Shown in pieces: positions 1 through 64,000 of a stretch of 64,000 nucleotides of DNA. Positions within the stretch are counted from its first letter, which is position 1, and each line of letters opens with the position of its first letter. A model generated the notes under the pieces. It did no database searches. It was not told the DNA's origin and saw nothing but the letters and a program-made list of their open reading frames with translations. Origin of the DNA: Armatimonadota bacterium (lineage in GTDB: Bacteria > Armatimonadota > UBA5829 > DTJY01); contig JAIMAU010000002.1 in NCBI GenBank assembly GCA_023511795.1, positions 186,001-250,000 of the forward strand, read 5' to 3'. Position numbers and translations under genes: made by a program.

Positions 1-2
1 CA

Positions 3-572
3 ATAGGTCCTGCGTTTACTGAAAAGCAGGGTGTGGAGTATGCAATTTCTCAAATCAAAGACAATCGGCCATATATTGACGGCGAGAATGGTCCGATTAA
101 CCGCTGGATTGCTGATGTGAACTTGGATAACGAAGTCTTTCATAATATGTCATGGGCACATCTAGCATCTGGTGGCGCAGGGAGCGGCCTTAGGTGGCCC
201 TACCGAAATCCTCACCATCTATCCGACGGCATGTATCGAACGCTCGCGCTTATGAGTCATTTTGCTAAGGAAGTTCCGTGGAGAAAGTTGGTCGGCAATC
301 GAGTCGTGGTTGAAGTGCCGGTCCCGGAAGGCTGGGTATCGTGTTCAATCGGCACAAAGGAATGTGCACTTGTGTGGGTTGCTGCACCGAAAGCAGAGCG
401 GATGAATATCTGCTTATCTTGGCCAAACGGCCCAAAAAGCGCAAGGTATAGGTGCTACGATACGAAAACCGGTGAGTGGGTCAACGGAGCTGCAACATTG
501 GTTAATGGTAAGCTTGACATCCGCCTGCCAGGCGAGCATGTTTCGGTGGCAGTTGTATTGGAAAATTCTTAA
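3..572 (+). CDS. C-terminal part of a probable glycoside hydrolase (5' end outside window)
   Basis: The reading frame is open from the first bases of the window to the TAA at 570-572, so this is the 3' end of a longer gene; the GTG at 33 is only an internal codon. About 189 residues are visible. A first part has the pattern SWAHLASGGAGSGLRWPYR followed by a conserved-looking helix. An end of about 80 residues is rich in beta-strand patterns and reads like the C-terminal sandwich domain that follows the TIM barrel in GH5-like and similar glycosidases. Family assignment is inferred from that general pattern and from the downstream fucosidase and sulfatase. The catalytic region is not visible. 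The stop codon sits inside a 36-bp perfect palindrome. Confidence 0.6.
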   Translation: MGPAFTEKQGVEYAISQIKDNRPYIDGENGPINRWIADVNLDNEVFHNMSWAHLASGGAGSGLRWPYRNPHHLSDGMYRTLALMSHFAKEVPWRKLVGNRVVVEVPVPEGWVSCSIGTKECALVWVAAPKAERMNICLSWPNGPKSARYRCYDTKTGEWVNGAATLVNGKLDIRLPGEHVSVAVVLENS

Positions 573-588
573 GAATTTTCCAATACAA
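553..588. repeat. 36-bp perfect palindrome spanning a stop codon
   Basis: The two 18-bp arms are exact reverse complements with no spacer and the axis lies between 570 and 571. The last codons and TAA of the upstream gene lie in the left half. There is no T tract behind it on the plus strand, so it is not a standard intrinsic terminator. It could act as a cruciform, a protein-binding site or a rho-independent-like RNA hairpin. Confidence 0.85.
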
Positions 589-589
589 A

Positions 590-609
590 AAGCTTTCACT
601 AGAAAGCTT
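590..609. repeat. 8-bp-stem hairpin (AAGCTTTC / GAAAGCTT)
   Basis: Perfect inverted repeat with a 4-nt loop directly after the 36-bp palindrome. Together the two hairpins fill the space behind the upstream stop codon and probably end or stabilise that transcript. Confidence 0.6.
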
Positions 610-743
610 CCTCTTCTGGCTTATTCTAAGAAGTCCAGCCTTTGATATTCGATTAAGTATCTCCTCTGAAGAGGGAAACCAGATTCGCACACCGAAAGGG
701 AAAAGGAGGTAATTTTTTACTTTTTAGAGGAGGGAAAGCAATT

Positions 744-2030
744 ATGAATTATACTTTAAGGGTTCTCTTTGCTTGTTTTCTTGCAAGTATTGTACTGATT
801 GGGACCACAGTAGCCGAGGAATCTCCGGAGCAAAGAAATGCTCGAATGAAATGGTGGCGCGAGGCAAAGTTCGGTATGTTTATCCATTGGGGAATTTACT
901 CAGTCCCTGCCGGTACATGGAAGGGACAGCAAATCCCAGGTATTGGCGAATGGATAATGTGCACTGCAAAAATCCCTGTAGCCGAATACGTTGAGCTGGC
1001 AAAGCAGTTCAACCCTGTAAAGTTCAACGCCGATGAGTGGGTTCGCTTGGCGAAGGAGGCAGGGATGAAATATATCGTCATCACCGCAAAACACCATGAC
1101 GGTTTTGCTATGTTCCGGTCAAAAGCAAGCGCATTCAATATCTACGACGCCACGCCTTTTAAACGTGATCCCCTGTTGGAATTGGCCGATGCCTGTCGAA
1201 GGCACGGCATAAGACTAGGCTTCTACTATTCTCAGGCGCAGGATTGGCACCATCGAGGTGGGAGCGCATGCCGAGGGCATTGGGACGAGGCGCAGGAAGG
1301 CGATATGATGGATTATATTCGAAACATTGCCGTGCCCCAAGTCCGTGAGCTTCTATCTAATTATGGGCGCGTCTCAATACTTTGGTGGGACACACCGTGC
1401 GGCATGACAAAAGAAATGGCTGACATGCTTCTGCCTCTTACCAAACTTCAACCGGGAATCATAACCAATAACCGCCTTGGAATTTACCCGGGCGACACGG
1501 AAACCCCTGAACAACACATTCCAGAGAATGGTTATGCCAACCGCGACTGGGAGACTTGCATGACGATGAACGACACATGGGGCTATAAATCCTATGACAA
1601 TAACTGGAAGTCAACGGAGACGCTTATTCGCAACCTAATTGATATAGCAAGCAAGGGTGGAAACTATCTGCTCAATGTTGGTCCAACAGCGGAGGGGGTA
1701 ATCCCACAGCCAAGCGTAGACCGCTTACGTGAAATAGGTAAGTGGATGAAGGTAAATGGCGAGGCGATCTACGGAACGACGGCAAGTCCGTTCAAGAATC
1801 TTCCTTGGGGGCGTTGTACCAAAAAAGGTAAGACTCTTTATCTACATGTCTTCGACTGGCCCAAGGATAAAATGCTACGCGTGCCAATGAGGGGAGAAGT
1901 AAAGAAGGCATACCTACTTGCGCAGCCTGAAAGGCCGTTGATAACAATAAAGATTGAGAATGGCATTGGCATCGTTGTTCCATTTGTTGCGCCCGACCCG
2001 GTGGCAACTGTAGTGGCGCTTGAAGTCTAA
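744..2030 (+). CDS. Alpha-L-fucosidase, GH29, secreted
   Basis: Hydrolyses terminal alpha-linked L-fucose from glycans by a retaining mechanism. Residues 1-24 form a signal peptide (hydrophobic core, then VAEE). The barrel begins with WWREAKFGMFIHWG (37-50), a hallmark of GH29, followed by KHHDGF (116-121). Asp216 in ILWWDTP is the likely nucleophile. A short C-terminal beta domain follows residue 340. At 428 residues it is normal for the family. The ATG is preceded by a strong AGGAGG site about 10 nt upstream. It lies in a run of plus-strand genes with a beta-helix protein and a sulfatase, which suggests work on sulfated or fucosylated polysaccharides. The general acid/base could not be assigned from sequence alone. 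Confidence 0.93.
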   Translation: MNYTLRVLFACFLASIVLIGTTVAEESPEQRNARMKWWREAKFGMFIHWGIYSVPAGTWKGQQIPGIGEWIMCTAKIPVAEYVELAKQFNPVKFNADEWVRLAKEAGMKYIVITAKHHDGFAMFRSKASAFNIYDATPFKRDPLLELADACRRHGIRLGFYYSQAQDWHHRGGSACRGHWDEAQEGDMMDYIRNIAVPQVRELLSNYGRVSILWWDTPCGMTKEMADMLLPLTKLQPGIITNNRLGIYPGDTETPEQHIPENGYANRDWETCMTMNDTWGYKSYDNNWKSTETLIRNLIDIASKGGNYLLNVGPTAEGVIPQPSVDRLREIGKWMKVNGEAIYGTTASPFKNLPWGRCTKKGKTLYLHVFDWPKDKMLRVPMRGEVKKAYLLAQPERPLITIKIENGIGIVVPFVAPDPVATVVALEV

Positions 2031-2146
2031 GATGATATCTTACCAATTGAATGATGCCTGTGCATTGTTATTGGAAAAACAAGGGCTGACTACAAAAGAC
2101 TTGCCAATTCTTCAGATGCTTTTAATGGCTTTTTGAGGGGTGAGGT

Positions 2147-3409
2147 ATGTACAGAATTATCATTATGTGCCTAATTAGCTTGCTTTTTGTTTCTGGGGCT
2201 GGAGCCCAAAGAAACCAATCTATGATTGACCTCGTAAAGACTGGGAAAGTGAAGGTTGCTCGAGCATCGTGGTGGGGATTCGATGCGGCGGATTCAACCA
2301 ATGCAATACAGGATGCGATAAATTCTGGCGTCCGAAAGCTGGTCATTGATAACGTTGGGTCCCCGTGGATTATTAAGCCAATTACGTTGGTCAGTAACCA
2401 AATTATTGTATTTGAGCCAGGAGTCGAAGTCATTGCGAAACGAGGGGAATTTAAGGGGAAAGGCGACTGCCTTTTTCGCGCGAACGGCAAGGAGAATATT
2501 ACACTCATTGGCTACGGTGCAGTTTTGCGCATGCGTCGTGCCGATTATGATGGACCTGGTTATGAGAAAGCGGAATGGCGTCACGTACTTTCCCTTTGTG
2601 GTTGCACTAATGTTAAGGTATATGGCTTGACGCTTGCCGACAGCGGCGGTGATGGAATCTACCTTGGTTCGGGGCGAAATGGTGAAGCGAATAAGAATAT
2701 AAGCATTAAGGACGTGAAATGCATTAGGAATTATCGGCAAGGCATTAGTGTCATAAATGCAGAGAATCTTTTAATCGAGAAAACAATAATGTGCGGCACT
2801 GCGGGGACTCCGCCCCAGGCAGGAATTGATTTTGAGCCAAACCTACCGAGCGAACGGCTTGTAAATATTGTGATGCGCGATTGTGTTGCGCGTGATAATC
2901 AAGGAGATGGTTACGAGTTCTATCTTTCACCATTAAAAGCGATGTCAGAGCCAGTGTCGATTCGAATTGAGAACTGCACGTCAATCGGCAATAATCATTC
3001 AGTATTTCTTGCCACAGGTAACTCAAAGGAAGATGCTGTCAAGGGAAAAGTCGAATTTGTGAATTGTAATTTCCGCGGCGGACGAAACGGCGGACTGTTC
3101 ATTGTGAACAAGCCGGAGAGTGCGTGCAAAGTTCGATTTGTAGATTGCTCCATACTTGACCCAGAGAATGGGCCGCCAATACTTTTGAAGGTCGAAAAAA
3201 GCTCAAAGGAGCCAATTGGCGGAATAGAGTTCCATAAATGTCTCATTAGAAACTTGAAGAATCGAACGCCCGTTAGATATGAAGATAACTATGTTAAAGT
3301 TCCCCCAAAAAGTGTCTTTGGGGAAATCATTCTTGACCAAGGTTCTGAGAAGAAATCAGTTGAAGTCAGGCCCGAGTGGATAATTGGTCTGCAATCAAAT
3401 TGGAGGTAA
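2147..3409 (+). CDS. Secreted right-handed beta-helix protein (pectate-lyase/GH28-like fold)
   Basis: 420 residues with a signal peptide (1-20, ending GAGAQ). The N-terminal part has the WWGFDAADSTNAIQDAI pattern that opens many pectate-lyase-superfamily proteins (the first coil and capping helix). From about residue 110 to 340 short repeated strands with N/G turns (VKVYGLTLADSGGDGIYLGSG and similar) show the stacked coils of a parallel beta-helix. The polyG/GH28 catalytic DD pair is not evident, so the activity could be lyase, hydrolase or glycan binding. Its stop is 3 nt before the sulfatase start, so the two are translationally coupled. Confidence 0.8.
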   Translation: MYRIIIMCLISLLFVSGAGAQRNQSMIDLVKTGKVKVARASWWGFDAADSTNAIQDAINSGVRKLVIDNVGSPWIIKPITLVSNQIIVFEPGVEVIAKRGEFKGKGDCLFRANGKENITLIGYGAVLRMRRADYDGPGYEKAEWRHVLSLCGCTNVKVYGLTLADSGGDGIYLGSGRNGEANKNISIKDVKCIRNYRQGISVINAENLLIEKTIMCGTAGTPPQAGIDFEPNLPSERLVNIVMRDCVARDNQGDGYEFYLSPLKAMSEPVSIRIENCTSIGNNHSVFLATGNSKEDAVKGKVEFVNCNFRGGRNGGLFIVNKPESACKVRFVDCSILDPENGPPILLKVEKSSKEPIGGIEFHKCLIRNLKNRTPVRYEDNYVKVPPKSVFGEIILDQGSEKKSVEVRPEWIIGLQSNWR

Positions 3410-3412
3410 TTT

Positions 3413-5077
3413 GTGAGCAAGCCCAATGTTGTTATTATCATGACAGATCAACAGCGAGCAGACTTGTGTAAAAGGGAAGGTTTTCCACTTGACACTACCC
3501 CATTCCTTGATTTGCTTGCACGGCGTGGGGTTTGGTTCAACAAGGCGTATACTTCTATGCCCGTATGTGCGCCGGCAAGGGTAAGCATGCTTACTGGAAG
3601 GTGGCCAAGTGCCCATCGGGTCAGGACAAACCACAACATAGAGGATGCATACTATACCGAGGACCTTTTCGATGTCTTTAGAAGGCATGGATACTCTACT
3701 GCCCTTATTGGCAAGAACCATTCGCACCTTTCGCCTGAAAAATGCGACTTTTGGTTTGAGTGCGGCCACCTGGGAATTCATGGAAATGGTCTCTCTCAGC
3801 AGGAGAGAGCCTTCAACAAGTGGATGGAGGAAACCCATTTCCACATGTCCCTTGAACCAACGCCATTTCCACTTGAGTGCCAGATTCCTTATCGTTTAGT
3901 TTCAAAGGCTGAGGAATGGGTCAAGTCAATTGGAAGGCGGCCATTCCTCCTGTGGCTTAGCTTTCCCGAGCCGCACAATCCTTATCAAGTTCCTGAGCCG
4001 TATTGGTCAATGTTCCCGCCTGAGATTCTGCCATTGCCCCGGGCGGATGAGAGTACTTTGGAGGTAAAAGGATTTAAGTACTGCTGGTGCCGCGCGTGTT
4101 TCGAGCTAGCGTTCCCAGGCTTTAAAGAACAAATACCACGGGCTAGGGCTAGCTATTTAGGGATGCTTCGCTTACTTGATGATCAAATTAGACGCTTTGT
4201 TGAGTTCCTAGATGCTCAGAGATTGCTTGAGGATACAATTATAGTTTTTCTTTCCGACCACGGTGATTTTGTTGGCGAGTATGGGCTTCTTCGCAAAGGC
4301 CCGGGGCTGGCGGAGGTGCTTGTGAGAATACCAGTGCAGTTTGTTGGGCCTGGGGTTCGGCGTATTGAGAATCCACACCCAGCCCATGTCTCAATTGTTG
4401 ACATCATGCCGACGCTTTGCGAGGCGGTTGGCATCCAACTTCCAGATGGAGTTCAAGGAAGGAGTCTGTGGCCATTGTTAACAGGCGAAGGTTATCCAGA
4501 GGGAGAATTTAACAGCGCCTATGTGGAGCATGGTTTTGGTGGGCTTCATTATACGGGGGACGAAGATCTTGATCCAACTACCGATGGACTAACGGTAAGT
4601 ACTTTTGATGGGTCTTGTACTTTAGATAAGGCTAATTGGGGAGCTTTTGACTGCCTGAACTCGTGGACGCAAAGTGGCACGATGGCAATGGTGCGTAAGG
4701 AAGATTGGAAGCTTATTTTTGATATGGATGGGCGTGAACAGCTCTACAACATTATTGACGATCCCTTGGAGCTATGTAATTTTTCCATTGTCCTCGCTCA
4801 AGGCATGTCTAATAACATGACTGCACGAAAGAACGATTTTGAGGAGGTCCTCGTTCGTTGTGGAAGCGTGCGAGGGAAAGAGTTGGCAAGAAGACTTTGT
4901 CATAATGAAAAAAATTCGGTTGCGATGCTGTATCGGGTGGAAAGGGAATTGATTGGGGAGATGTTGAAATGGCGGCTTCGCGTACAGGATTCTTTGCCTC
5001 TTCCAAGACGGCGTTATGTATTAAAGCGGCATCCTAGAGGCTATTGGGAAGAGCAAAGCTCCAATTATTGCACATGA
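3413..5077 (+). CDS. Type I (formylglycine-dependent) sulfatase, probably cytoplasmic
   Basis: Removes sulfate esters, probably from sugars. The CAPAR motif at 52-56 followed by TGR (61-63) is the type I sulfatase signature; Cys52 would be oxidised to formylglycine by a maturase that is not in this window. Asp12-Gln13 (MTDQQR), Lys101-x-His103, His188 and SDHGD (281-285) fit the metal and sulfate-binding residues. Length (554) is normal. No signal peptide is visible: the chain starts directly at MSKPNVVIIM, so the substrate may be an imported oligosaccharide. GTG start with GGAGG 9 nt upstream, inside the end of the previous gene. Good confidence on family; substrate unknown. Confidence 0.92.
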   Translation: MSKPNVVIIMTDQQRADLCKREGFPLDTTPFLDLLARRGVWFNKAYTSMPVCAPARVSMLTGRWPSAHRVRTNHNIEDAYYTEDLFDVFRRHGYSTALIGKNHSHLSPEKCDFWFECGHLGIHGNGLSQQERAFNKWMEETHFHMSLEPTPFPLECQIPYRLVSKAEEWVKSIGRRPFLLWLSFPEPHNPYQVPEPYWSMFPPEILPLPRADESTLEVKGFKYCWCRACFELAFPGFKEQIPRARASYLGMLRLLDDQIRRFVEFLDAQRLLEDTIIVFLSDHGDFVGEYGLLRKGPGLAEVLVRIPVQFVGPGVRRIENPHPAHVSIVDIMPTLCEAVGIQLPDGVQGRSLWPLLTGEGYPEGEFNSAYVEHGFGGLHYTGDEDLDPTTDGLTVSTFDGSCTLDKANWGAFDCLNSWTQSGTMAMVRKEDWKLIFDMDGREQLYNIIDDPLELCNFSIVLAQGMSNNMTARKNDFEEVLVRCGSVRGKELARRLCHNEKNSVAMLYRVERELIGEMLKWRLRVQDSLPLPRRRYVLKRHPRGYWEEQSSNYCT

Positions 5078-5140
5078 AAAAGCCAAACGCTTAGATTTTG
5101 CGGCATACAATCCAATTGAAAAGAATTTGGGAGGTATGAG

Positions 5141-6400
5141 ATGGAAGAAAAGAAGAAATACACGGGGGCCGATACCGAAGGCGGTATCACCAGCAGTTAC
5201 AGCGTTGATGACGGAGTCGTTTTGAAGGTTCCATATTCGTTTTTTGGCTCAATATATGACGAAGAAGAGCGAAATGCAGCATGGGCGGCAATGCAGCAAG
5301 ACACATTGACGATGGGACCACAGGTAGCCGCATTCCAAAAAGAGTTTGCGGAAATGTGCGGAGTGAAATATGCCTTCGCTACTTCAAACTGTACGACAGC
5401 TATGCATGTTTGCACCCAGGCTTTGGGGATTGGCCCCGGCGATGAGGTTATTGTCACACCGAACACCTTTATTGCTACTTCGCTTGTTTTATTGAAAGAA
5501 GGTGCGCGGCCAGTTTTCGCAGACATCGATCCAAGGACTTTCAATATTGACCCAAATCAGATTGAGGACAAGATTACAAGTCGAACTAGGGCTATTTACG
5601 TTGTTCATTATGGGGGACAGATGTGCGACATGGATCCAATTATGGGGATTGCGCGGAAATATAATCTTGCAGTGCTCGAGGATTGTGCGCACGCTCCTGG
5701 TGCTGAATATAAAGGGCGCAAGGCTGGTAGCATTGGCGACTTTGGATGTTTCAGTTTTCACTCCCTAAAAAACATGACCGCATGCGGGGAGGGTGGCATG
5801 ATAACCACCAATCGCGATGATATGGTAGATGCCATCGAAAAACTTCGTTGCATGAATCTTCAGCCTTGGGAGAATCAAACCGATTATTGGATTCCATCTC
5901 ATTTCAATGTCGTGGACGTAAACGGCAAATGGGGTTGCAATTATCGTATGAATGAAGTTCAGGCGGCGGTAGGGCGAGTTCAGCTCAAAAAGCTTCCAAT
6001 GCTAAATGAGAAGCGCAGGGAGATTGGACGAAGGATTACCGAAGGAATCAAGGGAATAAAGGGAGTAACTCCGGTTTATGAAGACCCGAATTGCACGCAT
6101 GTTTATCACCTCTATACTGTTTGTATTGAGGAAGAAGAGCTAGGTGCCAGCCGGGATGACTTTATGCGTGTTCTCTACCGGGAGGAAGGGATTCAGGGTA
6201 TTCTTCACTACCAGCCGACATATCATTTTGATGGCTTGAAGAAACTCGGATATGGCGACCACCTTTGCCCTGTGCATGAGAACTTTTTCTATCGGCGAGA
6301 GTTTAACATACCAATGCATCCTCGACTGACCGAGCGTGAGATTGAGGATATGATAGCAGGGATTCGAAATACAGCGGAAAAGGTGCGGAAGAGGTTGTAA
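5141..6400 (+). CDS. DegT/DnrJ/EryC1/StrS family PLP aminotransferase
   Basis: A fold-type I PLP enzyme of the sugar aminotransferase family, which transfers an amino group to a keto-sugar or keto-cyclitol. The cofactor Asp/His region is EDCAHAPGAEYKG (180-192). Lys210 in FSFHSLKNMTACGEGG should form the internal aldimine. Residues 1-30 are a polar extension not usual in the family. 419 residues in total. GGAGGT lies 6-10 nt before the ATG. It follows the sulfatase by 63 nt in the same direction, so it may act on a sugar released by the cluster. A second paralogue lies at 24075-25337. Confidence 0.9.
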   Translation: MEEKKKYTGADTEGGITSSYSVDDGVVLKVPYSFFGSIYDEEERNAAWAAMQQDTLTMGPQVAAFQKEFAEMCGVKYAFATSNCTTAMHVCTQALGIGPGDEVIVTPNTFIATSLVLLKEGARPVFADIDPRTFNIDPNQIEDKITSRTRAIYVVHYGGQMCDMDPIMGIARKYNLAVLEDCAHAPGAEYKGRKAGSIGDFGCFSFHSLKNMTACGEGGMITTNRDDMVDAIEKLRCMNLQPWENQTDYWIPSHFNVVDVNGKWGCNYRMNEVQAAVGRVQLKKLPMLNEKRREIGRRITEGIKGIKGVTPVYEDPNCTHVYHLYTVCIEEEELGASRDDFMRVLYREEGIQGILHYQPTYHFDGLKKLGYGDHLCPVHENFFYRREFNIPMHPRLTEREIEDMIAGIRNTAEKVRKRL

Positions 6401-6413
6401 TCCGCACCTTTTC
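6377..6413. terminator. Bidirectional terminator between convergent genes
   Basis: 13-bp perfect stem (GAAAAGGTGCGGA / TCCGCACCTTTTC) with an 11-nt loop. The left arm encodes the last residues of the aminotransferase and the loop contains its TAA. T-rich on both outer sides, so it can serve the plus gene and the convergent minus gene ending at 6440. Confidence 0.85.
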
Positions 6414-6439
6414 AATGGTAAGAGTTGCTTAGAAATGGT

Positions 6440-8833
6440 TTATTGCCCTATGAATGCGTAGACATTTCCATCATAGGCGCCGATATAGACCGCATTTCCC
6501 GAAATAGCTGGCGAGGATGCAATTGGAACACCAAGGTTGTGGCTCCAAAGTTCCTCACCGCTTGTAAGCGATAGGGCATACAATTTGCCGTCACTTGCGC
6601 CAATGTACACTGTGTTGCCAGAAATGGCAGGTGAAGAATTGACATCGCTGCCGCCCCGCTTGTATGGCTGGAGGGAAGAGACACTTGGACCCGTTTGGAA
6701 GGTCCAAAGGAGCTTTCCATCCTTTGTAGAGAAAGCACATATGCGTCCATCTGCATCACCGACGACCATTGTTTCTCCTGAGATTGCAGGTGTTGATGCA
6801 CTGTCGCCGAGTTTTTCAGTGCTTTCCCAAACGATTTTTCCATCTATGGGATTGATTGCGACAGGAAATCCATTTCGTATGGCGTAGATGAATTCGCCGA
6901 CTGCTGAGCAACCCCGAAAATTGCCGTCCAGTTCCCAGATTTTTTTGCCCGTCTTTCGGTCTATTCCAAATGCTCCAGTACGCGATGTAATAATTAGTTG
7001 GCTACCTGAAATCATTGGCGTAAGTGGACAACTTGGCCACCAATCAAGGCCGCCTAGGTCCACCTCCCAAAGCCGCTCCCCACTGTCAGCTTTGAATGCC
7101 GCCAAGTAAGTTGTTCCACCCGCATAGACGACATTTGCAAACACCACAGGAGCGGCGATTTCCCATCGTTCGTTTTCAGCTCTCAAACCTTGCTTCCACA
7201 GAAGCCGTCCATTTTGTGCATCAAGAGAGTATAGGTAACCTGTTACGCTTATGGCAAATACTCGGCCTTTGGAGAATGCAACCGAATTCTTGACTGCGCT
7301 ATCGGTTTTAAAGCGCCATCTAAGCTTTCCACTTTTAGCGTCGAATGCATAAACACCGCAGTCTTTTAAATTGCCAAGATCGTTGGTGCCCACAAAAACT
7401 AGACCCTCTCCAACTACGGGAGATGATATTCCAATGAATCCTCCCGCATGCGCGGCCCATGCTAATCTCAAAGGTGGACAAACGCGGCCGGAAGAACTAC
7501 CAAGATGGTGGTGGTCGCCATGGAATTGAGGCCAATCTGTTCCTGTTATGATGGAGGGCATATTATCTATTGCTTGAAATGCGGATTCAGTTTTCCACGT
7601 CCGGCCGCTTATGTCAGTTACGGTGGCGATAAGCTTTTGGGCGTCGCTGGATTGAGAATCTACTTTAATCTCGCCTATCCAGCTCCAACTGCCAGCTGGT
7701 TTTAGCGAAGTTTTTCGTTTGCCTACTTCGCATTCGACTTTTGTAATTTTTGAGCGCGTGTCATATGCATTTACTAATAGCTTTAGGTTGCCTTTTGGAG
7801 CAAAGGAATATCCGGCCGGACTTACTACGGTAACATTCTCGTGAAAACCTGCGAGCCTTAGTTCGCTTGATGCCTCTTCGCCAGAAATCTCTACTATTCT
7901 GAAACCGCGGGCATTGCGGTCAATCCCTCCAAACCTGAGTGGTGGGGTGTTCAGGTCGAGTATCCCATTTCCATTGCTTACTCGATTTCCGTGCCAGTGT
8001 CCTGAAACAATAAGGAGTCCTCCGAGGCTTGCGAAATATTTTAGTTGCTCACGGCCGGGCCAGAAATGTTGTGCAAAGATTAGCCGCGTTCCTTTGGGAG
8101 AAGCCGCCAAGTCTTTTGCAATCCACTCTTTCTGTACATTATTTGCATCGAAGTCTAGGCAATTTATGACTAATATATGATAGTCCCCAACATTAAACGA
8201 ATAGTAATCTGGCCCAAGGAATTTGTGATAATTCGCCAGGCGGTCTTCTCCTCTGCATGCATCGTGATTTCCAAAGACGTTAAAAAAGGGGATTTTAAAT
8301 CGTGAGATAGCGCGTACGTAGTTTTCGTATTCCTCAATATTTGAACCCACATTAACCAAATCCCCAGTAAGGATTACAAAAGCAGGTTTTGGGGTAAGTG
8401 CGTTGATCTCATCTATGTCTTCGCTAAACGTCTTGACGGTTTCTTCATTATTCACATGAATGTCGGTAATTTGGACGAAACGCAAGGTCTTTGAGAGGGA
8501 TTCTGGCCAGGGAACCATAGGGAAATCGATGCGCTTTACCTCCCCAACCTTGCTAAAAAAACTCTTCGCAGGTCGATAGCCTTTTGGTAGAGACACAAAA
8601 ACAATGCGGCCGCCTTCGGTTTCCAGAGAGTAATTGCCCGAACCATCGGTTAGTACTACTTCCCATCCATCGGAGACGGCTACCTTGTCAAGGGGGATAT
8701 CTCTTGCCCCGGCCAATCCATCGCCGTCTACATCCACGAATACTTTGCCGGTGATTGTTAATCCAAAAGCATGGATTGCAACCAATAAAAGGAGGACCCC
8801 TGTATAACAAAAATTGATTCTATTCAGACGCAT
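6440..8833 (-). CDS. Secreted calcineurin-type phosphoesterase fused to a PQQ-type beta-propeller
   Basis: 797 residues. Signal peptide 1-24; residues 25-105 form a SdrD/carboxypeptidase-like beta domain (DVDGDGLAGARDIPL). Residues 115-310 are a metallophosphoesterase with all ligands present: Asp124-x-His126, Asp158, Asn189-His190, His256 and His279-W-His281. A beta-rich linker domain follows. From about 440 to the end there are repeated units such as GVYAFDAKSGKLRW, typical of PQQ-like (BamB-type) eight-blade propellers. The enzyme should act outside the cytoplasm on a phosphoester; the propeller may bind substrate or partners. Preceded by GAGGAGG. The gene is divergent from the DUF4838 gene. 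Each domain is clear; the combined role is unknown. Confidence 0.88.
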   Translation of the reverse strand: MRLNRINFCYTGVLLLLVAIHAFGLTITGKVFVDVDGDGLAGARDIPLDKVAVSDGWEVVLTDGSGNYSLETEGGRIVFVSLPKGYRPAKSFFSKVGEVKRIDFPMVPWPESLSKTLRFVQITDIHVNNEETVKTFSEDIDEINALTPKPAFVILTGDLVNVGSNIEEYENYVRAISRFKIPFFNVFGNHDACRGEDRLANYHKFLGPDYYSFNVGDYHILVINCLDFDANNVQKEWIAKDLAASPKGTRLIFAQHFWPGREQLKYFASLGGLLIVSGHWHGNRVSNGNGILDLNTPPLRFGGIDRNARGFRIVEISGEEASSELRLAGFHENVTVVSPAGYSFAPKGNLKLLVNAYDTRSKITKVECEVGKRKTSLKPAGSWSWIGEIKVDSQSSDAQKLIATVTDISGRTWKTESAFQAIDNMPSIITGTDWPQFHGDHHHLGSSSGRVCPPLRLAWAAHAGGFIGISSPVVGEGLVFVGTNDLGNLKDCGVYAFDAKSGKLRWRFKTDSAVKNSVAFSKGRVFAISVTGYLYSLDAQNGRLLWKQGLRAENERWEIAAPVVFANVVYAGGTTYLAAFKADSGERLWEVDLGGLDWWPSCPLTPMISGSQLIITSRTGAFGIDRKTGKKIWELDGNFRGCSAVGEFIYAIRNGFPVAINPIDGKIVWESTEKLGDSASTPAISGETMVVGDADGRICAFSTKDGKLLWTFQTGPSVSSLQPYKRGGSDVNSSPAISGNTVYIGASDGKLYALSLTSGEELWSHNLGVPIASSPAISGNAVYIGAYDGNVYAFIGQ

Positions 8834-9176
8834 TTCTTTAACCTCCTCTATTTTGATATTATGTCGTACTCAAAGGGAATTCCTTGTTCGAAAACTGAGT
8901 TACAAGGAATTCGATAACATTTTATAGAATCTGCATGCAAGGATTTGTGTTTATTCCGCAGACCATACGTTATCTAGGCAGACTGTAAGTAATTTGCATT
9001 GGTCTGCATTTCAAAAGAGGAATTTTTTGTTTTTTGGGCATGGTTAGGAATCTAGGAAGTTCGGCTGATTAGGCTGTAATTTTGGCTACCCCATGGCTAG
9101 CTGTTCCTTTGCTTAGAATTGGCGGCTGGTCATTTGATTTTAATTAAAATAATTCTAAGAGATGAGGATGTAAAAG
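8834..9176. promoter_or_regulatory. 343-bp divergent intergenic region with several inverted repeats
   Basis: Lies between the starts of the phosphoesterase (minus) and the DUF4838 gene (plus) and must hold both promoters. It contains three arm pairs: GAATTCCTTGT/ACAAGGAATTC (8877-8887/8902-8912), GCAGACCA/TGGTCTGC (8958-8965/9000-9007) and CTTAGAATT/AATTCTAAG (9112-9120/9151-9159). The last pair encloses a 14-bp palindrome at 9137-9150. These look like regulator-binding sites. No clear -35/-10 pair was recognised and no ORF is supported here. Confidence 0.5.
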
Positions 9177-11585
9177 ATGTTAAATTACTCAAACAAACGG
9201 CTGTTGTGTTTTTCAATTATGGTGCTTGCGTTGATTGTGGGAATCAAGCGGGTGAACCCTTATCCTAGCCAATTTTCATTGGCAGGAGGCGTGGGTGTTG
9301 GAATTCTTAATCCCGCGCGATTCGGTTTGCATGCTGTTCCGAATCAGCATGGGGATTTAACGGGAGAGCTGATACTTGCGCGGAATAGTCAGACTGACTA
9401 CTCAATTGTCGTTCCAAGGGGTTTGCCTGCATCGGCTCCGGAGATGACGGCTGCAAGAGAACTGCAGAAGTACCTTGGGCAGGTGACCGGAGCATACTTT
9501 TCCATAGTTAGTGAGCAGGTTGCAAAGGCAAATGGCGGCAAAATTCTTATAGGCCAGAGCCGAACTGTAAGGCGCCTTTTGGTGGATGTGGATTGGGACG
9601 CGCTGGGGCATGACGGTATTATCATTCGGACCGTGGGCGATTCCCTTATCCTCGCCGGTGGGAAGCCAAGAGGAACTTTGTACGCTGTATACACTTTCCT
9701 CGAGGATATCGTAGGTGTTCGCTGGTGGACTAGCACTGAAAGTTACATCCCAATAAAGAAAACCCTCATCATACCCAAGCTTGATATAGTTTATAAGCCT
9801 AAAATTCTCTATCGCGAGGCATTTTATGAAGATACAAACGCTAATCCGTTGTTTGCTGTAAAGCTTAGGCTGAATGGGCATTTTACGCCGATTCCAAAGG
9901 AGTATGGCGGGCATTATTCAATACTCGGTTGGTGTCATACCTTTTATTCATTGTTGCCTCCCCAAATCTATTTCCCAAAACACCCGGAATGGTATAGCGA
10001 AATAAACGGCAAAAGAACTGCAGACTGGGCGCAACTTTGTCTTTCCAATGAAGAAATGCGCGAGGAGCTTACACGGAAGGCGCTCGATTGGATACGCAAG
10101 AATCCTGATGCTGGAATCATCTCTATCAGCCAAAATGACTGGCATGGATATTGCCAGTGTGCAAAGTGCAAGGCGGTGGACCAGGAAGAAGGCTCGCCAT
10201 CGGGTTCGCTTATTCGATTCATAAACAAGGTGGCAGAAGATATTGAAAAAGAGTTTCCCAATATGCTAGTTGAAACGCTTGCATACCAGTATACTCGGAA
10301 GCCGCCGCTGCACGTGAAGCCGAGAAAAAATGTGGTCGTCCGTCTTTGCTCAATTGAGTGCAATTTCCTTTGTCCATTAGACAGCGACTACAATGCTTCT
10401 TTTAGAGATGACGTGCGCAAGTGGGCGGCGATTGCACCGAATCTTTATATTTGGAATTACGTTACTAACTTCGCGGCTTATATACAGCCGCACCCAAATA
10501 TGCGGTCTCTTGTGCCCGATATTCGCTTTTTCGCCGCGAACAATGCCATTGGCGTTTTCGAACAAGGCAATCCAGGTTGTACAATCGGCGACTTTGATAA
10601 ACTCCGTGTGTGGGTTATCGCGCATGCGCTTTGGAACCCAGATGCTGATGATAAAGCTCTAGTTAGGGAATTTTTGAATGGTTATTATGGAGCAGCTGGA
10701 CCATATCTTCGGCGGTATCTTGATTTGATACATAATTCGGCTGAGAATACAGGGATGCACCTAAGTTGCTATAACACAGACCTTAGGTTTCTTCCACTTT
10801 CGGTAATGAATGAGGCAATGCGTTTGTTCAACAAGGCACAGGAGGCGGTAAAGAGTGACCCTGTGCTATCAGCCCGAGTCAGGCGGGAGCGACTTGTGCT
10901 TGACCATGTATGGCTTATAAGGTATCACGAACTCAAGCAGGAAGCTGTGGCAAACGGCATTCCGTTTGAGGGTCCAGATGACCCCATGAAGCTATGCAGG
11001 GAGTTCATTCAATTGGCACGAGAATATGGAAACCGAAATGCCACTGAGGGTCAATCATTTGAATCATATGTTCCTGCGCTTGAGGCGAGGTTCATCACTC
11101 CGCCCACACCAGAAGAGCTGACTAACCTCCCATCGGATGACAAAATTGAGTTCCAAGAAAGTGCAATGCAGCTTATTGGCGTAAATGAAGGTTGGGTTCA
11201 AGCAGTGAGCGATCCATCTGCGTCGAATGGCTCAGCGGCGAGGATGCCAGGCGGCCATGCTCAATGGGCAACCCAGCTTCACATTACTGATACTTTGGCA
11301 AAAAAGCTTCAGGGGGAATGGCGTTGCTATGTCGTGATTCGCTGTGAAACAGGGGATAAGGGCGGCTTATTCCAGTGTGGCATATACGATGCTAACCGCG
11401 GACATGTGGCTCTATTTCGACCATTTGCTGCAAAGGTGGATGAGTCTCACTACAAGACCTATTATCTTGGGATTCATGCCCTCCGACCTGGGATGTACCT
11501 TTGGGTTTCGTCGCTTGGTGATTTAAATTCTTTGAAGGCAATCTATATTGACCGATTCGTACTAGTGAAAGATGAGCAAAAGTAG
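9177..11585 (+). CDS. DUF4838 family secreted protein with glycosidase-like N-terminal domain
   Basis: 802 residues. An N-terminal hydrophobic segment (8-24) acts as signal or anchor. Residues 65-200 match the alpha-glucuronidase-like N-terminal domain seen before many glycosidase barrels (SIVVPRGLPASAPEMTAARE, then GGKPRGTLYAVYTFLED). Residues 210-520 correspond to the DUF4838 barrel, with paired Cys in CQCAKCKAVD and conserved aromatic patterns. The C-terminal 150 residues form a beta-sandwich that may bind carbohydrate. DUF4838 proteins are common in polysaccharide-degrading loci but the reaction is not established. GAGGATG lies before the ATG. Family call is good, function open. Confidence 0.85.
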   Translation: MLNYSNKRLLCFSIMVLALIVGIKRVNPYPSQFSLAGGVGVGILNPARFGLHAVPNQHGDLTGELILARNSQTDYSIVVPRGLPASAPEMTAARELQKYLGQVTGAYFSIVSEQVAKANGGKILIGQSRTVRRLLVDVDWDALGHDGIIIRTVGDSLILAGGKPRGTLYAVYTFLEDIVGVRWWTSTESYIPIKKTLIIPKLDIVYKPKILYREAFYEDTNANPLFAVKLRLNGHFTPIPKEYGGHYSILGWCHTFYSLLPPQIYFPKHPEWYSEINGKRTADWAQLCLSNEEMREELTRKALDWIRKNPDAGIISISQNDWHGYCQCAKCKAVDQEEGSPSGSLIRFINKVAEDIEKEFPNMLVETLAYQYTRKPPLHVKPRKNVVVRLCSIECNFLCPLDSDYNASFRDDVRKWAAIAPNLYIWNYVTNFAAYIQPHPNMRSLVPDIRFFAANNAIGVFEQGNPGCTIGDFDKLRVWVIAHALWNPDADDKALVREFLNGYYGAAGPYLRRYLDLIHNSAENTGMHLSCYNTDLRFLPLSVMNEAMRLFNKAQEAVKSDPVLSARVRRERLVLDHVWLIRYHELKQEAVANGIPFEGPDDPMKLCREFIQLAREYGNRNATEGQSFESYVPALEARFITPPTPEELTNLPSDDKIEFQESAMQLIGVNEGWVQAVSDPSASNGSAARMPGGHAQWATQLHITDTLAKKLQGEWRCYVVIRCETGDKGGLFQCGIYDANRGHVALFRPFAAKVDESHYKTYYLGIHALRPGMYLWVSSLGDLNSLKAIYIDRFVLVKDEQK

Positions 11586-11750
11586 GTCTGCGAATTATGG
11601 AAAGTGAGCATGGGAAAACACTTTAATAGAGTAGACGAGTGAGCCTCAAGATAGCAAGAGGTTGTTGCTTTTGCAAGTAGGTTTGACAAGCACCTATGGT
11701 GGGTAACAAGCAAACGAGAAAGCTCATTAGTTGAAAAGGTGGCGAGTCAC

Positions 11751-12869
11751 ATGAATATAAAGCTTGGAAGGCTTCTCGGCATTCCGATTAGCATAGACAT
11801 TAGTTGGTTTGTAATCTTTGCGCTAATTGTATATACCCTTGCGGAATATTATTTTCCAAGGACAAATCCCGAATTTACAAAGGCAATGAACTGGTTGGCA
11901 GGGTTAATTGCGGCTCTGCTACTTTTTGCAAGCGTATTGCTTCACGAACTCATGCACAGTTATGTAGCTAAAAAGAATGGCATTGAGATTGGGGGGATTA
12001 CCCTTTTCATTTTCGGTGGGGTATCGAAGCTGAAAGATGAACCTCAGACCCCAGCATCAGAGCTGGCAATGGCACTTGCAGGGCCGGCGACGAGCTTCTT
12101 TTTGGCAGGCGCATTTTGGCTACTGGCATTACTGGGTGGTCAGCCTCTTTTGGGCGACATTGGAGTAAGAATAGTAGAGTATTTGGCGGTAATTAATCTT
12201 TTTCTCGGCATTTTTAACTTGTTGCCAGGGTTTCCGCTTGATGGCGGGCGAGTGCTACGGGCAATCCTTTGGGCAGGCTTAGATAGTCTAGACAAGGCGA
12301 CGAGATACGCTTCTTCTGTGGGGCAAGGGCTCGGCTACCTATTTATAATTGGTGGCTTTTGGATAATGCTTTTCGGAGGCCTCTTGAGTGGTCTCTGGCT
12401 TGTCTTTATCGGCTGGTTTCTAAGCAATGCTGCACAGCAGAGCTACCAGCAACTCGTGATTCGCAGGGCCCTTTCAGGAGTGGATGTGCATCGAGTAATG
12501 ACGCAGGATTTCCCACATATCAACCCCAACATGCCACTTGATGAGTTTGTGCATGACTATCTTTTGAGATACGACTATCAGGCTTATCCAGTTACAGAGG
12601 ATGATGACCTCATTGGCGTTGTGGGTGTTGGTGAGGTCAGACATGTGCCGCGTGAGCAGTGGCACGTTACACCAGTCAGAGCTGTGGCGAAGCAGCCGGA
12701 TGATGAAAAGAAAATCAATGAAAATGATGATGCTTTCGATGCACTAATGCATATGGCTGAGGGGCACGTCCGGCGGCTCTTAGTAATGAGCGACGGGAAG
12801 CTGAAAGGAATGGTGACGCAAGATAGTATTGTTGATTTATTACGCAAGAAGCTTCAGCTTGGAGTCTAA
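11751..12869 (+). CDS. Site-2-protease-family zinc metalloprotease (M50) with tandem CBS domains
   Basis: A polytopic inner-membrane protease of the M50B type. HELMH at 65-69 provides two zinc ligands and the catalytic Glu66; Asp164 in LLPGFPLDGGR is the third ligand. Hydrophobic segments at about 15-31, 48-65, 105-130, 140-162 and 188-220 fit the six-helix core. Residues from about 240 to 372 form two CBS modules that usually bind adenine nucleotides and would gate activity. Such enzymes cut membrane-bound regulators; the substrate is unknown. I chose the ATG at 11751 because AAAGGTGG sits 8 nt upstream; a GTG at 11739 is in frame but lacks such a site. A hairpin terminator follows. Confidence 0.9.
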   Translation: MNIKLGRLLGIPISIDISWFVIFALIVYTLAEYYFPRTNPEFTKAMNWLAGLIAALLLFASVLLHELMHSYVAKKNGIEIGGITLFIFGGVSKLKDEPQTPASELAMALAGPATSFFLAGAFWLLALLGGQPLLGDIGVRIVEYLAVINLFLGIFNLLPGFPLDGGRVLRAILWAGLDSLDKATRYASSVGQGLGYLFIIGGFWIMLFGGLLSGLWLVFIGWFLSNAAQQSYQQLVIRRALSGVDVHRVMTQDFPHINPNMPLDEFVHDYLLRYDYQAYPVTEDDDLIGVVGVGEVRHVPREQWHVTPVRAVAKQPDDEKKINENDDAFDALMHMAEGHVRRLLVMSDGKLKGMVTQDSIVDLLRKKLQLGV

Positions 12870-12908
12870 AGGATAGGTTTTGAGTGGCAAAATGTAGTAA
12901 AAAACCAA

Positions 12909-12937
12909 AGGCCGGTCTTGGAAGCTTAGACCGGCCT
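12909..12937. terminator. Bidirectional terminator
   Basis: 10-bp stem AGGCCGGTCT / AGACCGGCCT with a 9-nt loop; A-rich before and T-rich after. Serves the M50 protease (plus) and the convergent small gene ending at 12975. Confidence 0.85.
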
Positions 12938-12974
12938 ATTATTTTCCTCCTTGCTAAAACTTTTAAAGATATGC

Positions 12975-13256
12975 TTAGGTTCTCGAATCGCCATTGGAAA
13001 ACAGGCTACGCAACCAGTTCAAAAGGTGGCTAAAGATGCCCTGTGAGTGACGAGCAGCCTTCTTATCTCGGATGTCAGGCGGAAACTCATCGGCAAAAAA
13101 TGCTTGGAGTTCTCTCAACAGCCGCACCTTGCTTTCCTCTGGAAGGTCCTCGGCACGCTTTACTCCATAAGCGGAGAATTGGCGTTCAATTATCTCGATT
13201 GCTTTGTTGGCAACCGACTGAGGAACATCAGGTGCAAACTGGAAAATTTTCCGCAT
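12975..13256 (-). CDS. Small hypothetical protein, 93 aa
   Basis: Not recognised. A predicted mostly helical, soluble protein with a charged middle (RAEDLPEESKVRLLRELQAFF) and a C-terminal amphipathic stretch HLLNWLRSLF. No Cys and no signal peptide. It starts 25 nt after the stop of the upstream small gene, with GGAGA about 8 nt before ATG, so the pair forms a two-gene operon that ends at the shared terminator at 12909-12937. Confidence 0.6.
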   Translation of the reverse strand: MRKIFQFAPDVPQSVANKAIEIIERQFSAYGVKRAEDLPEESKVRLLRELQAFFADEFPPDIRDKKAARHSQGIFSHLLNWLRSLFSNGDSRT

Positions 13257-13281
13257 CCCAAATCTCCACTAAGGTTCAGGT

Positions 13282-13530
13282 TTACACAACCGCTGCAAGG
13301 TCGGACACAAGATTAACCCTTTGTTGAGGGCACAGGCTAGCTGGATTCAAATCGTGTCCTTGGTATATTGACTCGTAATCGAGATGACGGTCAATCACTT
13401 TTGCCATATCGTTTGCTTTAGATACTAGGGAATCCCAGTCCGAAACCACAGGGAGTGGAAGTTCGTCGAGGTCTGGAAGCTCGAGTAGCTTGTCAACTTC
13501 CTGCGGTATAATTCCAATTTTTTCGCGCAT
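13282..13530 (-). CDS. Small hypothetical protein, 82 aa
   Basis: Not recognised. An acidic, helical protein (EVDKLLELPDLDELPLPVVSD near the N-terminus). The frame is open up to 13575, but the ATG at 13530 has a GGGGGGTGA site directly upstream and is preferred over the earlier codon. First gene of a two-gene minus-strand operon with the 93-residue protein. The co-occurrence of two short unknown proteins hints at a complex or a toxin/antitoxin-like pair, but nothing in the sequence proves either. Confidence 0.55.
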   Translation of the reverse strand: MREKIGIIPQEVDKLLELPDLDELPLPVVSDWDSLVSKANDMAKVIDRHLDYESIYQGHDLNPASLCPQQRVNLVSDLAAVV

Positions 13531-13972
13531 TTTCTTCACCCCCCGAATTTTGTAATTTTGTTTTTGTCTACCCAAACGCCGCGCAGTGCTAAACTGCCGG
13601 ATAGGGTCCGTTGATATTTTATTGGAGCTGAATTATGCGGGAAAATTAGGGGAGGAGAAGCTGGAATATGATGATCAAGGTTGCCAACGGGGAATCTTCG
13701 CTCAAAGTAAATTTTGAGGTGCATTTTGTCTTCTTAGGGCTAGAGAAGGTCTCCTGAATTTTTTATAATTAATTAGCCTGGGTGGCACTTGGTTGAAAGT
13801 AGCGATTATATGGCTTTCGTATAATCTTATGCCGTTAGAGATGCTTGCTGATTATGCAAATTATTTTTGAAGTTTGGGGGGGAGGTGAGAATTATTTAGG
13901 ATTGCTTATATCATAGTAGCTATGGGTCAGGCACTAGAATGTTTAGCAAACTTCAACAAAAAGGAGCAAGTT
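13531..13972. other. 442-bp divergent intergenic region
   Basis: Holds the start signals of the small minus operon and of the PstS-like gene. A TATAAT box at 13820-13825 could serve the plus gene, giving a leader of about 140 nt with a G-rich stretch GGGGGGGAGGTGAG at 13876-13889. A 29-codon ORF with a good ribosome site lies at 13668-13757. No RNA gene recognised. Confidence 0.4.
13668..13757 (+). CDS. Possible 29-residue small protein
   Basis: ATG ATG start preceded by GGGGAGGAG about 10 nt upstream, ending in TGA at 13755-13757. The peptide has no recognised family; it is mildly amphipathic. The strong ribosome site is the only support. It may be a real microprotein, a leader peptide or chance. 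Confidence 0.2.
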   Translation: MMIKVANGESSLKVNFEVHFVFLGLEKVS

Positions 13973-14851
13973 ATGCAAAAGTTTTTGCAAATTTTAATGC
14001 TAGTTACTTTGGCATTGGCAATGATTCAAGGATGCAGTCGCAGGGTGGCAATGCAAATCAAAGGTTCAGATACAATGGTCAATCTGGGCCAAGCATGGGC
14101 GGAAGCCTATATGAAAGAACATCCAGGTACGAGTATTGCGGTAACTGGGGGTGGCTCAGGCATTGGTATCGCAGCGTTAATAAATGGGGACACCGATATA
14201 GCTCAAGCGTCTCGGGAAATGACCCCTGAGGAAATGAATCTGGCTAAGAAGAAGGGGTTGAACCCCCACCGATTTGTAGTCGCGCAGGATGGCCTCTCGG
14301 TCATCGTAAATCCAAAAAACCCTGTGAGCAAATTGACCATAGCACAGCTTTCGGATATTTATACTGGTAAAATCACGAACTGGAAGCAAGTTGGCGGCAA
14401 GAATGCTCCCATCGTTGTGCTTTCCCGTGACAAAAGCAGTGGGACCCATGTGTTCTTCCTTGAGCATGTAGTTCGAAGGGGCAACCCAAAAGGTACGGAA
14501 GAGTATGGAAGGTCCGTTCTGATGCAGGTCTCGTCTCAGGCAATTGCCGAAGAAGTGGCTCAGAATGAGAATGCGATAGGCTATGTTGGGATGGGTTATG
14601 TGAATAGGTCTAAGCACAAGACGATTGCTGTTGCCAAGGCAATAGGATACCCTTATGTCGAGCCTACTGTTGAAAATGTCTTGAACGGTTCATATCCGAT
14701 TGCCAGGCAGCTTTACTTTTATACGCCGAACAAGCCCACTGGAAACGTCAAGGATTTCATAGATTTCGTACTTAGTGACGCTGGGCAGAGAATAGTTGCC
14801 AAGCTAGAATTTGTCCCGATTAGAATGGTGGCAAAAGAAGCTGGCGAGTAA
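13973..14851 (+). CDS. PstS-like phosphate-binding lipoprotein
   Basis: 292 residues. A lipoprotein signal ending MIQGC (lipobox) places it on the periplasmic face of a membrane. The mature start QIKGSDTM and the later GGGSGIGIAAL, QASREMT and SSGTHVFFLEHV segments are typical of the PstS/SphX class II binding proteins that hold phosphate with Ser/Thr and Arg side chains. I chose the ATG at 13973 because AAAGGAG lies 6 nt upstream; upstream in-frame codons lack this. No pstC, pstA or pstB is nearby, so it is an orphan binding protein: part of a split Pst system or a phosphate sensor. A short terminator follows. Confidence 0.88.
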   Translation: MQKFLQILMLVTLALAMIQGCSRRVAMQIKGSDTMVNLGQAWAEAYMKEHPGTSIAVTGGGSGIGIAALINGDTDIAQASREMTPEEMNLAKKKGLNPHRFVVAQDGLSVIVNPKNPVSKLTIAQLSDIYTGKITNWKQVGGKNAPIVVLSRDKSSGTHVFFLEHVVRRGNPKGTEEYGRSVLMQVSSQAIAEEVAQNENAIGYVGMGYVNRSKHKTIAVAKAIGYPYVEPTVENVLNGSYPIARQLYFYTPNKPTGNVKDFIDFVLSDAGQRIVAKLEFVPIRMVAKEAGE

Positions 14852-14880
14852 ATATTCTTGCCAAAAGAAGGAATATTTTT
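14851..14880 (+). terminator. Terminator after the PstS-like gene
   Basis: AATATTC / GAATATT stem beginning at the last base of the stop codon, followed by a T run. AT-rich and therefore only moderately stable. Confidence 0.6.
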
Positions 14881-15225
14881 GGAAAGGTATTGCAAAAATT
14901 AGAAAAATCTGCGAAAATAGGTTATAGCTAAATCAGGAACAGAAAGTTTTCTTACTACCTAGGCAAGGAGTGGATTGTGGGTATTTTTGGTAGGTCTGAG
15001 AAATCAGTCTTGCCAACGGCCGGAGAGGGTATGCTGGGCCCTTCTCCGGCCAAGATTTTATTTTGTCCTCAAGTATCGGTTTTGGGTGTTTGCGCTTTCT
15101 TTGGCAAGGAATTACTTTCACTTATCCTCTCCGCCTCAAGGATTTGAGAAGTAGTTTTTTAGGCGGAATAATGCTATACTGGATATGGTTCTTATGCTTT
15201 CTGTTTGCAAGGTGGGTTGGCGGTC
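14881..15225. other. 345-bp region before the selenoprotein candidate
   Basis: Holds a GC-rich hairpin at 15018-15051 (GGCCGGAGAGGG / CCCTTCTCCGGCC, one bulge) followed by AAGATTTTATTTTG, which reads as a terminator although no gene ends here. It also holds an extended -10 box TGCTATACT at 15169-15177, the best promoter for the next gene (leader about 40 nt), with a CCGCCT/AGGCGG inverted repeat just upstream (15131-15166). The first part could encode a small RNA; no family recognised. Confidence 0.4.
15018..15060 (+). terminator. GC-rich hairpin with T-rich tail, no gene upstream
   Basis: 12-bp stem with one bulged base and a 9-nt loop, followed by T-rich sequence. It lies 140 nt beyond the terminator of the PstS-like gene. 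It would either back up that terminator or end an unannotated small RNA. Confidence 0.55.
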
Positions 15226-16641
15226 ATGAAACGAGAAATCGCAAAACCGAGAATCTTGTTGCTTTTTGCTGTCTTGTTTATAGGATTGGCGTTATTTTCT
15301 TCTGTTACCTTTGCGGAGAAGAAATTTAACCCACATCAGCTAACAATTCTATTCACGGGCGACGACCAGGGGAATATTAAAGCCCCATGTGGGTGACACA
15401 ACAAAGAGAGCCTCGGTGGGGTTCCAAAACGAGCAACGTGGTTAGAAAATTTTCGGAAGTCTGGTAGCTCTTTCATCCTAGTGGATACTGGTGACGCGAT
15501 AGTCGGAGTAGGCAAGCAAGCTGAAATTAAGACTGCCGCATATGCTGAGGCGCTGGCATATATGGGCTACGACGCCGTTGCAATGGGTGAGACGGAGGCC
15601 AGGTATGTTGCCGAGTGTGGTAATAAGCAACTTTATGGGAAGAGTGTTCCTTTGTTAGCAGTAAACGCGTTCGATGCAGGTAGCAACAAGCCGCTTGCTG
15701 ATAAGGCTTATATTATCAAGAAGACTCAAGAGGGTCTGAAGGTAGGCATCACGGCGGTAGTTGGCGACAATCTCATATTTCGAGCGTTGCCTGGCAATGA
15801 AAAGCTGAAAATAACCGATGCTTTGGAAGCTGTGCGCAAACAGGTTGGCGAACTACGCAAGAAGGTTGACCTCGTAGTTCTTCTAAGCCACACGGGTTAT
15901 GACCTTGCCAAGCGCATTGCAACTGAGATTCCTGGAATCGATGTTATTCTGGTTGGCCACCAAACAGCTTCATCGCCTGCCGCTCCGGTTGAAAATATCG
16001 GCTCTACGGTTTTAATGCAAGCCAAAAGCACTGGAACTCACATTGGCAAGCTTGTTCTTGATATTAACCAAGAGAAGAAGATTGCAAATGCGGCGGGTGA
16101 GTATGTTCCTATGACAGCTGACCTAGCTGATGACCCAAAGATGGTTAAGGTCATTGAAGAACATGATAGGCAGTGGGAAGCTTATATAGCTAGTCTCCGG
16201 GCGCAATATGCATCTCCTGCGTCGGTCTCGACAGGAGAGGTTGGTCAATCACAGCCAAGGCCGTTTGTGGGAGCGCTGAAATGTCGTGAGTGCCACCGCT
16301 CGGAATATGATTCCTGGTTGAAAACGGCACATGCTAAAGCGTTTCAAAGTTTGAGGAAGGACAATCGCACTACAGACCCCGAGTGTGTAAGCTGCCACAC
16401 CACCGGCTACAAGTCAAAGGGCGGTTTCACAAGTGAATATGCTACTCCACAGCTTCAGGGTGTTCAATGTGAGGCCTGCCATGGCGCAGGCGTTATCCAC
16501 ACTCGCAGGCCGGCAAAAGGTTTTGGAGCAGTGCTTCAGTCATCATGCACGCAGTGTCATGATGCAAAGAACAGCCCGAACTTTGACTTCAAAGCCTATC
16601 GAGAAAAGATTTTGCACAAGGCTGATGCGGTTGCCCAGTAG
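15226..16641 (+). CDS. Candidate selenoprotein: phosphatase-like domain fused to multiheme cytochrome c (in-frame TGA)
   Basis: Read through the TGA at 15394-15396 the frame gives 471 residues. Residues 1-30 are a signal peptide. Residues 38-260 resemble the 5'-nucleotidase/UshA metallophosphatase domain, but metal ligands are replaced: TGDDQG instead of the usual DxH, GETEAR (121-126) instead of GNHE, and VGHQT instead of GHxH. Related proteins as I know them carry PCGC followed by GG-x-x-RRA; here the codons read PCG-TGA, then LGGVPKRA, so the stop replaces the second Cys (position 57). Heme-binding CxxCH motifs occur at 353, 387, 415 and 441, with SWLKTAHAKAF and GVQCEACHGAG typical of cytochrome c554-like domains. 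ATG 15226 is preceded by AAGGTGG. Alternatives are a nonsense mutation or a base error. The protein would be periplasmic and redox-active. Confidence 0.75.
15394..15434 (+). promoter_or_regulatory. Putative bacterial SECIS element after the in-frame TGA
   Basis: Hand folding gives CTCG (15412-15415) paired with CGAG (15430-15433), then an unpaired U at 15417, then GG/CC (15418-15419/15424-15425) closing a GGUU loop at 15420-15423. A bulged U and a GGU apical loop about 24 nt behind the UGA are features known from the E. coli fdhF element. The stems are short, so the call is tentative. Confidence 0.4.
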
Positions 16642-16652
16642 TTGATTCCTTC

Positions 16653-17936
16653 TTATTTTTGGAATTGCGGCAAATATGCCGCTTCTAGCGCAAGAAGTTC
16701 GTCTAGAATTTTCTCCGCTGAGTCAACCGAATTTACGACTGGGTCAGCAAGCAGAGCTTGGAGTGCAATCTGTCGTGAGCCTGTAACTGCTGCGTCAACT
16801 ACCAGCTCCTGAACTCCGATTTGTGTGTTGCACATAGCGGCTATCCCCGCCGGCAAAGCGCCAACCGAGATTCCAGAGATGCCGGCGCCACTTATGACTG
16901 CTGGTACTTCAACAATGGCATCCATTGGCAGGTTTGGGATAAGGCCGTCGTTTGGGATATTCACTGCAAGTTCGACGTGGTTGCTATTAGTAATAATCCC
17001 CTCGATAATGCTAAATGCGCGTTCGCCGGAGCGGTGCTCAATTAGAGGTGTAACAGGTTCATCATTCCGCAGAATTCTCGCAATGCGCTCACTAATGTCT
17101 GCCTTGTACCTTTCCGAGCCAGCAAAGTCAAAACCTTTTAGACCACAATACTCCCAAGCGAATGGCAAGTATTCGCCAATGTGGTCGTCGCCAGGTGATG
17201 GATAATAGCCAAAAGTATCGAACATCTTCCTCGATAGCGGTTGGAAGCTTGGATCGTAGTCCTCTAGCTTTTCGCGAAGGAGCGGGTATGCATCTTCCCC
17301 GGTGTCCTTGAAGCGGAGGTCCAGAATCCATGTAAAGTGGTTCAATCCGGCTGCCTTAGCGTCAAGGTTTTCTTGGTCAACTTCCATAACCTTGGAAAGT
17401 CGCCAAAGTTCGCCGGCAATTCCATGACATAAGCCAACGAAGGAAACGTTGGTATATCGGTTTACCGCCATTGAGATGCGGGGCACGGGGTTGGTAAAGT
17501 TAAACACAAGAGCGTTCGGGCATAACCTTTCAATATCATGGCAGATATCAAGAATTATTGGGATATTTCGCATCGCATGGAAAAGTCCGCCTGGTCCGCC
17601 ATTTTCTCCAAGCACTTGCTTGACCCCATACTTAAGCGGGATTTCGAAGTCAAGTTTCCAAAGTTCATTCCGTCGAACCGCAATTGAGATGACGACAAAG
17701 TCTGCGTCTGGCAGTGCTCTTGTGCGGTCTGTTGTTTGTTCAATATTCAAGCCAGCGTCAGCTTGGTCGTTCATCTTTCGGGCGATGGTACCCATTGCCT
17801 CAAGTGCGGCACTGTCTATGTCAACAAGACAAACCGTGCTACCTTTAAGACATGGTATATTGACAAGATCGCTTAGAGCGCCGAGTCCAAAGGAAGCGCT
17901 ACCGACGCCAATCAGGACTATCTTCACGTTTCTCAT
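16653..17936 (-). CDS. GH4 family glycosidase (NAD- and divalent-metal-dependent)
   Basis: 427 residues. GH4 enzymes (alpha-glucosidases, alpha-galactosidases, 6-phospho-glucosidases) cleave by an NAD-dependent redox-elimination route. Visible hallmarks are the Rossmann start KIVLIGVGSASFG (5-17), Asp39 ending the second strand, NFTNP (146-150), Cys170-His171 in GLCHG (metal ligands) and Asn199-His200. Cytoplasmic. AAGGAGGC precedes the ATG by about 6 nt. Its 3' end faces the cytochrome gene with only 11 bp between stops. Substrate stereochemistry cannot be read from the sequence. It could belong to the LplD/alpha-galacturonidase branch, judging from its position in a polysaccharide-using genome, but this is uncertain. 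Confidence 0.9.
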   Translation of the reverse strand: MRNVKIVLIGVGSASFGLGALSDLVNIPCLKGSTVCLVDIDSAALEAMGTIARKMNDQADAGLNIEQTTDRTRALPDADFVVISIAVRRNELWKLDFEIPLKYGVKQVLGENGGPGGLFHAMRNIPIILDICHDIERLCPNALVFNFTNPVPRISMAVNRYTNVSFVGLCHGIAGELWRLSKVMEVDQENLDAKAAGLNHFTWILDLRFKDTGEDAYPLLREKLEDYDPSFQPLSRKMFDTFGYYPSPGDDHIGEYLPFAWEYCGLKGFDFAGSERYKADISERIARILRNDEPVTPLIEHRSGERAFSIIEGIITNSNHVELAVNIPNDGLIPNLPMDAIVEVPAVISGAGISGISVGALPAGIAAMCNTQIGVQELVVDAAVTGSRQIALQALLADPVVNSVDSAEKILDELLALEAAYLPQFQK

Positions 17937-18068
17937 TCAGAAGCCTCCTTTTTAATTTGCAATCCAAAAAGCGGCGAGTTGGTTAAATAACAATTTCAAT
18001 AAGTGATGCTACTAAACCTGTATGATGGCAATTAATCTATCGGGCTGTGGCAGTAAAGAGAACGAATA

Positions 18069-18077
18069 TGCTATAAT
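18069..18077 (+). promoter_or_regulatory. Extended -10 promoter for the symporter operon
   Basis: TGCTATAAT, an extended -10 match, 56 nt before the ATG at 18134. No convincing -35 box, as is common with extended -10 promoters. Confidence 0.5.
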
Positions 18078-18133
18078 TTTCGCAGATTGAGCATGGTTTT
18101 TTATAAAATTCCGGTCTTTTGAGGGAGTTTGCG

Positions 18134-19675
18134 ATGAACCAAAGAGAGCATTGGGCAAGCAGGATTGGATTAGTGCTTGCAATGGCCGGGAGCGCTGTTG
18201 GACTCGGCAACTTTTTAAGGTTTCCTGTTCAAGCCGCTGGGAATGGCGGTGGGGCCTTCATGATTCCTTATTTTGCCGCATTAATTCTATTGGCGGTGCC
18301 TCTAATGTGGGCAGAGTGGGCAATGGGCCGATTTGGAGGAGTTCGCGGTCATGGGACAACACCGGGCATTTTTAAGCTTTTGTGGCCTGGGCGCATATCT
18401 AAATATTTGGGTGTTCTTGGAATTGCTTTTCCACTTACAGTTCTTATTTGGTATACCTACGTTGAGTCATGGACGTTAGCATACAGTTATTTTTCGCTTA
18501 CCGGTGCATATGCAGGAATTGAGACGCGTGAAAGAATGGCGCAATTTCTAAGCAATTTTCTAGGCGGCGGCGGATATGCGACTGCGTATATTTTCTTTAT
18601 AATCACAATTTTACTCAATTTTGTTGTCATCTATCGTGGAATCACCCGAGGTATTGAGGCGCTAGCGAAGATTGCCATGCCAATCCTTTTCCTCTTTGCA
18701 GTCATTCTCGTCATAAGAGTTTTTACTCTTCGTGGAGTAACACCTGAACATCCAGATTGGAATGTTGTCAACGGCTTGGCGTTCTTGTGGAATCCTAGAT
18801 TTGAAAAGCTTGGCGACTTAAGGATATGGCTTGCGGCTGCTGGACAAGTATTCTTCACGCTGAGCCTTGGGTATGGTGTAATCCAAACATATGCTTCTTA
18901 TGTTAGGAAGAATGACGACATTGCATTAAGTGGTCTGGCGACTACTGCCACAAATGAGTTTGCAGAGGTGGTTCTCGGCGGCTCGCTTGCGATACCCCTT
19001 GCATTTGCATTTTTCGGCCCCGTTGCGATGAGTGAGATAGCAAAAGCGGGTGCCTTTGACTTGGGTTTTATGTCAATGCCCATTGTTTTTGGACATTTGC
19101 CATTAGGGTGGTTGCTGGGGGCACTTTGGTTTGGCTTGCTTTTCTTCGCGGGTATTACATCCTCTGTATCTTTGGCTCAACCTGCGGTGGCATTTCTTGA
19201 GGATGAGCTTGGCTGGTCGAGAAAAAGGTCAAGTATCAGTCTATTTGTGCTAGTTTTTATAGCATGTCAATGCGTAATATTTGGAAAGGGATTCTTGGAC
19301 GAGCTTGATTTTCTTTCCGGAACAGCTGGAATTGTGCTTTTTGCTGCAATTGAAGTAATCATATTCGCATGGATATTTGGAATGGAAAGGGGTTGGGAGG
19401 AGATAACTTCTGGAGCCGACATAAGAGTTCCGAGGATATTTTACTATGTCCTCAAGTATGTGACCCCTTTGTACTTGATTGGAGTGCTCGCAGGGTTCAT
19501 AATTCAGCAGGGATTTGACGTGATAACCCTTAGCGGCACCCCACCGGAACAAATCCCATGGAAGTGGGGTGCACGGGCGCTTGTATTTGGACTGATTATT
19601 GCAATGATAATACTTGTCAGGTTTTCCAAGCGTTTAAGGGGAGAGGTGGAAAATGGTGAATCAGGAAATGGTTAA
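18134..19675 (+). CDS. Sodium-dependent amino-acid/neurotransmitter symporter (NSS/SNF family)
   Basis: 513 residues, about 12 hydrophobic segments; inner membrane. The first helix carries the NSS signature GLGNFLRFPVQAAGNGGGAF (sodium and substrate site) and is followed by IPYFAALILLAVPLMWAEWAMG. It should import an amino acid or related compound with Na+. The ATG at 18134 has GAGGGAG 7 nt upstream, so it is preferred to a TTG at 18119. The 3' end overlaps by 23 nt a 50-residue single-helix protein, the same arrangement known for the MetP/MetS type of NSS transporter. The substrate (methionine/alanine or other) is unproven. Confidence 0.93.
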   Translation: MNQREHWASRIGLVLAMAGSAVGLGNFLRFPVQAAGNGGGAFMIPYFAALILLAVPLMWAEWAMGRFGGVRGHGTTPGIFKLLWPGRISKYLGVLGIAFPLTVLIWYTYVESWTLAYSYFSLTGAYAGIETRERMAQFLSNFLGGGGYATAYIFFIITILLNFVVIYRGITRGIEALAKIAMPILFLFAVILVIRVFTLRGVTPEHPDWNVVNGLAFLWNPRFEKLGDLRIWLAAAGQVFFTLSLGYGVIQTYASYVRKNDDIALSGLATTATNEFAEVVLGGSLAIPLAFAFFGPVAMSEIAKAGAFDLGFMSMPIVFGHLPLGWLLGALWFGLLFFAGITSSVSLAQPAVAFLEDELGWSRKRSSISLFVLVFIACQCVIFGKGFLDELDFLSGTAGIVLFAAIEVIIFAWIFGMERGWEEITSGADIRVPRIFYYVLKYVTPLYLIGVLAGFIIQQGFDVITLSGTPPEQIPWKWGARALVFGLIIAMIILVRFSKRLRGEVENGESGNG

Positions 19676-19805
19676 CATGACTACCGCTGGCTGGGTGTTT
19701 ATGATTACATCATGGGTAGTTATTACAGTATTGTGCGCCTATTGCATCTTTAAAATCCTGAGCTCAAAAAAACCGGCGGGCGAAGATGTAACGCCTTTGG
19801 AGTAG
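19653..19805 (+). CDS. 50-residue small subunit of the NSS symporter (MetS-like)
   Basis: Starts with ATG inside the last codons of the symporter (23-nt overlap; GAGAGGTGG is 5-8 nt upstream) and ends in TAG. Contains one hydrophobic segment, WVFMITSWVVITVLCAYCIF (residues 14-33), followed by KILSSKKPAGED, i.e. a single transmembrane helix with a positive tail. Known methionine/alanine importers of the NSS family need such a small partner (MetS, about 60 residues), encoded directly behind the large subunit. Assignment rests on size, topology and position. Confidence 0.75.
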   Translation: MVNQEMVNMTTAGWVFMITSWVVITVLCAYCIFKILSSKKPAGEDVTPLE

Positions 19806-19839
19806 CCCTCCTATATAGCTTGGAAGGTGGCGAATAATA

Positions 19840-20751
19840 ATGCGCTTTGTTCGAGTCAGCTTAATCGTTCTGATGGCATTAATTTTGGCTTCATTGTCGA
19901 TAATATCGTTCTGCGCCGAGGAGGCATCACCTGAGTTAAGTCCTCGTCAACTTGGACAGCAGGTGGATGTGCTTCAGATGGTTTCAGATTTGCAGTTGGA
20001 TGAGAACCAAATCAAGGTGCTTGCCTCGAAAGCTATGGCGCTTAAGCAGAAGCGAGAGGAGCTTCAAAAGCGCGAGGATGAAATTCTCGCCTCAATCAAA
20101 GAACCTCTTCGCCAAATGAGAGATAAGCTTGCAGCAGGCCAACCTGTACCTTCGTCGGTTTCGAGTGTTGCCGAGGCAAAGCTAAAGGAACTTCAAGAGC
20201 TTAGGATGAGTTATCAAAAGGAGCTTATGTCTGCGGCTGGTGCTGTGAACCAATTAATGACCGAGAAGCAAATACGCATTCTTACAAGAAACCCGGAGGC
20301 TCAAAAGCGGGCGGCTGAAATCGTTGCGGAAGTTCGATCTACTCCTGAGGAAAGGTGGCCCCAGAAGCTATCGGAGCTGACCGCCGAGTTAGTTGAAATC
20401 GGCAAGGTGGATAAAAAGGTAGAATGGGACAAAGCTGAGAAGGAAAAGCTAAAAGGTTTGACTGGCGAGGAGCGTGAAAACGCGCGCAAGGAGCTTGAGA
20501 AGCAGAAAGAAACCGATGTCAAGCAGATGGAAACTGAAATTAGTCAGCTGTTGACTAAAATACGGGTGGCGGATTCTAAGCTTAGGCAAATAGCAATTAA
20601 TAATGTATGCTCATACCTCAGGCCAAAGCTAGAAGTCCGGATGCAATTGTTTGACATGTTGGTGGGAATCCTAAACAATCCAGGCGCGGCAGATGCGCTG
20701 AATGCCCGTGTTGCCCATCTCACAACGGCAGATAACGGCTCGGATAAGTAA
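19840..20751 (+). CDS. Secreted coiled-coil protein, 303 aa, function unknown
   Basis: Signal peptide 1-25 (ends SFCAEE). The rest is almost entirely helical and highly charged, with heptad-like stretches at about 55-140 (KQKREELQKREDEIL) and 180-245. The LQLDENQIKVL and MTEKQIRIL segments resemble the LTxxQ-type helices of Spy/CpxP periplasmic proteins. It may be a periplasmic chaperone or stress protein, but this is only a resemblance. Start ATG with GGAAGGTGG 8 nt upstream, 34 nt after the symporter small subunit. A terminator follows. Confidence 0.7.
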   Translation: MRFVRVSLIVLMALILASLSIISFCAEEASPELSPRQLGQQVDVLQMVSDLQLDENQIKVLASKAMALKQKREELQKREDEILASIKEPLRQMRDKLAAGQPVPSSVSSVAEAKLKELQELRMSYQKELMSAAGAVNQLMTEKQIRILTRNPEAQKRAAEIVAEVRSTPEERWPQKLSELTAELVEIGKVDKKVEWDKAEKEKLKGLTGEERENARKELEKQKETDVKQMETEISQLLTKIRVADSKLRQIAINNVCSYLRPKLEVRMQLFDMLVGILNNPGAADALNARVAHLTTADNGSDK

Positions 20752-20758
20752 AAGCAAT

Positions 20759-20804
20759 CCGGCCGCTGGATATGCAATTTGGACTAGAACATATCCGTGG
20801 CCGG
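20759..20804. terminator. Bidirectional terminator hairpin
   Basis: CCGGCC/GGCCGG outer stem (6 bp), small internal loop, GGATATG/CATATCC inner stem (7 bp), 15-nt loop. Lies between convergent genes. Confidence 0.65.
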
Positions 20805-20870
20805 TAAATTTCCAATTCAATCCGATTGCTCCGCAAACGTTAAAATTTGGATTGGCTTAAGTGCTTGTAA

Positions 20871-21527
20871 CTATGGGGTCTCGAATATTAGAGCAATCTT
20901 GTCTACAAAGCTTTCGACCCAATACCCATGCCAGGCAGCCATGCTCTCTGCCGAAGGGAAATCGTCTGGAAGCCCGAGCGTCCTTAGGCTCTGGGATTGT
21001 GCATCCCACCACCACGCTACAGTTGAAAGCCATCCGTGTGTGCGACCTGCGGTTTCAAGGTTTACAGTTATATTGCCGTCTGTGACTTTTGCGTCTGCCC
21101 ACGTGAATTCGCGGTTGAAAGGATTTCCCATCAAAGTCCATCCTGTCTTCGGCAGGCTAACCCATATATCCATTGATTCATTGTCATTTAGCCCTTCATA
21201 AGAGAATCTGCAGGATGTATCCGAATTCAGCCAGTACCCATCGGTTAAGAGCATGCCGCCGAATTCGTATGGCGCCCACTCGTCATAGAGGACGAAAGAT
21301 TTCGTAGCCGCATCAAAGCGGTAGAGTTTGACTGGAGTGATGGGAACACTTCCAAAGACTGAGGGTGGGTCTGGATTAAGTGGGATTCCTGGTAAGGCAA
21401 TTAGGTTCCATCCTGGCCAAATCGCATCTGGACTCCCTTCTATTGGAGAGGTGAACGTTGTGATGCCAGCAGTAGCAGGGACTGCAATTGTCATTATTGC
21501 TAGCGCTAAAATCAAAAACTTTTTCAT
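20871..21527 (-). CDS. Secreted beta-rich protein, 218 aa, function unknown
   Basis: Signal peptide 1-20 (LALAIMTIAVPATAG). Two similar halves each begin with a Trp motif: WPGWNLIALPGIPL near residue 37 and KTGWTLMGNPFN near residue 130. Each half ends in a G-x-W pattern (TDGYWLNSD and WHGYWVES), which indicates a tandem duplicated beta domain. Such GWN-L-G-P repeats occur in secreted proteins of several environmental phyla and are not tied to a known activity. A consensus promoter lies directly upstream, suggesting strong expression. Confidence 0.7.
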   Translation of the reverse strand: MKKFLILALAIMTIAVPATAGITTFTSPIEGSPDAIWPGWNLIALPGIPLNPDPPSVFGSVPITPVKLYRFDAATKSFVLYDEWAPYEFGGMLLTDGYWLNSDTSCRFSYEGLNDNESMDIWVSLPKTGWTLMGNPFNREFTWADAKVTDGNITVNLETAGRTHGWLSTVAWWWDAQSQSLRTLGLPDDFPSAESMAAWHGYWVESFVDKIALIFETP

Positions 21528-21550
21528 TGGCCTCAGCCTCCCATTGGCAG

Positions 21551-21579
21551 ATTATATGACTGCCCTTATGCTTTGTCAA
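21551..21579 (-). promoter_or_regulatory. Perfect consensus sigma-70 promoter
   Basis: On the minus strand TTGACA, 17-nt spacer, TATAAT, 24 nt before the ATG at 21527. All 12 consensus bases match. Confidence 0.85.
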
Positions 21580-22041
21580 TACTTTGCTTAGCTTCCACTG
21601 AGCTTGAGCTTTGTTCGTCGGTGATAAGCTTAAAATTAATAATATTCTTCTTATTCAATTTAGCACTTCTAAACGCTCCAGGCAACAGGTAAAAATACCT
21701 AAATTTTCCGCATTTTTTATACCATGCAAGTTTGTGAGGTTTACTCCGATCAAAAAGGCGTTCCTTTATTAAGATATTAGGCAGTTGACTTATAAAAAAT
21801 TATGTTTGCAAAAAATCTGGCAAAGGCATTCCCATTTCAATGACTGTTTTTATGCCAACTTTACTAAGAAATTTTACGTTATATACCCAGAGTAATGATA
21901 AGTTTCACCAAAATGTCTTGCCAAGATATTTTTGCTCTAGGTTCATTGGTCATCCTTAAGCTTTTAACCAGACCGGGAAATTCCAAAGGTTTTGCACGAG
22001 GCGTTCTACCACCTATTGGGAGGAAAGGAACTACTTGTTCG
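21580..22041. other. 462-bp AT-rich intergenic stretch
   Basis: Lies between the divergent secreted-protein and acetyltransferase genes. I see no convincing ORF, RNA gene or repeat. It is AT-rich and probably regulatory or non-functional. Confidence 0.4.
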
Positions 22042-22047
22042 TATAAT
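22042..22047 (+). promoter_or_regulatory. -10 box of a near-leaderless promoter
   Basis: TATAAT 14 nt before the GTG start of the acetyltransferase, which predicts a 5' leader of only about 5-8 nt. No Shine-Dalgarno sequence in between. The -35 is weak. Confidence 0.45.
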
Positions 22048-22061
22048 AGATTTTTGGTGTA

Positions 22062-22715
22062 GTGAAAATGAAGATAGTTTTGAAAGAGGTTTTTCCTTCG
22101 GCCGAAGGGTTCGACAAGTTGATGGAAAAGGTGGAGTGGCTCTATGAGGAATCGTTTCCACCGCCAGAACGACATCCGTTTAACAAATTACGCACTTTGC
22201 TTGAGAAAGAAGAAGTTCCAAGGCGGACTCGCATGATTGTAGCATTGGACAACGATGAAGTCGTTGGCTTAAGTATTTTTCAGTTTGCGCCAGAGGCTCG
22301 ACTCGGTTACCTTTGGTATTTGTGTGTTGCACCTTCAGCAAGGAGGTTGGGTTTGGGCTCTCGTCTCTATCAGAGAACTCTGGAACTGCTTGCACAAGAT
22401 GGTGCCACGAGCATGATTTTCGAGGTTGATCCGATTTCGACGCCGCCACATCCAATATATGGGGACCCAGTTAAACGCCTGCGCTTTTACGAAAGGCTTG
22501 GTGCGCGAATAATCATTGGCTATGAGTTCTTTCAAAAGCCGATACCGCCGCATGACGAGGTAAGGCTCGACCTTATGCTCCATATTTTGGATGGAAGCAA
22601 GTGTGATGGCCCAAAAGTAGCTCGCATTATTGAGGATTGGCTTTGGTATCTCAAGGGTCGAAAAGAGGAAGTTCCTTTGGATGTACGGTTAGGCTCATTA
22701 GAAGAATTACTTTGA
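22062..22715 (+). CDS. GNAT-family N-acetyltransferase
   Basis: 217 residues. The central GNAT fold is seen in RTRMIVALDNDEVVGLS (strands 2-3), YLWYLCVAPSARRLGLGSRLY, where the R-R-L-G-L-G-S segment is the acetyl-CoA pyrophosphate loop, and RLRFYERLGARII near residue 145. About 55 C-terminal residues extend past the usual domain. Substrate unknown. GTG at 22062 and ATG at 22068 are both possible starts; neither has a ribosome site, in line with a near-leaderless mRNA. A strong terminator follows. Confidence 0.85.
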   Translation: MKMKIVLKEVFPSAEGFDKLMEKVEWLYEESFPPPERHPFNKLRTLLEKEEVPRRTRMIVALDNDEVVGLSIFQFAPEARLGYLWYLCVAPSARRLGLGSRLYQRTLELLAQDGATSMIFEVDPISTPPHPIYGDPVKRLRFYERLGARIIIGYEFFQKPIPPHDEVRLDLMLHILDGSKCDGPKVARIIEDWLWYLKGRKEEVPLDVRLGSLEELL

Positions 22716-22738
22716 TTGGAATCTATAGTAAAGTATTG

Positions 22739-22779
22739 GCAAACGCCCACACTTCTGCCGTGAAGCTGTGGGCGTTTGC
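22739..22779 (+). terminator. Strong terminator hairpin
   Basis: 13-bp perfect stem GCAAACGCCCACA / TGTGGGCGTTTGC with a 15-nt loop, between the acetyltransferase and a convergent small gene. Confidence 0.8.
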
Positions 22780-22842
22780 ATAAGGGATTTACATTGTCAA
22801 CATTGCAAGCGAGTCGCCTTTAAGTTAATTCAGAAACTTTGC

Positions 22843-23031
22843 CTAATAGTCTTCGTAAAAATCTTCATCTGCTAAAGCATGGGCTTTTGCAACTAGCCGG
22901 GCTTTTTCTTTTGAGCGCTTTTTCTTTCTCATATCGCAGTTCTCTTCCCAGCCACCACATTTGCAGGACTCGCCAGTCATATCACACCATTGGACCTCAC
23001 CGGCTCTCCACCAGAAATGGCACTCGGACAT
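22843..23031 (-). CDS. Small cysteine-rich protein, 62 aa
   Basis: Starts MSECHFWWRAGEVQWCD with GAGGGAGG just upstream; an earlier in-frame start at 23079 is less likely. Five Cys (residues 4, 17, 23, 25, 31) and His5 crowd the first half (GESCKCGGWEENC), suggesting a bound Zn or Fe. The second half is strongly basic (RKKKRSKEKARL), then acidic at the end (DEDFYEDY). A nucleic-acid-binding zinc-ribbon-like role is conceivable. No family recognised. Confidence 0.6.
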   Translation of the reverse strand: MSECHFWWRAGEVQWCDMTGESCKCGGWEENCDMRKKKRSKEKARLVAKAHALADEDFYEDY

Positions 23032-23167
23032 CAGAACCTCCCTCGATAGATAGTAACGGACACAGCCGTTACTTTGCACTCATTTGGGATTATCGGAAAA
23101 CCAACTGAGGGTTTGGAGGCGATTAGTACTCGCAAAAATACTGGTTTCTTAAATATATAGGGGTTGC

Positions 23168-23194
23168 GGAGCGTTCAGCTTGGCCGAACGCTCC
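23168..23194 (-). terminator. Terminator hairpin
   Basis: 9-bp stem GGAGCGTTC / GAACGCTCC with a 9-nt loop, just downstream of the DUF4382 gene on the minus strand. Confidence 0.65.
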
Positions 23195-23205
23195 TATGGT
23201 TGGCA

Positions 23206-24054
23206 CTACTGAAGCGTTACAAGAATTGTACCAAGATCGATTTCGGGTGGTGTGATTGCTTGGCCTGTAATTTCTTTTACAACCGTGCCATTGAAGATGA
23301 TTTGGAAATCATAGTTTCCTTGCGGAAGGACTGAGATTGTGAATAATCCTATCAGTGGATTGGCGTCCGAGGGTTCAATATCAGCAGTGGAGATTAGGAA
23401 CTCTGCCTCACCAATATGGCCAGCGGCATAGACATTGATGACGGCGTCGTCAGGTATCGGTTGGGGTGTGCCACTTTGGTCTTTCACCTCAACTTTGCCG
23501 AATACTTTGGTTGCAATGTTCAAAGGCGACATTGTTAGCTTGGGTATGAGCATGAAGTTAGAGCTCCCAGGTGGGTTATTTACAAAGGACCTGCCGGCAT
23601 TGAAGTCGAGGATTATGGCACACAGCTGGCCAGGCTCAACTGTGAACTCGCCAACACACTTAACACCGGTTTGCTCAACATTTCTAAGATTAACATCGTA
23701 CCTGTCGGCTCCTTTTACTATCTCAGCCGAATCGAGCATAAGACGGATTTGAGTATAATGGCCACTTGAAAGTGGTGCATCGACAAGCAGGAGCGGAGGA
23801 TTACCAGAAGCATGGTCTAGAAGGTTCACTTTTAGTGGTATGTCGTACGTTTTAACGTTGGTCCAGCTGCCGCCTGCCTTATGTACATCTATGCTCTTTA
23901 TACTAATGTTGATCTGGTCGGCATCGAATGGGGCATCCGTCAAGGATATTTGAATATGCCCGTTTCTGCTTGATCCACCGCAACCTGTAAGGGCCCATGC
24001 ACATATTGTCGCTATCCCAAAAATAATGAGAATTCTCACTGTTTTGCGTCCCAT
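23206..24054 (-). CDS. DUF4382 domain lipoprotein
   Basis: 282 residues. The signal ends in LTGC followed by GGSSR, a lipoprotein signal, so it is membrane-anchored outside the cytoplasm. Residues 32-170 match the DUF4382 pattern: ISLTDAPFDADQINISIKSI, then LLVDAPLSSGHYTQIRLML and VKCVGEFTVEPGQ. A second beta domain (KVFGKVEVKDQSGTPQPIPDD) looks like a carboxypeptidase-regulatory-like sandwich. Role unknown. The gene follows the DegT/deacetylase pair by 20 nt, so it may be co-transcribed with it. Confidence 0.8.
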   Translation of the reverse strand: MGRKTVRILIIFGIATICAWALTGCGGSSRNGHIQISLTDAPFDADQINISIKSIDVHKAGGSWTNVKTYDIPLKVNLLDHASGNPPLLLVDAPLSSGHYTQIRLMLDSAEIVKGADRYDVNLRNVEQTGVKCVGEFTVEPGQLCAIILDFNAGRSFVNNPPGSSNFMLIPKLTMSPLNIATKVFGKVEVKDQSGTPQPIPDDAVINVYAAGHIGEAEFLISTADIEPSDANPLIGLFTISVLPQGNYDFQIIFNGTVVKEITGQAITPPEIDLGTILVTLQ

Positions 24055-24074
24055 AATTAATCCTTCCTTTCTTT

Positions 24075-25337
24075 TTACAGCATTGCTGTCATTACTTTGT
24101 TTATACCGAAGGCAATTGCATCACAATCCTCTGGGCTAAGAAGTGGGCTAACGTTTAAGTGTATTGCCCTGCCAAGATAATCTAGTGTCTGTGGACACAT
24201 ATCTGGTGAATACTCGACATTTCCCTTGTAAAAAGCGCAGGTGAAGGGACATCCTTTTTGCACATCAGGGGTCTTTGATAAAATTTCAACCCAACTAGTG
24301 TAAATATGGCGGTCTGGAATACCTTGATTGTAGATTGTCCCGGCGCCAATACCTTCTTTTTGGAGTGCGGCCGCAACTTGTTTTGCTATCTCGGAGTTCG
24401 GCATAAACATAACCAAGCTAAGACCTGCCTCACCTTTTTCATCGTAAATCTTGCGAAATTCCAAACCTTTCTTAGGTTCAATTTGGCTCTTAATCCGACG
24501 CTTGTTTTCTCGCATCCGTGCAAGTAAATCTTCCAGCTTTGAAAGCTGAACGAGGGCTAGAGCACCAGCAAGCTCGCTCATGCGGAAGTTTACGCCTGGG
24601 AAGATGGCCATGCCTGTGTCTTTGCCCCAGAAGCGAACGGCAGCGTCATGATACATGCGTGCTTTGTCGTATATATCCGAATTATCAGTAACAACGACTC
24701 CGCCTTCACCCGAGGTAATAACCTTGTACATTTGCAAGCTAAAACAGCCGACATCGCCAAAAGTACCAAGCGGCTTGCCTTTGTAGCTTGCACCACACGA
24801 TTGGGCTACGTCCTCAATTATTTTTATGCCATGCTTTTTTGCAATGTTTGTTATTCGGTCCATGTCGCAGGGAGTTCCACGCATATGGACTGGCATTACA
24901 GCTTTCGTGTATTTTGTAATCTTGCGTTCGAAATCATTCGGGTCGAGCGTAAGTGAACTATCAACTTCAGCGATGACTGGGATAGCTTTCGCTGCAATTA
25001 CTGCAGCAGGCGACGCAACGAACGTATATGCTGGCACTATAACCTCATCGCCTGGCCCAATTCCCGCTCCCACGAGGCCTGCAATGAGAGAGCTTGTTCC
25101 TGAATTAACTGCTAAGGCATGTTTTGCGCCAATATGAGCTGAAAATCTTTCTTCAAACTCTTGCACTCTAGACTTTCGGTTCGGCGACCCGTAGTAGCGG
25201 AAGAGAATTTTTTCATCGAGCACCTCTAGAATGGCTTTCTTTTCTGCCTCTCCTATTTCCCATGCGCCTGGAAGCATTGGCGGTTCTGGAGTGGTTTTCG
25301 CAGGCGTGCCTCCTTCAATTGCCAGTTTGTTGTGCAT
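24075..25337 (-). CDS. DegT/DnrJ/EryC1/StrS family PLP aminotransferase (second copy)
   Basis: 420 residues. Asp176 (IIEDVAQSCGASYKG) contacts the PLP nitrogen and Lys205 in CFSLQMYKVITSGEGG should bind PLP. GPGDEVIVPAYTFVASPAAV (94-113) is the substrate/phosphate region typical of sugar and cyclitol aminotransferases. Its start lies inside the end of the upstream polysaccharide-deacetylase-like gene (23-nt overlap), so the two are co-translated and may act on the same amino-sugar. The degree of similarity to the copy at 5141 is moderate; they are paralogues, not duplicates. Confidence 0.9.
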   Translation of the reverse strand: MHNKLAIEGGTPAKTTPEPPMLPGAWEIGEAEKKAILEVLDEKILFRYYGSPNRKSRVQEFEERFSAHIGAKHALAVNSGTSSLIAGLVGAGIGPGDEVIVPAYTFVASPAAVIAAKAIPVIAEVDSSLTLDPNDFERKITKYTKAVMPVHMRGTPCDMDRITNIAKKHGIKIIEDVAQSCGASYKGKPLGTFGDVGCFSLQMYKVITSGEGGVVVTDNSDIYDKARMYHDAAVRFWGKDTGMAIFPGVNFRMSELAGALALVQLSKLEDLLARMRENKRRIKSQIEPKKGLEFRKIYDEKGEAGLSLVMFMPNSEIAKQVAAALQKEGIGAGTIYNQGIPDRHIYTSWVEILSKTPDVQKGCPFTCAFYKGNVEYSPDMCPQTLDYLGRAIHLNVSPLLSPEDCDAIAFGINKVMTAML

Positions 25338-26133
25338 TTCTTTTCTCCTTTTGCTCTATGTAATAATCTAGGTATGACTGAACCTTAACCCCTCGCTCAT
25401 CTGCGGCTTCAAGGAGCGTGCGGATAATGGTCATGTCGGAATCCTTTAGAATGCTGGACCAGTCGTGGGAAGCGTAGCTCCAGATGAGGTTTCTCTGTGC
25501 AACGTAATCAAGACACCATAGAAGGTGGTCAGAATAGCCTTTGATGTCGTCCCAGCCGTGCATTCCGCGCCAGTAAACGTCTTGCCAGTCGTGGATTGGG
25601 ATTTCCAATATATCAGGGAAGCCCTGGGCATCATACCAGAAGGGTTGAATCTCGAAAGCTACTGGTTGAAAATCAAATTGGTCACGGCCATACGTCCGCG
25701 TGAAGCGTATTCCGAGCCGATGGAGCACTTCGAGGATATCCGGGCGGTCTGCTAGCCCTCGATAATATCCCCATGGTCCGGTTAAGCCAATACATTCTTT
25801 GCCGAACTCTTGTCTTATGAGTTCTGAGGTTTTTGCAACTTCTTCTTCAATCTCCTGAAGTGATACCCCTTTGTGGACTTCGATTGTTCCATTTCTTCTA
25901 TCGATACAGATGGTTTTCAAAAGCTTGTGTGAATAAGTGTGCTGCTGAAAGTCAAACATCCGATTGTTTGCAACTTTCTTTAAATAGTCAGCATTCTTTT
26001 CGATGACCAGGCCGAGTAGGAACAAAGTGCACGGATGCTTAGCGTGGACTTCCGCCACCGTATGCAAGAAATGCCTTGTAATCTCTGGTTTGCTCTCGCA
26101 CTCAACATCATAACCAATAAGTAATGTTGCCAT
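25315..26133 (-). CDS. Polysaccharide deacetylase (NodB-homology) family protein
   Basis: 272 residues, no signal peptide. GYDVECE (Asp near residue 9, in place of the TFDD motif) and FQQHTYSH (metal-binding His pair) mark the NodB fold of CE4 esterases. Family members remove N- or O-acetyl groups from sugars, and some act as hydrolases on other amides. Being cytoplasmic and overlapping an aminotransferase gene, it probably acts on a small sugar derivative and not on cell-wall polymer. ATG at 26133 is preferred over GTG at 26139 because AAGGA then has normal spacing. Confidence 0.8.
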   Translation of the reverse strand: MATLLIGYDVECESKPEITRHFLHTVAEVHAKHPCTLFLLGLVIEKNADYLKKVANNRMFDFQQHTYSHKLLKTICIDRRNGTIEVHKGVSLQEIEEEVAKTSELIRQEFGKECIGLTGPWGYYRGLADRPDILEVLHRLGIRFTRTYGRDQFDFQPVAFEIQPFWYDAQGFPDILEIPIHDWQDVYWRGMHGWDDIKGYSDHLLWCLDYVAQRNLIWSYASHDWSSILKDSDMTIIRTLLEAADERGVKVQSYLDYYIEQKEKRNAQQTGN

Positions 26134-26324
26134 AGTCACCCGTCCTTTGAATAGAAACGAGCAAAAATGCGGTAATAGATGATTCTATAAAATAAGAAAG
26201 TTGTCCTTTTAAAGCTTAAAGCGAAGTTTTTCTAAACATACAATTGATAGCTAACCTTAGCAAAGTAGCTCAGCCCGCGATGTGGATAATTATTTGGGGG
26301 TCTCTCTGGGCGATCTAAAGGCCT

Positions 26325-26999
26325 CTAGAATTTGGCTGTAAAGACTGTAAAGGCCGCGGATAGTGTGAACGCGCTGAAGTCGAACCCAGCAAATTTATTC
26401 ATGAACTCATATCTGCCCTCTGCGGAAAATCTTTTTCCTAGAAGCAAGCCCAGTGAAACATTTGTGGTTAGCCCAATGCCATCTTTACTCACACCCGCGG
26501 TAGGTGCATCCAGATTGCAGAAATACAATCCAGCGTTAGCGGCGGCATAGCCGCGCACATTTTCGGGCGTTCCAAATCCACGAATTAACCCTACGGTTAC
26601 CGGAATAAGGGTTACGGAATTTTCGGCTGAATTGATGGTGCGCGACATCCTGTAATAACAAATATCAAATGTTGGTCGCCAGATTCTCGGTTCTGCCATA
26701 GGGAGGGGCCTTAGACCGTACCTTGTCCATTTGCTGCCGAAAATGTCTCTCACTTTCTTACTGGTTGGGTAATATGCGCCGATTGTAACAGCAAACGGAA
26801 CGGACCGCCTTCTCACCTTTTCGATTTCGTATTGCGACTCGGCTGGATTGCTGGCGTCTTTTGAATTATTATCGCCAATCATTGTGGGTTTAGATGTGCC
26901 GGTGGCTGATGCGTCTGCGGGGTTTGCCGCATCTTGGGCCCGCGTTGCGTTTATAGTTGCCAGTAATATAAAAGTTAGGAGAGGAATCAGTTGTTTCAT
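26325..26999 (-). CDS. Probable outer-membrane beta-barrel protein, 224 aa
   Basis: Signal peptide 1-21 (ends ATRAQD), then a low-complexity Ala/Asn/Ser linker (23-55), then alternating hydrophobic strands: FAVTIGAYYPTS, SVTLIPVTVGLIRGFG, GLTTNVSLGLLLGKRFSAEGRYEF. The chain ends with FTLSAAFTVFTAKF; a C-terminal Phe after an alternating strand is the signal used by the Bam machinery. It is probably a small eight-stranded barrel. Supports a diderm envelope. Function unknown. Confidence 0.65.
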   Translation of the reverse strand: MKQLIPLLTFILLATINATRAQDAANPADASATGTSKPTMIGDNNSKDASNPAESQYEIEKVRRRSVPFAVTIGAYYPTSKKVRDIFGSKWTRYGLRPLPMAEPRIWRPTFDICYYRMSRTINSAENSVTLIPVTVGLIRGFGTPENVRGYAAANAGLYFCNLDAPTAGVSKDGIGLTTNVSLGLLLGKRFSAEGRYEFMNKFAGFDFSAFTLSAAFTVFTAKF

Positions 27000-27066
27000 A
27001 CTTCTACCTCCTGGAATGCTTTTTAGGCAAGTTTAACCAAAATGCTTTAAAATATCAAGCGAAGGT

Positions 27067-29400
27067 CTAATATGGGGTATTTCCTTCTAGTTTTAAGCTG
27101 GTAACCTCTTGCTGGTTTGATATTAGCAAGGTTATTACTATTTCCAACATGTCCCCAATTGGCAGTACTAGCTCTATGTGCTTGTCGGTTGCTGTTGTCC
27201 GTGTATTCCATTCACCTTCCTGTAATGCCGTTCCGTTAACTGTAACGAGTTTGACGTTGGCATCTTTTTGAATTGCTGGGTTAAAGTGAAGGCTCAAATG
27301 TCTGAAACCGGAGGTGCGGCGGATAACAGTGGAGATTAAATTCTCAGTTTTTTCAAAGCTGATATCAAAAGTATTATTCCCCGCGCGGAAGTTGCGGACT
27401 CGAACTTTATCCCATTCCTGAGGCAAGTGTGGGCCCAAGTGAATTGTTCCTTCGAGGATATTTGCATCGAGTCCTAGCATTCCTTTGGCGAGTGGCATTA
27501 TTATCATTGCTTCCGACCAGCCTTGGTGTGGGCATCCACCTGCAATTCGTTCGTCGCCACAGAGTATCTCTGGGATATAACCCAAGGAGAAGTCCTTTGT
27601 AAGGTCTGCGTTTGCCTTTAGTGCACGGAGACCTTCTTCAGGCCGATGATTCTTGTAAGCCGCTAGGGACGCCCAGCCGGTTACCAACGGCCATACGGTT
27701 CCCTCGTGATATCCCCACGGATTGTAGATGTCGTCCTGGTTTGAGTTTGTTCTTGTCCCCCAAGGAGTATACATGGCAGGGCCGAAAAGCACATTGATTG
27801 CCCGTTGTGCTTTCTCGGGTTGAACAAGCCCCCAAAGGAGTGGGACTGCTGGGTTGGCGGTGGTAAGGTGGCAGAAGGTCTCGTCTGGAAGCTTGCGATC
27901 ATAGATATATCCCCTTTTAGTGTTCCAGAAATCTGAGTTAAGTATTAATCGCACTTTTGAGGCGTCTGCAGCCCACCGTTCGGCATCGGAATCATTCAAC
28001 ATTCGGCCCATCCAGGCGGCTTGGTCAAGAGCATGTGCCCAAATTGCGACAAGATCTACCATGTTTTTCTCGCCGTAGTCGTACCATTGATGGCCTGCGG
28101 GTGGGTTGTCTATAAGTAGGTCACGGTCTATGTCCATACGGTAGCACCAATCCATGGCATATCGGATTCGGCCCCAGTTCATCTTAATGTAGTCGAGGTC
28201 GCCGGTCCAGCGGAGATAAGCAGCCATACATATGACGAAAAGTGGGGTTGAGTCGCCGGCAACGTAAGCATAGTTCTTGTCGAAGCAGAAGTCATGGGCG
28301 GCACTTAGCTCGTGGTACACCTTGCCTCGGTTTTCGCCAAAGAGAATTTGATGCTTTGCTAGGAGGTCAAGGTTGCGTCTAACTTTCTCATACTGGCCGT
28401 AAAGGCATGCGGCAAGCGATTCCCATGCTGAGTCGCGGCCGAAGTACCATCCAAAGCCTGGTCTACCGCTGTCATTTGATGTATTCCATCCTGCGACATA
28501 ACCTGCACCGATTGAGGGTGTTTCCATGAAACATTTGTCGAGGCCAACCTTTGCCCACGTAAATGCTTCATTAATTTCGGCATCTGGCGTCTCAATGGTC
28601 AAGGTGGTCTCGATGAGATTGCGGTAGTATGCAGCGTTTTCAGCGGCGATTTTTGGTATGTTTTGTCCAATTCCGATGAAGGTTTCTCTAGCTTGATTGA
28701 CTCCGCCTACGTCGCCTGATATGACGAGTGGCACAAACGAAGTAGGTGCTTCTTCTGCAGAAACATCGATTGCAACATAGCGGTTTTCGTCATGAATGCC
28801 AAGGCTGCATGCTTTTGCTCCTGGTGCGCCAATTAAGACGGTGTGTTCTTCTGCGCCGGAGATTATTACCCACGCCCCCGTTGCTTCATCAAGCGCGTAA
28901 TCGGGCTGGCGCGCCTGCCAATCCGCTGGCCACATAAGCTTAAGGTCCGACTGGAATGAGAATATTATCTTAAGCGGCGCACCTTCCTGAATATCTAATA
29001 GAATAGCTACTCCAGGTTGCTTAATCGGAGTAATGATGATTTCTCTAATCTTGATGCCCTTGCCTTCATAATTAAAAAACGTCGCTTCGGGGGTAACATC
29101 AATTTTATTGCATAAGTCGCTTGTTTGGAACGTTTTTCCGCCTTTCTCGAATGTTAGCTTGCAATTGAAGGCATACTTGAATGGGTGTCCCCACACCTCG
29201 AAAGGTCCTGCTTCCTTGCCAAGAAGGGCGCACCTATGTCCTATTACTGCATAGAACTGCCCATGCTTGCAGGCGCGCGTCAGCGATAAGCCTGATTTGG
29301 GCAGTTCAAATTTTTGTATAGGTTGGAAGTCTATCAAAGTTCCCGGAAGGACAAAAGACGCTCCATGAGGTCGTTTTAGAGGTGTATGATAGCTAGACAA
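27067..29400 (-). CDS. Glycogen-debranching-enzyme-like six-hairpin glycosidase
   Basis: 777 residues, cytoplasmic. Residues 1-270 form a beta-sandwich domain. From about 275 (EINEAFTWAKVGLDKCFM) to 690 an (alpha/alpha)6 barrel is seen, with GWYFGRDSAWESLAACLYGQYEKVRRNLDLLA, ETFCHLTTANPAVPLLWG and NPWGYHEGTVWPLVTGWASLAAYK, which are typical of the amylo-alpha-1,6-glucosidase/GH15-GH63-related clan. The Asp in FGRDS and Glu in YHEGTVWP are good catalytic candidates. The actual linkage cut is uncertain. TTG start with AGGAGG about 9 nt upstream, 45 nt behind the TPR gene. Confidence 0.85.
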   Translation of the reverse strand: MSSYHTPLKRPHGASFVLPGTLIDFQPIQKFELPKSGLSLTRACKHGQFYAVIGHRCALLGKEAGPFEVWGHPFKYAFNCKLTFEKGGKTFQTSDLCNKIDVTPEATFFNYEGKGIKIREIIITPIKQPGVAILLDIQEGAPLKIIFSFQSDLKLMWPADWQARQPDYALDEATGAWVIISGAEEHTVLIGAPGAKACSLGIHDENRYVAIDVSAEEAPTSFVPLVISGDVGGVNQARETFIGIGQNIPKIAAENAAYYRNLIETTLTIETPDAEINEAFTWAKVGLDKCFMETPSIGAGYVAGWNTSNDSGRPGFGWYFGRDSAWESLAACLYGQYEKVRRNLDLLAKHQILFGENRGKVYHELSAAHDFCFDKNYAYVAGDSTPLFVICMAAYLRWTGDLDYIKMNWGRIRYAMDWCYRMDIDRDLLIDNPPAGHQWYDYGEKNMVDLVAIWAHALDQAAWMGRMLNDSDAERWAADASKVRLILNSDFWNTKRGYIYDRKLPDETFCHLTTANPAVPLLWGLVQPEKAQRAINVLFGPAMYTPWGTRTNSNQDDIYNPWGYHEGTVWPLVTGWASLAAYKNHRPEEGLRALKANADLTKDFSLGYIPEILCGDERIAGGCPHQGWSEAMIIMPLAKGMLGLDANILEGTIHLGPHLPQEWDKVRVRNFRAGNNTFDISFEKTENLISTVIRRTSGFRHLSLHFNPAIQKDANVKLVTVNGTALQEGEWNTRTTATDKHIELVLPIGDMLEIVITLLISNQQEVTSLKLEGNTPY

Positions 29401-29445
29401 AGAGTGATTCCTCCTAAAAGTTGAAGCAGCTATTGATATGCTGGC

Positions 29446-30105
29446 TCAAGTTTCGATGTTCTCACTACGGCTTGTCTTGCTTGCAGAGAATGCAGCATCG
29501 AAGAGGCCGTATATATATGAGGCAAGTGTCGCAACGCCCATGAAGATTGCGGCTGGGTGCGTATTCTGAATAAGCGTCGGGATGTCACGTACCCCGCTGT
29601 ATGAGTGAGATAGAAAGGCGACAGTAAAAAGAAACGCCATAAAAATTCCTAGGATAATCGAGCCTTTGAAATAGTCGCGGTTGTAGAACTGTCCGCAACC
29701 CGGCACGATCGCAAGAATCAGGGCAAAAAGAGGGCTTCTTTCGGGCTGTGCGTATTTGTGCGGATTTTCAAGCATGTCTTTTGCTAATGCCCGTTCGCGT
29801 TCCCGCTGAGCGATTTCGAGGGTTACTTTGGCAAATTTTATCTCGAGCGACTTCTTTCCCGGCGCAAGGTCGAGAGCCGACCGGTATTCGCTCAATGCTG
29901 TTTCAAGTTTGCCGCTTTCGTGGAGGATATCGGCTAGAAGTTCACGGATTGTTACGTCCTTTGGGCTGATATCGAGAGCCTTTCGGGCGGAAGTTTCGGC
30001 ATCTGTCAACTGACCTCTCATACGTTGGAGGGTTGCAAGTGCAATTAACCGTTCAATCTCACGTTCTTGTTCATAGCTCAGTTCCTGCGACATAAGTTTC
30101 ACCAT
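29446..30105 (-). CDS. TPR protein with TM2-like membrane domain
   Basis: 219 residues. Two TPR units at about 20-90 (EIERLIALATLQRMRGQLTDAETS and KLETALSEYRSALDLAP), a charged helix, then two transmembrane segments (about 125-165 and 180-200). The first contains VPGCGQFYNRDYFKGS, the G-x-G-x-FY motif of TM2 domains. It probably scaffolds proteins at the inner membrane. Overlaps the end of rsfS by 35 nt, so translation is coupled to the housekeeping operon. Confidence 0.8.
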   Translation of the reverse strand: MVKLMSQELSYEQEREIERLIALATLQRMRGQLTDAETSARKALDISPKDVTIRELLADILHESGKLETALSEYRSALDLAPGKKSLEIKFAKVTLEIAQRERERALAKDMLENPHKYAQPERSPLFALILAIVPGCGQFYNRDYFKGSIILGIFMAFLFTVAFLSHSYSGVRDIPTLIQNTHPAAIFMGVATLASYIYGLFDAAFSASKTSRSENIET

Positions 30106-30484
30106 GCCTCTCTTCTGGGCTCAGAGGTGGAGGGCTACTACTTTCAGCGCCCGTCCAAAACGACTCGAGATTGTAATATTGCCGTTCGCGTGGTGCAAAG
30201 ATATGAATGATTACGTCACCATAATCCAGTAGCACCCAAACTGCTTCTTCATAACCTTCCACTCGCTTGTTTTTTATGCCTTTGTCTGCAAACTTTTCTA
30301 TGATATTGTCAGCAATTGCTTTTACGTGGACGTCGGATGTGCCGGTAGCAATGAGAAAGAAGTCGGTCATGATTGTTCTGTCGCGGACATCGAGCACAAC
30401 TGGGTCGACAGCCTTTTTGTCCTCAGCCGCTAATAGTGCAAGCTTTGCTTTTTTCTCCGAAGTGAGACTAGCTTTGGGTGACAA
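30071..30484 (-). CDS. rsfS: Ribosomal silencing factor RsfS
   Basis: 137 residues. Binds ribosomal protein uL14 and blocks subunit joining when nutrients are low. The core has KAVDPVVLDVRDRTIMTDFFLIATGTSD and the C-terminal WVLLDYGDVIIHIFAPRERQYYNLESFW, the family signature (about residues 25-115). The last 20 residues are an added Pro-rich tail. TTG start behind GAGGAAG. Sits 8 nt after the LCP gene, as in many bacteria. Confidence 0.95.
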   Translation of the reverse strand: MSPKASLTSEKKAKLALLAAEDKKAVDPVVLDVRDRTIMTDFFLIATGTSDVHVKAIADNIIEKFADKGIKNKRVEGYEEAVWVLLDYGDVIIHIFAPRERQYYNLESFWTGAESSSPPPLSPEERHGETYVAGTEL

Positions 30485-30492
30485 TGCTTCCT

Positions 30493-31731
30493 CTAAGTCC
30501 CTTGAAATGCTAATGCTCGGTCCTTCCCGATGATTATCGTAAGGTCGGCTCCAACGGATTCATCTGTTTCGCGTCTGATGACGCTGATTCCCGTGACTTC
30601 GGCAACATGGCGTGCTGCCTTGTCGGTTCTCATCCGACATACTATCTCACTGGTGGTATAGTTGAAGCTGGGAGCATTGCCGACTGATGTTATCTCATAG
30701 CCGCTTTGCTTTAAACTCTCGGCAACTTTTTTTGCCACACCCTGTACTCCACTTCCGTTCAGCACCTCAATTTTTGCTGGGATTGGCGTTGTATCTTGTC
30801 TGAAGAAAAGCTTAGCCACGACCTCGGCGGTTTTTTGCGAGTCTGCAATCCAGTAACTGATTCCATTGATGTTCTGTGGTGCGCCGGGAAGTGTTTCCAT
30901 CTCTACTTGACTTAGGTCCAGCTTGGATGCTAGCTTTGCCAGCGCAACTAAATCACGCGGAGTCATATCTGTTTCGACATTTTCAAGCATGGTAGAAATC
31001 AATCGGGGTAGCTTTGGCAGGTTGATTGGTGAGACTGCTTTTTTTACTAGGGCGCGAAGGAATTTCTGTTGCCGTTGGATGCGGCTGATGTCGCCTAGGG
31101 CATCGTGGCGGAAGCGCACATACTGCATTGCGTGTTCGCCGTCAAGAACCTGACGGCCTTTCTCCAGGTTTATATATAGGCCACCCCATTTGTCTATGTA
31201 GCGCATATTTTTTTCAACGTCAATTTCCACACCGCCAAGAATATCCACACATTTCTTGAACCCTTTGGTGTTTGTTTTTATGTAGTAGTCTGCCTCGATG
31301 CCGGTAAGTTGAGCAACGGCTAAGCGGGTGAGCATGGGTCCGCCAAACACATGCGCTGCGTTTATTTTTTGCATGCCTCCATATCCGTTAAGGTCTACCC
31401 TTGTATCTCGAGGAATAGAGAGAGCTGCCACTTGTTGTTTATCAAAATCAATGGAGGCAATTATGATTGAGTCAGAGAGTCCGCGTTTTGTTTCGTTTCT
31501 TTTTCCTGTATCGTCTTCGCCAATGACGAGTATGCGGACGGTTTTCTTGCCATCGAAGGGCGGCTCGATAATTTCTTTGACCTTATGCGAGAATCCACTG
31601 TGAGTGGTGTAGTAGCCAAGGAGTGTTCCTAAGCCAACTGCTGCTGCAAAGCAGAGGATAATAAGCAGAACAAGCAGTATTGGTGCTACACCACGATTAT
31701 TATTTATTAAATGAGGGAGCCTGCGTGCCAT
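30493..31731 (-). CDS. LytR-CpsA-Psr (LCP) family glycopolymer transferase
   Basis: 412 residues. One N-terminal transmembrane helix (about 15-38) places the catalytic domain outside. The LCP core runs from about 65 to 225: VRILVIGEDDTG, SDSIIIASID, LSIPRDTRVDLNG, VRFRHDALGDISRIQRQQKFL, with the Arg and Asp residues that hold the polyprenyl pyrophosphate. The C-terminal 90 residues are a LytR_C domain (EVLNGSGVQGVAKKVAESL). LCP enzymes attach glycopolymers to the cell wall or other acceptors. ATG at 31731 chosen because it lies 7 nt past the nadD stop with GGAGTGAGGG upstream. Confidence 0.92.
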   Translation of the reverse strand: MARRLPHLINNNRGVAPILLVLLIILCFAAAVGLGTLLGYYTTHSGFSHKVKEIIEPPFDGKKTVRILVIGEDDTGKRNETKRGLSDSIIIASIDFDKQQVAALSIPRDTRVDLNGYGGMQKINAAHVFGGPMLTRLAVAQLTGIEADYYIKTNTKGFKKCVDILGGVEIDVEKNMRYIDKWGGLYINLEKGRQVLDGEHAMQYVRFRHDALGDISRIQRQQKFLRALVKKAVSPINLPKLPRLISTMLENVETDMTPRDLVALAKLASKLDLSQVEMETLPGAPQNINGISYWIADSQKTAEVVAKLFFRQDTTPIPAKIEVLNGSGVQGVAKKVAESLKQSGYEITSVGNAPSFNYTTSEIVCRMRTDKAARHVAEVTGISVIRRETDESVGADLTIIIGKDRALAFQGT

Positions 31732-31738
31732 TGTGCCC

Positions 31739-32338
31739 TCACTCCAAATACAAGCCATGCTTGCGAATATACCGCTCAACTTTCTCAGGCACCAGATATC
31801 GAATAGTTTTACCCGTAGCGATTCTTGCTCTTAGATTAGTTGCCGAGATGTCCACAGGTGCTATGGGAAGTATCTCAATGCTTTTCAAGAACTTGAGCGG
31901 CAGATGCTGCTCAAGCGCCGTTAGGTCAAAGCCAGGTCTAGGTGCTACGATGAATCGTGTCAATTCGGGAAGCCGGTCTGCTTCATGCCAGCTCTCGATT
32001 TCAAGTATTTCGTCTGCGCCCACTATAAAATATATTTCCGTTTTCTGCCCATAAATTCCTTTTATTTCGCGGATAGTATCGACTGAATATGAAGGGCCGG
32101 AACGTTCGATTTCAAGCCTGGAAGCCTCAAAATATGGGTTGGACGCCGTTCCGAGTAGCGTCATAGCGTATCTGTGCTCGGCATCGGAAACCGGATATGT
32201 GATCTTATGCGGGGGTTGGCCGGCCGGGATGAAAATCACTTTCCCCAAATTAAATTTTTCCCGCGATTCCTCTGCTATAATCAGGTGCGCCCAATGCAGA
32301 GGATCAAACGTGCCGCCCATTATGCCAATTCGAGACAT
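31739..32338 (-). CDS. nadD: Nicotinate-nucleotide adenylyltransferase
   Basis: 199 residues. Joins nicotinate mononucleotide and ATP to deamido-NAD. GIMGGTFDPLHWAH (5-18) is the nucleotidyltransferase signature with HxxH as HWAH, and DISATNLRARIATGK near 165 is the ISST-R-like motif. Normal length. In the housekeeping cluster between proB and the LCP gene; yqeK, often found next, is absent. Confidence 0.96.
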   Translation of the reverse strand: MSRIGIMGGTFDPLHWAHLIIAEESREKFNLGKVIFIPAGQPPHKITYPVSDAEHRYAMTLLGTASNPYFEASRLEIERSGPSYSVDTIREIKGIYGQKTEIYFIVGADEILEIESWHEADRLPELTRFIVAPRPGFDLTALEQHLPLKFLKSIEILPIAPVDISATNLRARIATGKTIRYLVPEKVERYIRKHGLYLE

Positions 32339-32400
32339 ATCTTTATCCTGCTTTTACAGGTTTTTGCCTGCATTAGCTTGGGGTTAGTGGGAAAAGAGCG

Positions 32401-33507
32401 CTATACTCCCAATGCCATATTGTCGCGATGGATTACTTCGTCGAAGTCCTTGTATCCAAGTATATCTTCGATCTCTGAGCTTTGCCGTCCCTTGATTTTT
32501 TCAATTTCACTTGCACTATAATTGACGAATCCTCGAGCAATTTGGTTTCCTTCTTCGTCTACGATTCTTACTAAGTCGCCTGTGGAGAAGCTTCCCTGCA
32601 CTCCTATTATTCCGGCGGCAAGCAGGCTTTTACCTCCTTCTAGGATCATGCGTTTTGCACCTTCGTTTATAATTATCTCGCCGCGAACATGGGCTCCGAA
32701 TGCAATCCATCGTTTCCGACCACTTAAGCTTGATCTCTGAGGAACGAATTTCGTACCGATTTGTTTGTCAGAAACGATATCAACGATAACGTTTGGCAGC
32801 CTCCCATCGGCAATAATCATTGCGACGCCTGATTTTGTTGCAATTTTTGCAGCTTCAATTTTTGTGCGCATGCCGCCAGTGCCGCTTCGAGCTTTGCCAG
32901 CGATTGCCCAAATATTGTCGTCAATTTTTGTAACTAGCGGGATAACTTCGGACGGCGCAGATTTTGCTGGGTCTGTCTTGCATAGTCCAGGTACATCAGA
33001 AAGCAGAATAAGCAAATCTGCCCCGAGGCTTGAAGCAACGAGAGCGGCTAGATTGTCGTTATCGCCCACCCGTATTTCATCTACCGCAACGGTGTCATTT
33101 TCATTAACTATTGGTATTACGCCATGGCGAAGGAGCGCTAGCATGGTGTTACGAGCGTTGAGATAGCGCCGCCGATCGCCAAAGTCCTCGCGGGTGAGGA
33201 GTATTTGGCCAGTAGTGAGGCCGTGCCATTCAAATATCTCGGAATACATTTGCATAAGTAGACCCTGCCCAACGGCGGCAGCAGCTTGCTTTTCAGGCAT
33301 TGTCATCGGGCGCTCAGGCAACCCCATTCGCTCTATCCCGGCTCGAATTGCTCCGGACGTGACGAGCACGACGTCGATTGATTTCGATCTAAGGTTCGCA
33401 ATTTGACTGGCTAGCGAAGTCAAATACGGGCGGTCTATTTTGCCTGAGTTATTTGTCAGGGTGCTTGTGCCGACTTTTATAATAACCCTTTTAGCCTTCT
33501 TGTCCAC
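32401..33507 (-). CDS. proB: Glutamate 5-kinase
   Basis: 368 residues. Phosphorylates glutamate, the first step in proline synthesis. The amino-acid-kinase domain (1-255) starts RVIIKVGTSTLTN and includes VNENDTVAVDEIRVGDNDNLAALVAS and SGTGGMRTKIEAAKIA. The C-terminal PUA domain (about 275-368) is present. GTG start 16 nt after obg. proA is not in the window. Confidence 0.96.
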   Translation of the reverse strand: MDKKAKRVIIKVGTSTLTNNSGKIDRPYLTSLASQIANLRSKSIDVVLVTSGAIRAGIERMGLPERPMTMPEKQAAAAVGQGLLMQMYSEIFEWHGLTTGQILLTREDFGDRRRYLNARNTMLALLRHGVIPIVNENDTVAVDEIRVGDNDNLAALVASSLGADLLILLSDVPGLCKTDPAKSAPSEVIPLVTKIDDNIWAIAGKARSGTGGMRTKIEAAKIATKSGVAMIIADGRLPNVIVDIVSDKQIGTKFVPQRSSLSGRKRWIAFGAHVRGEIIINEGAKRMILEGGKSLLAAGIIGVQGSFSTGDLVRIVDEEGNQIARGFVNYSASEIEKIKGRQSSEIEDILGYKDFDEVIHRDNMALGV

Positions 33508-33523
33508 TTTAGTACCTACCGCC

Positions 33524-34825
33524 CTATTCTACTTCTTCTTCTTCTATGTAGTCAAACTCGATTGCCCCGATTCTGACGGTGTCGCCGTTTTCTATTCCAA
33601 GCTCCTTGAGAGTCTTCAGTACACCTAAGCGATCGAGCTTGCGGTGCAGTCGGCGAATTGCCACTTCATTATTTATGTTAGTCATTGCTACCTCACTTTC
33701 CAGGCGTTTTCCTTCGACGACAAACTCGTGGTCGCCGACTTTCTTGGCTTCCCAGCGCTTGAGATCTCTTTTTTCTGGTGCGATATGGACTATTTCATGT
33801 GTTTCAGCGGGGGTTGGCACAATTTTGTCTAATTTGCGAAGCTCTTCTGCAAGGAAGTAGATTAATTCTTGGACTCCAAAGCCGGTGGCCGCTGAGATTG
33901 CGAATGTTTTGAATCCTCTTGATTCGAATATGGGTGCAAGCTCTCTTGCTGTTTCCATGGCTCCGGTTATGTCAACTTTGTTCAATGCGACGACTTGGGG
34001 AAGCTTGGCCAATTCAGGGTTATAAAGACGAAGTTCGCGGTTTATGACGTCAAAGTCATTCAAAGGGTTTCTTCCCGTCAAGCCAGATATGTCGAGGATA
34101 TGCACGAGAAGTCGAGTTCGCTCTATGTGGCGAAGGAACCTATCTCCGAGTCCTGCTCCCGCATGAGCACCTTCAATCAGTCCGGGAATGTCCGCCATGA
34201 CGAAAGAGTTTTCTTCATCAACGCGCACAACGCCAAGGTTTGGCGTAAGGGTAGTGAAGGGATAATTTGCAATTTTGGGCTTGGCTGCCGAGACTTTTGC
34301 TATTAGCGTGGATTTGCCAACATTTGGGAAACCAATCAGTCCGACATCTGCAAGTAGTTTGAGTTCGAGCCGAAGATTTCGTTCCTCTCCTGGTTCTCCG
34401 GGCTCGGCAAATCTTGGCGTACGCTGTGTAGGTGTGGCAAATCGTGCATTTCCACGGCCGCCTCGTCCTCCTCGCGCAATGATAAACATTTGGCCTTCTG
34501 TGTCCAGGTCAACTAGTAGTTCGCCAGAGTCGGCATCGTAGATCTGGGTTCCAACTGGCAGGTGAATATAAAGATCCTCGCCGTCTTTCCCAGTCATGTT
34601 ATTAGGCCCGCCGTCGCCGCCTCTGGGTGCCTTGTAATTTCGCTTGTAATGGAAGTCAATTAGGGTTGTGAGCCGGCCATCTGCGACTAGGATAACATTG
34701 CCACCTCTGCCGCCGTCGCCGCCTGCAGGACCACCTCGAGGCACAAACTTTTCACGGCGGAAGGCAACCATGCCGTCGCCGCCGTCGCCGGCTTTTACGC
34801 TTATTGTTGCTTCGTCAACAAACAT
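33524..34825 (-). CDS. obg: Obg family GTPase
   Basis: 433 residues. Essential ribosome-associated GTPase in large-subunit assembly. Obg fold 1-158 (MFVDEATISVKAGDGGDGMVAFRRE, Gly-rich), G domain from about 160 with GFPNVGKSTL (Walker A), DIPGLIEGAH (G3) and NKVD (G4), and the C-terminal OCT domain (350-425, TNINNEVAIRRLHRKLDRLGV). ATG at 34825 has GGAGGG 5 nt upstream, so the longer frame to 34870 is not used. A terminator-like hairpin stands just ahead of it. Confidence 0.97.
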   Translation of the reverse strand: MFVDEATISVKAGDGGDGMVAFRREKFVPRGGPAGGDGGRGGNVILVADGRLTTLIDFHYKRNYKAPRGGDGGPNNMTGKDGEDLYIHLPVGTQIYDADSGELLVDLDTEGQMFIIARGGRGGRGNARFATPTQRTPRFAEPGEPGEERNLRLELKLLADVGLIGFPNVGKSTLIAKVSAAKPKIANYPFTTLTPNLGVVRVDEENSFVMADIPGLIEGAHAGAGLGDRFLRHIERTRLLVHILDISGLTGRNPLNDFDVINRELRLYNPELAKLPQVVALNKVDITGAMETARELAPIFESRGFKTFAISAATGFGVQELIYFLAEELRKLDKIVPTPAETHEIVHIAPEKRDLKRWEAKKVGDHEFVVEGKRLESEVAMTNINNEVAIRRLHRKLDRLGVLKTLKELGIENGDTVRIGAIEFDYIEEEEVE

Positions 34826-34849
34826 TGCTGCCCTCCTTGCGAAGGCGCC

Positions 34850-34889
34850 ATAATAAAACGACTCGATCATCGGAACGATAATCGAGTCG
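34850..34889 (-). terminator. Attenuator-like hairpin between rpmA and obg
   Basis: On the minus strand CGACTCGAT pairs with ATCGAGTCG (34859-34867/34881-34889), with an inner ATC/GAT pair and a small loop, followed by TTTTATTAT (34850-34858). It stands about 25 nt before the obg start and should end part of the rplU-rpmA transcripts. Confidence 0.7.
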
Positions 34890-34908
34890 CAAGAACTTTG
34901 TATAGAAG

Positions 34909-34948
34909 AATATTATTCCTCCCATGATCTGACGGGAGAAATAATATT
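34909..34948 (-). repeat. 15-bp-stem hairpin after rpmA
   Basis: Arms 34909-34923 and 34934-34948 pair along 15 bp, with the single mismatch becoming a G-U pair in the minus-strand RNA; loop of 10 nt. No T tract, so it probably protects the rpmA 3' end or is a processing site. Confidence 0.65.
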
Positions 34949-34960
34949 GCTCCTGCTTTT

Positions 34961-35215
34961 CTACGCTACGGAAGGATATATGCTTACTTTGCGCGTCTTC
35001 TTGCCTTCGAATTTCACGTAGCCATCCACCAGGGCGAATAGGGTGTCATCCCCACCGCGACCGACGTTCAAGCCGGGATGGATCTTTGTGCCACGCTGCC
35101 GAATAAGAATGCTTCCAGCTTTTACATATTCTCCAGCAAACTCTTTGACGCCCAGCCTCTTCGACTTGCTGTCTCGTCCGTTCCGTGAGCTACCTACTCC
35201 TTTTTTATGCGCCAA
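34961..35215 (-). CDS. rpmA: 50S ribosomal protein L27
   Basis: 84 residues. Begins [16 protein letters not shown], so it lacks the N-terminal extension that Firmicutes-type L27 has and that needs the Prp protease; accordingly no prp gene lies between rplU and rpmA. Normal length. 33 nt after rplU. Confidence 0.98.
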
Positions 35216-35248
35216 TTCTTTTCACCTCCAAACGGGCCGTGGGCAAGT

Positions 35249-35632
35249 CTATTCGGCTGTCTCGCCTGCTTCCTCAGCCTTTGGGGCTTCGGGTGCCTCG
35301 GCCTTACGTGTTGTTCTAGTTTTGTATTCGATTTTCTCGATTGAAACTTCTGTAAATGGTTGCCTGTGACCAAATCTTCGGCGTTCGCGCTTCTTGGGTT
35401 TATACGTAAACCCAATTATTTTTTTTCCAAGTCCATGGCGTAAGACTCTCCCAATCACCTTCGCACCGGATACAATCGGTGTTCCGATGATTTGGGCCTT
35501 ATCTGTATTGACGAAAAGAATATCGTCAAATACCACTTCCTCGCCAACCGGTACATCCAGCTTCTCTACTTTGATAGTTTCGTTTTCGTGAACGGTGTAT
35601 TGCTTTCCGCCCGTTTTCAAAACTGCGTACAT
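35249..35632 (-). CDS. rplU: 50S ribosomal protein L21
   Basis: 127 residues. [14 protein letters not shown] is the typical start and [19 protein letters not shown] the rRNA-binding end. About 20 extra Ala/Glu/Pro-rich residues form an acidic tail. ATG at 35632 follows GGGGACC; the frame is open further upstream but that part is leader. First gene after the promoter at 35693-35721. Confidence 0.97.
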
Positions 35633-35692
35633 CTGTAGGTCCCCTCTTAGTAAAGGATGCCAACGCCGTTTAAAGTTCTGGCAAGCCTGGAT

Positions 35693-35721
35693 ATAATACC
35701 ACGCCGAGGCTGACTTGTCAA
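35693..35721 (-). promoter_or_regulatory. Promoter of the rplU-rpmA-obg operon
   Basis: Minus-strand TTGACA, 17-nt spacer, TATTAT. Predicted start near 35685 gives a leader of about 50 nt. Confidence 0.8.
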
Positions 35722-35794
35722 TATTAAGGAAACGTTTATTTTTCTTTAGAAGCAAGCGCTAAAATTTATTGATGATATATCGGTGATTGCTATT

Positions 35795-36370
35795 TTATTT
35801 TGTCTTCTTGCTGTTTGCCTTCTTCTCTAAAGTTGTGAAAAATTCATTCATGCGTTTCACACGTTCGGCGGCACGCTCATCGCCTTTTGGTACCTTGGAA
35901 TAGAATGGATTGAAGTCTTTCATTGCATTCAGATTGGGCCTTCGTCTTTCAGCGTTTTGTGGCGGCCTGCGTTGTTGTTCGCCGGGGCCACCCGGGGGTC
36001 CACCGGGGCTACGGCGCTGTTCAAACTTTGGCTTGATACGCGCCATGGCGTTTAGTTGTGCCGCTGTGAAGATTGGTTTGAGATCTTTCAAAGCCTTTTT
36101 TGCTTCATCTTGCGTTAGCTTTGGCTTGGAACGGAGTGGTTTCAAGACGGCTAGAACCTTCTTCGCCTGTTCAGGCGTCAAGGTGTATTTCTTGTCTTTG
36201 TTTATCTCTCCAATGTGCCGAACCATCTGCATTAGCTGGAACGTATATTTGTGTTTTTCCCGAAATGCCTGGAATTGGTTTGCGCCAGAGGGCTGTTGCT
36301 GGGCCCAAACCACGACTGCAGTGAACACCACGAGCAAGCAAATTCCAATAAGTACTATGAATCTCCTCAT
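35795..36370 (-). CDS. Secreted Pro/Arg-rich small protein behind the efflux operon
   Basis: 191 residues. Signal peptide 1-23 (ends VVWAQQQ). The mature part has two helical LTxxQ/LTxDE segments (YTLTPEQAKKVLAVL, KLTQDEAKKALKDL), then a low-complexity Gly-Pro-Arg stretch (about 118-150) and a basic C-terminus. LTxxQ helices recall Spy/CpxP periplasmic chaperones. Last gene of the marR-efflux operon, 70 nt after the permease, so it may protect or sense envelope stress linked to export. Confidence 0.65.
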   Translation of the reverse strand: MRRFIVLIGICLLVVFTAVVVWAQQQPSGANQFQAFREKHKYTFQLMQMVRHIGEINKDKKYTLTPEQAKKVLAVLKPLRSKPKLTQDEAKKALKDLKPIFTAAQLNAMARIKPKFEQRRSPGGPPGGPGEQQRRPPQNAERRRPNLNAMKDFNPFYSKVPKGDERAAERVKRMNEFFTTLEKKANSKKTK

Positions 36371-36440
36371 TTTTCCTCTCCTTTCTTAGGTTGAATGACT
36401 GATTTGCGTTGGTGTTTGAGTTGTCTAACAACGTAATTAG

Positions 36441-37655
36441 CTATTCATATCTCAATGCATCTATCGGCTTAAGCGAAGATGCTTTTTGTGCAGGGTAGAT
36501 GCCAAAAAATATCCCTACTGCGGCTGAGAATCCAAATGCTAGTATAATTGAAGGCATAGAAATCAGTGTATCCCAGCCTGCCATTTTCCCAAGTAACTTT
36601 GCCCCTCCTATTCCAGCTAGAATACCTATGAACCCTCCGAAAACTGACAAAACCATGGATTCTATGAGGAATTGGAGGAGAATATCACGTCCCTTTGCCC
36701 CCACGGCTTTGCGGATTCCAATTTCGCGGGTACGTTCTGTAACTGAAACAAGCATTATGTTCATTATGCCGATGCCGCCCACCAGCAGGGATACTGCAGC
36801 TATACCTGCAAGAAGCATGGTAAACGTGCGGCTTGTTTGTTCGGCGGTTTCCAAAAATTCGGCTTGGTTGCGAATCATAAAGTCCGATTCGCTGGCAGGC
36901 CCAATCTTATGTCTTTTCCTGAGTAGTTCTTCTATTTGGGTAGATGCCTCTGTCATCCTGTCTAAACTTTTCGCCTGGACACTGATTGACCTAATAAAAT
37001 CAACTCCGAAAACGCGCTTCATCGCAGTCGTCAAAGGAATGAATATGACATCATCTTGGTCCATCCAGCCTCCAGTGCCTTTTGCTGCGGTGATGCCGAT
37101 TATCTTGAAGTTTATACCGTTTATTCGCACTATCTTATTCAAAGCCGAGTTTTGCCCGAACAAGTTGTAAGCGGCTGTGGGGCCAATGACGCCGACCCTT
37201 CGCATTGAGCGTAAATCTTTTTCGGTGAAAAACCGCCCTTTTTCTAATCTATAGTTACGGATAGATGGGTAATCTGGGGTTGTGCCGATAATGGAGGTCA
37301 TGGTGTTCATGTTTTTGTATTTTACCTGGGCTTGCATTCGAAGTTCGGGTGCTATCTTGTCGACGGCTGGGCAGCTTTTTTCAATTGCAAGAGCGTCGTC
37401 ATAGGTAAGCGTTTGCACGGAGCCCATGCCGCCTCTAACCATCCCGAACCTAGCTTGTCCGGATATCACCGTTAGGACGTTGGTACCCATGGATTGAATC
37501 ATGCTCATGGTTCTCTGGCGCGCACCTTGGCCGATTGCAATCATTGCGATGACAGCGGCTACGCCGATAATCACCCCGAGCATTGTCAGCCCCGAGCGCA
37601 CCTTATTTGCTGACAGTCCATCGAGCGCAACCTTTATGCTTTCTGAAAGGTTCAT
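36441..37655 (-). CDS. MacB-type ABC transporter permease
   Basis: 404 residues. N-terminal helix (about 17-45) preceded by [24 protein letters not shown], a large periplasmic MacB_PCD domain (45-270) and three C-terminal helices (about 280-390, FtsX fold), ending [18 protein letters not shown], typical for the family. Works with the ATPase next door and TolC/MFP as a tripartite pump that drives substrates from the periplasm out. Start overlaps the end of the ATPase gene by 4 nt. Confidence 0.95.
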
Positions 37656-38377
37656 TCCTCTACCTCCGGAGGCATTGAGGCAAGTATCTCGCGAGCGTCA
37701 CGCTGCTTGTCAACTTTTTCATCGCTCACTATCCTGCCATCTCTGAACCTAATTATTCTTTTTGTATGCATCGCGACATCTAGCTCGTGCGTGACAATTA
37801 AAACGGTTTTGCCCTCTCGGTTGAGTTCTTGCAAAATCGCTAATATCTCTTCTCCTGTGCGAGTGTCGAGGTTCCCTGTGGGTTCATCGCCGAGAATAAT
37901 CGCTGGGTTGTTGACCAATGCACGTGCGATTGCTACTCTTTGCTGCTGACCACCAGAAAGTTCGTTTGGTTTATGGTTGGCGCGGTCTCTTAAGCCAACG
38001 CGTTCGAGCGCCCGAAGTGCGCGTTCACGTCTGTCGCGGGTGCCGTTATAAAGCAGGGGTAGCTCAACTTGGTTAACCGCAGGCATTCTGGGAAGCAAGT
38101 TGAACGATTGAAAGACGAAGCCAATCCGCGTATTTCGAATATTGGCAAGTTCGTCACTTGTCAGGCGGCTGACGTCGGCTCTGTCCAAATAATACGAACC
38201 GCTATCCGGAGTGTCCAGGCAGCCTATTATATTCATGAATGTGGATTTGCCTGAGCCCGAGGGCCCCATTATTGCCACGAACTCGCCGGTCTCGACCCTG
38301 AGTGAGATTCCACGGAGGGCATGAACGCAAGTGTTGCCCAACCGATAGTCTTTGCTGAGATTGCTTACTTCTATCAT
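37652..38377 (-). CDS. MacB/LolD-type ABC transporter ATPase
   Basis: 241 residues. Walker [10 protein letters not shown] (about 38-46), Q-loop [11 protein letters not shown], signature [15 protein letters not shown], Walker [13 protein letters not shown] and His of the H-loop VTHELD. Separate polypeptide, not fused to the permease as in E. coli MacB. 4-nt overlap with the permease gene; 14 nt after the membrane-fusion gene. Confidence 0.96.
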
Positions 38378-38391
38378 ATCGGTAGCCTTGT

Positions 38392-40080
38392 TTAGCGCAG
38401 TCGTCCTCCGCCAAAACCCATTGGTCCTCCAAACCTGCCTCTGCTTCCTCCTCCTGTCTGCTGAGCAGTTGCCTGTCGTTCGATTATGGAGGTCACGACT
38501 TCTTCACCTTCCTTTAGCCCGGAGACAATTTCGGTTAATTCATCGCCGGCTATGCCTATTTCAACCTTGCGCTCGGTCTGTTTTCCATTTTTAATGACGG
38601 TGACAGTGTACTTACCGTCTTGGTCTTTCACAGCTTCTGTTGGAACAACTAGTACGTTCTCTTTTCGCTCGACTATGAACTCACAAGTAGCATTCATACC
38701 GGGCTTTAGGCGTGCGTCGGGATTTTCTATCTCAACGGTCACAGGTATGGTGGTTACATTTTGCTCAACTACAGTCTGAGGGTCTATCTTTGTTACCTTC
38801 CCCTCAAACAGTTCATCAGGGTAGGCATCAAGCGTTATGTCTACTGTTTGTCCTACCTCTACTTGGGCGATATCGGTTTCATCAACCGAGGCTAGCACAA
38901 ACATTCGGCTGCAGTCACCAAGCTGAACTATGCTCGTGCCCTGACCTGTTCCTGCGAACGAAGAACGTCCTGAGGTTATAATCGTGCCCACCTCAACGTA
39001 TTTTTTCAAGATGATGCCATCCCTTGGTGCTCTGATTACCGTATAGTCGAGTTGGGTCTGGGCGTTCTTAACCTGTGCCTTGCTTCGAATGACTTGGGCT
39101 TCGGCGGCGTGGATATCACCTGCCCTTATGGGAACTTGGCGTTGGTTTGCCTTTGCCGCGGCAAGAGCTGCTTCTGCTTGTTTAAGTGCAGAGCGTGCTG
39201 CTATAACTTCCTTTCGTCTAATTTCATCTTGAATTGCACTTGCCTTTGCATTCTCCAGAGCCGCATGGGCTTGCTCCACTCGCGCCTCAGCAGCTTTCAA
39301 TTCGGCATCATATTCTTCCTTGAGGGTATTCATTCGCTCGCTTGCTGAATCAAACTGTGCTTTTGCGGTTTCATATTCAAGCCTTGCAGATTCGAGCTGA
39401 TTTTGAGAAATGAACCCCTTTGAATAAAGTGTTTCCTGGCGGTCCAGATTGCGCTTGGCTTTGTCTAGCGACGCTTTGGCTTGGTCGTAAGATGCTTTGG
39501 CTTGGGCAGTGCCTTGGGGAATACCAGCCGCTTTCAATTGCCGCAGCGACTCCACTGCGGACTTGTAGTTTGCCTCGGCTTGCTGGATGGCAGATTTGGT
39601 AATGGCAGGCTGAGCTTTTGCCTGTGCTTCCGCCTGGGCTAGCCGCGCCTTCGCTGCTAGGTATGCCTCCTCCGCCTGCTTGATCTGCGATGAGTTTTGT
39701 TCTATTTGTAGGAGCAAGGATTCTCTTGACTGTGAAAGGCGGGCTTTTGCGGCAGCGAGGTCGGCTTCGGCCTGGTCTAGGGCAGTAAGGCTGTCGGTTG
39801 GGTCAATCTTAGCTATCAGTTGACCTTTGCGCACGAAGCTGCCGACATCAACAGCTAGGACGTCCACGCGACCGGCTGCATTTGATTTTACATCAACTGT
39901 CGTTAGCGGTTGCAAAATGCCACTGGCGGAAACCGAGCTAACGACCGTGCCCCTTTCCACCCGCGCAGTTTCGATTATTGGTTTGTTCGCCTGGGCGGCT
40001 CGGATCTTTCCAACTACAACCCAGGTGACAATCGACAACATTGCTAATCCTGCAATGGTTATTTTTGAATGACGCTTCAC
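38392..40080 (-). CDS. Membrane-fusion (HlyD/MacA-family) adaptor of an efflux pump
   Basis: 562 residues. One N-terminal transmembrane helix (about 8-25), a first lipoyl half ([30 protein letters not shown]), a very long alpha-helical hairpin rich in Ala/Lys/Glu (about 100-330), the second lipoyl half ([21 protein letters not shown]) and beta-barrel and membrane-proximal domains ([20 protein letters not shown]). The hairpin is longer than in MacA. Ends in a Gly/Arg-rich tail. GTG at 40080 is 1 nt past the tolC stop with AAGGAG upstream, so I prefer it to starts inside tolC. Confidence 0.93.
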
Positions 40081-40081
40081 T

Positions 40082-41392
40082 CTAATAACTCCTTTTCCCC
40101 ATAGCTTTTTCGAGTTGCGCATGCGCAATGTAGCAGTCATAAAGAGCCTGAGCATTGCTGGCTAAGGCATCCGCATAGGAAATCTGAGCGCTAACTATTT
40201 CAAGCGGAATGGCAAGGCCTTGGTTGTATTTTTCACGTGCTACCTCAAGATTTGTACGTGCGAGCTCGACGTTGGCTTTGCTTGCTGCCAGCCGCTCGAG
40301 AGCATTGGTTAGGTTGAGGTGTGCTTCCTCAACCTCGGTCGCAATGTCTTTATTTAACTGTTCATAGGTTAGCCTTAAAGATTCGACTCTTGCCTTGTAG
40401 GTTTCAACAGCGGCCCTTGCTGCGCCGCCGTCGAATACGTTCAAACTTAATCGGGCGCCGATAGACCATTGACTGTCATATCCTCCGCCAGCCAGTCCGC
40501 GGTCATAGTTTAAGTTTGCGCTTGGAACAGGCAACAACTGCTGCTTTGCAAGCGAGAGCGCCGCCTTAGCTGAGTCTATCTGTGCGTTCGAGCGTGCTAT
40601 CTCTGGGTGGTCTTTGAGCGCACGTGCCAGACATTCTTCCAGCGGTGGGATGTCGAAATCGGGCGCCTCAACTTCTGCCAACTGGAGCTCTGGGCCTTTT
40701 CCTAAACCCATAACATTTCTGAGGGTGTTAGCCGCAATTCGTGCGTTATTATCCGCTTGGAGCTTGCTCAGCTTTGCATTTGCGACCTGCACCTCCACCG
40801 GATACAAATCCACGCGTGCGGCATCTCCGGCTTCAATCCTAGCTTGAATCATCTCTCGCTGCTGTTCTGCTTCCTTGACCGCTTGATTGGCAATGTCTGC
40901 AAGACGTTTTGTTAGCAGGGCGGTGAAGTATGCTTGTGTAACTGCAAGCACCCGTTCTTGTTTGACCATTTCCATCTCGGCCTCGGCAACTTGTTCTTGA
41001 GCGATTGCTTGCCGGACTGCGGTTCTGGTACGTCCGCCGTCGAAGAATGTTTGGGTGATGCTGAGCGTTGTTTGGTTGTTTGTAAATGTACCTATGCGCC
41101 TTAATCCTGTGCCTACTTGACCGCCCTCATATCCCGATTTTGAGTAATCGGTGCCTAAAGTAATGTCGGGTAGATATCCTGCTTTAGCCTGCTTTAACCC
41201 CGCTTTGCTTGCTTCTACGTCCTTTTCGGCCGTCAAGACGCTGCTGTGGTTCTGCAAGGCTATGTTTATACATTCTTTAAGTGTTAAAGGTCGATCTAGC
41301 GGTATGTTCTCGGAGTGATTCACGGCAGTCAAGGTCGCTTGGCTGGCAGTAATTAGTAGAATAATTGGACAAACAATTCTAAGGAATCTCAT
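40082..41392 (-). CDS. TolC-family outer-membrane channel
   Basis: 436 residues. Signal peptide (about 1-22, ICPIILLITASQATLTA-like), then two OEP repeats: LTLKECINIALQNHSSVLTAEKDVEASKAGLKQAK (first) and a second near residue 240 (PPLEECLARALKDHPEIARSNAQIDSAKAALSLAK). Strands GTDYSKSGY and IGARLSLNVFDGG form the barrel. It gives the pump its outer-membrane exit. In-frame codons at 41419 and 41428 also exist; 41392 gives the cleanest signal peptide. Confidence 0.93.
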   Translation of the reverse strand: MRFLRIVCPIILLITASQATLTAVNHSENIPLDRPLTLKECINIALQNHSSVLTAEKDVEASKAGLKQAKAGYLPDITLGTDYSKSGYEGGQVGTGLRRIGTFTNNQTTLSITQTFFDGGRTRTAVRQAIAQEQVAEAEMEMVKQERVLAVTQAYFTALLTKRLADIANQAVKEAEQQREMIQARIEAGDAARVDLYPVEVQVANAKLSKLQADNNARIAANTLRNVMGLGKGPELQLAEVEAPDFDIPPLEECLARALKDHPEIARSNAQIDSAKAALSLAKQQLLPVPSANLNYDRGLAGGGYDSQWSIGARLSLNVFDGGAARAAVETYKARVESLRLTYEQLNKDIATEVEEAHLNLTNALERLAASKANVELARTNLEVAREKYNQGLAIPLEIVSAQISYADALASNAQALYDCYIAHAQLEKAMGKRSY

Positions 41393-41457
41393 ATGCAAAG
41401 TTGCCTTTCCAATGTGCATTCTTCCCAAGTTATAGAAGGTGGAGATGTCGCCTGATA

Positions 41458-41925
41458 TTAGACGCTTTTTTTCTTTCCTTCGTCTACAATGAGTCGCAGC
41501 ATCTCCATAGCTTGGATGATGGTGGTCTGCTCCTCAGGCAAGAGTTTACTCAGCAGTTCGGCTATTCGCTTTTGTGCTCCGCGTGCGGCGGAGTCGAACG
41601 CGGCCTTACCATTATGTGTAAGCCTCAACGCGATGCGCCGGCGATCACTGGATGAGTTTTCTCGCGCTACATATTTTCGCGCGACAAGTCCATCTACCAT
41701 CCTAGACATGGTTGGCAATGTAAGGCCAGTGTGCTCAGCTAAATCGGATAGTGAGGCGTCTTCATGATGCCGCAGATAGGCAAGTACGCGGAATTGGGGC
41801 ACTGACAATTCCGCAGGCTTGCGCTTGCGAATTTCAGAGCGTATCAGGCGCATAACTTGGGGAATTATGTCTAGCACTAGGCCTGCACACTGATAATGGT
41901 TAGTTTGCTTTTCTAATAATTGCAT
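41458..41925 (-). CDS. MarR-family regulator of the efflux operon
   Basis: 155 residues. Winged helix with LSVPQFRVLAYLRHHEDASLSDLAEHTGLTLPTMSRMVDGLVARKYVARENSSSDRRRIALRLT (in part), the MarR signature. First gene of the marR-tolC-MFP-ATPase-permease operon and probably its repressor, released by the exported compound. Its ATG lies only 6 nt beyond the -10 box, so the mRNA should be leaderless. Confidence 0.93.
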   Translation of the reverse strand: MQLLEKQTNHYQCAGLVLDIIPQVMRLIRSEIRKRKPAELSVPQFRVLAYLRHHEDASLSDLAEHTGLTLPTMSRMVDGLVARKYVARENSSSDRRRIALRLTHNGKAAFDSAARGAQKRIAELLSKLLPEEQTTIIQAMEMLRLIVDEGKKKSV

Positions 41926-41931
41926 ATTCTA

Positions 41932-41960
41932 AGTATATTTTGTGCGATAGTGTTTGTCAA
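41932..41960 (-). promoter_or_regulatory. Promoter of the marR efflux operon (leaderless)
   Basis: Minus-strand TTGACA, 17-nt spacer, TATACT. Transcription should start at or next to the ATG of marR. Confidence 0.8.
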
Positions 41961-41975
41961 CGTGAAGGTGGCAAA
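41953..41975. promoter_or_regulatory. Putative MarR operator
   Basis: Imperfect inverted repeat, arms TTTGTCAAC and GGTGGCAAA (7 of 9 positions match) around a 5-bp centre, covering the -35 box. Size and place fit an autoregulatory MarR site. Confidence 0.45.
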
Positions 41976-42055
41976 ATTTTGGGAAAATAATCATTTGTGG
42001 AGTGGGATTGCAAGGCATAGCGCAGTTTGAGTAGGTGTAGTTTTGGGATTATTAT

Positions 42056-42087
42056 AAAAAGCCCAGGGATTTTGCCCTGGGCTTTTT
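42056..42087. terminator. Strong bidirectional terminator after rng
   Basis: 13-bp stem AAAAAGCCCAGGG / CCCTGGGCTTTTT with a 6-nt loop, 34 nt after the rng stop. Separates the radical-SAM/rng unit from the marR operon. Confidence 0.9.
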
Positions 42088-42121
42088 GAATGCCAGTTGC
42101 TAAGCAACATTGGACTTCACT

Positions 42122-43852
42122 CTAGGATTGGGATTTCTCCAAGTCGCTGCTATGCGCGGTCTTGACCGTGCCTACGACTTCTCCTTCTCCGTATGACCTG
42201 CCAATGGATGTAAGGCGTGCTTTTACTCTCTGGCCAATGTATTTTCCGCCATTTACTAGGTCGAGCATGTATCCGTCTGCCCACGCTGCTGATCTTGGGA
42301 GGCTGATAAATGGATTTCTTACTACCTCACACTCTAAAATTTCCGAGCGCTTGAAGTGGAGCACTTGGCTTTCTATCTCGTGGACGTCGCTGGCGACAAT
42401 CTCGTATTTCTCGATGTGAAGGTTTTCATTTGCTCGGACGTAAACCGGACGGCCAATACGCTGTTCAATGGATTGGATTGTTTCGCCGCGCGCTCCTATG
42501 AGATAAGCTGCCACCTCAGGGTGAACCGTTACTAAGAAGGCCTCCTCATCTTCGTGGACAGCACGATCTCTGAGCTCGCGTTCAACTTGAATGCTTACGG
42601 ATTCAGGCGATAGAATTTCTCCTCGGCCCTGGCAGTAAGGACATGGTTCGTTTACAAGTTCAGAGATTGTTTCTCCTGTGCGCTTTCGTGTCATTTCCAC
42701 AAGTCCCAGCGGGCTTATGTGAGAAATCTTCGTGCGTGTTCTGTCTTTTTTTAGCGCTTTTTCTAAACTTTGAACCACGTGGTTCCGGTCGCGCACGCTC
42801 GCCATGTCGATAAAGTCAATGATGATGATGCCGCCGATATCGCGCAGTCTTATCTGCCTTGCAATCTCTGCGGCGGCTTCGAGATTCGTCTTCAGAATCG
42901 TATCTGACAAGCTAGTGCTACCGATAAACTTTCCAGTGTTGACGTCGATTGTTGTAAGCGCTTCAGTTTCGTCAATTGTTATGTGCCCGCCAGATTTTAG
43001 CCAAACTTTGCGCTTTAAAAGGCGTTCGATTTCGTTCTCGATGCTGAAGTGCTCGAATATTGGTTCCGGTTCGTCATAAAGTTGGAGCCTTGACTTTAAT
43101 CTGGGCGAGATTAGCTGAATCCATTCGAGGCATTTTTCATATTCCACAGGGGAGTCTATGAACATCCTTTGGACATCGGAGCTGAAGACGTCTCTAATTG
43201 TTTTGTAAATCAAGCTCAAATCCTGGTGAATCAAGCCGGGGGCGGGCGTAACTTTTGCTTTTTCTTGGATTTGTCCCCACATTCGAAGGAGGAATTCCAA
43301 ATCGTTTTGCAGTTCCCTCTCACCTCTGCCCTCAGCTTCGGTCCGCACGATTATGCCAAAGCCCATAGGCCTGATTTTTTCGGCAATTTTCTTCAATCTT
43401 TCTCGTTCGGCGGTATCGTCTATCTTTCGAGAAATGCCGATATTGTCTGCCTCGGGCATCAAAACTAGATAGCGACCGGGCAGGGATATGCGCGTTGAGA
43501 CTCTTGCTCCTTTCGTGCCGCAAGGGCCTTTGACCACCTGGACTAGGACCTCCTGGCCAACTTTGAGAAGATCTTTTATGCTTACCCATTTCTCGGCCTC
43601 TTTCTTTGCCATTGGGAATTCTTCTCCGGCTTCAGGAAGGACGTCGCCCGCATAGAGAAATGCGTTGCGCTCAAGGCCTATATCAACGAACGCTGCGTCC
43701 ATGCCAGGGAGGACATTTGCTACCTTAGCTTTGTATATGCTTCCAGAAACTTGTTCTTCGCGTTCGATGTGGAGCTCGACGAGTTTGCCACCATCAATGA
43801 GTGCTACTCGCGTTTCGCGTGAGTCCACGTTAACAATAATCTCCTTAGCCAC
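42122..43852 (-). CDS. rng: Ribonuclease G/E family endoribonuclease
   Basis: 576 residues. S1 domain at about 36-125, RNase H-like and DNase I-like parts follow. Asp303 (TIDVNTG) and Asp346 (IIIIDFIDM) are the catalytic metal ligands and CPYC (404-407) is the Zn-link that joins dimers; these positions coincide with the well-known E. coli RNase E numbering. No long RNase E scaffold tail; a short TRAM-like end (GQRVKARLTSIGRSYGEGEVVG). GTG start behind AAGGAGGTG, 6 nt past the radical SAM gene. Confidence 0.95.
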   Translation of the reverse strand: MAKEIIVNVDSRETRVALIDGGKLVELHIEREEQVSGSIYKAKVANVLPGMDAAFVDIGLERNAFLYAGDVLPEAGEEFPMAKKEAEKWVSIKDLLKVGQEVLVQVVKGPCGTKGARVSTRISLPGRYLVLMPEADNIGISRKIDDTAERERLKKIAEKIRPMGFGIIVRTEAEGRGERELQNDLEFLLRMWGQIQEKAKVTPAPGLIHQDLSLIYKTIRDVFSSDVQRMFIDSPVEYEKCLEWIQLISPRLKSRLQLYDEPEPIFEHFSIENEIERLLKRKVWLKSGGHITIDETEALTTIDVNTGKFIGSTSLSDTILKTNLEAAAEIARQIRLRDIGGIIIIDFIDMASVRDRNHVVQSLEKALKKDRTRTKISHISPLGLVEMTRKRTGETISELVNEPCPYCQGRGEILSPESVSIQVERELRDRAVHEDEEAFLVTVHPEVAAYLIGARGETIQSIEQRIGRPVYVRANENLHIEKYEIVASDVHEIESQVLHFKRSEILECEVVRNPFISLPRSAAWADGYMLDLVNGGKYIGQRVKARLTSIGRSYGEGEVVGTVKTAHSSDLEKSQS

Positions 43853-43858
43853 TGTTTC

Positions 43859-46384
43859 TCACCTCCTTTCATCTTCGGTTGTTTGTTTTATCCTGTGGAT
43901 GCGTTTTGCTTCTAGGCTGGGGAAGAAAAGGCGAGCCGCTTCCAAAAAGTCACGCGGGCCTGCTCCCCCCGAACCGTTTGTTTTAAGTGTGACTTCGAAC
44001 TCGATAAGTTTTTGTGAACATTCTATCACATTCACAGAAAGGATGTATGGACGTATATCTATTTCCTTACTCTTATCGGCTCGGATGCGAGAAATTCTAA
44101 GTTCTGAGCAAGAGAGCATTTTTTCAAGCAATTTTTTTGCTACGGCCGAGTCTAAAGCTTCCTGGCATTCGGCAGTGATTCGAAAGACGGAAACATTTAG
44201 CCCAGCAAGCAGGGACTTTGCTTCCTTTTGCACTTGTTCTACTGAAAATATCTGCAGTCCTGGGGGAAGCTGGGAGTTCAGCTTCTCCTGGATTTCCTTA
44301 ACTGATTCTGGGCAGGTGAGTTCAATGATGATTCTTTCGTCGTCGCTGGTAGTGCCGACGCCTATTGCGGTTCCAAATGACATTCTAGGGCGTGGGTTAA
44401 ATCCAGCTGTGTAAGCTAAATGAATTCTCGCTCTTCGCAAAGCTTTCTCAAAGGTTCTGAGCATGTCGAGATGCCCTAGGTATTTGACGCTTTCACCCTT
44501 ACGTAGTTGGAGCATGACAAGATGGCGGGACAGCGGTGTATGTTGGGAAATTGTTGGCTGCTGCTCGGCGTCCATCATTTGAAGTTTGTCGTTCGGCAGT
44601 TCCTCATGCTCTTGTTTCGTGTTTTGCGAGGCAGGACATCCCCCGCTGATTAGGGCCACTCCGCACCCAGCACAGCCTTCCTCGCGGCAATCGGGTGTGA
44701 CGATTCCTCTATTGGCACGTTTATCTTCGTTGATTAGGAATTGCTTGCTAATCCCGCAGTCAATGTGATCCCAAGGAAGCGGCTCGGAATAGTCCCTAGG
44801 CCGATTTGCATAGGATGCTGGGGTTATGCCAGCAGCAGAGAATGCGCTTAGCCACTTTTCATAGTCAAAATACTCATCCCAGGCGTCAAACTTGCATCCA
44901 TTTTTCCAAGCATGGTAGATGGCTTCCCCAACTTTCCTGTCACCTCGGGAGAGAATTCCCTCAAGAGCACTGATTCGAGCGTCGTGCCAACTGAGTTGAA
45001 TGGCTTTATCTTTAATTGCACTTCGGAGAAGCGACTGCTTCCGTTGTAGCTCTTCGACCGTATCTTGCGGCCGCCACTGAAATGGCGTGTGCGGTTTCGG
45101 CACGAAGGATGAGACGCTCACGTTTACTGTCGGTCGAATTCTCATCTTTTTGGCGACCTGGGAAACCTTTTCGGCTAACTGTGCAATTCCTAGAACATCT
45201 TCATCAGTTTCTGTAGGGAGGCCTATCATAAAATATAGCTTGATGGTTCGCCAGCCATACCTAAAAGCTGCCTCCACAGCGCTGAGAAGATCTTCCTCTG
45301 TAACGTTCTTGTTGATTACATCCCTAAGCCGTTGCGTGCCAGCTTCTGGTGCGAGCGTTAACCCTGACTTCCGCACCTTCTGAATCTCCGATGCCAGCTC
45401 GACGCACGAAGCATCGGCTCTAATTGAAGGGAGTGAGACTCCAATTTTTTCGGGTTCATACTTTTCGATTAGTTTGTGAACTAGACCTTCGATGCCGGTG
45501 TAGTCTGCAGTAGAGAGGGACAGCAGACCTATTTCATCGTAGCCGGCGTGGGCATTCAAACACTCTGCCAGCTTGAGGATTCTTTCTTGGGGCCGCTCTC
45601 TAACAGGCCGGTAGATCATCCCAGCTTGGCAGAACCGACAGCCGCGAGAGCATCCGCGCATAACCTCGATTGGCAGGCGGTCGTGTACTGTTTCGATGAA
45701 TGGAATTATGGGACGCTCAAGATATTCTGCGGTATCGAGGTCTTTAACAAGCCGCTTCCTGACCGGGTGTTGTCCAAGAGCTGGCACATACACACCAGAA
45801 ATTTCTGCAAGCTTCTCAAGCAGTGCTTTTCTGGTGAGTGAGCGATTAAGCTTGAATACCTCGACTAGCTCGTGGATGATTTCCTCTCCCTCCCCGATTA
45901 CGAAAGCATCCACAAACTCCGCCATAGGTTCGGGATTACACGCACAGCATCCACCTGCGATTATAAGAGGGTGGCTTTCGTTTCGCTCTGCAGAGCGAAT
46001 TGGTATTCCAATTAGGTCGAGCATATTTAAAACATTAGTATATGTGAGCTCATAGCTGAGGGAGAAACCGATGATATCGAATTCGCAAGCCGGCGTATGG
46101 CTTTCTAGAGTAAAGAGAGGAAGCCTGCATCTTCTCATTTCCGCTTCCATATCAGGCCAAGGTGCAAATATGCGCTCGGCAGCAGTATCGTGCCTCCGGT
46201 TTAGGATCTCATATATTATCCTCAAACCGAGGTTCGACATCCCTATTTCGTAGACATCGGGAAAGGCTAGCGCAAATTTAACGTCCACGCTGTTTAAGTC
46301 TTTAATTACAGCGTTAAATTCGCCGCCAATATATCTTGCAGGTTTTGCTACTTTCGATAACACATTATCCAGCAGTTCGAGCAT
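43859..46384 (-). CDS. B12-binding radical SAM protein fused to a radical-SAM-linked domain (TIGR03960 + TIGR03936/DUF2344)
   Basis: 841 residues. Residues 1-240 include a cobalamin-binding-like domain; CSRGCRFCQAG (near 250) binds the [4Fe-4S]/SAM cluster of the TIGR03960 core. After a Cys-rich joint (ECAGCGVAL-like, about 565-580) the C-terminal 220 residues (LVMLQLRKGESVKYLGHLDMLRTFEKALRRA, FNPRPRMSFG) are a DUF2344 domain. In Firmicutes the two parts are usually separate adjacent genes before rng. The reaction is unknown. Its promoter and a leader terminator lie just upstream. Confidence 0.9.
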   Translation of the reverse strand: MLELLDNVLSKVAKPARYIGGEFNAVIKDLNSVDVKFALAFPDVYEIGMSNLGLRIIYEILNRRHDTAAERIFAPWPDMEAEMRRCRLPLFTLESHTPACEFDIIGFSLSYELTYTNVLNMLDLIGIPIRSAERNESHPLIIAGGCCACNPEPMAEFVDAFVIGEGEEIIHELVEVFKLNRSLTRKALLEKLAEISGVYVPALGQHPVRKRLVKDLDTAEYLERPIIPFIETVHDRLPIEVMRGCSRGCRFCQAGMIYRPVRERPQERILKLAECLNAHAGYDEIGLLSLSTADYTGIEGLVHKLIEKYEPEKIGVSLPSIRADASCVELASEIQKVRKSGLTLAPEAGTQRLRDVINKNVTEEDLLSAVEAAFRYGWRTIKLYFMIGLPTETDEDVLGIAQLAEKVSQVAKKMRIRPTVNVSVSSFVPKPHTPFQWRPQDTVEELQRKQSLLRSAIKDKAIQLSWHDARISALEGILSRGDRKVGEAIYHAWKNGCKFDAWDEYFDYEKWLSAFSAAGITPASYANRPRDYSEPLPWDHIDCGISKQFLINEDKRANRGIVTPDCREEGCAGCGVALISGGCPASQNTKQEHEELPNDKLQMMDAEQQPTISQHTPLSRHLVMLQLRKGESVKYLGHLDMLRTFEKALRRARIHLAYTAGFNPRPRMSFGTAIGVGTTSDDERIIIELTCPESVKEIQEKLNSQLPPGLQIFSVEQVQKEAKSLLAGLNVSVFRITAECQEALDSAVAKKLLEKMLSCSELRISRIRADKSKEIDIRPYILSVNVIECSQKLIEFEVTLKTNGSGGAGPRDFLEAARLFFPSLEAKRIHRIKQTTEDERR

Positions 46385-46410
46385 GTCTCATCAGCGCCTA
46401 GGAAGCAGGC

Positions 46411-46450
46411 AAGAAAAAAGCTGGCACCCCCGATATTTCGGGAGGCCAGC
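46411..46450 (-). terminator. Leader terminator ahead of the radical SAM gene
   Basis: On the minus strand GCTGGC pairs with GCCAGC and, inside, CCCGA with TCGGG; the stem is followed by GCTTTTTTCTT. It lies about 20-60 nt after the predicted start of transcription and 26 nt before the ATG at 46384, so it should work as an attenuator. Confidence 0.7.
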
Positions 46451-46476
46451 ACGCACAGGATTGCTCCGGTTTTAAA

Positions 46477-46505
46477 ATACTACCATAAAATAATGGAAAT
46501 GTCAA
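46477..46505 (-). promoter_or_regulatory. Promoter of the radical SAM-rng operon
   Basis: Minus-strand TTGACA, 17-nt spacer, TAGTAT. The -35 lies 10 bp from that of the divergent plus-strand promoter. Confidence 0.75.
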
Positions 46506-46515
46506 TTTTAATTAA

Positions 46516-46544
46516 TTGACATGGCATCTTTTGGAAAGTAAAAT
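46516..46544 (+). promoter_or_regulatory. Promoter of the GHL10 gene
   Basis: TTGACA, 17-nt spacer, TAAAAT; predicted start about 46551, giving a leader of about 45 nt. Confidence 0.7.
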
Positions 46545-46594
46545 ATCTGGAGAGACATCGGCCGTTGGCTAGAAGACAAGGCGGTGTTTAGGTA

Positions 46595-47800
46595 TTGAGA
46601 TTTATGATTATTTTGGCGGTCGTAATGACCGCGGTACTACAAGCGGAGGTAGCAGCTTTGGGTAGCGACGCTAAGAACGCCAGGGCGGAAGCCAGGGCAA
46701 TATGGGTAGTTCGGTTTGACACAACCTCACCGGAAAAGATTCGAAATGCAGTTTCCTATGCAAAGAAAAACAACATTAACGTACTAATCGTACAGGTTCG
46801 GGGTCGAGGAGACGCATTCTACAAGTCTCGCTATGAGCCCCGAGCGGAAGCTCTTGAGGGGCAACCTGAGGATTTTGACCCACTTCAAATGTACATCGAG
46901 GAATGCCGCAAGGCTGGCATTCAAATTCATGCTTGGTTGAATACTCACTACACTTGGAGCTCGAGTACGCCGCCAAAATCGCCAGAACACATCGTAAACA
47001 AGCATCCTGAGTGGTTGATGAGAAATGCGGAAAATAAGATTACCCTTGGGCCTGCTGGACAAGCTGAGGGAGCATATACGTGCCCGAGCAATCCAGAAGT
47101 CAAGGAGCATATACGCAACTGCTTTCTCGATGTGGTAGAAAACTACGACGTAGACGGCATCAATTTTGACTATGTGCGCTATCCAAGTGGGGATTATTGC
47201 TACTGCGATGGTTGTCTAAGCCGGTTCAAAGAATGGATGGACAAGGAACTTCCCGCCGATAAGATTGAAGCGCTCTCGTCGATGAAGGATAGATTGGCAT
47301 ATGTGCAGGCGTTCCCAAAAAAGTGGGATGATTTCAGGCGCAAGCAAATCACTGATTTGGTTGGCCAAATTTATCGTAGGGCACACGAGATTAAGCCTAA
47401 TATTATAGTCTCCGCTGACGTATTTCCCGATTACGTTGATGCATTCAACAACCGCTTCCAAGATTGGAAACTTTGGATGAAAATGGGCATAATGGATCTA
47501 CTTTGCCCGATGAACTACACGCCGAATTTCGACAGCTGGGTTAAATACGCAAAGGATGCCGTGGAAAATGCTAGCGGTCGGCATGTATATTTGGGCATTG
47601 GCGCATGGCAGACCGATGTTGAGGGGTCAATCCAAAGAATATTGAAAGCCAGGGAACTTGGCGCACAAGGAGTTAGCTTTTTTGCTTATAGTTCGGTTAC
47701 AAAGGACGGCACGGACGACGAATATCTTGCAAAGATTAAAGACACGGTTTACCAAGAACCGGCGCAAGTTCCAGTAATAGAATGGCTTATACAAAAATGA
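46595..47800 (+). CDS. GHL10 (glycosyl-hydrolase-like) family secreted protein
   Basis: 401 residues. Signal peptide 1-24, then the GHL10/DUF187 barrel: RAIWVVRFDTTSPEKIRNAV, NINVLIVQVRGRGDAFYKS, AGIQIHAWLNTHYTW and VDGINFDYVRYPSGDYC, the last with the conserved DYxRYP. Related proteins act on cell-wall or exopolysaccharide glycans. TTG at 46595 or ATG at 46604 are possible starts; the ribosome site is weak. Overlaps the next gene by 19 nt. Confidence 0.88.
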   Translation: MRFMIILAVVMTAVLQAEVAALGSDAKNARAEARAIWVVRFDTTSPEKIRNAVSYAKKNNINVLIVQVRGRGDAFYKSRYEPRAEALEGQPEDFDPLQMYIEECRKAGIQIHAWLNTHYTWSSSTPPKSPEHIVNKHPEWLMRNAENKITLGPAGQAEGAYTCPSNPEVKEHIRNCFLDVVENYDVDGINFDYVRYPSGDYCYCDGCLSRFKEWMDKELPADKIEALSSMKDRLAYVQAFPKKWDDFRRKQITDLVGQIYRRAHEIKPNIIVSADVFPDYVDAFNNRFQDWKLWMKMGIMDLLCPMNYTPNFDSWVKYAKDAVENASGRHVYLGIGAWQTDVEGSIQRILKARELGAQGVSFFAYSSVTKDGTDDEYLAKIKDTVYQEPAQVPVIEWLIQK

Positions 47801-48918
47801 CTTTAGATTTTGCTAATCCTGCTGGTATTGGCCTCGACACCCAGAGATTGGAAGCTGCTAAGGAGCTGCTTTTTCGGGGGCTTGAAAACGGAGAGTATAC
47901 TTGCGCCGTATGGCTTGTAGCTCGGCATGGAAAAGTTGCAGTGTGGGAGGCAATAGGGCGCCTGGGGGATGAAGAAAATGACCCACCTGCTAAACCTGAC
48001 TCCATTTTCGATATGGCATCGGTGACTAAGCCAGTCGCCACTGCTACCTCTTTGATGATACTTGTGGAACGCGGAGCACTGCATTTAAACCAACCGGTCA
48101 CTGACTTCTTCCCGAACAGAAAGCTCCCACACCTTTCGGGTGTTACCGTCAAACATCTGGCGACCCACACCTCGGGTCTTCCGGCATGGCGTGATCTTTT
48201 TTCGGAGGACGGGACACGTGAGGGAGCGATTGAAAGGCTTCTGCAAACCCCTCTTGAAAACCAGCCTGGGAAGAAGCATGTCTATAGCTGTTTGGGCTAT
48301 ATCACTCTGGGTTTGGTAATAGAGCAGGCGGCGGGTATGCCTTTGAAGGAGTTTGCTCGCAAAAATATTTTTGAGCCTCTTGGAATGGTAGATAGCTGTT
48401 TTAATCCGCCAGCTGAAAAGTCGGGTCGTATTGCTCGGACCGCAAATAGTCGGGGACGTGACCGAGTCCTCTGCGGCGAAGTCCACGATGAGAATGCACA
48501 TGCGATGCAGGGGAACAGTGGGAATGCGGGGCTGTTTTCAACGGCTTCTGATATCGCCACTTATGCCCAGATGCTCATCAACGGTGGTTGGGTTCGGCAA
48601 TCGGACAAGCAGGAAGAGGCAAGGATACTATGCCCTCTGAGTGTGCGGAAGATGTTGACTAATCAAATTAACCCCGAAATTAGTGGGCAGTCAATTGGAT
48701 TCTTTACGCCGCCGAACGAGATGACTCCATGCGGAGATTTGTTCTCTGAGCGTTGTGCAGGGCATACAGGATTCACAGGAACGTCGCTCCTGATAGATCC
48801 AGAGTATGATATGTTTGTCATCCTTCTAACGAATAGGGTCTATAAGAAGCGTGAGGCTCCTGACTTTCTGCGCCGGAGGCGCTTGTTCCATAATATTATC
48901 GCCTCGGCGGTTCGATGA
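47782..48918 (+). CDS. Serine hydrolase, beta-lactamase/esterase (class C-like) family
   Basis: 378 residues, no signal peptide. SVTK at about 76-79 (MASVTKPVATATSL) gives the nucleophile Ser and general-base Lys; YSC (about 172) is the Tyr-x-Asn/Ser-type second motif and HTGFTGT (near 333) the third. These penicillin-binding-fold enzymes are mostly esterases or peptidases. Overlaps the GHL10 gene by 19 nt and shares its operon; its stop abuts that of dnaN with no spacer. Confidence 0.88.
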   Translation: MAYTKMTLDFANPAGIGLDTQRLEAAKELLFRGLENGEYTCAVWLVARHGKVAVWEAIGRLGDEENDPPAKPDSIFDMASVTKPVATATSLMILVERGALHLNQPVTDFFPNRKLPHLSGVTVKHLATHTSGLPAWRDLFSEDGTREGAIERLLQTPLENQPGKKHVYSCLGYITLGLVIEQAAGMPLKEFARKNIFEPLGMVDSCFNPPAEKSGRIARTANSRGRDRVLCGEVHDENAHAMQGNSGNAGLFSTASDIATYAQMLINGGWVRQSDKQEEARILCPLSVRKMLTNQINPEISGQSIGFFTPPNEMTPCGDLFSERCAGHTGFTGTSLLIDPEYDMFVILLTNRVYKKREAPDFLRRRRLFHNIIASAVR

Positions 48919-50019
48919 TTACATTATCTGCATCGGCATGACGACATAGATATAATCTTCCTTGCCCACTTGTCGTAAGAGGCCCGGTTCAAGCGGTCCA
49001 TTTAACTCAAAGCTGACACCTTCAGTGTCGAGCGCACTGAGGAAATCTATTAGATATTTCGCATTGAAAGCGATTTCGATATCATCGCCTTCTTTCACAA
49101 TTTCGATTTCCTCGTATGCTTTTCCCACGTCGCCGCTTTCTGCTGTGACCATTAGCTTGTCGCCTTCTGTCTTGAGAATCACACGGTTGGCATTCTCGCG
49201 TGCTACTATGGATGCGCGGCGTATGCGGCTGAGGAGACCTTCAGCTGGCATGGTAAGTTTTCTTTGGCACGCCGTTGGTATAACGCGTTCGTAATTCGGA
49301 AACTGCCCCTCTATAAGCCTGGATACCATAGTGACATCGCCAACTGTGAACTTAATTTGGCTTTCTGAGATGGCAACCTTCACTGGAGTGTCTTCTTCCC
49401 CAAGCATTCGGCCAAGCTCATTTAGCGCCCGGCCCGGAATAATGCAGCTTGTTTCCCCTTTTGCATTTGCCACGGGTGATGTGCGGATTGCTAGTCTATG
49501 ACTATCGGTAGCAGCTAGGCGAATTTCATCACCCTTAAGCACGAGCAGAACGCCGGTCAATATTGCTCGTGATTCATCAGGCGAGACGGCGAATATCGTT
49601 TGTTTTATCATGTTGCGCAGGGCTGCTTGTGTAATCTCAAAACTTTGGTCGTCGGGCACGTCAGGAAGGGCGGGGAACTCCTCAGGTGGAAGGCCCAATA
49701 TTGTGTAGTCGGACTTTTCGCACTTCAGGTTTACTGAATTGTTTTCGTCAACAGATAGAACCACATCCAAGTCAGGCAGGGTGGCGAGAACTTCCGCCAG
49801 CACTCTTGCAGGGACCGTGAGGGCTCCTTCTGTTTCGATGGTCGCTGGAATAACAGATTGCATACCAAGTTCAAGGTCGAAAGCAACGAGCCGCAGGTGG
49901 CCATCCTCGCTTTTAATCAGAACATTGTTTAAGATTGGGAGCGCACTACGCCCAGCTATTGCCCTGCTTACGGTCTGAACACCCTCGTAGAAGTCCTTTC
50001 TGGCGCAAATCGCTTTCAT
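48919..50019 (-). CDS. dnaN: DNA polymerase III sliding clamp (beta)
   Basis: 366 residues. Three clamp domains of about 120 residues each; typical RAIAGRSALPILNNVLIKS near the start and the C-terminal YIYVVMPMQIM (the VMPMR/L-type end). It tethers polymerase III to DNA. dnaA and recF, usually neighbours, are absent, so dnaN is on its own here. Confidence 0.97.
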   Translation of the reverse strand: MKAICARKDFYEGVQTVSRAIAGRSALPILNNVLIKSEDGHLRLVAFDLELGMQSVIPATIETEGALTVPARVLAEVLATLPDLDVVLSVDENNSVNLKCEKSDYTILGLPPEEFPALPDVPDDQSFEITQAALRNMIKQTIFAVSPDESRAILTGVLLVLKGDEIRLAATDSHRLAIRTSPVANAKGETSCIIPGRALNELGRMLGEEDTPVKVAISESQIKFTVGDVTMVSRLIEGQFPNYERVIPTACQRKLTMPAEGLLSRIRRASIVARENANRVILKTEGDKLMVTAESGDVGKAYEEIEIVKEGDDIEIAFNAKYLIDFLSALDTEGVSFELNGPLEPGLLRQVGKEDYIYVVMPMQIM

Positions 50020-50279
50020 GCGTTTCCCCTCCGCGTGAAGATTGCTTTAGTCTGGCCAAACCGTCTCTTTTTCGGCCACAAGCCACATCAGTATATCACA
50101 AGTGTATCGAGGAGGCAATACTAAGTTTCTATGTTACCGCTAGCCAGTTGAACAATCCAGTGTTGCAAGTTGTTTAAATGTTGCTACTTGGCAATCGGGA
50201 TACTGTGCCGGCGTTGGCGCGTGGTGAAGCATTCTGGTGGCGTTTGCTTTGAAGCGCGGATAGTTGCATTGCTACTTAA

Positions 50280-51164
50280 TTAGTACTCGGGCGGGAGTTC
50301 TTTCAACTGAGCATAAGAGAACACTGGCCCGTCAACGCAAACATATTTAGGGCCGATATTGCATCGTCCACACTTGCCGATGCCACATTTCATCTTCATC
50401 TCAAGCGTTGTCCAGATTTGGTTGTCTTCAAACCCAAGTTCTTTGAGGTTTTGCAAGGTGAACTTGATCATAATCGGTGGCCCGCAAGTTATGGCAATGG
50501 CATTCTTCGGAGATGGCTTAAGGTCCATGACATATGCTGGCACAAAACCGACATTCTTGTTCCATCTTTCCTCTTCCTTGTCGATTGTAAGGAAGAGCTC
50601 GGTATTAGGTGAATTCTGCCATTCGTCAAACTCGTATGTGAAGCAAAGGTCGCCCGATGATCTTGCGCCATAAATAATGTTTACTTTGCCGTAATCTTTG
50701 CGGTTGTCGAGGCAAAAATTCAAGAGCGAACGGAGGGGAGCCATACCAATTCCACCCCCAATAAACCAAAGGTCTTTGCCCTTGAACTCCTCATATGGAA
50801 ACCAATTGCCAAGCGGCGCACGGATGCCGATGGTTGCTCCTTCATCAATTTCATGGAGCGCAGAGGTTACGCTCCCAATTTTCTTTACGGAAAACTCGAC
50901 GAACCCCTTTCGTGTTGGCGATGAGGTTAGGCAAAATGGCGCCTCGCCGACTCCAAAAACAGAGACCTCTTGGAACTGGCCGGGCTCATAGGTAAAGCTC
51001 TCACGGAGCTCCTCGTCCTTAAAGACTGCCCGAAAAGTTTTAGTATCCCAGGTCTCGGTGATTATCTTTTCAATTGTCGCCAGTTTTGGAATATAAGGGT
51101 TTTCGATTCTCATCGTTTCTTTTTCAACGTTTGAAGCTGTATTTTCGATATTTGGTGTTGTCAT
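50280..51164 (-). CDS. flxA: FlxA-type NAD(P)H:flavin oxidoreductase subunit
   Basis: 294 residues, cytoplasmic. FAD domain (about 20-125; YEPGQFQEVSVFGVGEAPFCL), NAD(P) domain (GGGIGMAPLRSLL near 145) and a C-terminal [2Fe-2S] motif CGIGKCGRC plus Cys at about 278, as in PyrK/AsrB. In HdrABC-FlxABCD complexes this subunit takes electrons from NADH. Overlaps flxB by 4 nt; last gene of the operon. Confidence 0.88.
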   Translation of the reverse strand: MTTPNIENTASNVEKETMRIENPYIPKLATIEKIITETWDTKTFRAVFKDEELRESFTYEPGQFQEVSVFGVGEAPFCLTSSPTRKGFVEFSVKKIGSVTSALHEIDEGATIGIRAPLGNWFPYEEFKGKDLWFIGGGIGMAPLRSLLNFCLDNRKDYGKVNIIYGARSSGDLCFTYEFDEWQNSPNTELFLTIDKEEERWNKNVGFVPAYVMDLKPSPKNAIAITCGPPIMIKFTLQNLKELGFEDNQIWTTLEMKMKCGIGKCGRCNIGPKYVCVDGPVFSYAQLKELPPEY

Positions 51165-52189
51165 TTTGCTACCGCCGTCTTTTCAAGCTCTTCCAGCACC
51201 CTGCGAATGTCAATATTCACAGGGCAAGCGGCAATACATCGGCCGCATCCTACGCAGCCGAGCATGCAATACCGCTCTTGCGAGTACTTGAATTTGTGAA
51301 AAACGCGCTGTCTAGTTCGTTCCTTCCTTGTCTCCCTGGGGTTATGACCTGATGCCATTAGCGTAAATTTTTCAAACTGGCATGTGTCCCAGCAGCGGTA
51401 CCGGCTGCCTTTTTTTAATTTTGGGTGCTCTTGGATGTCGAAGCAGTGGCATGTTGGGCATAAAAATGCGCATGCACCACAGCTTAGGCATTTCTTCGCA
51501 AGCTCTGTCCATACTGGATGGTCCCAGTCGTATGAAAGGCATGCTGTTTCATGTTCCGCGCGCTTCGGCAGTCGTTCAAGTGCCTTTTGTCGTATTTCTT
51601 CATTTGCTACCTTGTCATTTTCATCTGCTGGTCGAAAGTTTCCAAGTCCAATAAGTTCTTCTCCCTTGGGTGTTAGAGGTTCTGCATAGTACCTGTTGCC
51701 TAAATCAGTAAGATATACATCCATTGCAACGGGATTTGTAAGGAAATCACCGACCTCGGTGCAGAAACAGCTCCATGCTGGCTTATTGCAGAACAAGCCA
51801 ACAAGGTAGGTTTTTTCACGCCGCATAAAGTATGCGGTGTCGATAGGTTCGACATTGGAGTATACTGCGCCAACATAGAGTAGCGTAGCGGCATCGCAAG
51901 CCCTTGCACCGAAAATCACGCGGTGTCTTTCTTCATTTTCTGGAGGGATGACTTCCGCTGATAAATCTTCGAGCTTGTAGTCGAAGAGCGTCTCGGTTGG
52001 AGGCGTAAAGTGCTCACGGAGGGACTTCGCGGGTCCTACCATTCCCTCGATTGTCATTTCGGAGAGCCCCGACACCTGCCGGAACACTACTACGCCGTCT
52101 TCAGTTACCGGGGCAATGACTTCGTATTGTTTGACCAGTGCGTCTATCCATGTAGCAAGATCTTGTTTTGATATGACTTTAGCTTCCAC
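51161..52189 (-). CDS. flxB: FlxB-type [4Fe-4S] subunit (AsrA-like)
   Basis: 342 residues. Two [4Fe-4S] clusters: CLSCGACAFLCPTCHC and CVGCGRCIAACP near the C-terminus, on a sulfhydrogenase-beta/AsrA-like body (VIFGARACDAATLLYV). Passes electrons between the FAD subunit and the rest of the Flx/Hdr complex. ATG start, 31 nt after flxC. Confidence 0.85.
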   Translation of the reverse strand: MEAKVISKQDLATWIDALVKQYEVIAPVTEDGVVVFRQVSGLSEMTIEGMVGPAKSLREHFTPPTETLFDYKLEDLSAEVIPPENEERHRVIFGARACDAATLLYVGAVYSNVEPIDTAYFMRREKTYLVGLFCNKPAWSCFCTEVGDFLTNPVAMDVYLTDLGNRYYAEPLTPKGEELIGLGNFRPADENDKVANEEIRQKALERLPKRAEHETACLSYDWDHPVWTELAKKCLSCGACAFLCPTCHCFDIQEHPKLKKGSRYRCWDTCQFEKFTLMASGHNPRETRKERTRQRVFHKFKYSQERYCMLGCVGCGRCIAACPVNIDIRRVLEELEKTAVAK

Positions 52190-52220
52190 AGCTTACTCCT
52201 CAAAAGTGCGGGCTTAGTAA

Positions 52221-53168
52221 TTATTCCGAGCATGGGTCTGGGTCGTTTTTCAAATCGAACGTTCCTAGGGTCGGCGGTGCTTCGGGATTGGTTCCTGCTT
52301 CCTCGCCGAACATCTCGCGGACTTCTTTGCGCATCTTCTGATTGAGGCGCATAAGGGGTATCCCCATTGGGCAGACGCGTTCGCACTCGCCGCACGCAAT
52401 ACATCGACCTGCGGTGTGCATTGCTCGCGAGAAATGGAAGAACCAATTCGACTCGACATCTGTTGACCTCAGTACCCAAAGCTGGCAGGGCTTATCGGTA
52501 AAGCATTCTTTGCAATAGCAGCCCGGACAGACAGAACGGCAGGCATAGCACCTAATGCATCGGGCAAACTGCCTTGCCCAGTATGCGCGGCGTTCTTTGG
52601 GTAGCATTTTCTCTAACTCTTCGATGTCAGCGTACTTGCTTCGTATTGGGTGTCTCTCAATCGGCTCGCCGAACTTTTTATCTGCTATTGGTGATTCGGC
52701 AAGCTCACAGGACAGGCATTTGCTGGCAAAAGCTTTCTCTGATGGGATAATTGTTTCACCAGCGTTTGTTTTTATTGCGATGCCACTCTGGTGCCATTCG
52801 ACCGACTTCACGTCTGCAAGGTCTATTTCCGCCAAAGCGTCTAAATTTAGCACGCCAGGGCATGACATCGCGAGAATAACCACATCATCTCGCTCAATCT
52901 GATTCTCTCGAATCAACTCGATGATTGACCGGGCATCGCAGGGCTTGACGACAATTGCCGCCTTGCCTTGCCTGCATGCATCTCTTAAGTATACGGTGAG
53001 ATTATTCACGCATGTTGGATTCCATATGAGTTTATGAGCATCTTCGGGCTTTTCAATAAAAATCGGTGTACTCTTGAACGGAGCACTTCCCTGCCCATAG
53101 CCGATGACTACTTTTACCTCACCGCTTTCCAGAAGCTCTTTTGCTTTTTGTCTCAATTGCTCTTCCAT
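52221..53168 (-). CDS. flxC: FlxC-type [4Fe-4S] / FrhB-like subunit
   Basis: 315 residues. N-terminal part resembles the FrhB/FdhB family (AAIVVKPCDARSIIELIRENQI), with two [4Fe-4S] motifs after it: CIRCYACRSVCPGCYC and CIACGECERVCP. Electron carrier of the Flx module. ATG at 53168 chosen; the frame starts 12 nt after the flxD stop and a TTG at 53177 is also possible. Confidence 0.83.
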   Translation of the reverse strand: MEEQLRQKAKELLESGEVKVVIGYGQGSAPFKSTPIFIEKPEDAHKLIWNPTCVNNLTVYLRDACRQGKAAIVVKPCDARSIIELIRENQIERDDVVILAMSCPGVLNLDALAEIDLADVKSVEWHQSGIAIKTNAGETIIPSEKAFASKCLSCELAESPIADKKFGEPIERHPIRSKYADIEELEKMLPKERRAYWARQFARCIRCYACRSVCPGCYCKECFTDKPCQLWVLRSTDVESNWFFHFSRAMHTAGRCIACGECERVCPMGIPLMRLNQKMRKEVREMFGEEAGTNPEAPPTLGTFDLKNDPDPCSE

Positions 53169-53180
53169 AGTCACCAAAAC

Positions 53181-53651
53181 CTATCTGGCTCCCACGCCCA
53201 TGAACGGTCCTACTTTGCGTACTTGTTCGGTGAATTGCTCTACTACTTCGGCGAATTTTTGACCTTCTGCGGCCGAAATCCAGTCAAAGTGAAACCTCTC
53301 GGGTTCTATCCCCATATATTCCAACATCTGCTTAAGTAGCATAATTCGTCGTCGGGCGAAATAGTTGCCTTTTGCGTAATGGCAGTCGCCTGGATGGCAC
53401 CCCGAAACGAGGACGCCATCAAATCCACGTTCGAATGCTTTAATGATAAGCTGGGGGTTAACACGACCTGAGCAAGGAACGCGCACGACGCGGATGTTTG
53501 GCGGATACTTTAGTCGGCTAGAACCTGCTAGGTCTGCCCCGGCGTATGTACACCAATTGCACAAGAAACCGATTATTCGCGGCTCCCATATTTCCTTTTC
53601 TTGTCGTGTTTCCTCAGCTTTAAGGTTGTTGGTTTTCACTTCTGTCGTCAC
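53181..53651 (-). CDS. flxD: MvhD/FlxD-type [2Fe-2S] linker subunit
   Basis: 156 residues. FLCNWCTYAGADLAG (about 29-43) and GCHPGDCHY (about 83-91) are the conserved cysteine clusters. MvhD proteins bridge HdrA and the electron-input module. All key positions are Cys, not Sec. GTG start. 56 nt after hdrA. Confidence 0.92.
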   Translation of the reverse strand: MTTEVKTNNLKAEETRQEKEIWEPRIIGFLCNWCTYAGADLAGSSRLKYPPNIRVVRVPCSGRVNPQLIIKAFERGFDGVLVSGCHPGDCHYAKGNYFARRRIMLLKQMLEYMGIEPERFHFDWISAAEGQKFAEVVEQFTEQVRKVGPFMGVGAR

Positions 53652-53707
53652 TTAGCTTGTCCCCCACGATTCCTCCGAAATTTCAGCGCCACAGCCCTAA
53701 TCCTAAT

Positions 53708-55690
53708 TTACTCTATATACGCTAGAGCGTCCACCTCTGCGAGTAACTGGTTGTCCTTGAACCCTCTCAGCTGGAGCGATGCCGACCGGCAGGCTGCTAC
53801 GCATGTTCCGCATCCGTGGCAAAGGCCTTCGTTTACAGAAGCGACGACCTTTAGCGAGTTGCCCTGTTTATCGTAGATTGTCTTGGGTTCGATGGCATTA
53901 AATGGACAGACTTCCTTGCAAATTAGGCAGCCTACGCATGTGTCCTCGTTGACCTCAGCCACTGTTGGCTCGGAGAGGAGGTAATCCTTCGAGAAAAGCC
54001 CTATTACTTTCGAGGCGGCTCCTGAGGCTTGTGCTACGGAGTCTGGGATGTCCTTAGGGTATTGGCATGCGCCAGCTAAGAATATACCGGATGTCAAGAC
54101 TTCAACGGGGCGGAGCTTTGGATGTGCCTCGCTGAACCAATTGTATTCGTCAGTTGTGATGCCAAGTTTTCGTGCAAGTTCTTTTGCATCTGACTGCGGC
54201 TCCATTGCGGCAGCGAGAACTACGAGGTCGGCTTCAATTTCAACTGGCTTTCCAAGCAGTGTGTCGGCCCCGCGGACGATTAACTTTCCGTCGCCAGTTT
54301 CAAATATTCTTGAAACGCGGCCCCGAATATAAGTCGCCCCATATTTTTCGATTGCTCGACGAACAAACTCTTCGTATCCTTTGCCATTAGCCCGAATATC
54401 CATGTAGAAAACGTATGCTTGGGCGTTGGGATACTTTTCTTTCAAAAGGAGAGCATGCTTTGCGTTGTACATGCAACAGACTTTTGAGCAGTACGGGTAA
54501 CCGTGCTCATCGTCGCGCGAACCCACGCAGGAAAGAAAAACTACCTTTTCTGGCGCTTTGTGGTCGGAGGGCCTCACTAGCTTGCCTTCTGTCGGGCCTG
54601 ATGCGTTAATCAACCGTTCAAATTGAAGGCTTGAAATGACATCCGGGTACTTCCCATAGCCATAGTTCCCGTAGGCAGAGTGGTCCCATAGTTTGAAGCC
54701 GGTAGCAACTACAATTGCGCCAAATTTCTCGGTAATTATTTCGTCTTGTTGGTCATAGGCGATGGCGCCAGAAGGGCAGAGCTTCTCGCATGCCCTGCAC
54801 TTACCCTCGGTAAACCAGCGGCACTTCTCGCGGTCAATGACCGGTACATTCGGGACTGCCTGCGGGAATGGGACGTATATCGCTCGTCTCTGTCCGAGTC
54901 CTTCGTCGAACTCAGAAGGTAGCCTAACTGGACACTTTTCGTAGCAGATGCCGCATCCAGTGCATTTTGTCATGTCTACGCTTCGTGCTCTTTTTCGGAT
55001 TTTGACTTCGAAATTGCCGACAAAGCCCGAGACCTCTTCGATTTCCGAGTAAGTAAGAATTTTGATATTTGGATGGGATGCACAGTCAACCATTTTGGGC
55101 GTCAGTATGCAAGCGGCGCAGTCAAGCGTAGGGAACGTCTTGTCGTACTGCGCCATACGACCACCTATGCTTGGCGTCCGCTCAACGAGCGTAACCTTGT
55201 GCCCAGCATCAGCAATGTCAAGCGCCGCTTGGATGCCTGCTACTCCTCCACCGATAACAAGGGCGTGCTTTGTGATTGGAATTTTTTGCTCGAAGAGCGG
55301 TTCGTTTCTCGCCGCCTTCGCTACAGCCATGGCTGTAAGGTCAATCGCTTTTTTAGTAGCAGCTTCCTTGTCGTCGTGCACCCATGAGCATTGCTCGCGG
55401 ATGTTCGCCATTTCGAGCATATATGGATTTAAGCCTGCCTCGCTTATACACCGCTGAAATGTTGGCTCGTGAAGCCGTGGCGAACATGATGCGACAACAA
55501 CCTTATCGAGCCTGTGTTCCTTGATTGCTTCTTTGATTAAGTTTTGGCCTGGTTCTGAGCACATATATTTGTAATGCGTAGCGTAGACGACCGAGGGCAT
55601 CTTCGACGCCGCTTCGGCTACCTTCTCCACATCTACTGTTTTAGCTATGTTTGATCCACACCAGCAGACGAAAACTCCTACTCGTGCCAT
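53708..55690 (-). CDS. hdrA: Heterodisulfide reductase subunit A (flavin-bifurcating)
   Basis: 660 residues. N-terminal FVCWCGSNIAKTVD and YMCSEPGQ segments, FAD site ALVIGGGVAGIQAALDIADAGHKV near 148, CIAC-type ferredoxin motifs CTGCGICYEKCP (about 243) and, at the C-terminus, CVGCLICKEVCP and CHGCGTCVAAC. HdrA is the flavin subunit that splits electrons between ferredoxin and the disulfide subunit. The site that is Sec in some archaeal HdrA is Cys here. 1 nt after hdrB. Confidence 0.94.
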   Translation of the reverse strand: MARVGVFVCWCGSNIAKTVDVEKVAEAASKMPSVVYATHYKYMCSEPGQNLIKEAIKEHRLDKVVVASCSPRLHEPTFQRCISEAGLNPYMLEMANIREQCSWVHDDKEAATKKAIDLTAMAVAKAARNEPLFEQKIPITKHALVIGGGVAGIQAALDIADAGHKVTLVERTPSIGGRMAQYDKTFPTLDCAACILTPKMVDCASHPNIKILTYSEIEEVSGFVGNFEVKIRKRARSVDMTKCTGCGICYEKCPVRLPSEFDEGLGQRRAIYVPFPQAVPNVPVIDREKCRWFTEGKCRACEKLCPSGAIAYDQQDEIITEKFGAIVVATGFKLWDHSAYGNYGYGKYPDVISSLQFERLINASGPTEGKLVRPSDHKAPEKVVFLSCVGSRDDEHGYPYCSKVCCMYNAKHALLLKEKYPNAQAYVFYMDIRANGKGYEEFVRRAIEKYGATYIRGRVSRIFETGDGKLIVRGADTLLGKPVEIEADLVVLAAAMEPQSDAKELARKLGITTDEYNWFSEAHPKLRPVEVLTSGIFLAGACQYPKDIPDSVAQASGAASKVIGLFSKDYLLSEPTVAEVNEDTCVGCLICKEVCPFNAIEPKTIYDKQGNSLKVVASVNEGLCHGCGTCVAACRSASLQLRGFKDNQLLAEVDALAYIE

Positions 55691-55691
55691 T

Positions 55692-56558
55692 TTAACCTCT
55701 CACACCGGTGGTCAGAACTTGCTCGGGGCTGACCATTAACTTGTCTAAGCCGAGCGATGTGCCAGGAAGCCCGAATGCTATCCCCATTAACTGCGTGAAG
55801 TAGAACGCAGGGAGCCCGTATTTCTCGCCATATGCTTTCTCCACGTCAGACTGCCGAAGGTCTAGGTTCGACTGGCAGAGAGGGCATGCTGTCGCCAGAC
55901 AATTTGCCCCTGCGCGCTTTGCCATTGAGAGGATATCATGCGTTAGCTTTAAAACAACCTCCGTCTTTGAGATCGAAAGGCCTGCGCCACAGCACTCTGT
56001 CTTATAGGGCCACTTTACCACTTCAGCTCCTAGGGCAGTAATTAGATTGTCGAGCGACTGTGGGTCTTCTGGGTCATCAAATTCCGTCGTCTCTGGCGGC
56101 CTAACTAGAAGACAACCATAATATGGCGCGACCTTTAAATTCTCCAGCAGACGCTTCACGTGTTCGCGGATGGTCTCAGTGCCGATTTCGTTAATGACAG
56201 CTAAAAGTGGAAGGACTTTTACTTTGCCTGAGTATGGCATCCCGATTAAATCACTCATTCGTGCTAGGAGCTCTGGGTTTTCGTTGACTGCGACGTTTGA
56301 GGACTTCATTCGGTTGAAACATGCTGCACATGGTGCAATTACATCGAGGCCCATCGTCTCGGCGATTGCTAAGTTGCGAAGGGGTAGTGCAATGCTTAAG
56401 TCGCGGTTTAAGGCATGTGCCGAAGTTGCACCACAGCAGTTCCAATCTGGTATTTCCACTAACTCTATTCCGAGCTGTTTGCATACAGCTAAGGTCGAGA
56501 GATTATAATCTCTTGCAGTCGAATGCAATGAACAGCCCGGGTAATACGCATATCTCAT
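55692..56558 (-). CDS. hdrB: Heterodisulfide reductase subunit B
   Basis: 288 residues. Two CCG domains: YYPGCSL, WNCCGA, CAACF and YYGCLL, TECCGAGL, ACPLC, which hold the special [4Fe-4S] clusters where the disulfide is cleaved. Partner is usually CoM-S-S-CoB in methanogens or DsrC in sulfur bacteria; neither is visible, so the natural disulfide is unknown. 50 nt after hdrC. Confidence 0.94.
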   Translation of the reverse strand: MRYAYYPGCSLHSTARDYNLSTLAVCKQLGIELVEIPDWNCCGATSAHALNRDLSIALPLRNLAIAETMGLDVIAPCAACFNRMKSSNVAVNENPELLARMSDLIGMPYSGKVKVLPLLAVINEIGTETIREHVKRLLENLKVAPYYGCLLVRPPETTEFDDPEDPQSLDNLITALGAEVVKWPYKTECCGAGLSISKTEVVLKLTHDILSMAKRAGANCLATACPLCQSNLDLRQSDVEKAYGEKYGLPAFYFTQLMGIAFGLPGTSLGLDKLMVSPEQVLTTGVRG

Positions 56559-56608
56559 CTTTATAGTACTCCTGCTGCTATAAAAGTAGTAAGCAGTCGA
56601 AAATAAGC

Positions 56609-57172
56609 TTATTTTCCAAAAGTTTTATTGAATATCTTCTTTATATCACTTCGTCCTTTTAGGAACTCTGGGATAAGTGCCAATTTCCCTTTTAGGAACA
56701 TTCGTGCGCCAAGAAGCAAGTCCGAAAACAGGTTTCCGCTTCTTAACTTGTATTCAGCAAGCATGGTAATCTCGTGCACCCTGCCCATGCGTTCTACGGA
56801 GTCCAGGAAGGTTTTGTGGAATGTGCTGATAGATGGCTCACTGGGTTTGATTTTCCTTGCAACTGCTGTCTCGCGCAGAGCGTCCATTACCTTTGCAAGC
56901 TCAATCCCGCGGGGGCAACGCGTTGTGCAAGTCTCACAACCAACGCAGAGCCATATCATCCTGGACCTGAGGACAGGTTCTTCTAGCCCGACCTGAACCA
57001 TTCGCGTGACTTGATTTGGCATAATATCAGCAGTAAAGGCTACTGGGCATCCGGCAGTGCATTCTCCACACTGGTAGCACGAAATCACCGGCTGGCCGCT
57101 CAGCGCAGTTATCTCGTCGCAGAACTTCTTCTCGCCTGTGAGACGTATTCTATCCTCGGCAATAGCTTGCAA
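56609..57172 (-). CDS. hdrC: Heterodisulfide reductase subunit C
   Basis: 187 residues. Two [4Fe-4S] motifs, CYQCGECTAGCP and CVGCETCTTRCP, carry electrons from HdrA to HdrB. First gene of the hdrCBA-flxDCBA operon. TTG start with GGAGG about 8 nt upstream. Confidence 0.92.
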   Translation of the reverse strand: MQAIAEDRIRLTGEKKFCDEITALSGQPVISCYQCGECTAGCPVAFTADIMPNQVTRMVQVGLEEPVLRSRMIWLCVGCETCTTRCPRGIELAKVMDALRETAVARKIKPSEPSISTFHKTFLDSVERMGRVHEITMLAEYKLRSGNLFSDLLLGARMFLKGKLALIPEFLKGRSDIKKIFNKTFGK

Positions 57173-57481
57173 TTCTAACCTCCAAAAAGACTTGGGGAGT
57201 TCAGGATTTATTAGAGCCTAAACCCCTATCCGAATTACTGTTCCCAAGCCAATCATGTGCTCCAGCTTTTGGAATTGTTCTGCAGAGAAACACCAACTCT
57301 GGGTAGTAAGAGCTACACCTTTAGGACACGATGAGGGCTATATAGATACAAGGTTAAGACATTCTTTGTTCGCCTGGCAACCAACTTATCCAGTGCCCCC
57401 AGTGTCTATTTTGCAAGGTAGTTGGTGCCCAACAGATTCGACATGCCAAATCTTGATAATCTATTTTTGATTGAACAACAC

Positions 57482-57511
57482 ATTATAACGTTTTCATGGA
57501 CGTGTTTGCAA
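57482..57511 (-). promoter_or_regulatory. Probable promoter of the hdr-flx operon
   Basis: Minus-strand TTGCAA, 18-nt spacer, TATAAT, implying a leader of about 300 nt before the hdrC TTG. Confidence 0.5.
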
Positions 57512-57555
57512 GCAACAGACGTTGCTGACTTTTTATCTGCCGCCAATCTAATTTT

Positions 57556-57577
57556 AATGGATTAACCTTAATCCATT
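57556..57577. repeat. AATGGATTAA-CC-TTAATCCATT palindrome
   Basis: Perfect 10-bp arms around CC, 45 bp upstream of the hdr -35 box. Looks like a regulator-binding site; it does not match the Rex consensus I know. Confidence 0.55.
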
Positions 57578-57881
57578 CTTAAAAGAATCGTAAGCCTAAA
57601 TAAAAAGTTATTTAAGTTTGATTGGGTTTTAATGCGAAGGCTTTGGCAATTTTGCGATTATGAGAGGCGACAGTGGAGTTTGGGAAGAGAGGCATGAGGG
57701 AGATTTACCTAGGCTGATAAGTGGCGTTTGGCAGTTATTTTTGTGAGCCACGGTTCGTCTTTCGAATACATTGCTTATTCTTGTAAATATCCCTGACAAT
57801 GCTTGGTTTAAGAATCGCTTCTTCAGTCTCAATGCCAAAAATGGGTGGTTTGTTTGCCTTTGGTTATGGGCGAAGTTGTCA

Positions 57882-59072
57882 TTATTTGGAAGCGTCCTTT
57901 TTAGTCTTTGCTCGGTAGACAGCTATGGCTTCATCATATACCTGTCGCACTGGAACTGAATGTGCCTCCGCAGCTTTTCGGCAATCTTCGTATTCAGGCG
58001 AGGCTACAATCTCGGTGTCGTCAGTCATGCCGACCTTAATGCGAATGTCGCCGAATCGTGTTGTTGCCGTCTCCCACTTCCTATTGAGGCATCGCCGCTT
58101 GGCGTCCGAAATTCGAATGCCAAATGTTGTTGTTTCTGCTAGCATAACTTGTGCTACAATGTCTTTCCTATCGGTCGGGCAAATTGCGCTGAGTAGGGTT
58201 CCGGGGCGGCTTTTTTTCATGATGATTGGCGTTAGAAATACATCAAGCGCTCCTGCTTGGAACAGCCTTTCAAAAATGAGCTCATAAAACTCGGGGTTCA
58301 TATCGTCAATATTTGTTTCTATTATCGAGACATATTCTGTAGGAGAAAGCGCTTCTTGTGAAGGATTGCCTATTAGCACACGCAACACATTTGGGAATTG
58401 GAACTCAGCTTTGCCCGCTCCATAGCCTATGGATTGAATGCTCATAGAAGGCATGCCACCAAATTCGGACGCAAACGTGGAGATCAAAGCAGCTCCTGTG
58501 GGTGTAACGAGCTCTCCCTCAATGCCGGCATCATATATTGGTATGTTTTTTACTAGCTCGACAGTTGCAGGAGCGGGCAGCGGTATTCTGCCATGCGCAA
58601 CTTCGACAAAGCCGCGACCCATCGGAAGCGGAGATCCAATGACTTTCTCGATGCCAAGGAGCTCGATTAGAATACAAGCGCTGACTATGTCTACTATTGC
58701 GTCGATTGCTCCGACTTCGTGGAAATGCACTTCCTCTGGACTAGTGCCGTGAACTAATGCCTCAGCTTCAGCCAACCGCCTAAAAATAGCCAAAGCTTTC
58801 TCTTTGACTGATTCTGAGAGGCCGCTTGATATTATGATGTCGGAAACATCTTTTAGCCTGCGGTGGTGATGGTCTTCGGATGTCAAGACTTCGACATTCG
58901 TTGCCCGAATGCCCTTTTTGTTTATTTTTGAAATTTTGAGTTCAAACTCGATTTCGGGGAGCTTAGCAAGCTCCTCTCGGAACTCAGCCTCATTGGCACC
59001 GCAGTCGAGCAAGGCTCCAAGCGTCATGTCGCCGCTAATTCCGGCAAAGCAGTCAAAATAGGCAATTCGCAT
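57882..59072 (-). CDS. larC: LarC, nickel insertion for the pincer cofactor
   Basis: 396 residues. LarC inserts Ni (CTP-dependent) into the pyridinium-3,5-bisthiocarboxylate mononucleotide to give the nickel-pincer nucleotide. Typical start RIAYFDCFAGISGDMTLGALLDCG and HHHRRLKDV (His-rich Ni site near 68), EVHFHEVGAIDAIVD (about 117). One continuous frame, so the frameshift that splits larC in some lactobacilli is not used. Confidence 0.95.
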   Translation of the reverse strand: MRIAYFDCFAGISGDMTLGALLDCGANEAEFREELAKLPEIEFELKISKINKKGIRATNVEVLTSEDHHHRRLKDVSDIIISSGLSESVKEKALAIFRRLAEAEALVHGTSPEEVHFHEVGAIDAIVDIVSACILIELLGIEKVIGSPLPMGRGFVEVAHGRIPLPAPATVELVKNIPIYDAGIEGELVTPTGAALISTFASEFGGMPSMSIQSIGYGAGKAEFQFPNVLRVLIGNPSQEALSPTEYVSIIETNIDDMNPEFYELIFERLFQAGALDVFLTPIIMKKSRPGTLLSAICPTDRKDIVAQVMLAETTTFGIRISDAKRRCLNRKWETATTRFGDIRIKVGMTDDTEIVASPEYEDCRKAAEAHSVPVRQVYDEAIAVYRAKTKKDASK

Positions 59073-59094
59073 GAGGCTTCTCCGTTTTGTTTGG

Positions 59095-59850
59095 TTATTT
59101 ATTCACTAAATGTGCAAAGTAGCCTGCGCCAAACCCGTTGTCGATGTTCACGACAGCTACGCCTTCTGCACATGTGTTGAGCATCGAAAGAAGCGCCGCT
59201 AAGCCAGCAAAGCTTGCGCCATATCCAATGCTTGTTGGTACAGCTATAACTGGTTTGCTAACCAAGCCTCCAACGACGCTTGCAAGTGCTCCTTCCATTC
59301 CCGCGACAACAATAATGACATTAGCGTTGTCGAGTTTTTCCTTTTGGTTTAGAAGTCTATGCAAGCCAGCGACACCGATGTCATAGATGCGCTCGACCCT
59401 GCTTCCCATTGCTTCGGCGGTAATGGCTGCCTCCTCGGCAACTGGGATATCTGCTGTTCCGGCGGAGACCACCAAAATATAGTTTTCGCTACTGACGGCT
59501 TGGGGTTTGTCTTCTTTGCTCCTTACTATTATCATTCGCGCGGCTTCGTGATAAATAGCATGAGGAATCTCACGCTTTACGGCTTCATATGCAGCTATAT
59601 CCGCCCGAGTTGCCAAAACAGTTGGGTTTATCGCAGCTAGACGTTTAATAATTTCAACAATCTGTTGGGGGGTCTTCCCTTGGCAAAATACTACCTCTGG
59701 GAAGCCGGTACGGATGCTACGATGGTGATCTATTTTGCAGTAGCCGAGGTCCTCGTATGGCAGGTTACGCAGTTTGGATACTGCTTCGTCAACCGTTATT
59801 TCGCCTGATTGCAAAGCGTTCAGTATTTCTCGCAGGGAATTGATGTCCAT
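59095..59850 (-). CDS. larB: LarB, pincer-cofactor carboxylase
   Basis: 251 residues. Carboxylates and hydrolyses nicotinic acid adenine dinucleotide to the pincer precursor. The PurE-like second half has VSAGTADIPVAEEAAITAEAMG and GMEGALASVVGGLVSKPVIAVPTSIGYGASFAG. Starts MDINSLREILNALQSGEITVDEAV as usual. 22 nt to larC, 54 nt from larE. Confidence 0.95.
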   Translation of the reverse strand: MDINSLREILNALQSGEITVDEAVSKLRNLPYEDLGYCKIDHHRSIRTGFPEVVFCQGKTPQQIVEIIKRLAAINPTVLATRADIAAYEAVKREIPHAIYHEAARMIIVRSKEDKPQAVSSENYILVVSAGTADIPVAEEAAITAEAMGSRVERIYDIGVAGLHRLLNQKEKLDNANVIIVVAGMEGALASVVGGLVSKPVIAVPTSIGYGASFAGLAALLSMLNTCAEGVAVVNIDNGFGAGYFAHLVNK

Positions 59851-59904
59851 TTTTGAGTTAATGGGAGCTTGGAATCATAAGATCTTATTAATCGCCAATA
59901 GTTA

Positions 59905-60723
59905 TTAACTAGTTTTGGCTTTTGTATTCAAAGCTTCATTCATGCTTCCAGTGCGGTAGCCTTCAAGGTCAACGGCTACGTATAGGTATCCAACCTTTTT
60001 GAGTTCCTCAACCACCTTAGGCCGAATTTTAGAATCCAGCAACTTTGGTAGCTCTTCCATCTCGACCTCAATTCGCGCGATGGTATCATGGTGCCTAACC
60101 CTAACCTGTCGGAAGCCTAGACCTTTGAGTGCTGTTTCTGCTTTGTCGACCTTCTGTAGGGCTTCTGCAGTGATTTGTACTCCATAGGGAATTCTTGAGG
60201 CTAGGCAGGCGAGAGATGGCTTATCCCACGTCGGCAAGCCTAGCTCGCGAGAGATCTCGCGAATATCCGCCTTTGTAAGGCCTGCTTCCTGAAGTGGTGC
60301 GCGTATATCCATTTCTGATGCAGCTTTTGCTCCAGGACGGTAATCTTTTAGGTCGTCAACGTTTGCACCATGGGCTACCCATTTGAGACCCGCCCCCGCC
60401 GCGACCTGTTTGAGCTTAGCGAATAGTTCCCTTTTGCAATAGTAACACCTTTCAGGGGTATTTATTGCGAAAGAAGGGTTATCGAGCTCATGGGTGCGAA
60501 TCTTAATCACGCGAGCGCCGAGTGCGATTGCTGTTTTCTCCGCTTGCTCTATCTCGTCGGCCGGGTAGGTCTCGGAAGTCGCTATCACGGCAACTACCCG
60601 ATCTCCGAGCACATCGAGGCTAGCCTTTAGGAGTAGTGTGCTATCCACTCCGCCAGAATAGGCTACCAGGATGCTATTCATTTTTCCAATAATATCTTTG
60701 AGTTTATCGTATTTGGTGTCCAT
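59905..60723 (-). CDS. larE: LarE, sulfur transferase of the pincer-cofactor pathway
   Basis: 272 residues. An ATP-pyrophosphatase that puts sulfur on the pincer precursor. PP-loop SGGVDS (23-28), Cys93 and Cys96 in RCYYC, and Cys173 in PSLACLASR, the likely position of the sacrificial Cys known from L. plantarum LarE; with three Cys it might instead carry a [4Fe-4S] cluster as in other LarE types. First gene of larE-larB-larC. The start at 60723 fits the family; 60735 is also possible. larA itself is not in the window. Confidence 0.93.
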   Translation of the reverse strand: MDTKYDKLKDIIGKMNSILVAYSGGVDSTLLLKASLDVLGDRVVAVIATSETYPADEIEQAEKTAIALGARVIKIRTHELDNPSFAINTPERCYYCKRELFAKLKQVAAGAGLKWVAHGANVDDLKDYRPGAKAASEMDIRAPLQEAGLTKADIREISRELGLPTWDKPSLACLASRIPYGVQITAEALQKVDKAETALKGLGFRQVRVRHHDTIARIEVEMEELPKLLDSKIRPKVVEELKKVGYLYVAVDLEGYRTGSMNEALNTKAKTS

Positions 60724-60767
60724 ATCGAAAAACATTATTTAAAAACGAATGAAGCCAGCTCGGAAGT

Positions 60768-60796
60768 AGTATAATTATCATTGTAGAAAAAGTCAA
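60768..60796 (-). promoter_or_regulatory. Promoter of the lar operon
   Basis: Minus-strand TTGACT, 17-nt spacer, TATACT, about 25-40 nt before the larE start. Confidence 0.75.
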
Positions 60797-60916
60797 ACTC
60801 AGCAATGCATCTACAGGCGCGCATCATGCGAAGGAATAACTCCATAGTGTATTTAATGTTTTATGTGGGCGCTTGTTGGTATTTATGACGAGCCTTGATT
60901 GAAAGGGGGCAATGGT

Positions 60917-61153
60917 ATGCCTGCTGAGGATGTGCAAATGACTCGGCTGGTACAGCGAGAAATTGGACGCCGATATATAGATTCCAGACAGCTGGATGTT
61001 AGAGTGATTCATGGCGTGGTCTATATTCGTGGTATTGTTAGGAAAATACGCGGTCATGATGTAAGTTTGGAAGCCGAAATGGAGATTATCCGCAGGATTC
61101 TTCGCTCCAAGCCTGGCATTAGAGATGTAATCATGGATGTAACTTACAGGTAG
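60917..61153 (+). CDS. Small BON-like domain protein, 78 aa
   Basis: Pattern of alternating strands and helix, QLDVRVIHGVVYIRGIVRKI then EAEMEIIRRILRSKPGIRDVIMDV, matches the BON fold, often a phospholipid- or ligand-binding module. No signal peptide. ATG at 60917 chosen because AAAGGGGG sits 8 nt upstream; a TTG at 60899 is in frame. Confidence 0.65.
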   Translation: MPAEDVQMTRLVQREIGRRYIDSRQLDVRVIHGVVYIRGIVRKIRGHDVSLEAEMEIIRRILRSKPGIRDVIMDVTYR

Positions 61154-61238
61154 CCGAGGTTTCAGACCGAAAGAGCTTTGAACATAATAAACGCTGTTTT
61201 AGTTGTGCACGTTGTTTAGATACCATTATGGGTAATTT

Positions 61239-62957
61239 CTATGGGTTCGGAGTCACGAAAATTGTTTTTTCTCGTTGGTAGATGGCCATCCCTGACGGTG
61301 CATTTTTGGGTTTTCGAACGTGTTTCCTGAGCGTGTAATCAACGGGTACTAGCGACGAGTGTTTGGAGTCACTATGCTGAGCCGCGATTTCGGCAGCGGC
61401 GTGCAAGACTGCTGGTGGAACTGCTTCAGGATGTCCTTTTGTTCGTATAATGACATGGGCGCTCGGTGCGGCTTTGACGTGAACCCAGTAATCATTTGGA
61501 GACGCTAGCCTTGTAAGCAAATAGTCATTCGCTTCGCTATTTTGGCCGTATAATATTTCCCAGCCGTCTGAGACGACCTTTCCAATCTTGTAGCCCTCGA
61601 ACTCTGGCTTTCGCTTCTCGGCTGGTGCCTGCTCTTGCTTGCTCAGGTGTATTCCGCTAGTCTCAAGGGTTTCGTGAAGTTGCTGAATTTGTTCGATTGA
61701 TGTAATCAGATTTGCAGAGTCGAGCACTTTTCTTAGCAGTTTAATTTCGGTACTTATTTCGGCAAAGCGGTCCTTCATCGCTTCTATACCCGTGAGCATT
61801 TTTCGATATTTTTTGAAATAAGCTTCCGCATTCTCGATAGCGCTAAGGGCTGGGTCAAGCTCTACCCTAATCACTGAGCCAGAAGGGTCATAATAATCCA
61901 CCAACTCGACGTATTCTGCCCCATTAGGAATGGTGGCTGCTTGGGCAAGTATTAAGTCGCCGATTTGTTTGAAGCGCTCTGGCGCTTCGAATTCAGCCAA
62001 GTTTTCCTGAATTGAAGCAATTGCATGTTCCCTAGAATCTATTTCTTTTTGCACAAGGCTTATGAAGTTTTCCTTTGCTCGTTCAAGGGCTATTCGCGGC
62101 AAAGCGCTGGTGTAGTAAATGTCTGCAACTCCGCTTACCGTCGGTCGCTGATGTTGATTAGCCGCTGTGTGTTGGACGCTTGGGAATGGATAAAAACCAA
62201 TCGTATGCCCGGCGTTGTCAGTGATTATCACAGGAGAAAAATCGGCCCGCTTTACCCGGTCGAAAAATTCGGTGAATACATCTGGAAGCTGATTTACGTT
62301 GTCATGGCTTCTGGCGGCGAGTTCACGTGCGGCAAAGGGACTTATCCCGGTAAACGTTTTCGAAAGCCAGGAGGCAATTTCTGTTTGGTCAGCTGTGCTT
62401 GATGGGAAGGTATCGTTGAGCAGCTTGGCGAACTCATCTTTCGTGACGGACAGAGGATTGGTCTTGTTTTGTGGTGGAGGAGGTACGTATTGCCTGCCGG
62501 GGAGTACCTCGCGATAGCGATTCTTTTGGTGCCCAATGGGCTTGATTACGCCAAGTATACGATAAGAATCATTTATTAGAACAATATTGCTATGTTTTCC
62601 CATGATTTCAACAACCATTGTTAGTCGTTCGCCATCATAAGCTGTGAATTTAAGGCGGAGTATGCGGTCGAAATCCGCCTGTTCCGCTCCAACGAACCGT
62701 GCGCCTTCGAGGCGCTTGCGAAGAAGCATGCAGAAATTCGGAGGTGTCTTGGGGTTTGGGCGTCTAACTGAAGTTAAGTGAATGCGTGGATGCTCGGCGT
62801 TGGCAGAAATTAGCAGGCTATAGTTCGCTCCGCTACTCCTGATGACAATAACAATGTCAAGCGGTTCCGGCTGTCGAATCTCGGATATACGGCCGTTAGC
62901 TAGATATCTATTTAATTCCGCCGCGACAGCGGCTAAAATTACGCTATCGAAATTCAC
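61239..62957 (-). CDS. rqcH: RqcH/Rqc2-homologue NFACT protein
   Basis: 572 residues. Binds stalled 50S subunits and helps add alanine tails (bacterial ribosome-associated quality control). NFACT-N at 1-220 (RISEIRQPEPLDIVIVI; ELAARSHDNVNQLPD), two helix-hairpin/coiled-coil parts (about 280-430) and NFACT-R at the end (DYLLTRLASPNDYWVHVKAAPSAHVIIRTKG; RKHVRKPKNAPSG). GTG start only about 4 nt from the expected transcript start. Divergent from GH42 with 37 bp between. Confidence 0.92.
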   Translation of the reverse strand: MNFDSVILAAVAAELNRYLANGRISEIRQPEPLDIVIVIRSSGANYSLLISANAEHPRIHLTSVRRPNPKTPPNFCMLLRKRLEGARFVGAEQADFDRILRLKFTAYDGERLTMVVEIMGKHSNIVLINDSYRILGVIKPIGHQKNRYREVLPGRQYVPPPPQNKTNPLSVTKDEFAKLLNDTFPSSTADQTEIASWLSKTFTGISPFAARELAARSHDNVNQLPDVFTEFFDRVKRADFSPVIITDNAGHTIGFYPFPSVQHTAANQHQRPTVSGVADIYYTSALPRIALERAKENFISLVQKEIDSREHAIASIQENLAEFEAPERFKQIGDLILAQAATIPNGAEYVELVDYYDPSGSVIRVELDPALSAIENAEAYFKKYRKMLTGIEAMKDRFAEISTEIKLLRKVLDSANLITSIEQIQQLHETLETSGIHLSKQEQAPAEKRKPEFEGYKIGKVVSDGWEILYGQNSEANDYLLTRLASPNDYWVHVKAAPSAHVIIRTKGHPEAVPPAVLHAAAEIAAQHSDSKHSSLVPVDYTLRKHVRKPKNAPSGMAIYQREKTIFVTPNP

Positions 62958-62967
62958 TTCAATATAA

Positions 62968-62973
62968 ATTATA
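62968..62973 (-). promoter_or_regulatory. -10 box of rqcH (near-leaderless)
   Basis: TATAAT on the minus strand, 10 nt before the GTG start. The promoter must overlap the start region of the divergent GH42 gene. Confidence 0.5.
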
Positions 62974-62994
62974 TCATAACTCAGAGGGGTGAAA

Positions 62995-64000
62995 ATGTTT
63001 CCTTACGGAGCACAATATTATCGAACTCCCAACCCGCCTGAGAGCGAATGGGAAAAAGACTTTCGCGTAATGGCTGAGCACGGTTTCACGATTGCGAAGA
63101 TATGGGCGATGTGGAACTGGATGCATACGTCTGATGACACCTTTGATTTCTCACATTTCGACCGTCTTTTTGAGCTGGCTGAAAAGCATAACATCAAGCT
63201 TATCATCAATACTATTTTAGAGAATGCGCCGTATTGGCTAATTGAGCGTCATAGAGATGCACTTTACGTTGCTTCAGATGGCCAAGTATTTGAGCCTATT
63301 GCGCGGTCAAATACTCCAGGAGGCGGTTGGCCGGGTCTCTGCTTTGATAACGAGCCAGTGCGTGAGATGGCGGAAAAATTCCTCGTGGAAGTGGCTAAGC
63401 GGTACTTGGACCACCCAAACCTTTGGGGATATGACGTTTGGAACGAGGTATTTTTCGAACCTCTAAACCATCCTGGTTTTGAGGGGAGATTCTTTTGTTA
63501 TTGCAGCGGCACAAAGGCGCGTTTTATCGAATGGCTCAAGGCGCGCTATGGCACGGTTGAGGAGCTGAATAAGGTTTGGTACCGTCGTTACTCTGATTGG
63601 AGCCAAGTTTACCCACCTAGGTATTGGGGTTCATATCCTGATTGGCTTGACTGGCTTAAGTTCCGGTTGGAAAACCAACGAAACCTTATGCGCTGGCGCA
63701 TTAGGGTATTTCGCTCGGTTGACCAAAAACACCCGCTGACTAGCCATGGGATTGCTTATACTTTGCAGGGTATGCCTACTCATTTAACAAATGATTTCGA
63801 CATTGCGCCGGAGGTTGACCAGTGGGGGCTTTCTGCATTTCCTATGTGGGCAAATCTGCACTCGAGTGATTTTTTCCGAATGCTTGATTTGGTGCGTTCT
63901 GCCTCGGCGGCAAGTGGGAAGCAATTCTGGCAGAACGAACTTCAGGGCGGTCAGAGCGGAAATGGTCTTGCAAGGAGCCGAACCCCTAGGGCTGAAGACA
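62995..64000 (+). CDS. GH42 beta-galactosidase (partial, 3' end outside window)
   Basis: 335 codons visible and open at the window edge. Residues MFPYGAQYYRTP and WEKDFRVMAEHGFTIAKIWAMWNWM are the GH42 start. Glu151 in DVWNEV is the general acid/base and Glu315 in FWQNELQGG the nucleophile. Cys116, Cys168 and Cys170 may be part of the zinc site; the fourth Cys of the usual set is not seen. No signal peptide, so cytoplasmic. GAGGGG 6 nt before ATG. Cleaves beta-galactosides; exact substrate unknown. Confidence 0.93.
   Translation, partial: MFPYGAQYYRTPNPPESEWEKDFRVMAEHGFTIAKIWAMWNWMHTSDDTFDFSHFDRLFELAEKHNIKLIINTILENAPYWLIERHRDALYVASDGQVFEPIARSNTPGGGWPGLCFDNEPVREMAEKFLVEVAKRYLDHPNLWGYDVWNEVFFEPLNHPGFEGRFFCYCSGTKARFIEWLKARYGTVEELNKVWYRRYSDWSQVYPPRYWGSYPDWLDWLKFRLENQRNLMRWRIRVFRSVDQKHPLTSHGIAYTLQGMPTHLTNDFDIAPEVDQWGLSAFPMWANLHSSDFFRMLDLVRSASAASGKQFWQNELQGGQSGNGLARSRTPRAED

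Follow-up and report, generated by a model that had tools for sequence, protein, structure and literature searches.

The gene at positions 15226-16641 on the forward strand of the window (the whole stretch of 64,000 nucleotides analysed) is, taken as a whole, very probably best explained as encoding an exported tetrahaem member of the UshA-like family NF041198, which would contain selenocysteine (Sec) and may use its CxU pair as the working site. A single frame of 471 codons spans these positions, and its sole interruption is a TGA at 15394-15396, corresponding to residue 57. With this codon read as Sec, the protein reads MKREIAKPR...FTGDDQGNIKAPCG-U-HNKESLGGVPKRAT... and carries four CxxCH motifs toward its C-terminus. 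The local context of the site is ...KAPCG-U-HNKESLGGVPKRA..., in which the UGA takes the position of the second Cys of a PCGC motif. This reading bears out the coordinates, the single in-frame TGA, the comparison with PCGC and the four CxxCH motifs given in a preliminary description of this DNA, and it also supports the combination of phosphoesterase and tetrahaem parts proposed there. The gene and its parts are as follows.

15226..16641, forward strand: selenoprotein gene, UshA-like (NF041198), 471 amino acids, Sec57 (predicted from translation and family match)
15226..15318, forward strand: probable signal peptide spanning residues 1-31 (MKREIAKPRILLLFAVLFIGLALFSSVTFAE) (read from the sequence; the structure model has a helix at 9-24)
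15340..16200, forward strand: degenerate calcineurin-like/UshA-type metallophosphoesterase domain, about residues 39-325 (domain profiles, alignment and model)
15388..15396, forward strand: C55-G56-U57 (CxU) site, with the UGA codon at 15394-15396 (translation and homologue alignment)
15408..15424, forward strand: putative apical hairpin of a bacterial SECIS element (bSECIS), GAGCCTC-GGT-GGGGTTC, with its loop 18 nt past the UGA (folding and stem test)
16282..16296, forward strand: haem-binding motif 1, CRECH, residues 353-357 (sequence motif and alignment)
16384..16398, forward strand: haem-binding motif 2, CVSCH, residues 387-391 (sequence motif and alignment)
16468..16482, forward strand: haem-binding motif 3, CEACH, residues 415-419 (sequence motif and alignment)
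16546..16560, forward strand: haem-binding motif 4, CTQCH, residues 441-445 (sequence motif and alignment)

Mechanical calling of open reading frames places the start at a GTG at 15481, after the TGA, and yields a frame of 386 amino acids (15481-16641) that lacks both signal peptide and CxU site. The significance of the present analysis lies in confirming what is almost certainly a genuine Sec gene, of which standard gene calling would report only a shortened form.

The read-through protein scores 276.2 bits against the NCBIfam model NF041198, 'UshA-like (seleno)protein', passing the curated cut-off of 275 by only 1.2 bits. The 519 positions of the model are matched at 5-275 and 344-519, that is, in both the phosphoesterase and the cytochrome parts, and all of the 26 aligned homologues match the same model. 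The PCG(U/C) (CxU) motif of the family, located after the first strand, is present as C55-G-U57; with the same whole-length match, motif and two-part architecture, nothing essential differs in the window gene. The family already figured as 'COG0737, UshA-like', with a CxU motif and 76 Sec sequences, in the selenoproteome published in 2008 from Global Ocean Sampling data (PMC2398784), and it is also included as a selenoprotein family in reviews from 2022 (PMC9312934) and 2026 (PMC13188914). UshA is not mentioned in the paper on the Sargasso Sea (PMC1088965). Both the NF041198 match and the existing literature thus contradict the preliminary suggestion that the selenoprotein family is new, and the gene is a divergent, well-supported new member of a known family. 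A second curated family, NF049981 (UshA-like (seleno)protein family 2), belongs to the same phosphoesterase superfamily and likewise comprises Sec and Cys forms. However, the window gene reaches only 65.5 bits against it, below the cut-off of 140, and its model spans 262 positions only, lacking the cytochrome part found in the window gene. The motif of NF049981 is CxxU (PMC13188914).

The assignment of the UGA at 15394-15396 to Sec, in place of the second Cys of PCGC, is almost certainly correct, as indicated by the homologues, the decoding machinery and the conservation of the codon itself. A search of genome contigs for relatives of the single protein returned only two distant ones (from Cohnella and an Actinomycetes metagenome-assembled genome), which were uninformative. 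The alignment of 26 homologous sequences shows that position 57, which the preliminary description had singled out for comparison, is either Cys or UGA in every one, and that C55 is invariant together with C/U57; most of the aligned copies in the phylum carry Cys there. The counterpart of the gene in a congeneric genome (G003) encodes a protein with 97% identity and retains the same TGA, and UGA is also found at the site in two more genomes of the phylum (G002 and G064). Comparison with the G003 copy gave dN/dS values of ~0.14 before the TGA (0.016/0.112) and ~0.05 after it (0.012/0.228), so that synonymous changes dominate on both sides; this shows purifying selection upstream and downstream of the TGA. 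The longest run of identical DNA between the two copies, 119 nt, begins 51 nt ahead of the TGA and ends 67 nt beyond it, thereby covering both the UGA and the hairpin described below. Because a single curated family is matched along the entire read-through product, the TGA is kept in the congener and the dN/dS values are low, the interrupted frame is not a product of chance.

The same data bear on the possibility of a pseudogene or an error of sequencing or assembly, in which the TGA would be either a genuine nonsense mutation or a TGC or TGT that was called wrongly. Such an explanation agrees superficially with the presence of one stop in a frame that is open elsewhere, but the congeneric genome also has TGA at this codon, as do three other homologous genes, selection after it is strongly purifying, and the genome holds the full Sec machinery. 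This explanation has only a very slight probability and is largely refuted by the conserved UGA.

A second UshA-like copy provides a further view of Sec decoding at this codon. The copy in G003 (L038, G003:C8:126196-127554) reads SCG-TGA, and its orthologue in the genome of the window gene, G000 (L037, G000:C1:44063-45415), reads SCG-TGC. The pair looks like a natural exchange of Sec and Cys, with a recent Sec-to-Cys change in G000. The four genomes provide a neat natural experiment, in that Sec and Cys occur at the same codon between orthologues of one genus and the downstream hairpin is retained in the Cys form.

The selenocysteine machinery was searched for family by family in G000, and all four of the components whose presence the preliminary description had proposed to check were found: selA (596 bits; cut-off 268), selB (402 bits), selD (384 bits) and a tRNA-Sec (selC) with the anticodon TCA (UCA), about 0.9 kb downstream of selA. 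Across the genomes compared, selA is present in 4/4 of those with UGA at the site, and UGA at the site is found in 0/14 of those without detected selA; the association (Fisher P ~0.07, with 4 UGA genomes only) is consistent with Sec and is not strong proof by itself. In G064, selA was found and selB was not detected in the fragmented assembly. A variant genetic code, under which UGA would be read as another residue such as Trp or Gly, is hardly credible, since a dedicated tRNA-Sec with a TCA anticodon exists alongside selA and selB, the homologues have Cys at the site and never Trp or Gly, and TGA serves as a normal stop as well, ending 5 of the 33 long open frames in the 64-kb window. On inspection, the further in-frame TGAs with long open flanks in the window either lacked homology support or were ordinary gene ends. 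The selD locus of G000 (L012, G000:C2:158603-159529, minus strand) appears to be a selenoprotein gene too, having an in-frame UGA in THGGG-U-ACK and a strong hairpin whose GTT loop begins 33 nt past that UGA. The GGG-U-ACK loop is a common location of Sec in SelD.

In the proposed mechanism, the UGA would be decoded as Sec by SelA, SelB, SelC and SelD of the cell with the aid of a bSECIS hairpin just downstream. In three Sec copies, a bSECIS-like hairpin of 7 bp, its loop reading GG(U/C), begins 11 nt past the UGA. According to a published bSECIS model, the loop has 3-9 nt with a G in its first two positions, the stem 4-16 bp, the spacing 16-37 nt and the minimum free energy a value of -7.5 kcal/mol or lower (PMC13188914). 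The hairpin at 15408-15424, with a GGU loop, a 7-bp stem and a spacing of 18 nt, falls inside this geometry, and its energy is -7.0 kcal/mol alone, just short of the threshold, and -8.0 kcal/mol for the 39-45 nt fold. All seven pairs are kept in three lineages (the window copy, the second locus of G003 and G002), for which comparison with synonymous shuffles gave P values of 0.005, 0.012 and 0.022, and the copies at the second locus of G003 and in G002 show two-sided changes in the outer two pairs (A-U/G-C) that preserve pairing. For the window copy, the sequence that follows the UGA has a total folding energy no better than that of synonymous shuffles (P ~0.2-0.9 depending on the length folded), so that only the position of the stem is unusual, and a hairpin of the same kind follows 21 of the 1056 TGAs in the window. 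For these two reasons, the hairpin is taken as supporting evidence only. An Rfam search of 15000-16000 at a permissive threshold found no SECIS and no other credible RNA. The hairpin is absent from the Cys copy of G004 (L035) and still present in the G000 Cys copy (L037), which is what a recent change from Sec to Cys would leave.

The architecture of the protein was examined by domain profiles and by a structure model built from the alignment. In Pfam, Cytochrome_C554 was matched clearly and Metallophos only weakly. The model has a mean pLDDT of 78.7, and its N-terminal part lies near UshA and CD73 (TM ~0.5); the loop around CxU was modelled with low confidence (pLDDT ~54), and haems are absent from the model. 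From motifs and HMM alignment, the window copy keeps the metal ligands D46, D90, H222 and H245, whereas Q48, E122 and T247 replace the metal-binding H43, N116 and H254 of UshA. The earlier statement that most of the metal ligands have been lost was therefore right as to the equivalents of H43, N116 and H254 and overstated in the word 'most'. Among the homologues, the ligand positions drift, but C55, C/U57, G64, G65, G89 and N147 do not.

Compared with the UshA/CD73 5'-nucleotidases and with the SoxB thiosulfohydrolase (TIGR04486), the window protein shares the N-terminal fold and the order of motifs. In contrast to them, it has an incomplete set of metal ligands, the CxU site instead and a haem fusion; neither the full two-metal ligand set nor the nucleotidase C-terminal domain of a UshA 5'-nucleotidase is found, and a cytochrome stands at that end. 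This haem domain resembles cytochrome c554 (PF13435; PDB 1bvb), and another multihaem selenoprotein family is known in the ExtKL cytochrome selenoprotein (NF040886). In the window gene, however, the Sec belongs to the phosphoesterase part rather than to the cytochrome part.

The protein would be exported and, judging from its motifs, would carry four c-type haems in the cytochrome c554-like C-terminal domain, while the UshA-type phosphoesterase fold would have partly lost its metal site and kept the invariant C-x-C/U pair instead. Since C55 and C/U57 are invariant while the metal ligands have eroded, we propose this pair as the working site. It could act as a selenenylsulfide/dithiol-type redox centre or as a metal or substrate ligand, exchanging electrons with the haems, a proposal to which we give nearly even weight. 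Slightly more tentative is the narrower view of a phosphoesterase fold turned into a periplasmic selenol redox enzyme, in which the metal site has decayed and C-x-U is catalytic, exchanging electrons directly with the tetrahaem cytochrome. The invariant pair and the eroded ligands together favour, but do not establish, a CxU centre in the periplasm that serves in redox or metal binding and is coupled to the c554-type tetrahaem domain. The selenoprotein might alternatively still be a metal-dependent phosphoesterase or a SoxB-like hydrolase, with C55/U57 binding metal in a structural or accessory capacity only and the haems forming a separate unit; the four retained ligands agree with such a hydrolase, as does the SoxB match of 92.7 bits, though far under the cut-off of 550. 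The three missing ligand equivalents in the window copy and the wide variation of the ligand positions among homologues, set against the unvarying C55/C57, make such a hydrolase rather improbable. The contrast between the invariant CxC/U pair and the decayed metal ligands directs experiments to the pair.

The neighbouring genes encode a PstS-like binding protein (13922-14851), a GH4 protein (16653-17936, on the opposite strand) and an SNF transporter (18119-19675). An operon with these adjoining genes was considered and rejected, as they are functionally unrelated to the UshA-like gene, and the 10-kb synteny with G003 was likewise set aside as a sign of an operon, as it reflects close kinship only.

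Two further forms of the protein were observed among the homologues. In G064, a distant homologue (L051, G064:C534:8163-9449; ~29% identical) has PCG-TGA at the site and a hairpin that is placed differently. L039 (G002:C19) and its relatives L042-L048 represent a subtype with CNC (SCNCTKFRYGG), with Cys in every copy seen, including those from genomes with selA.
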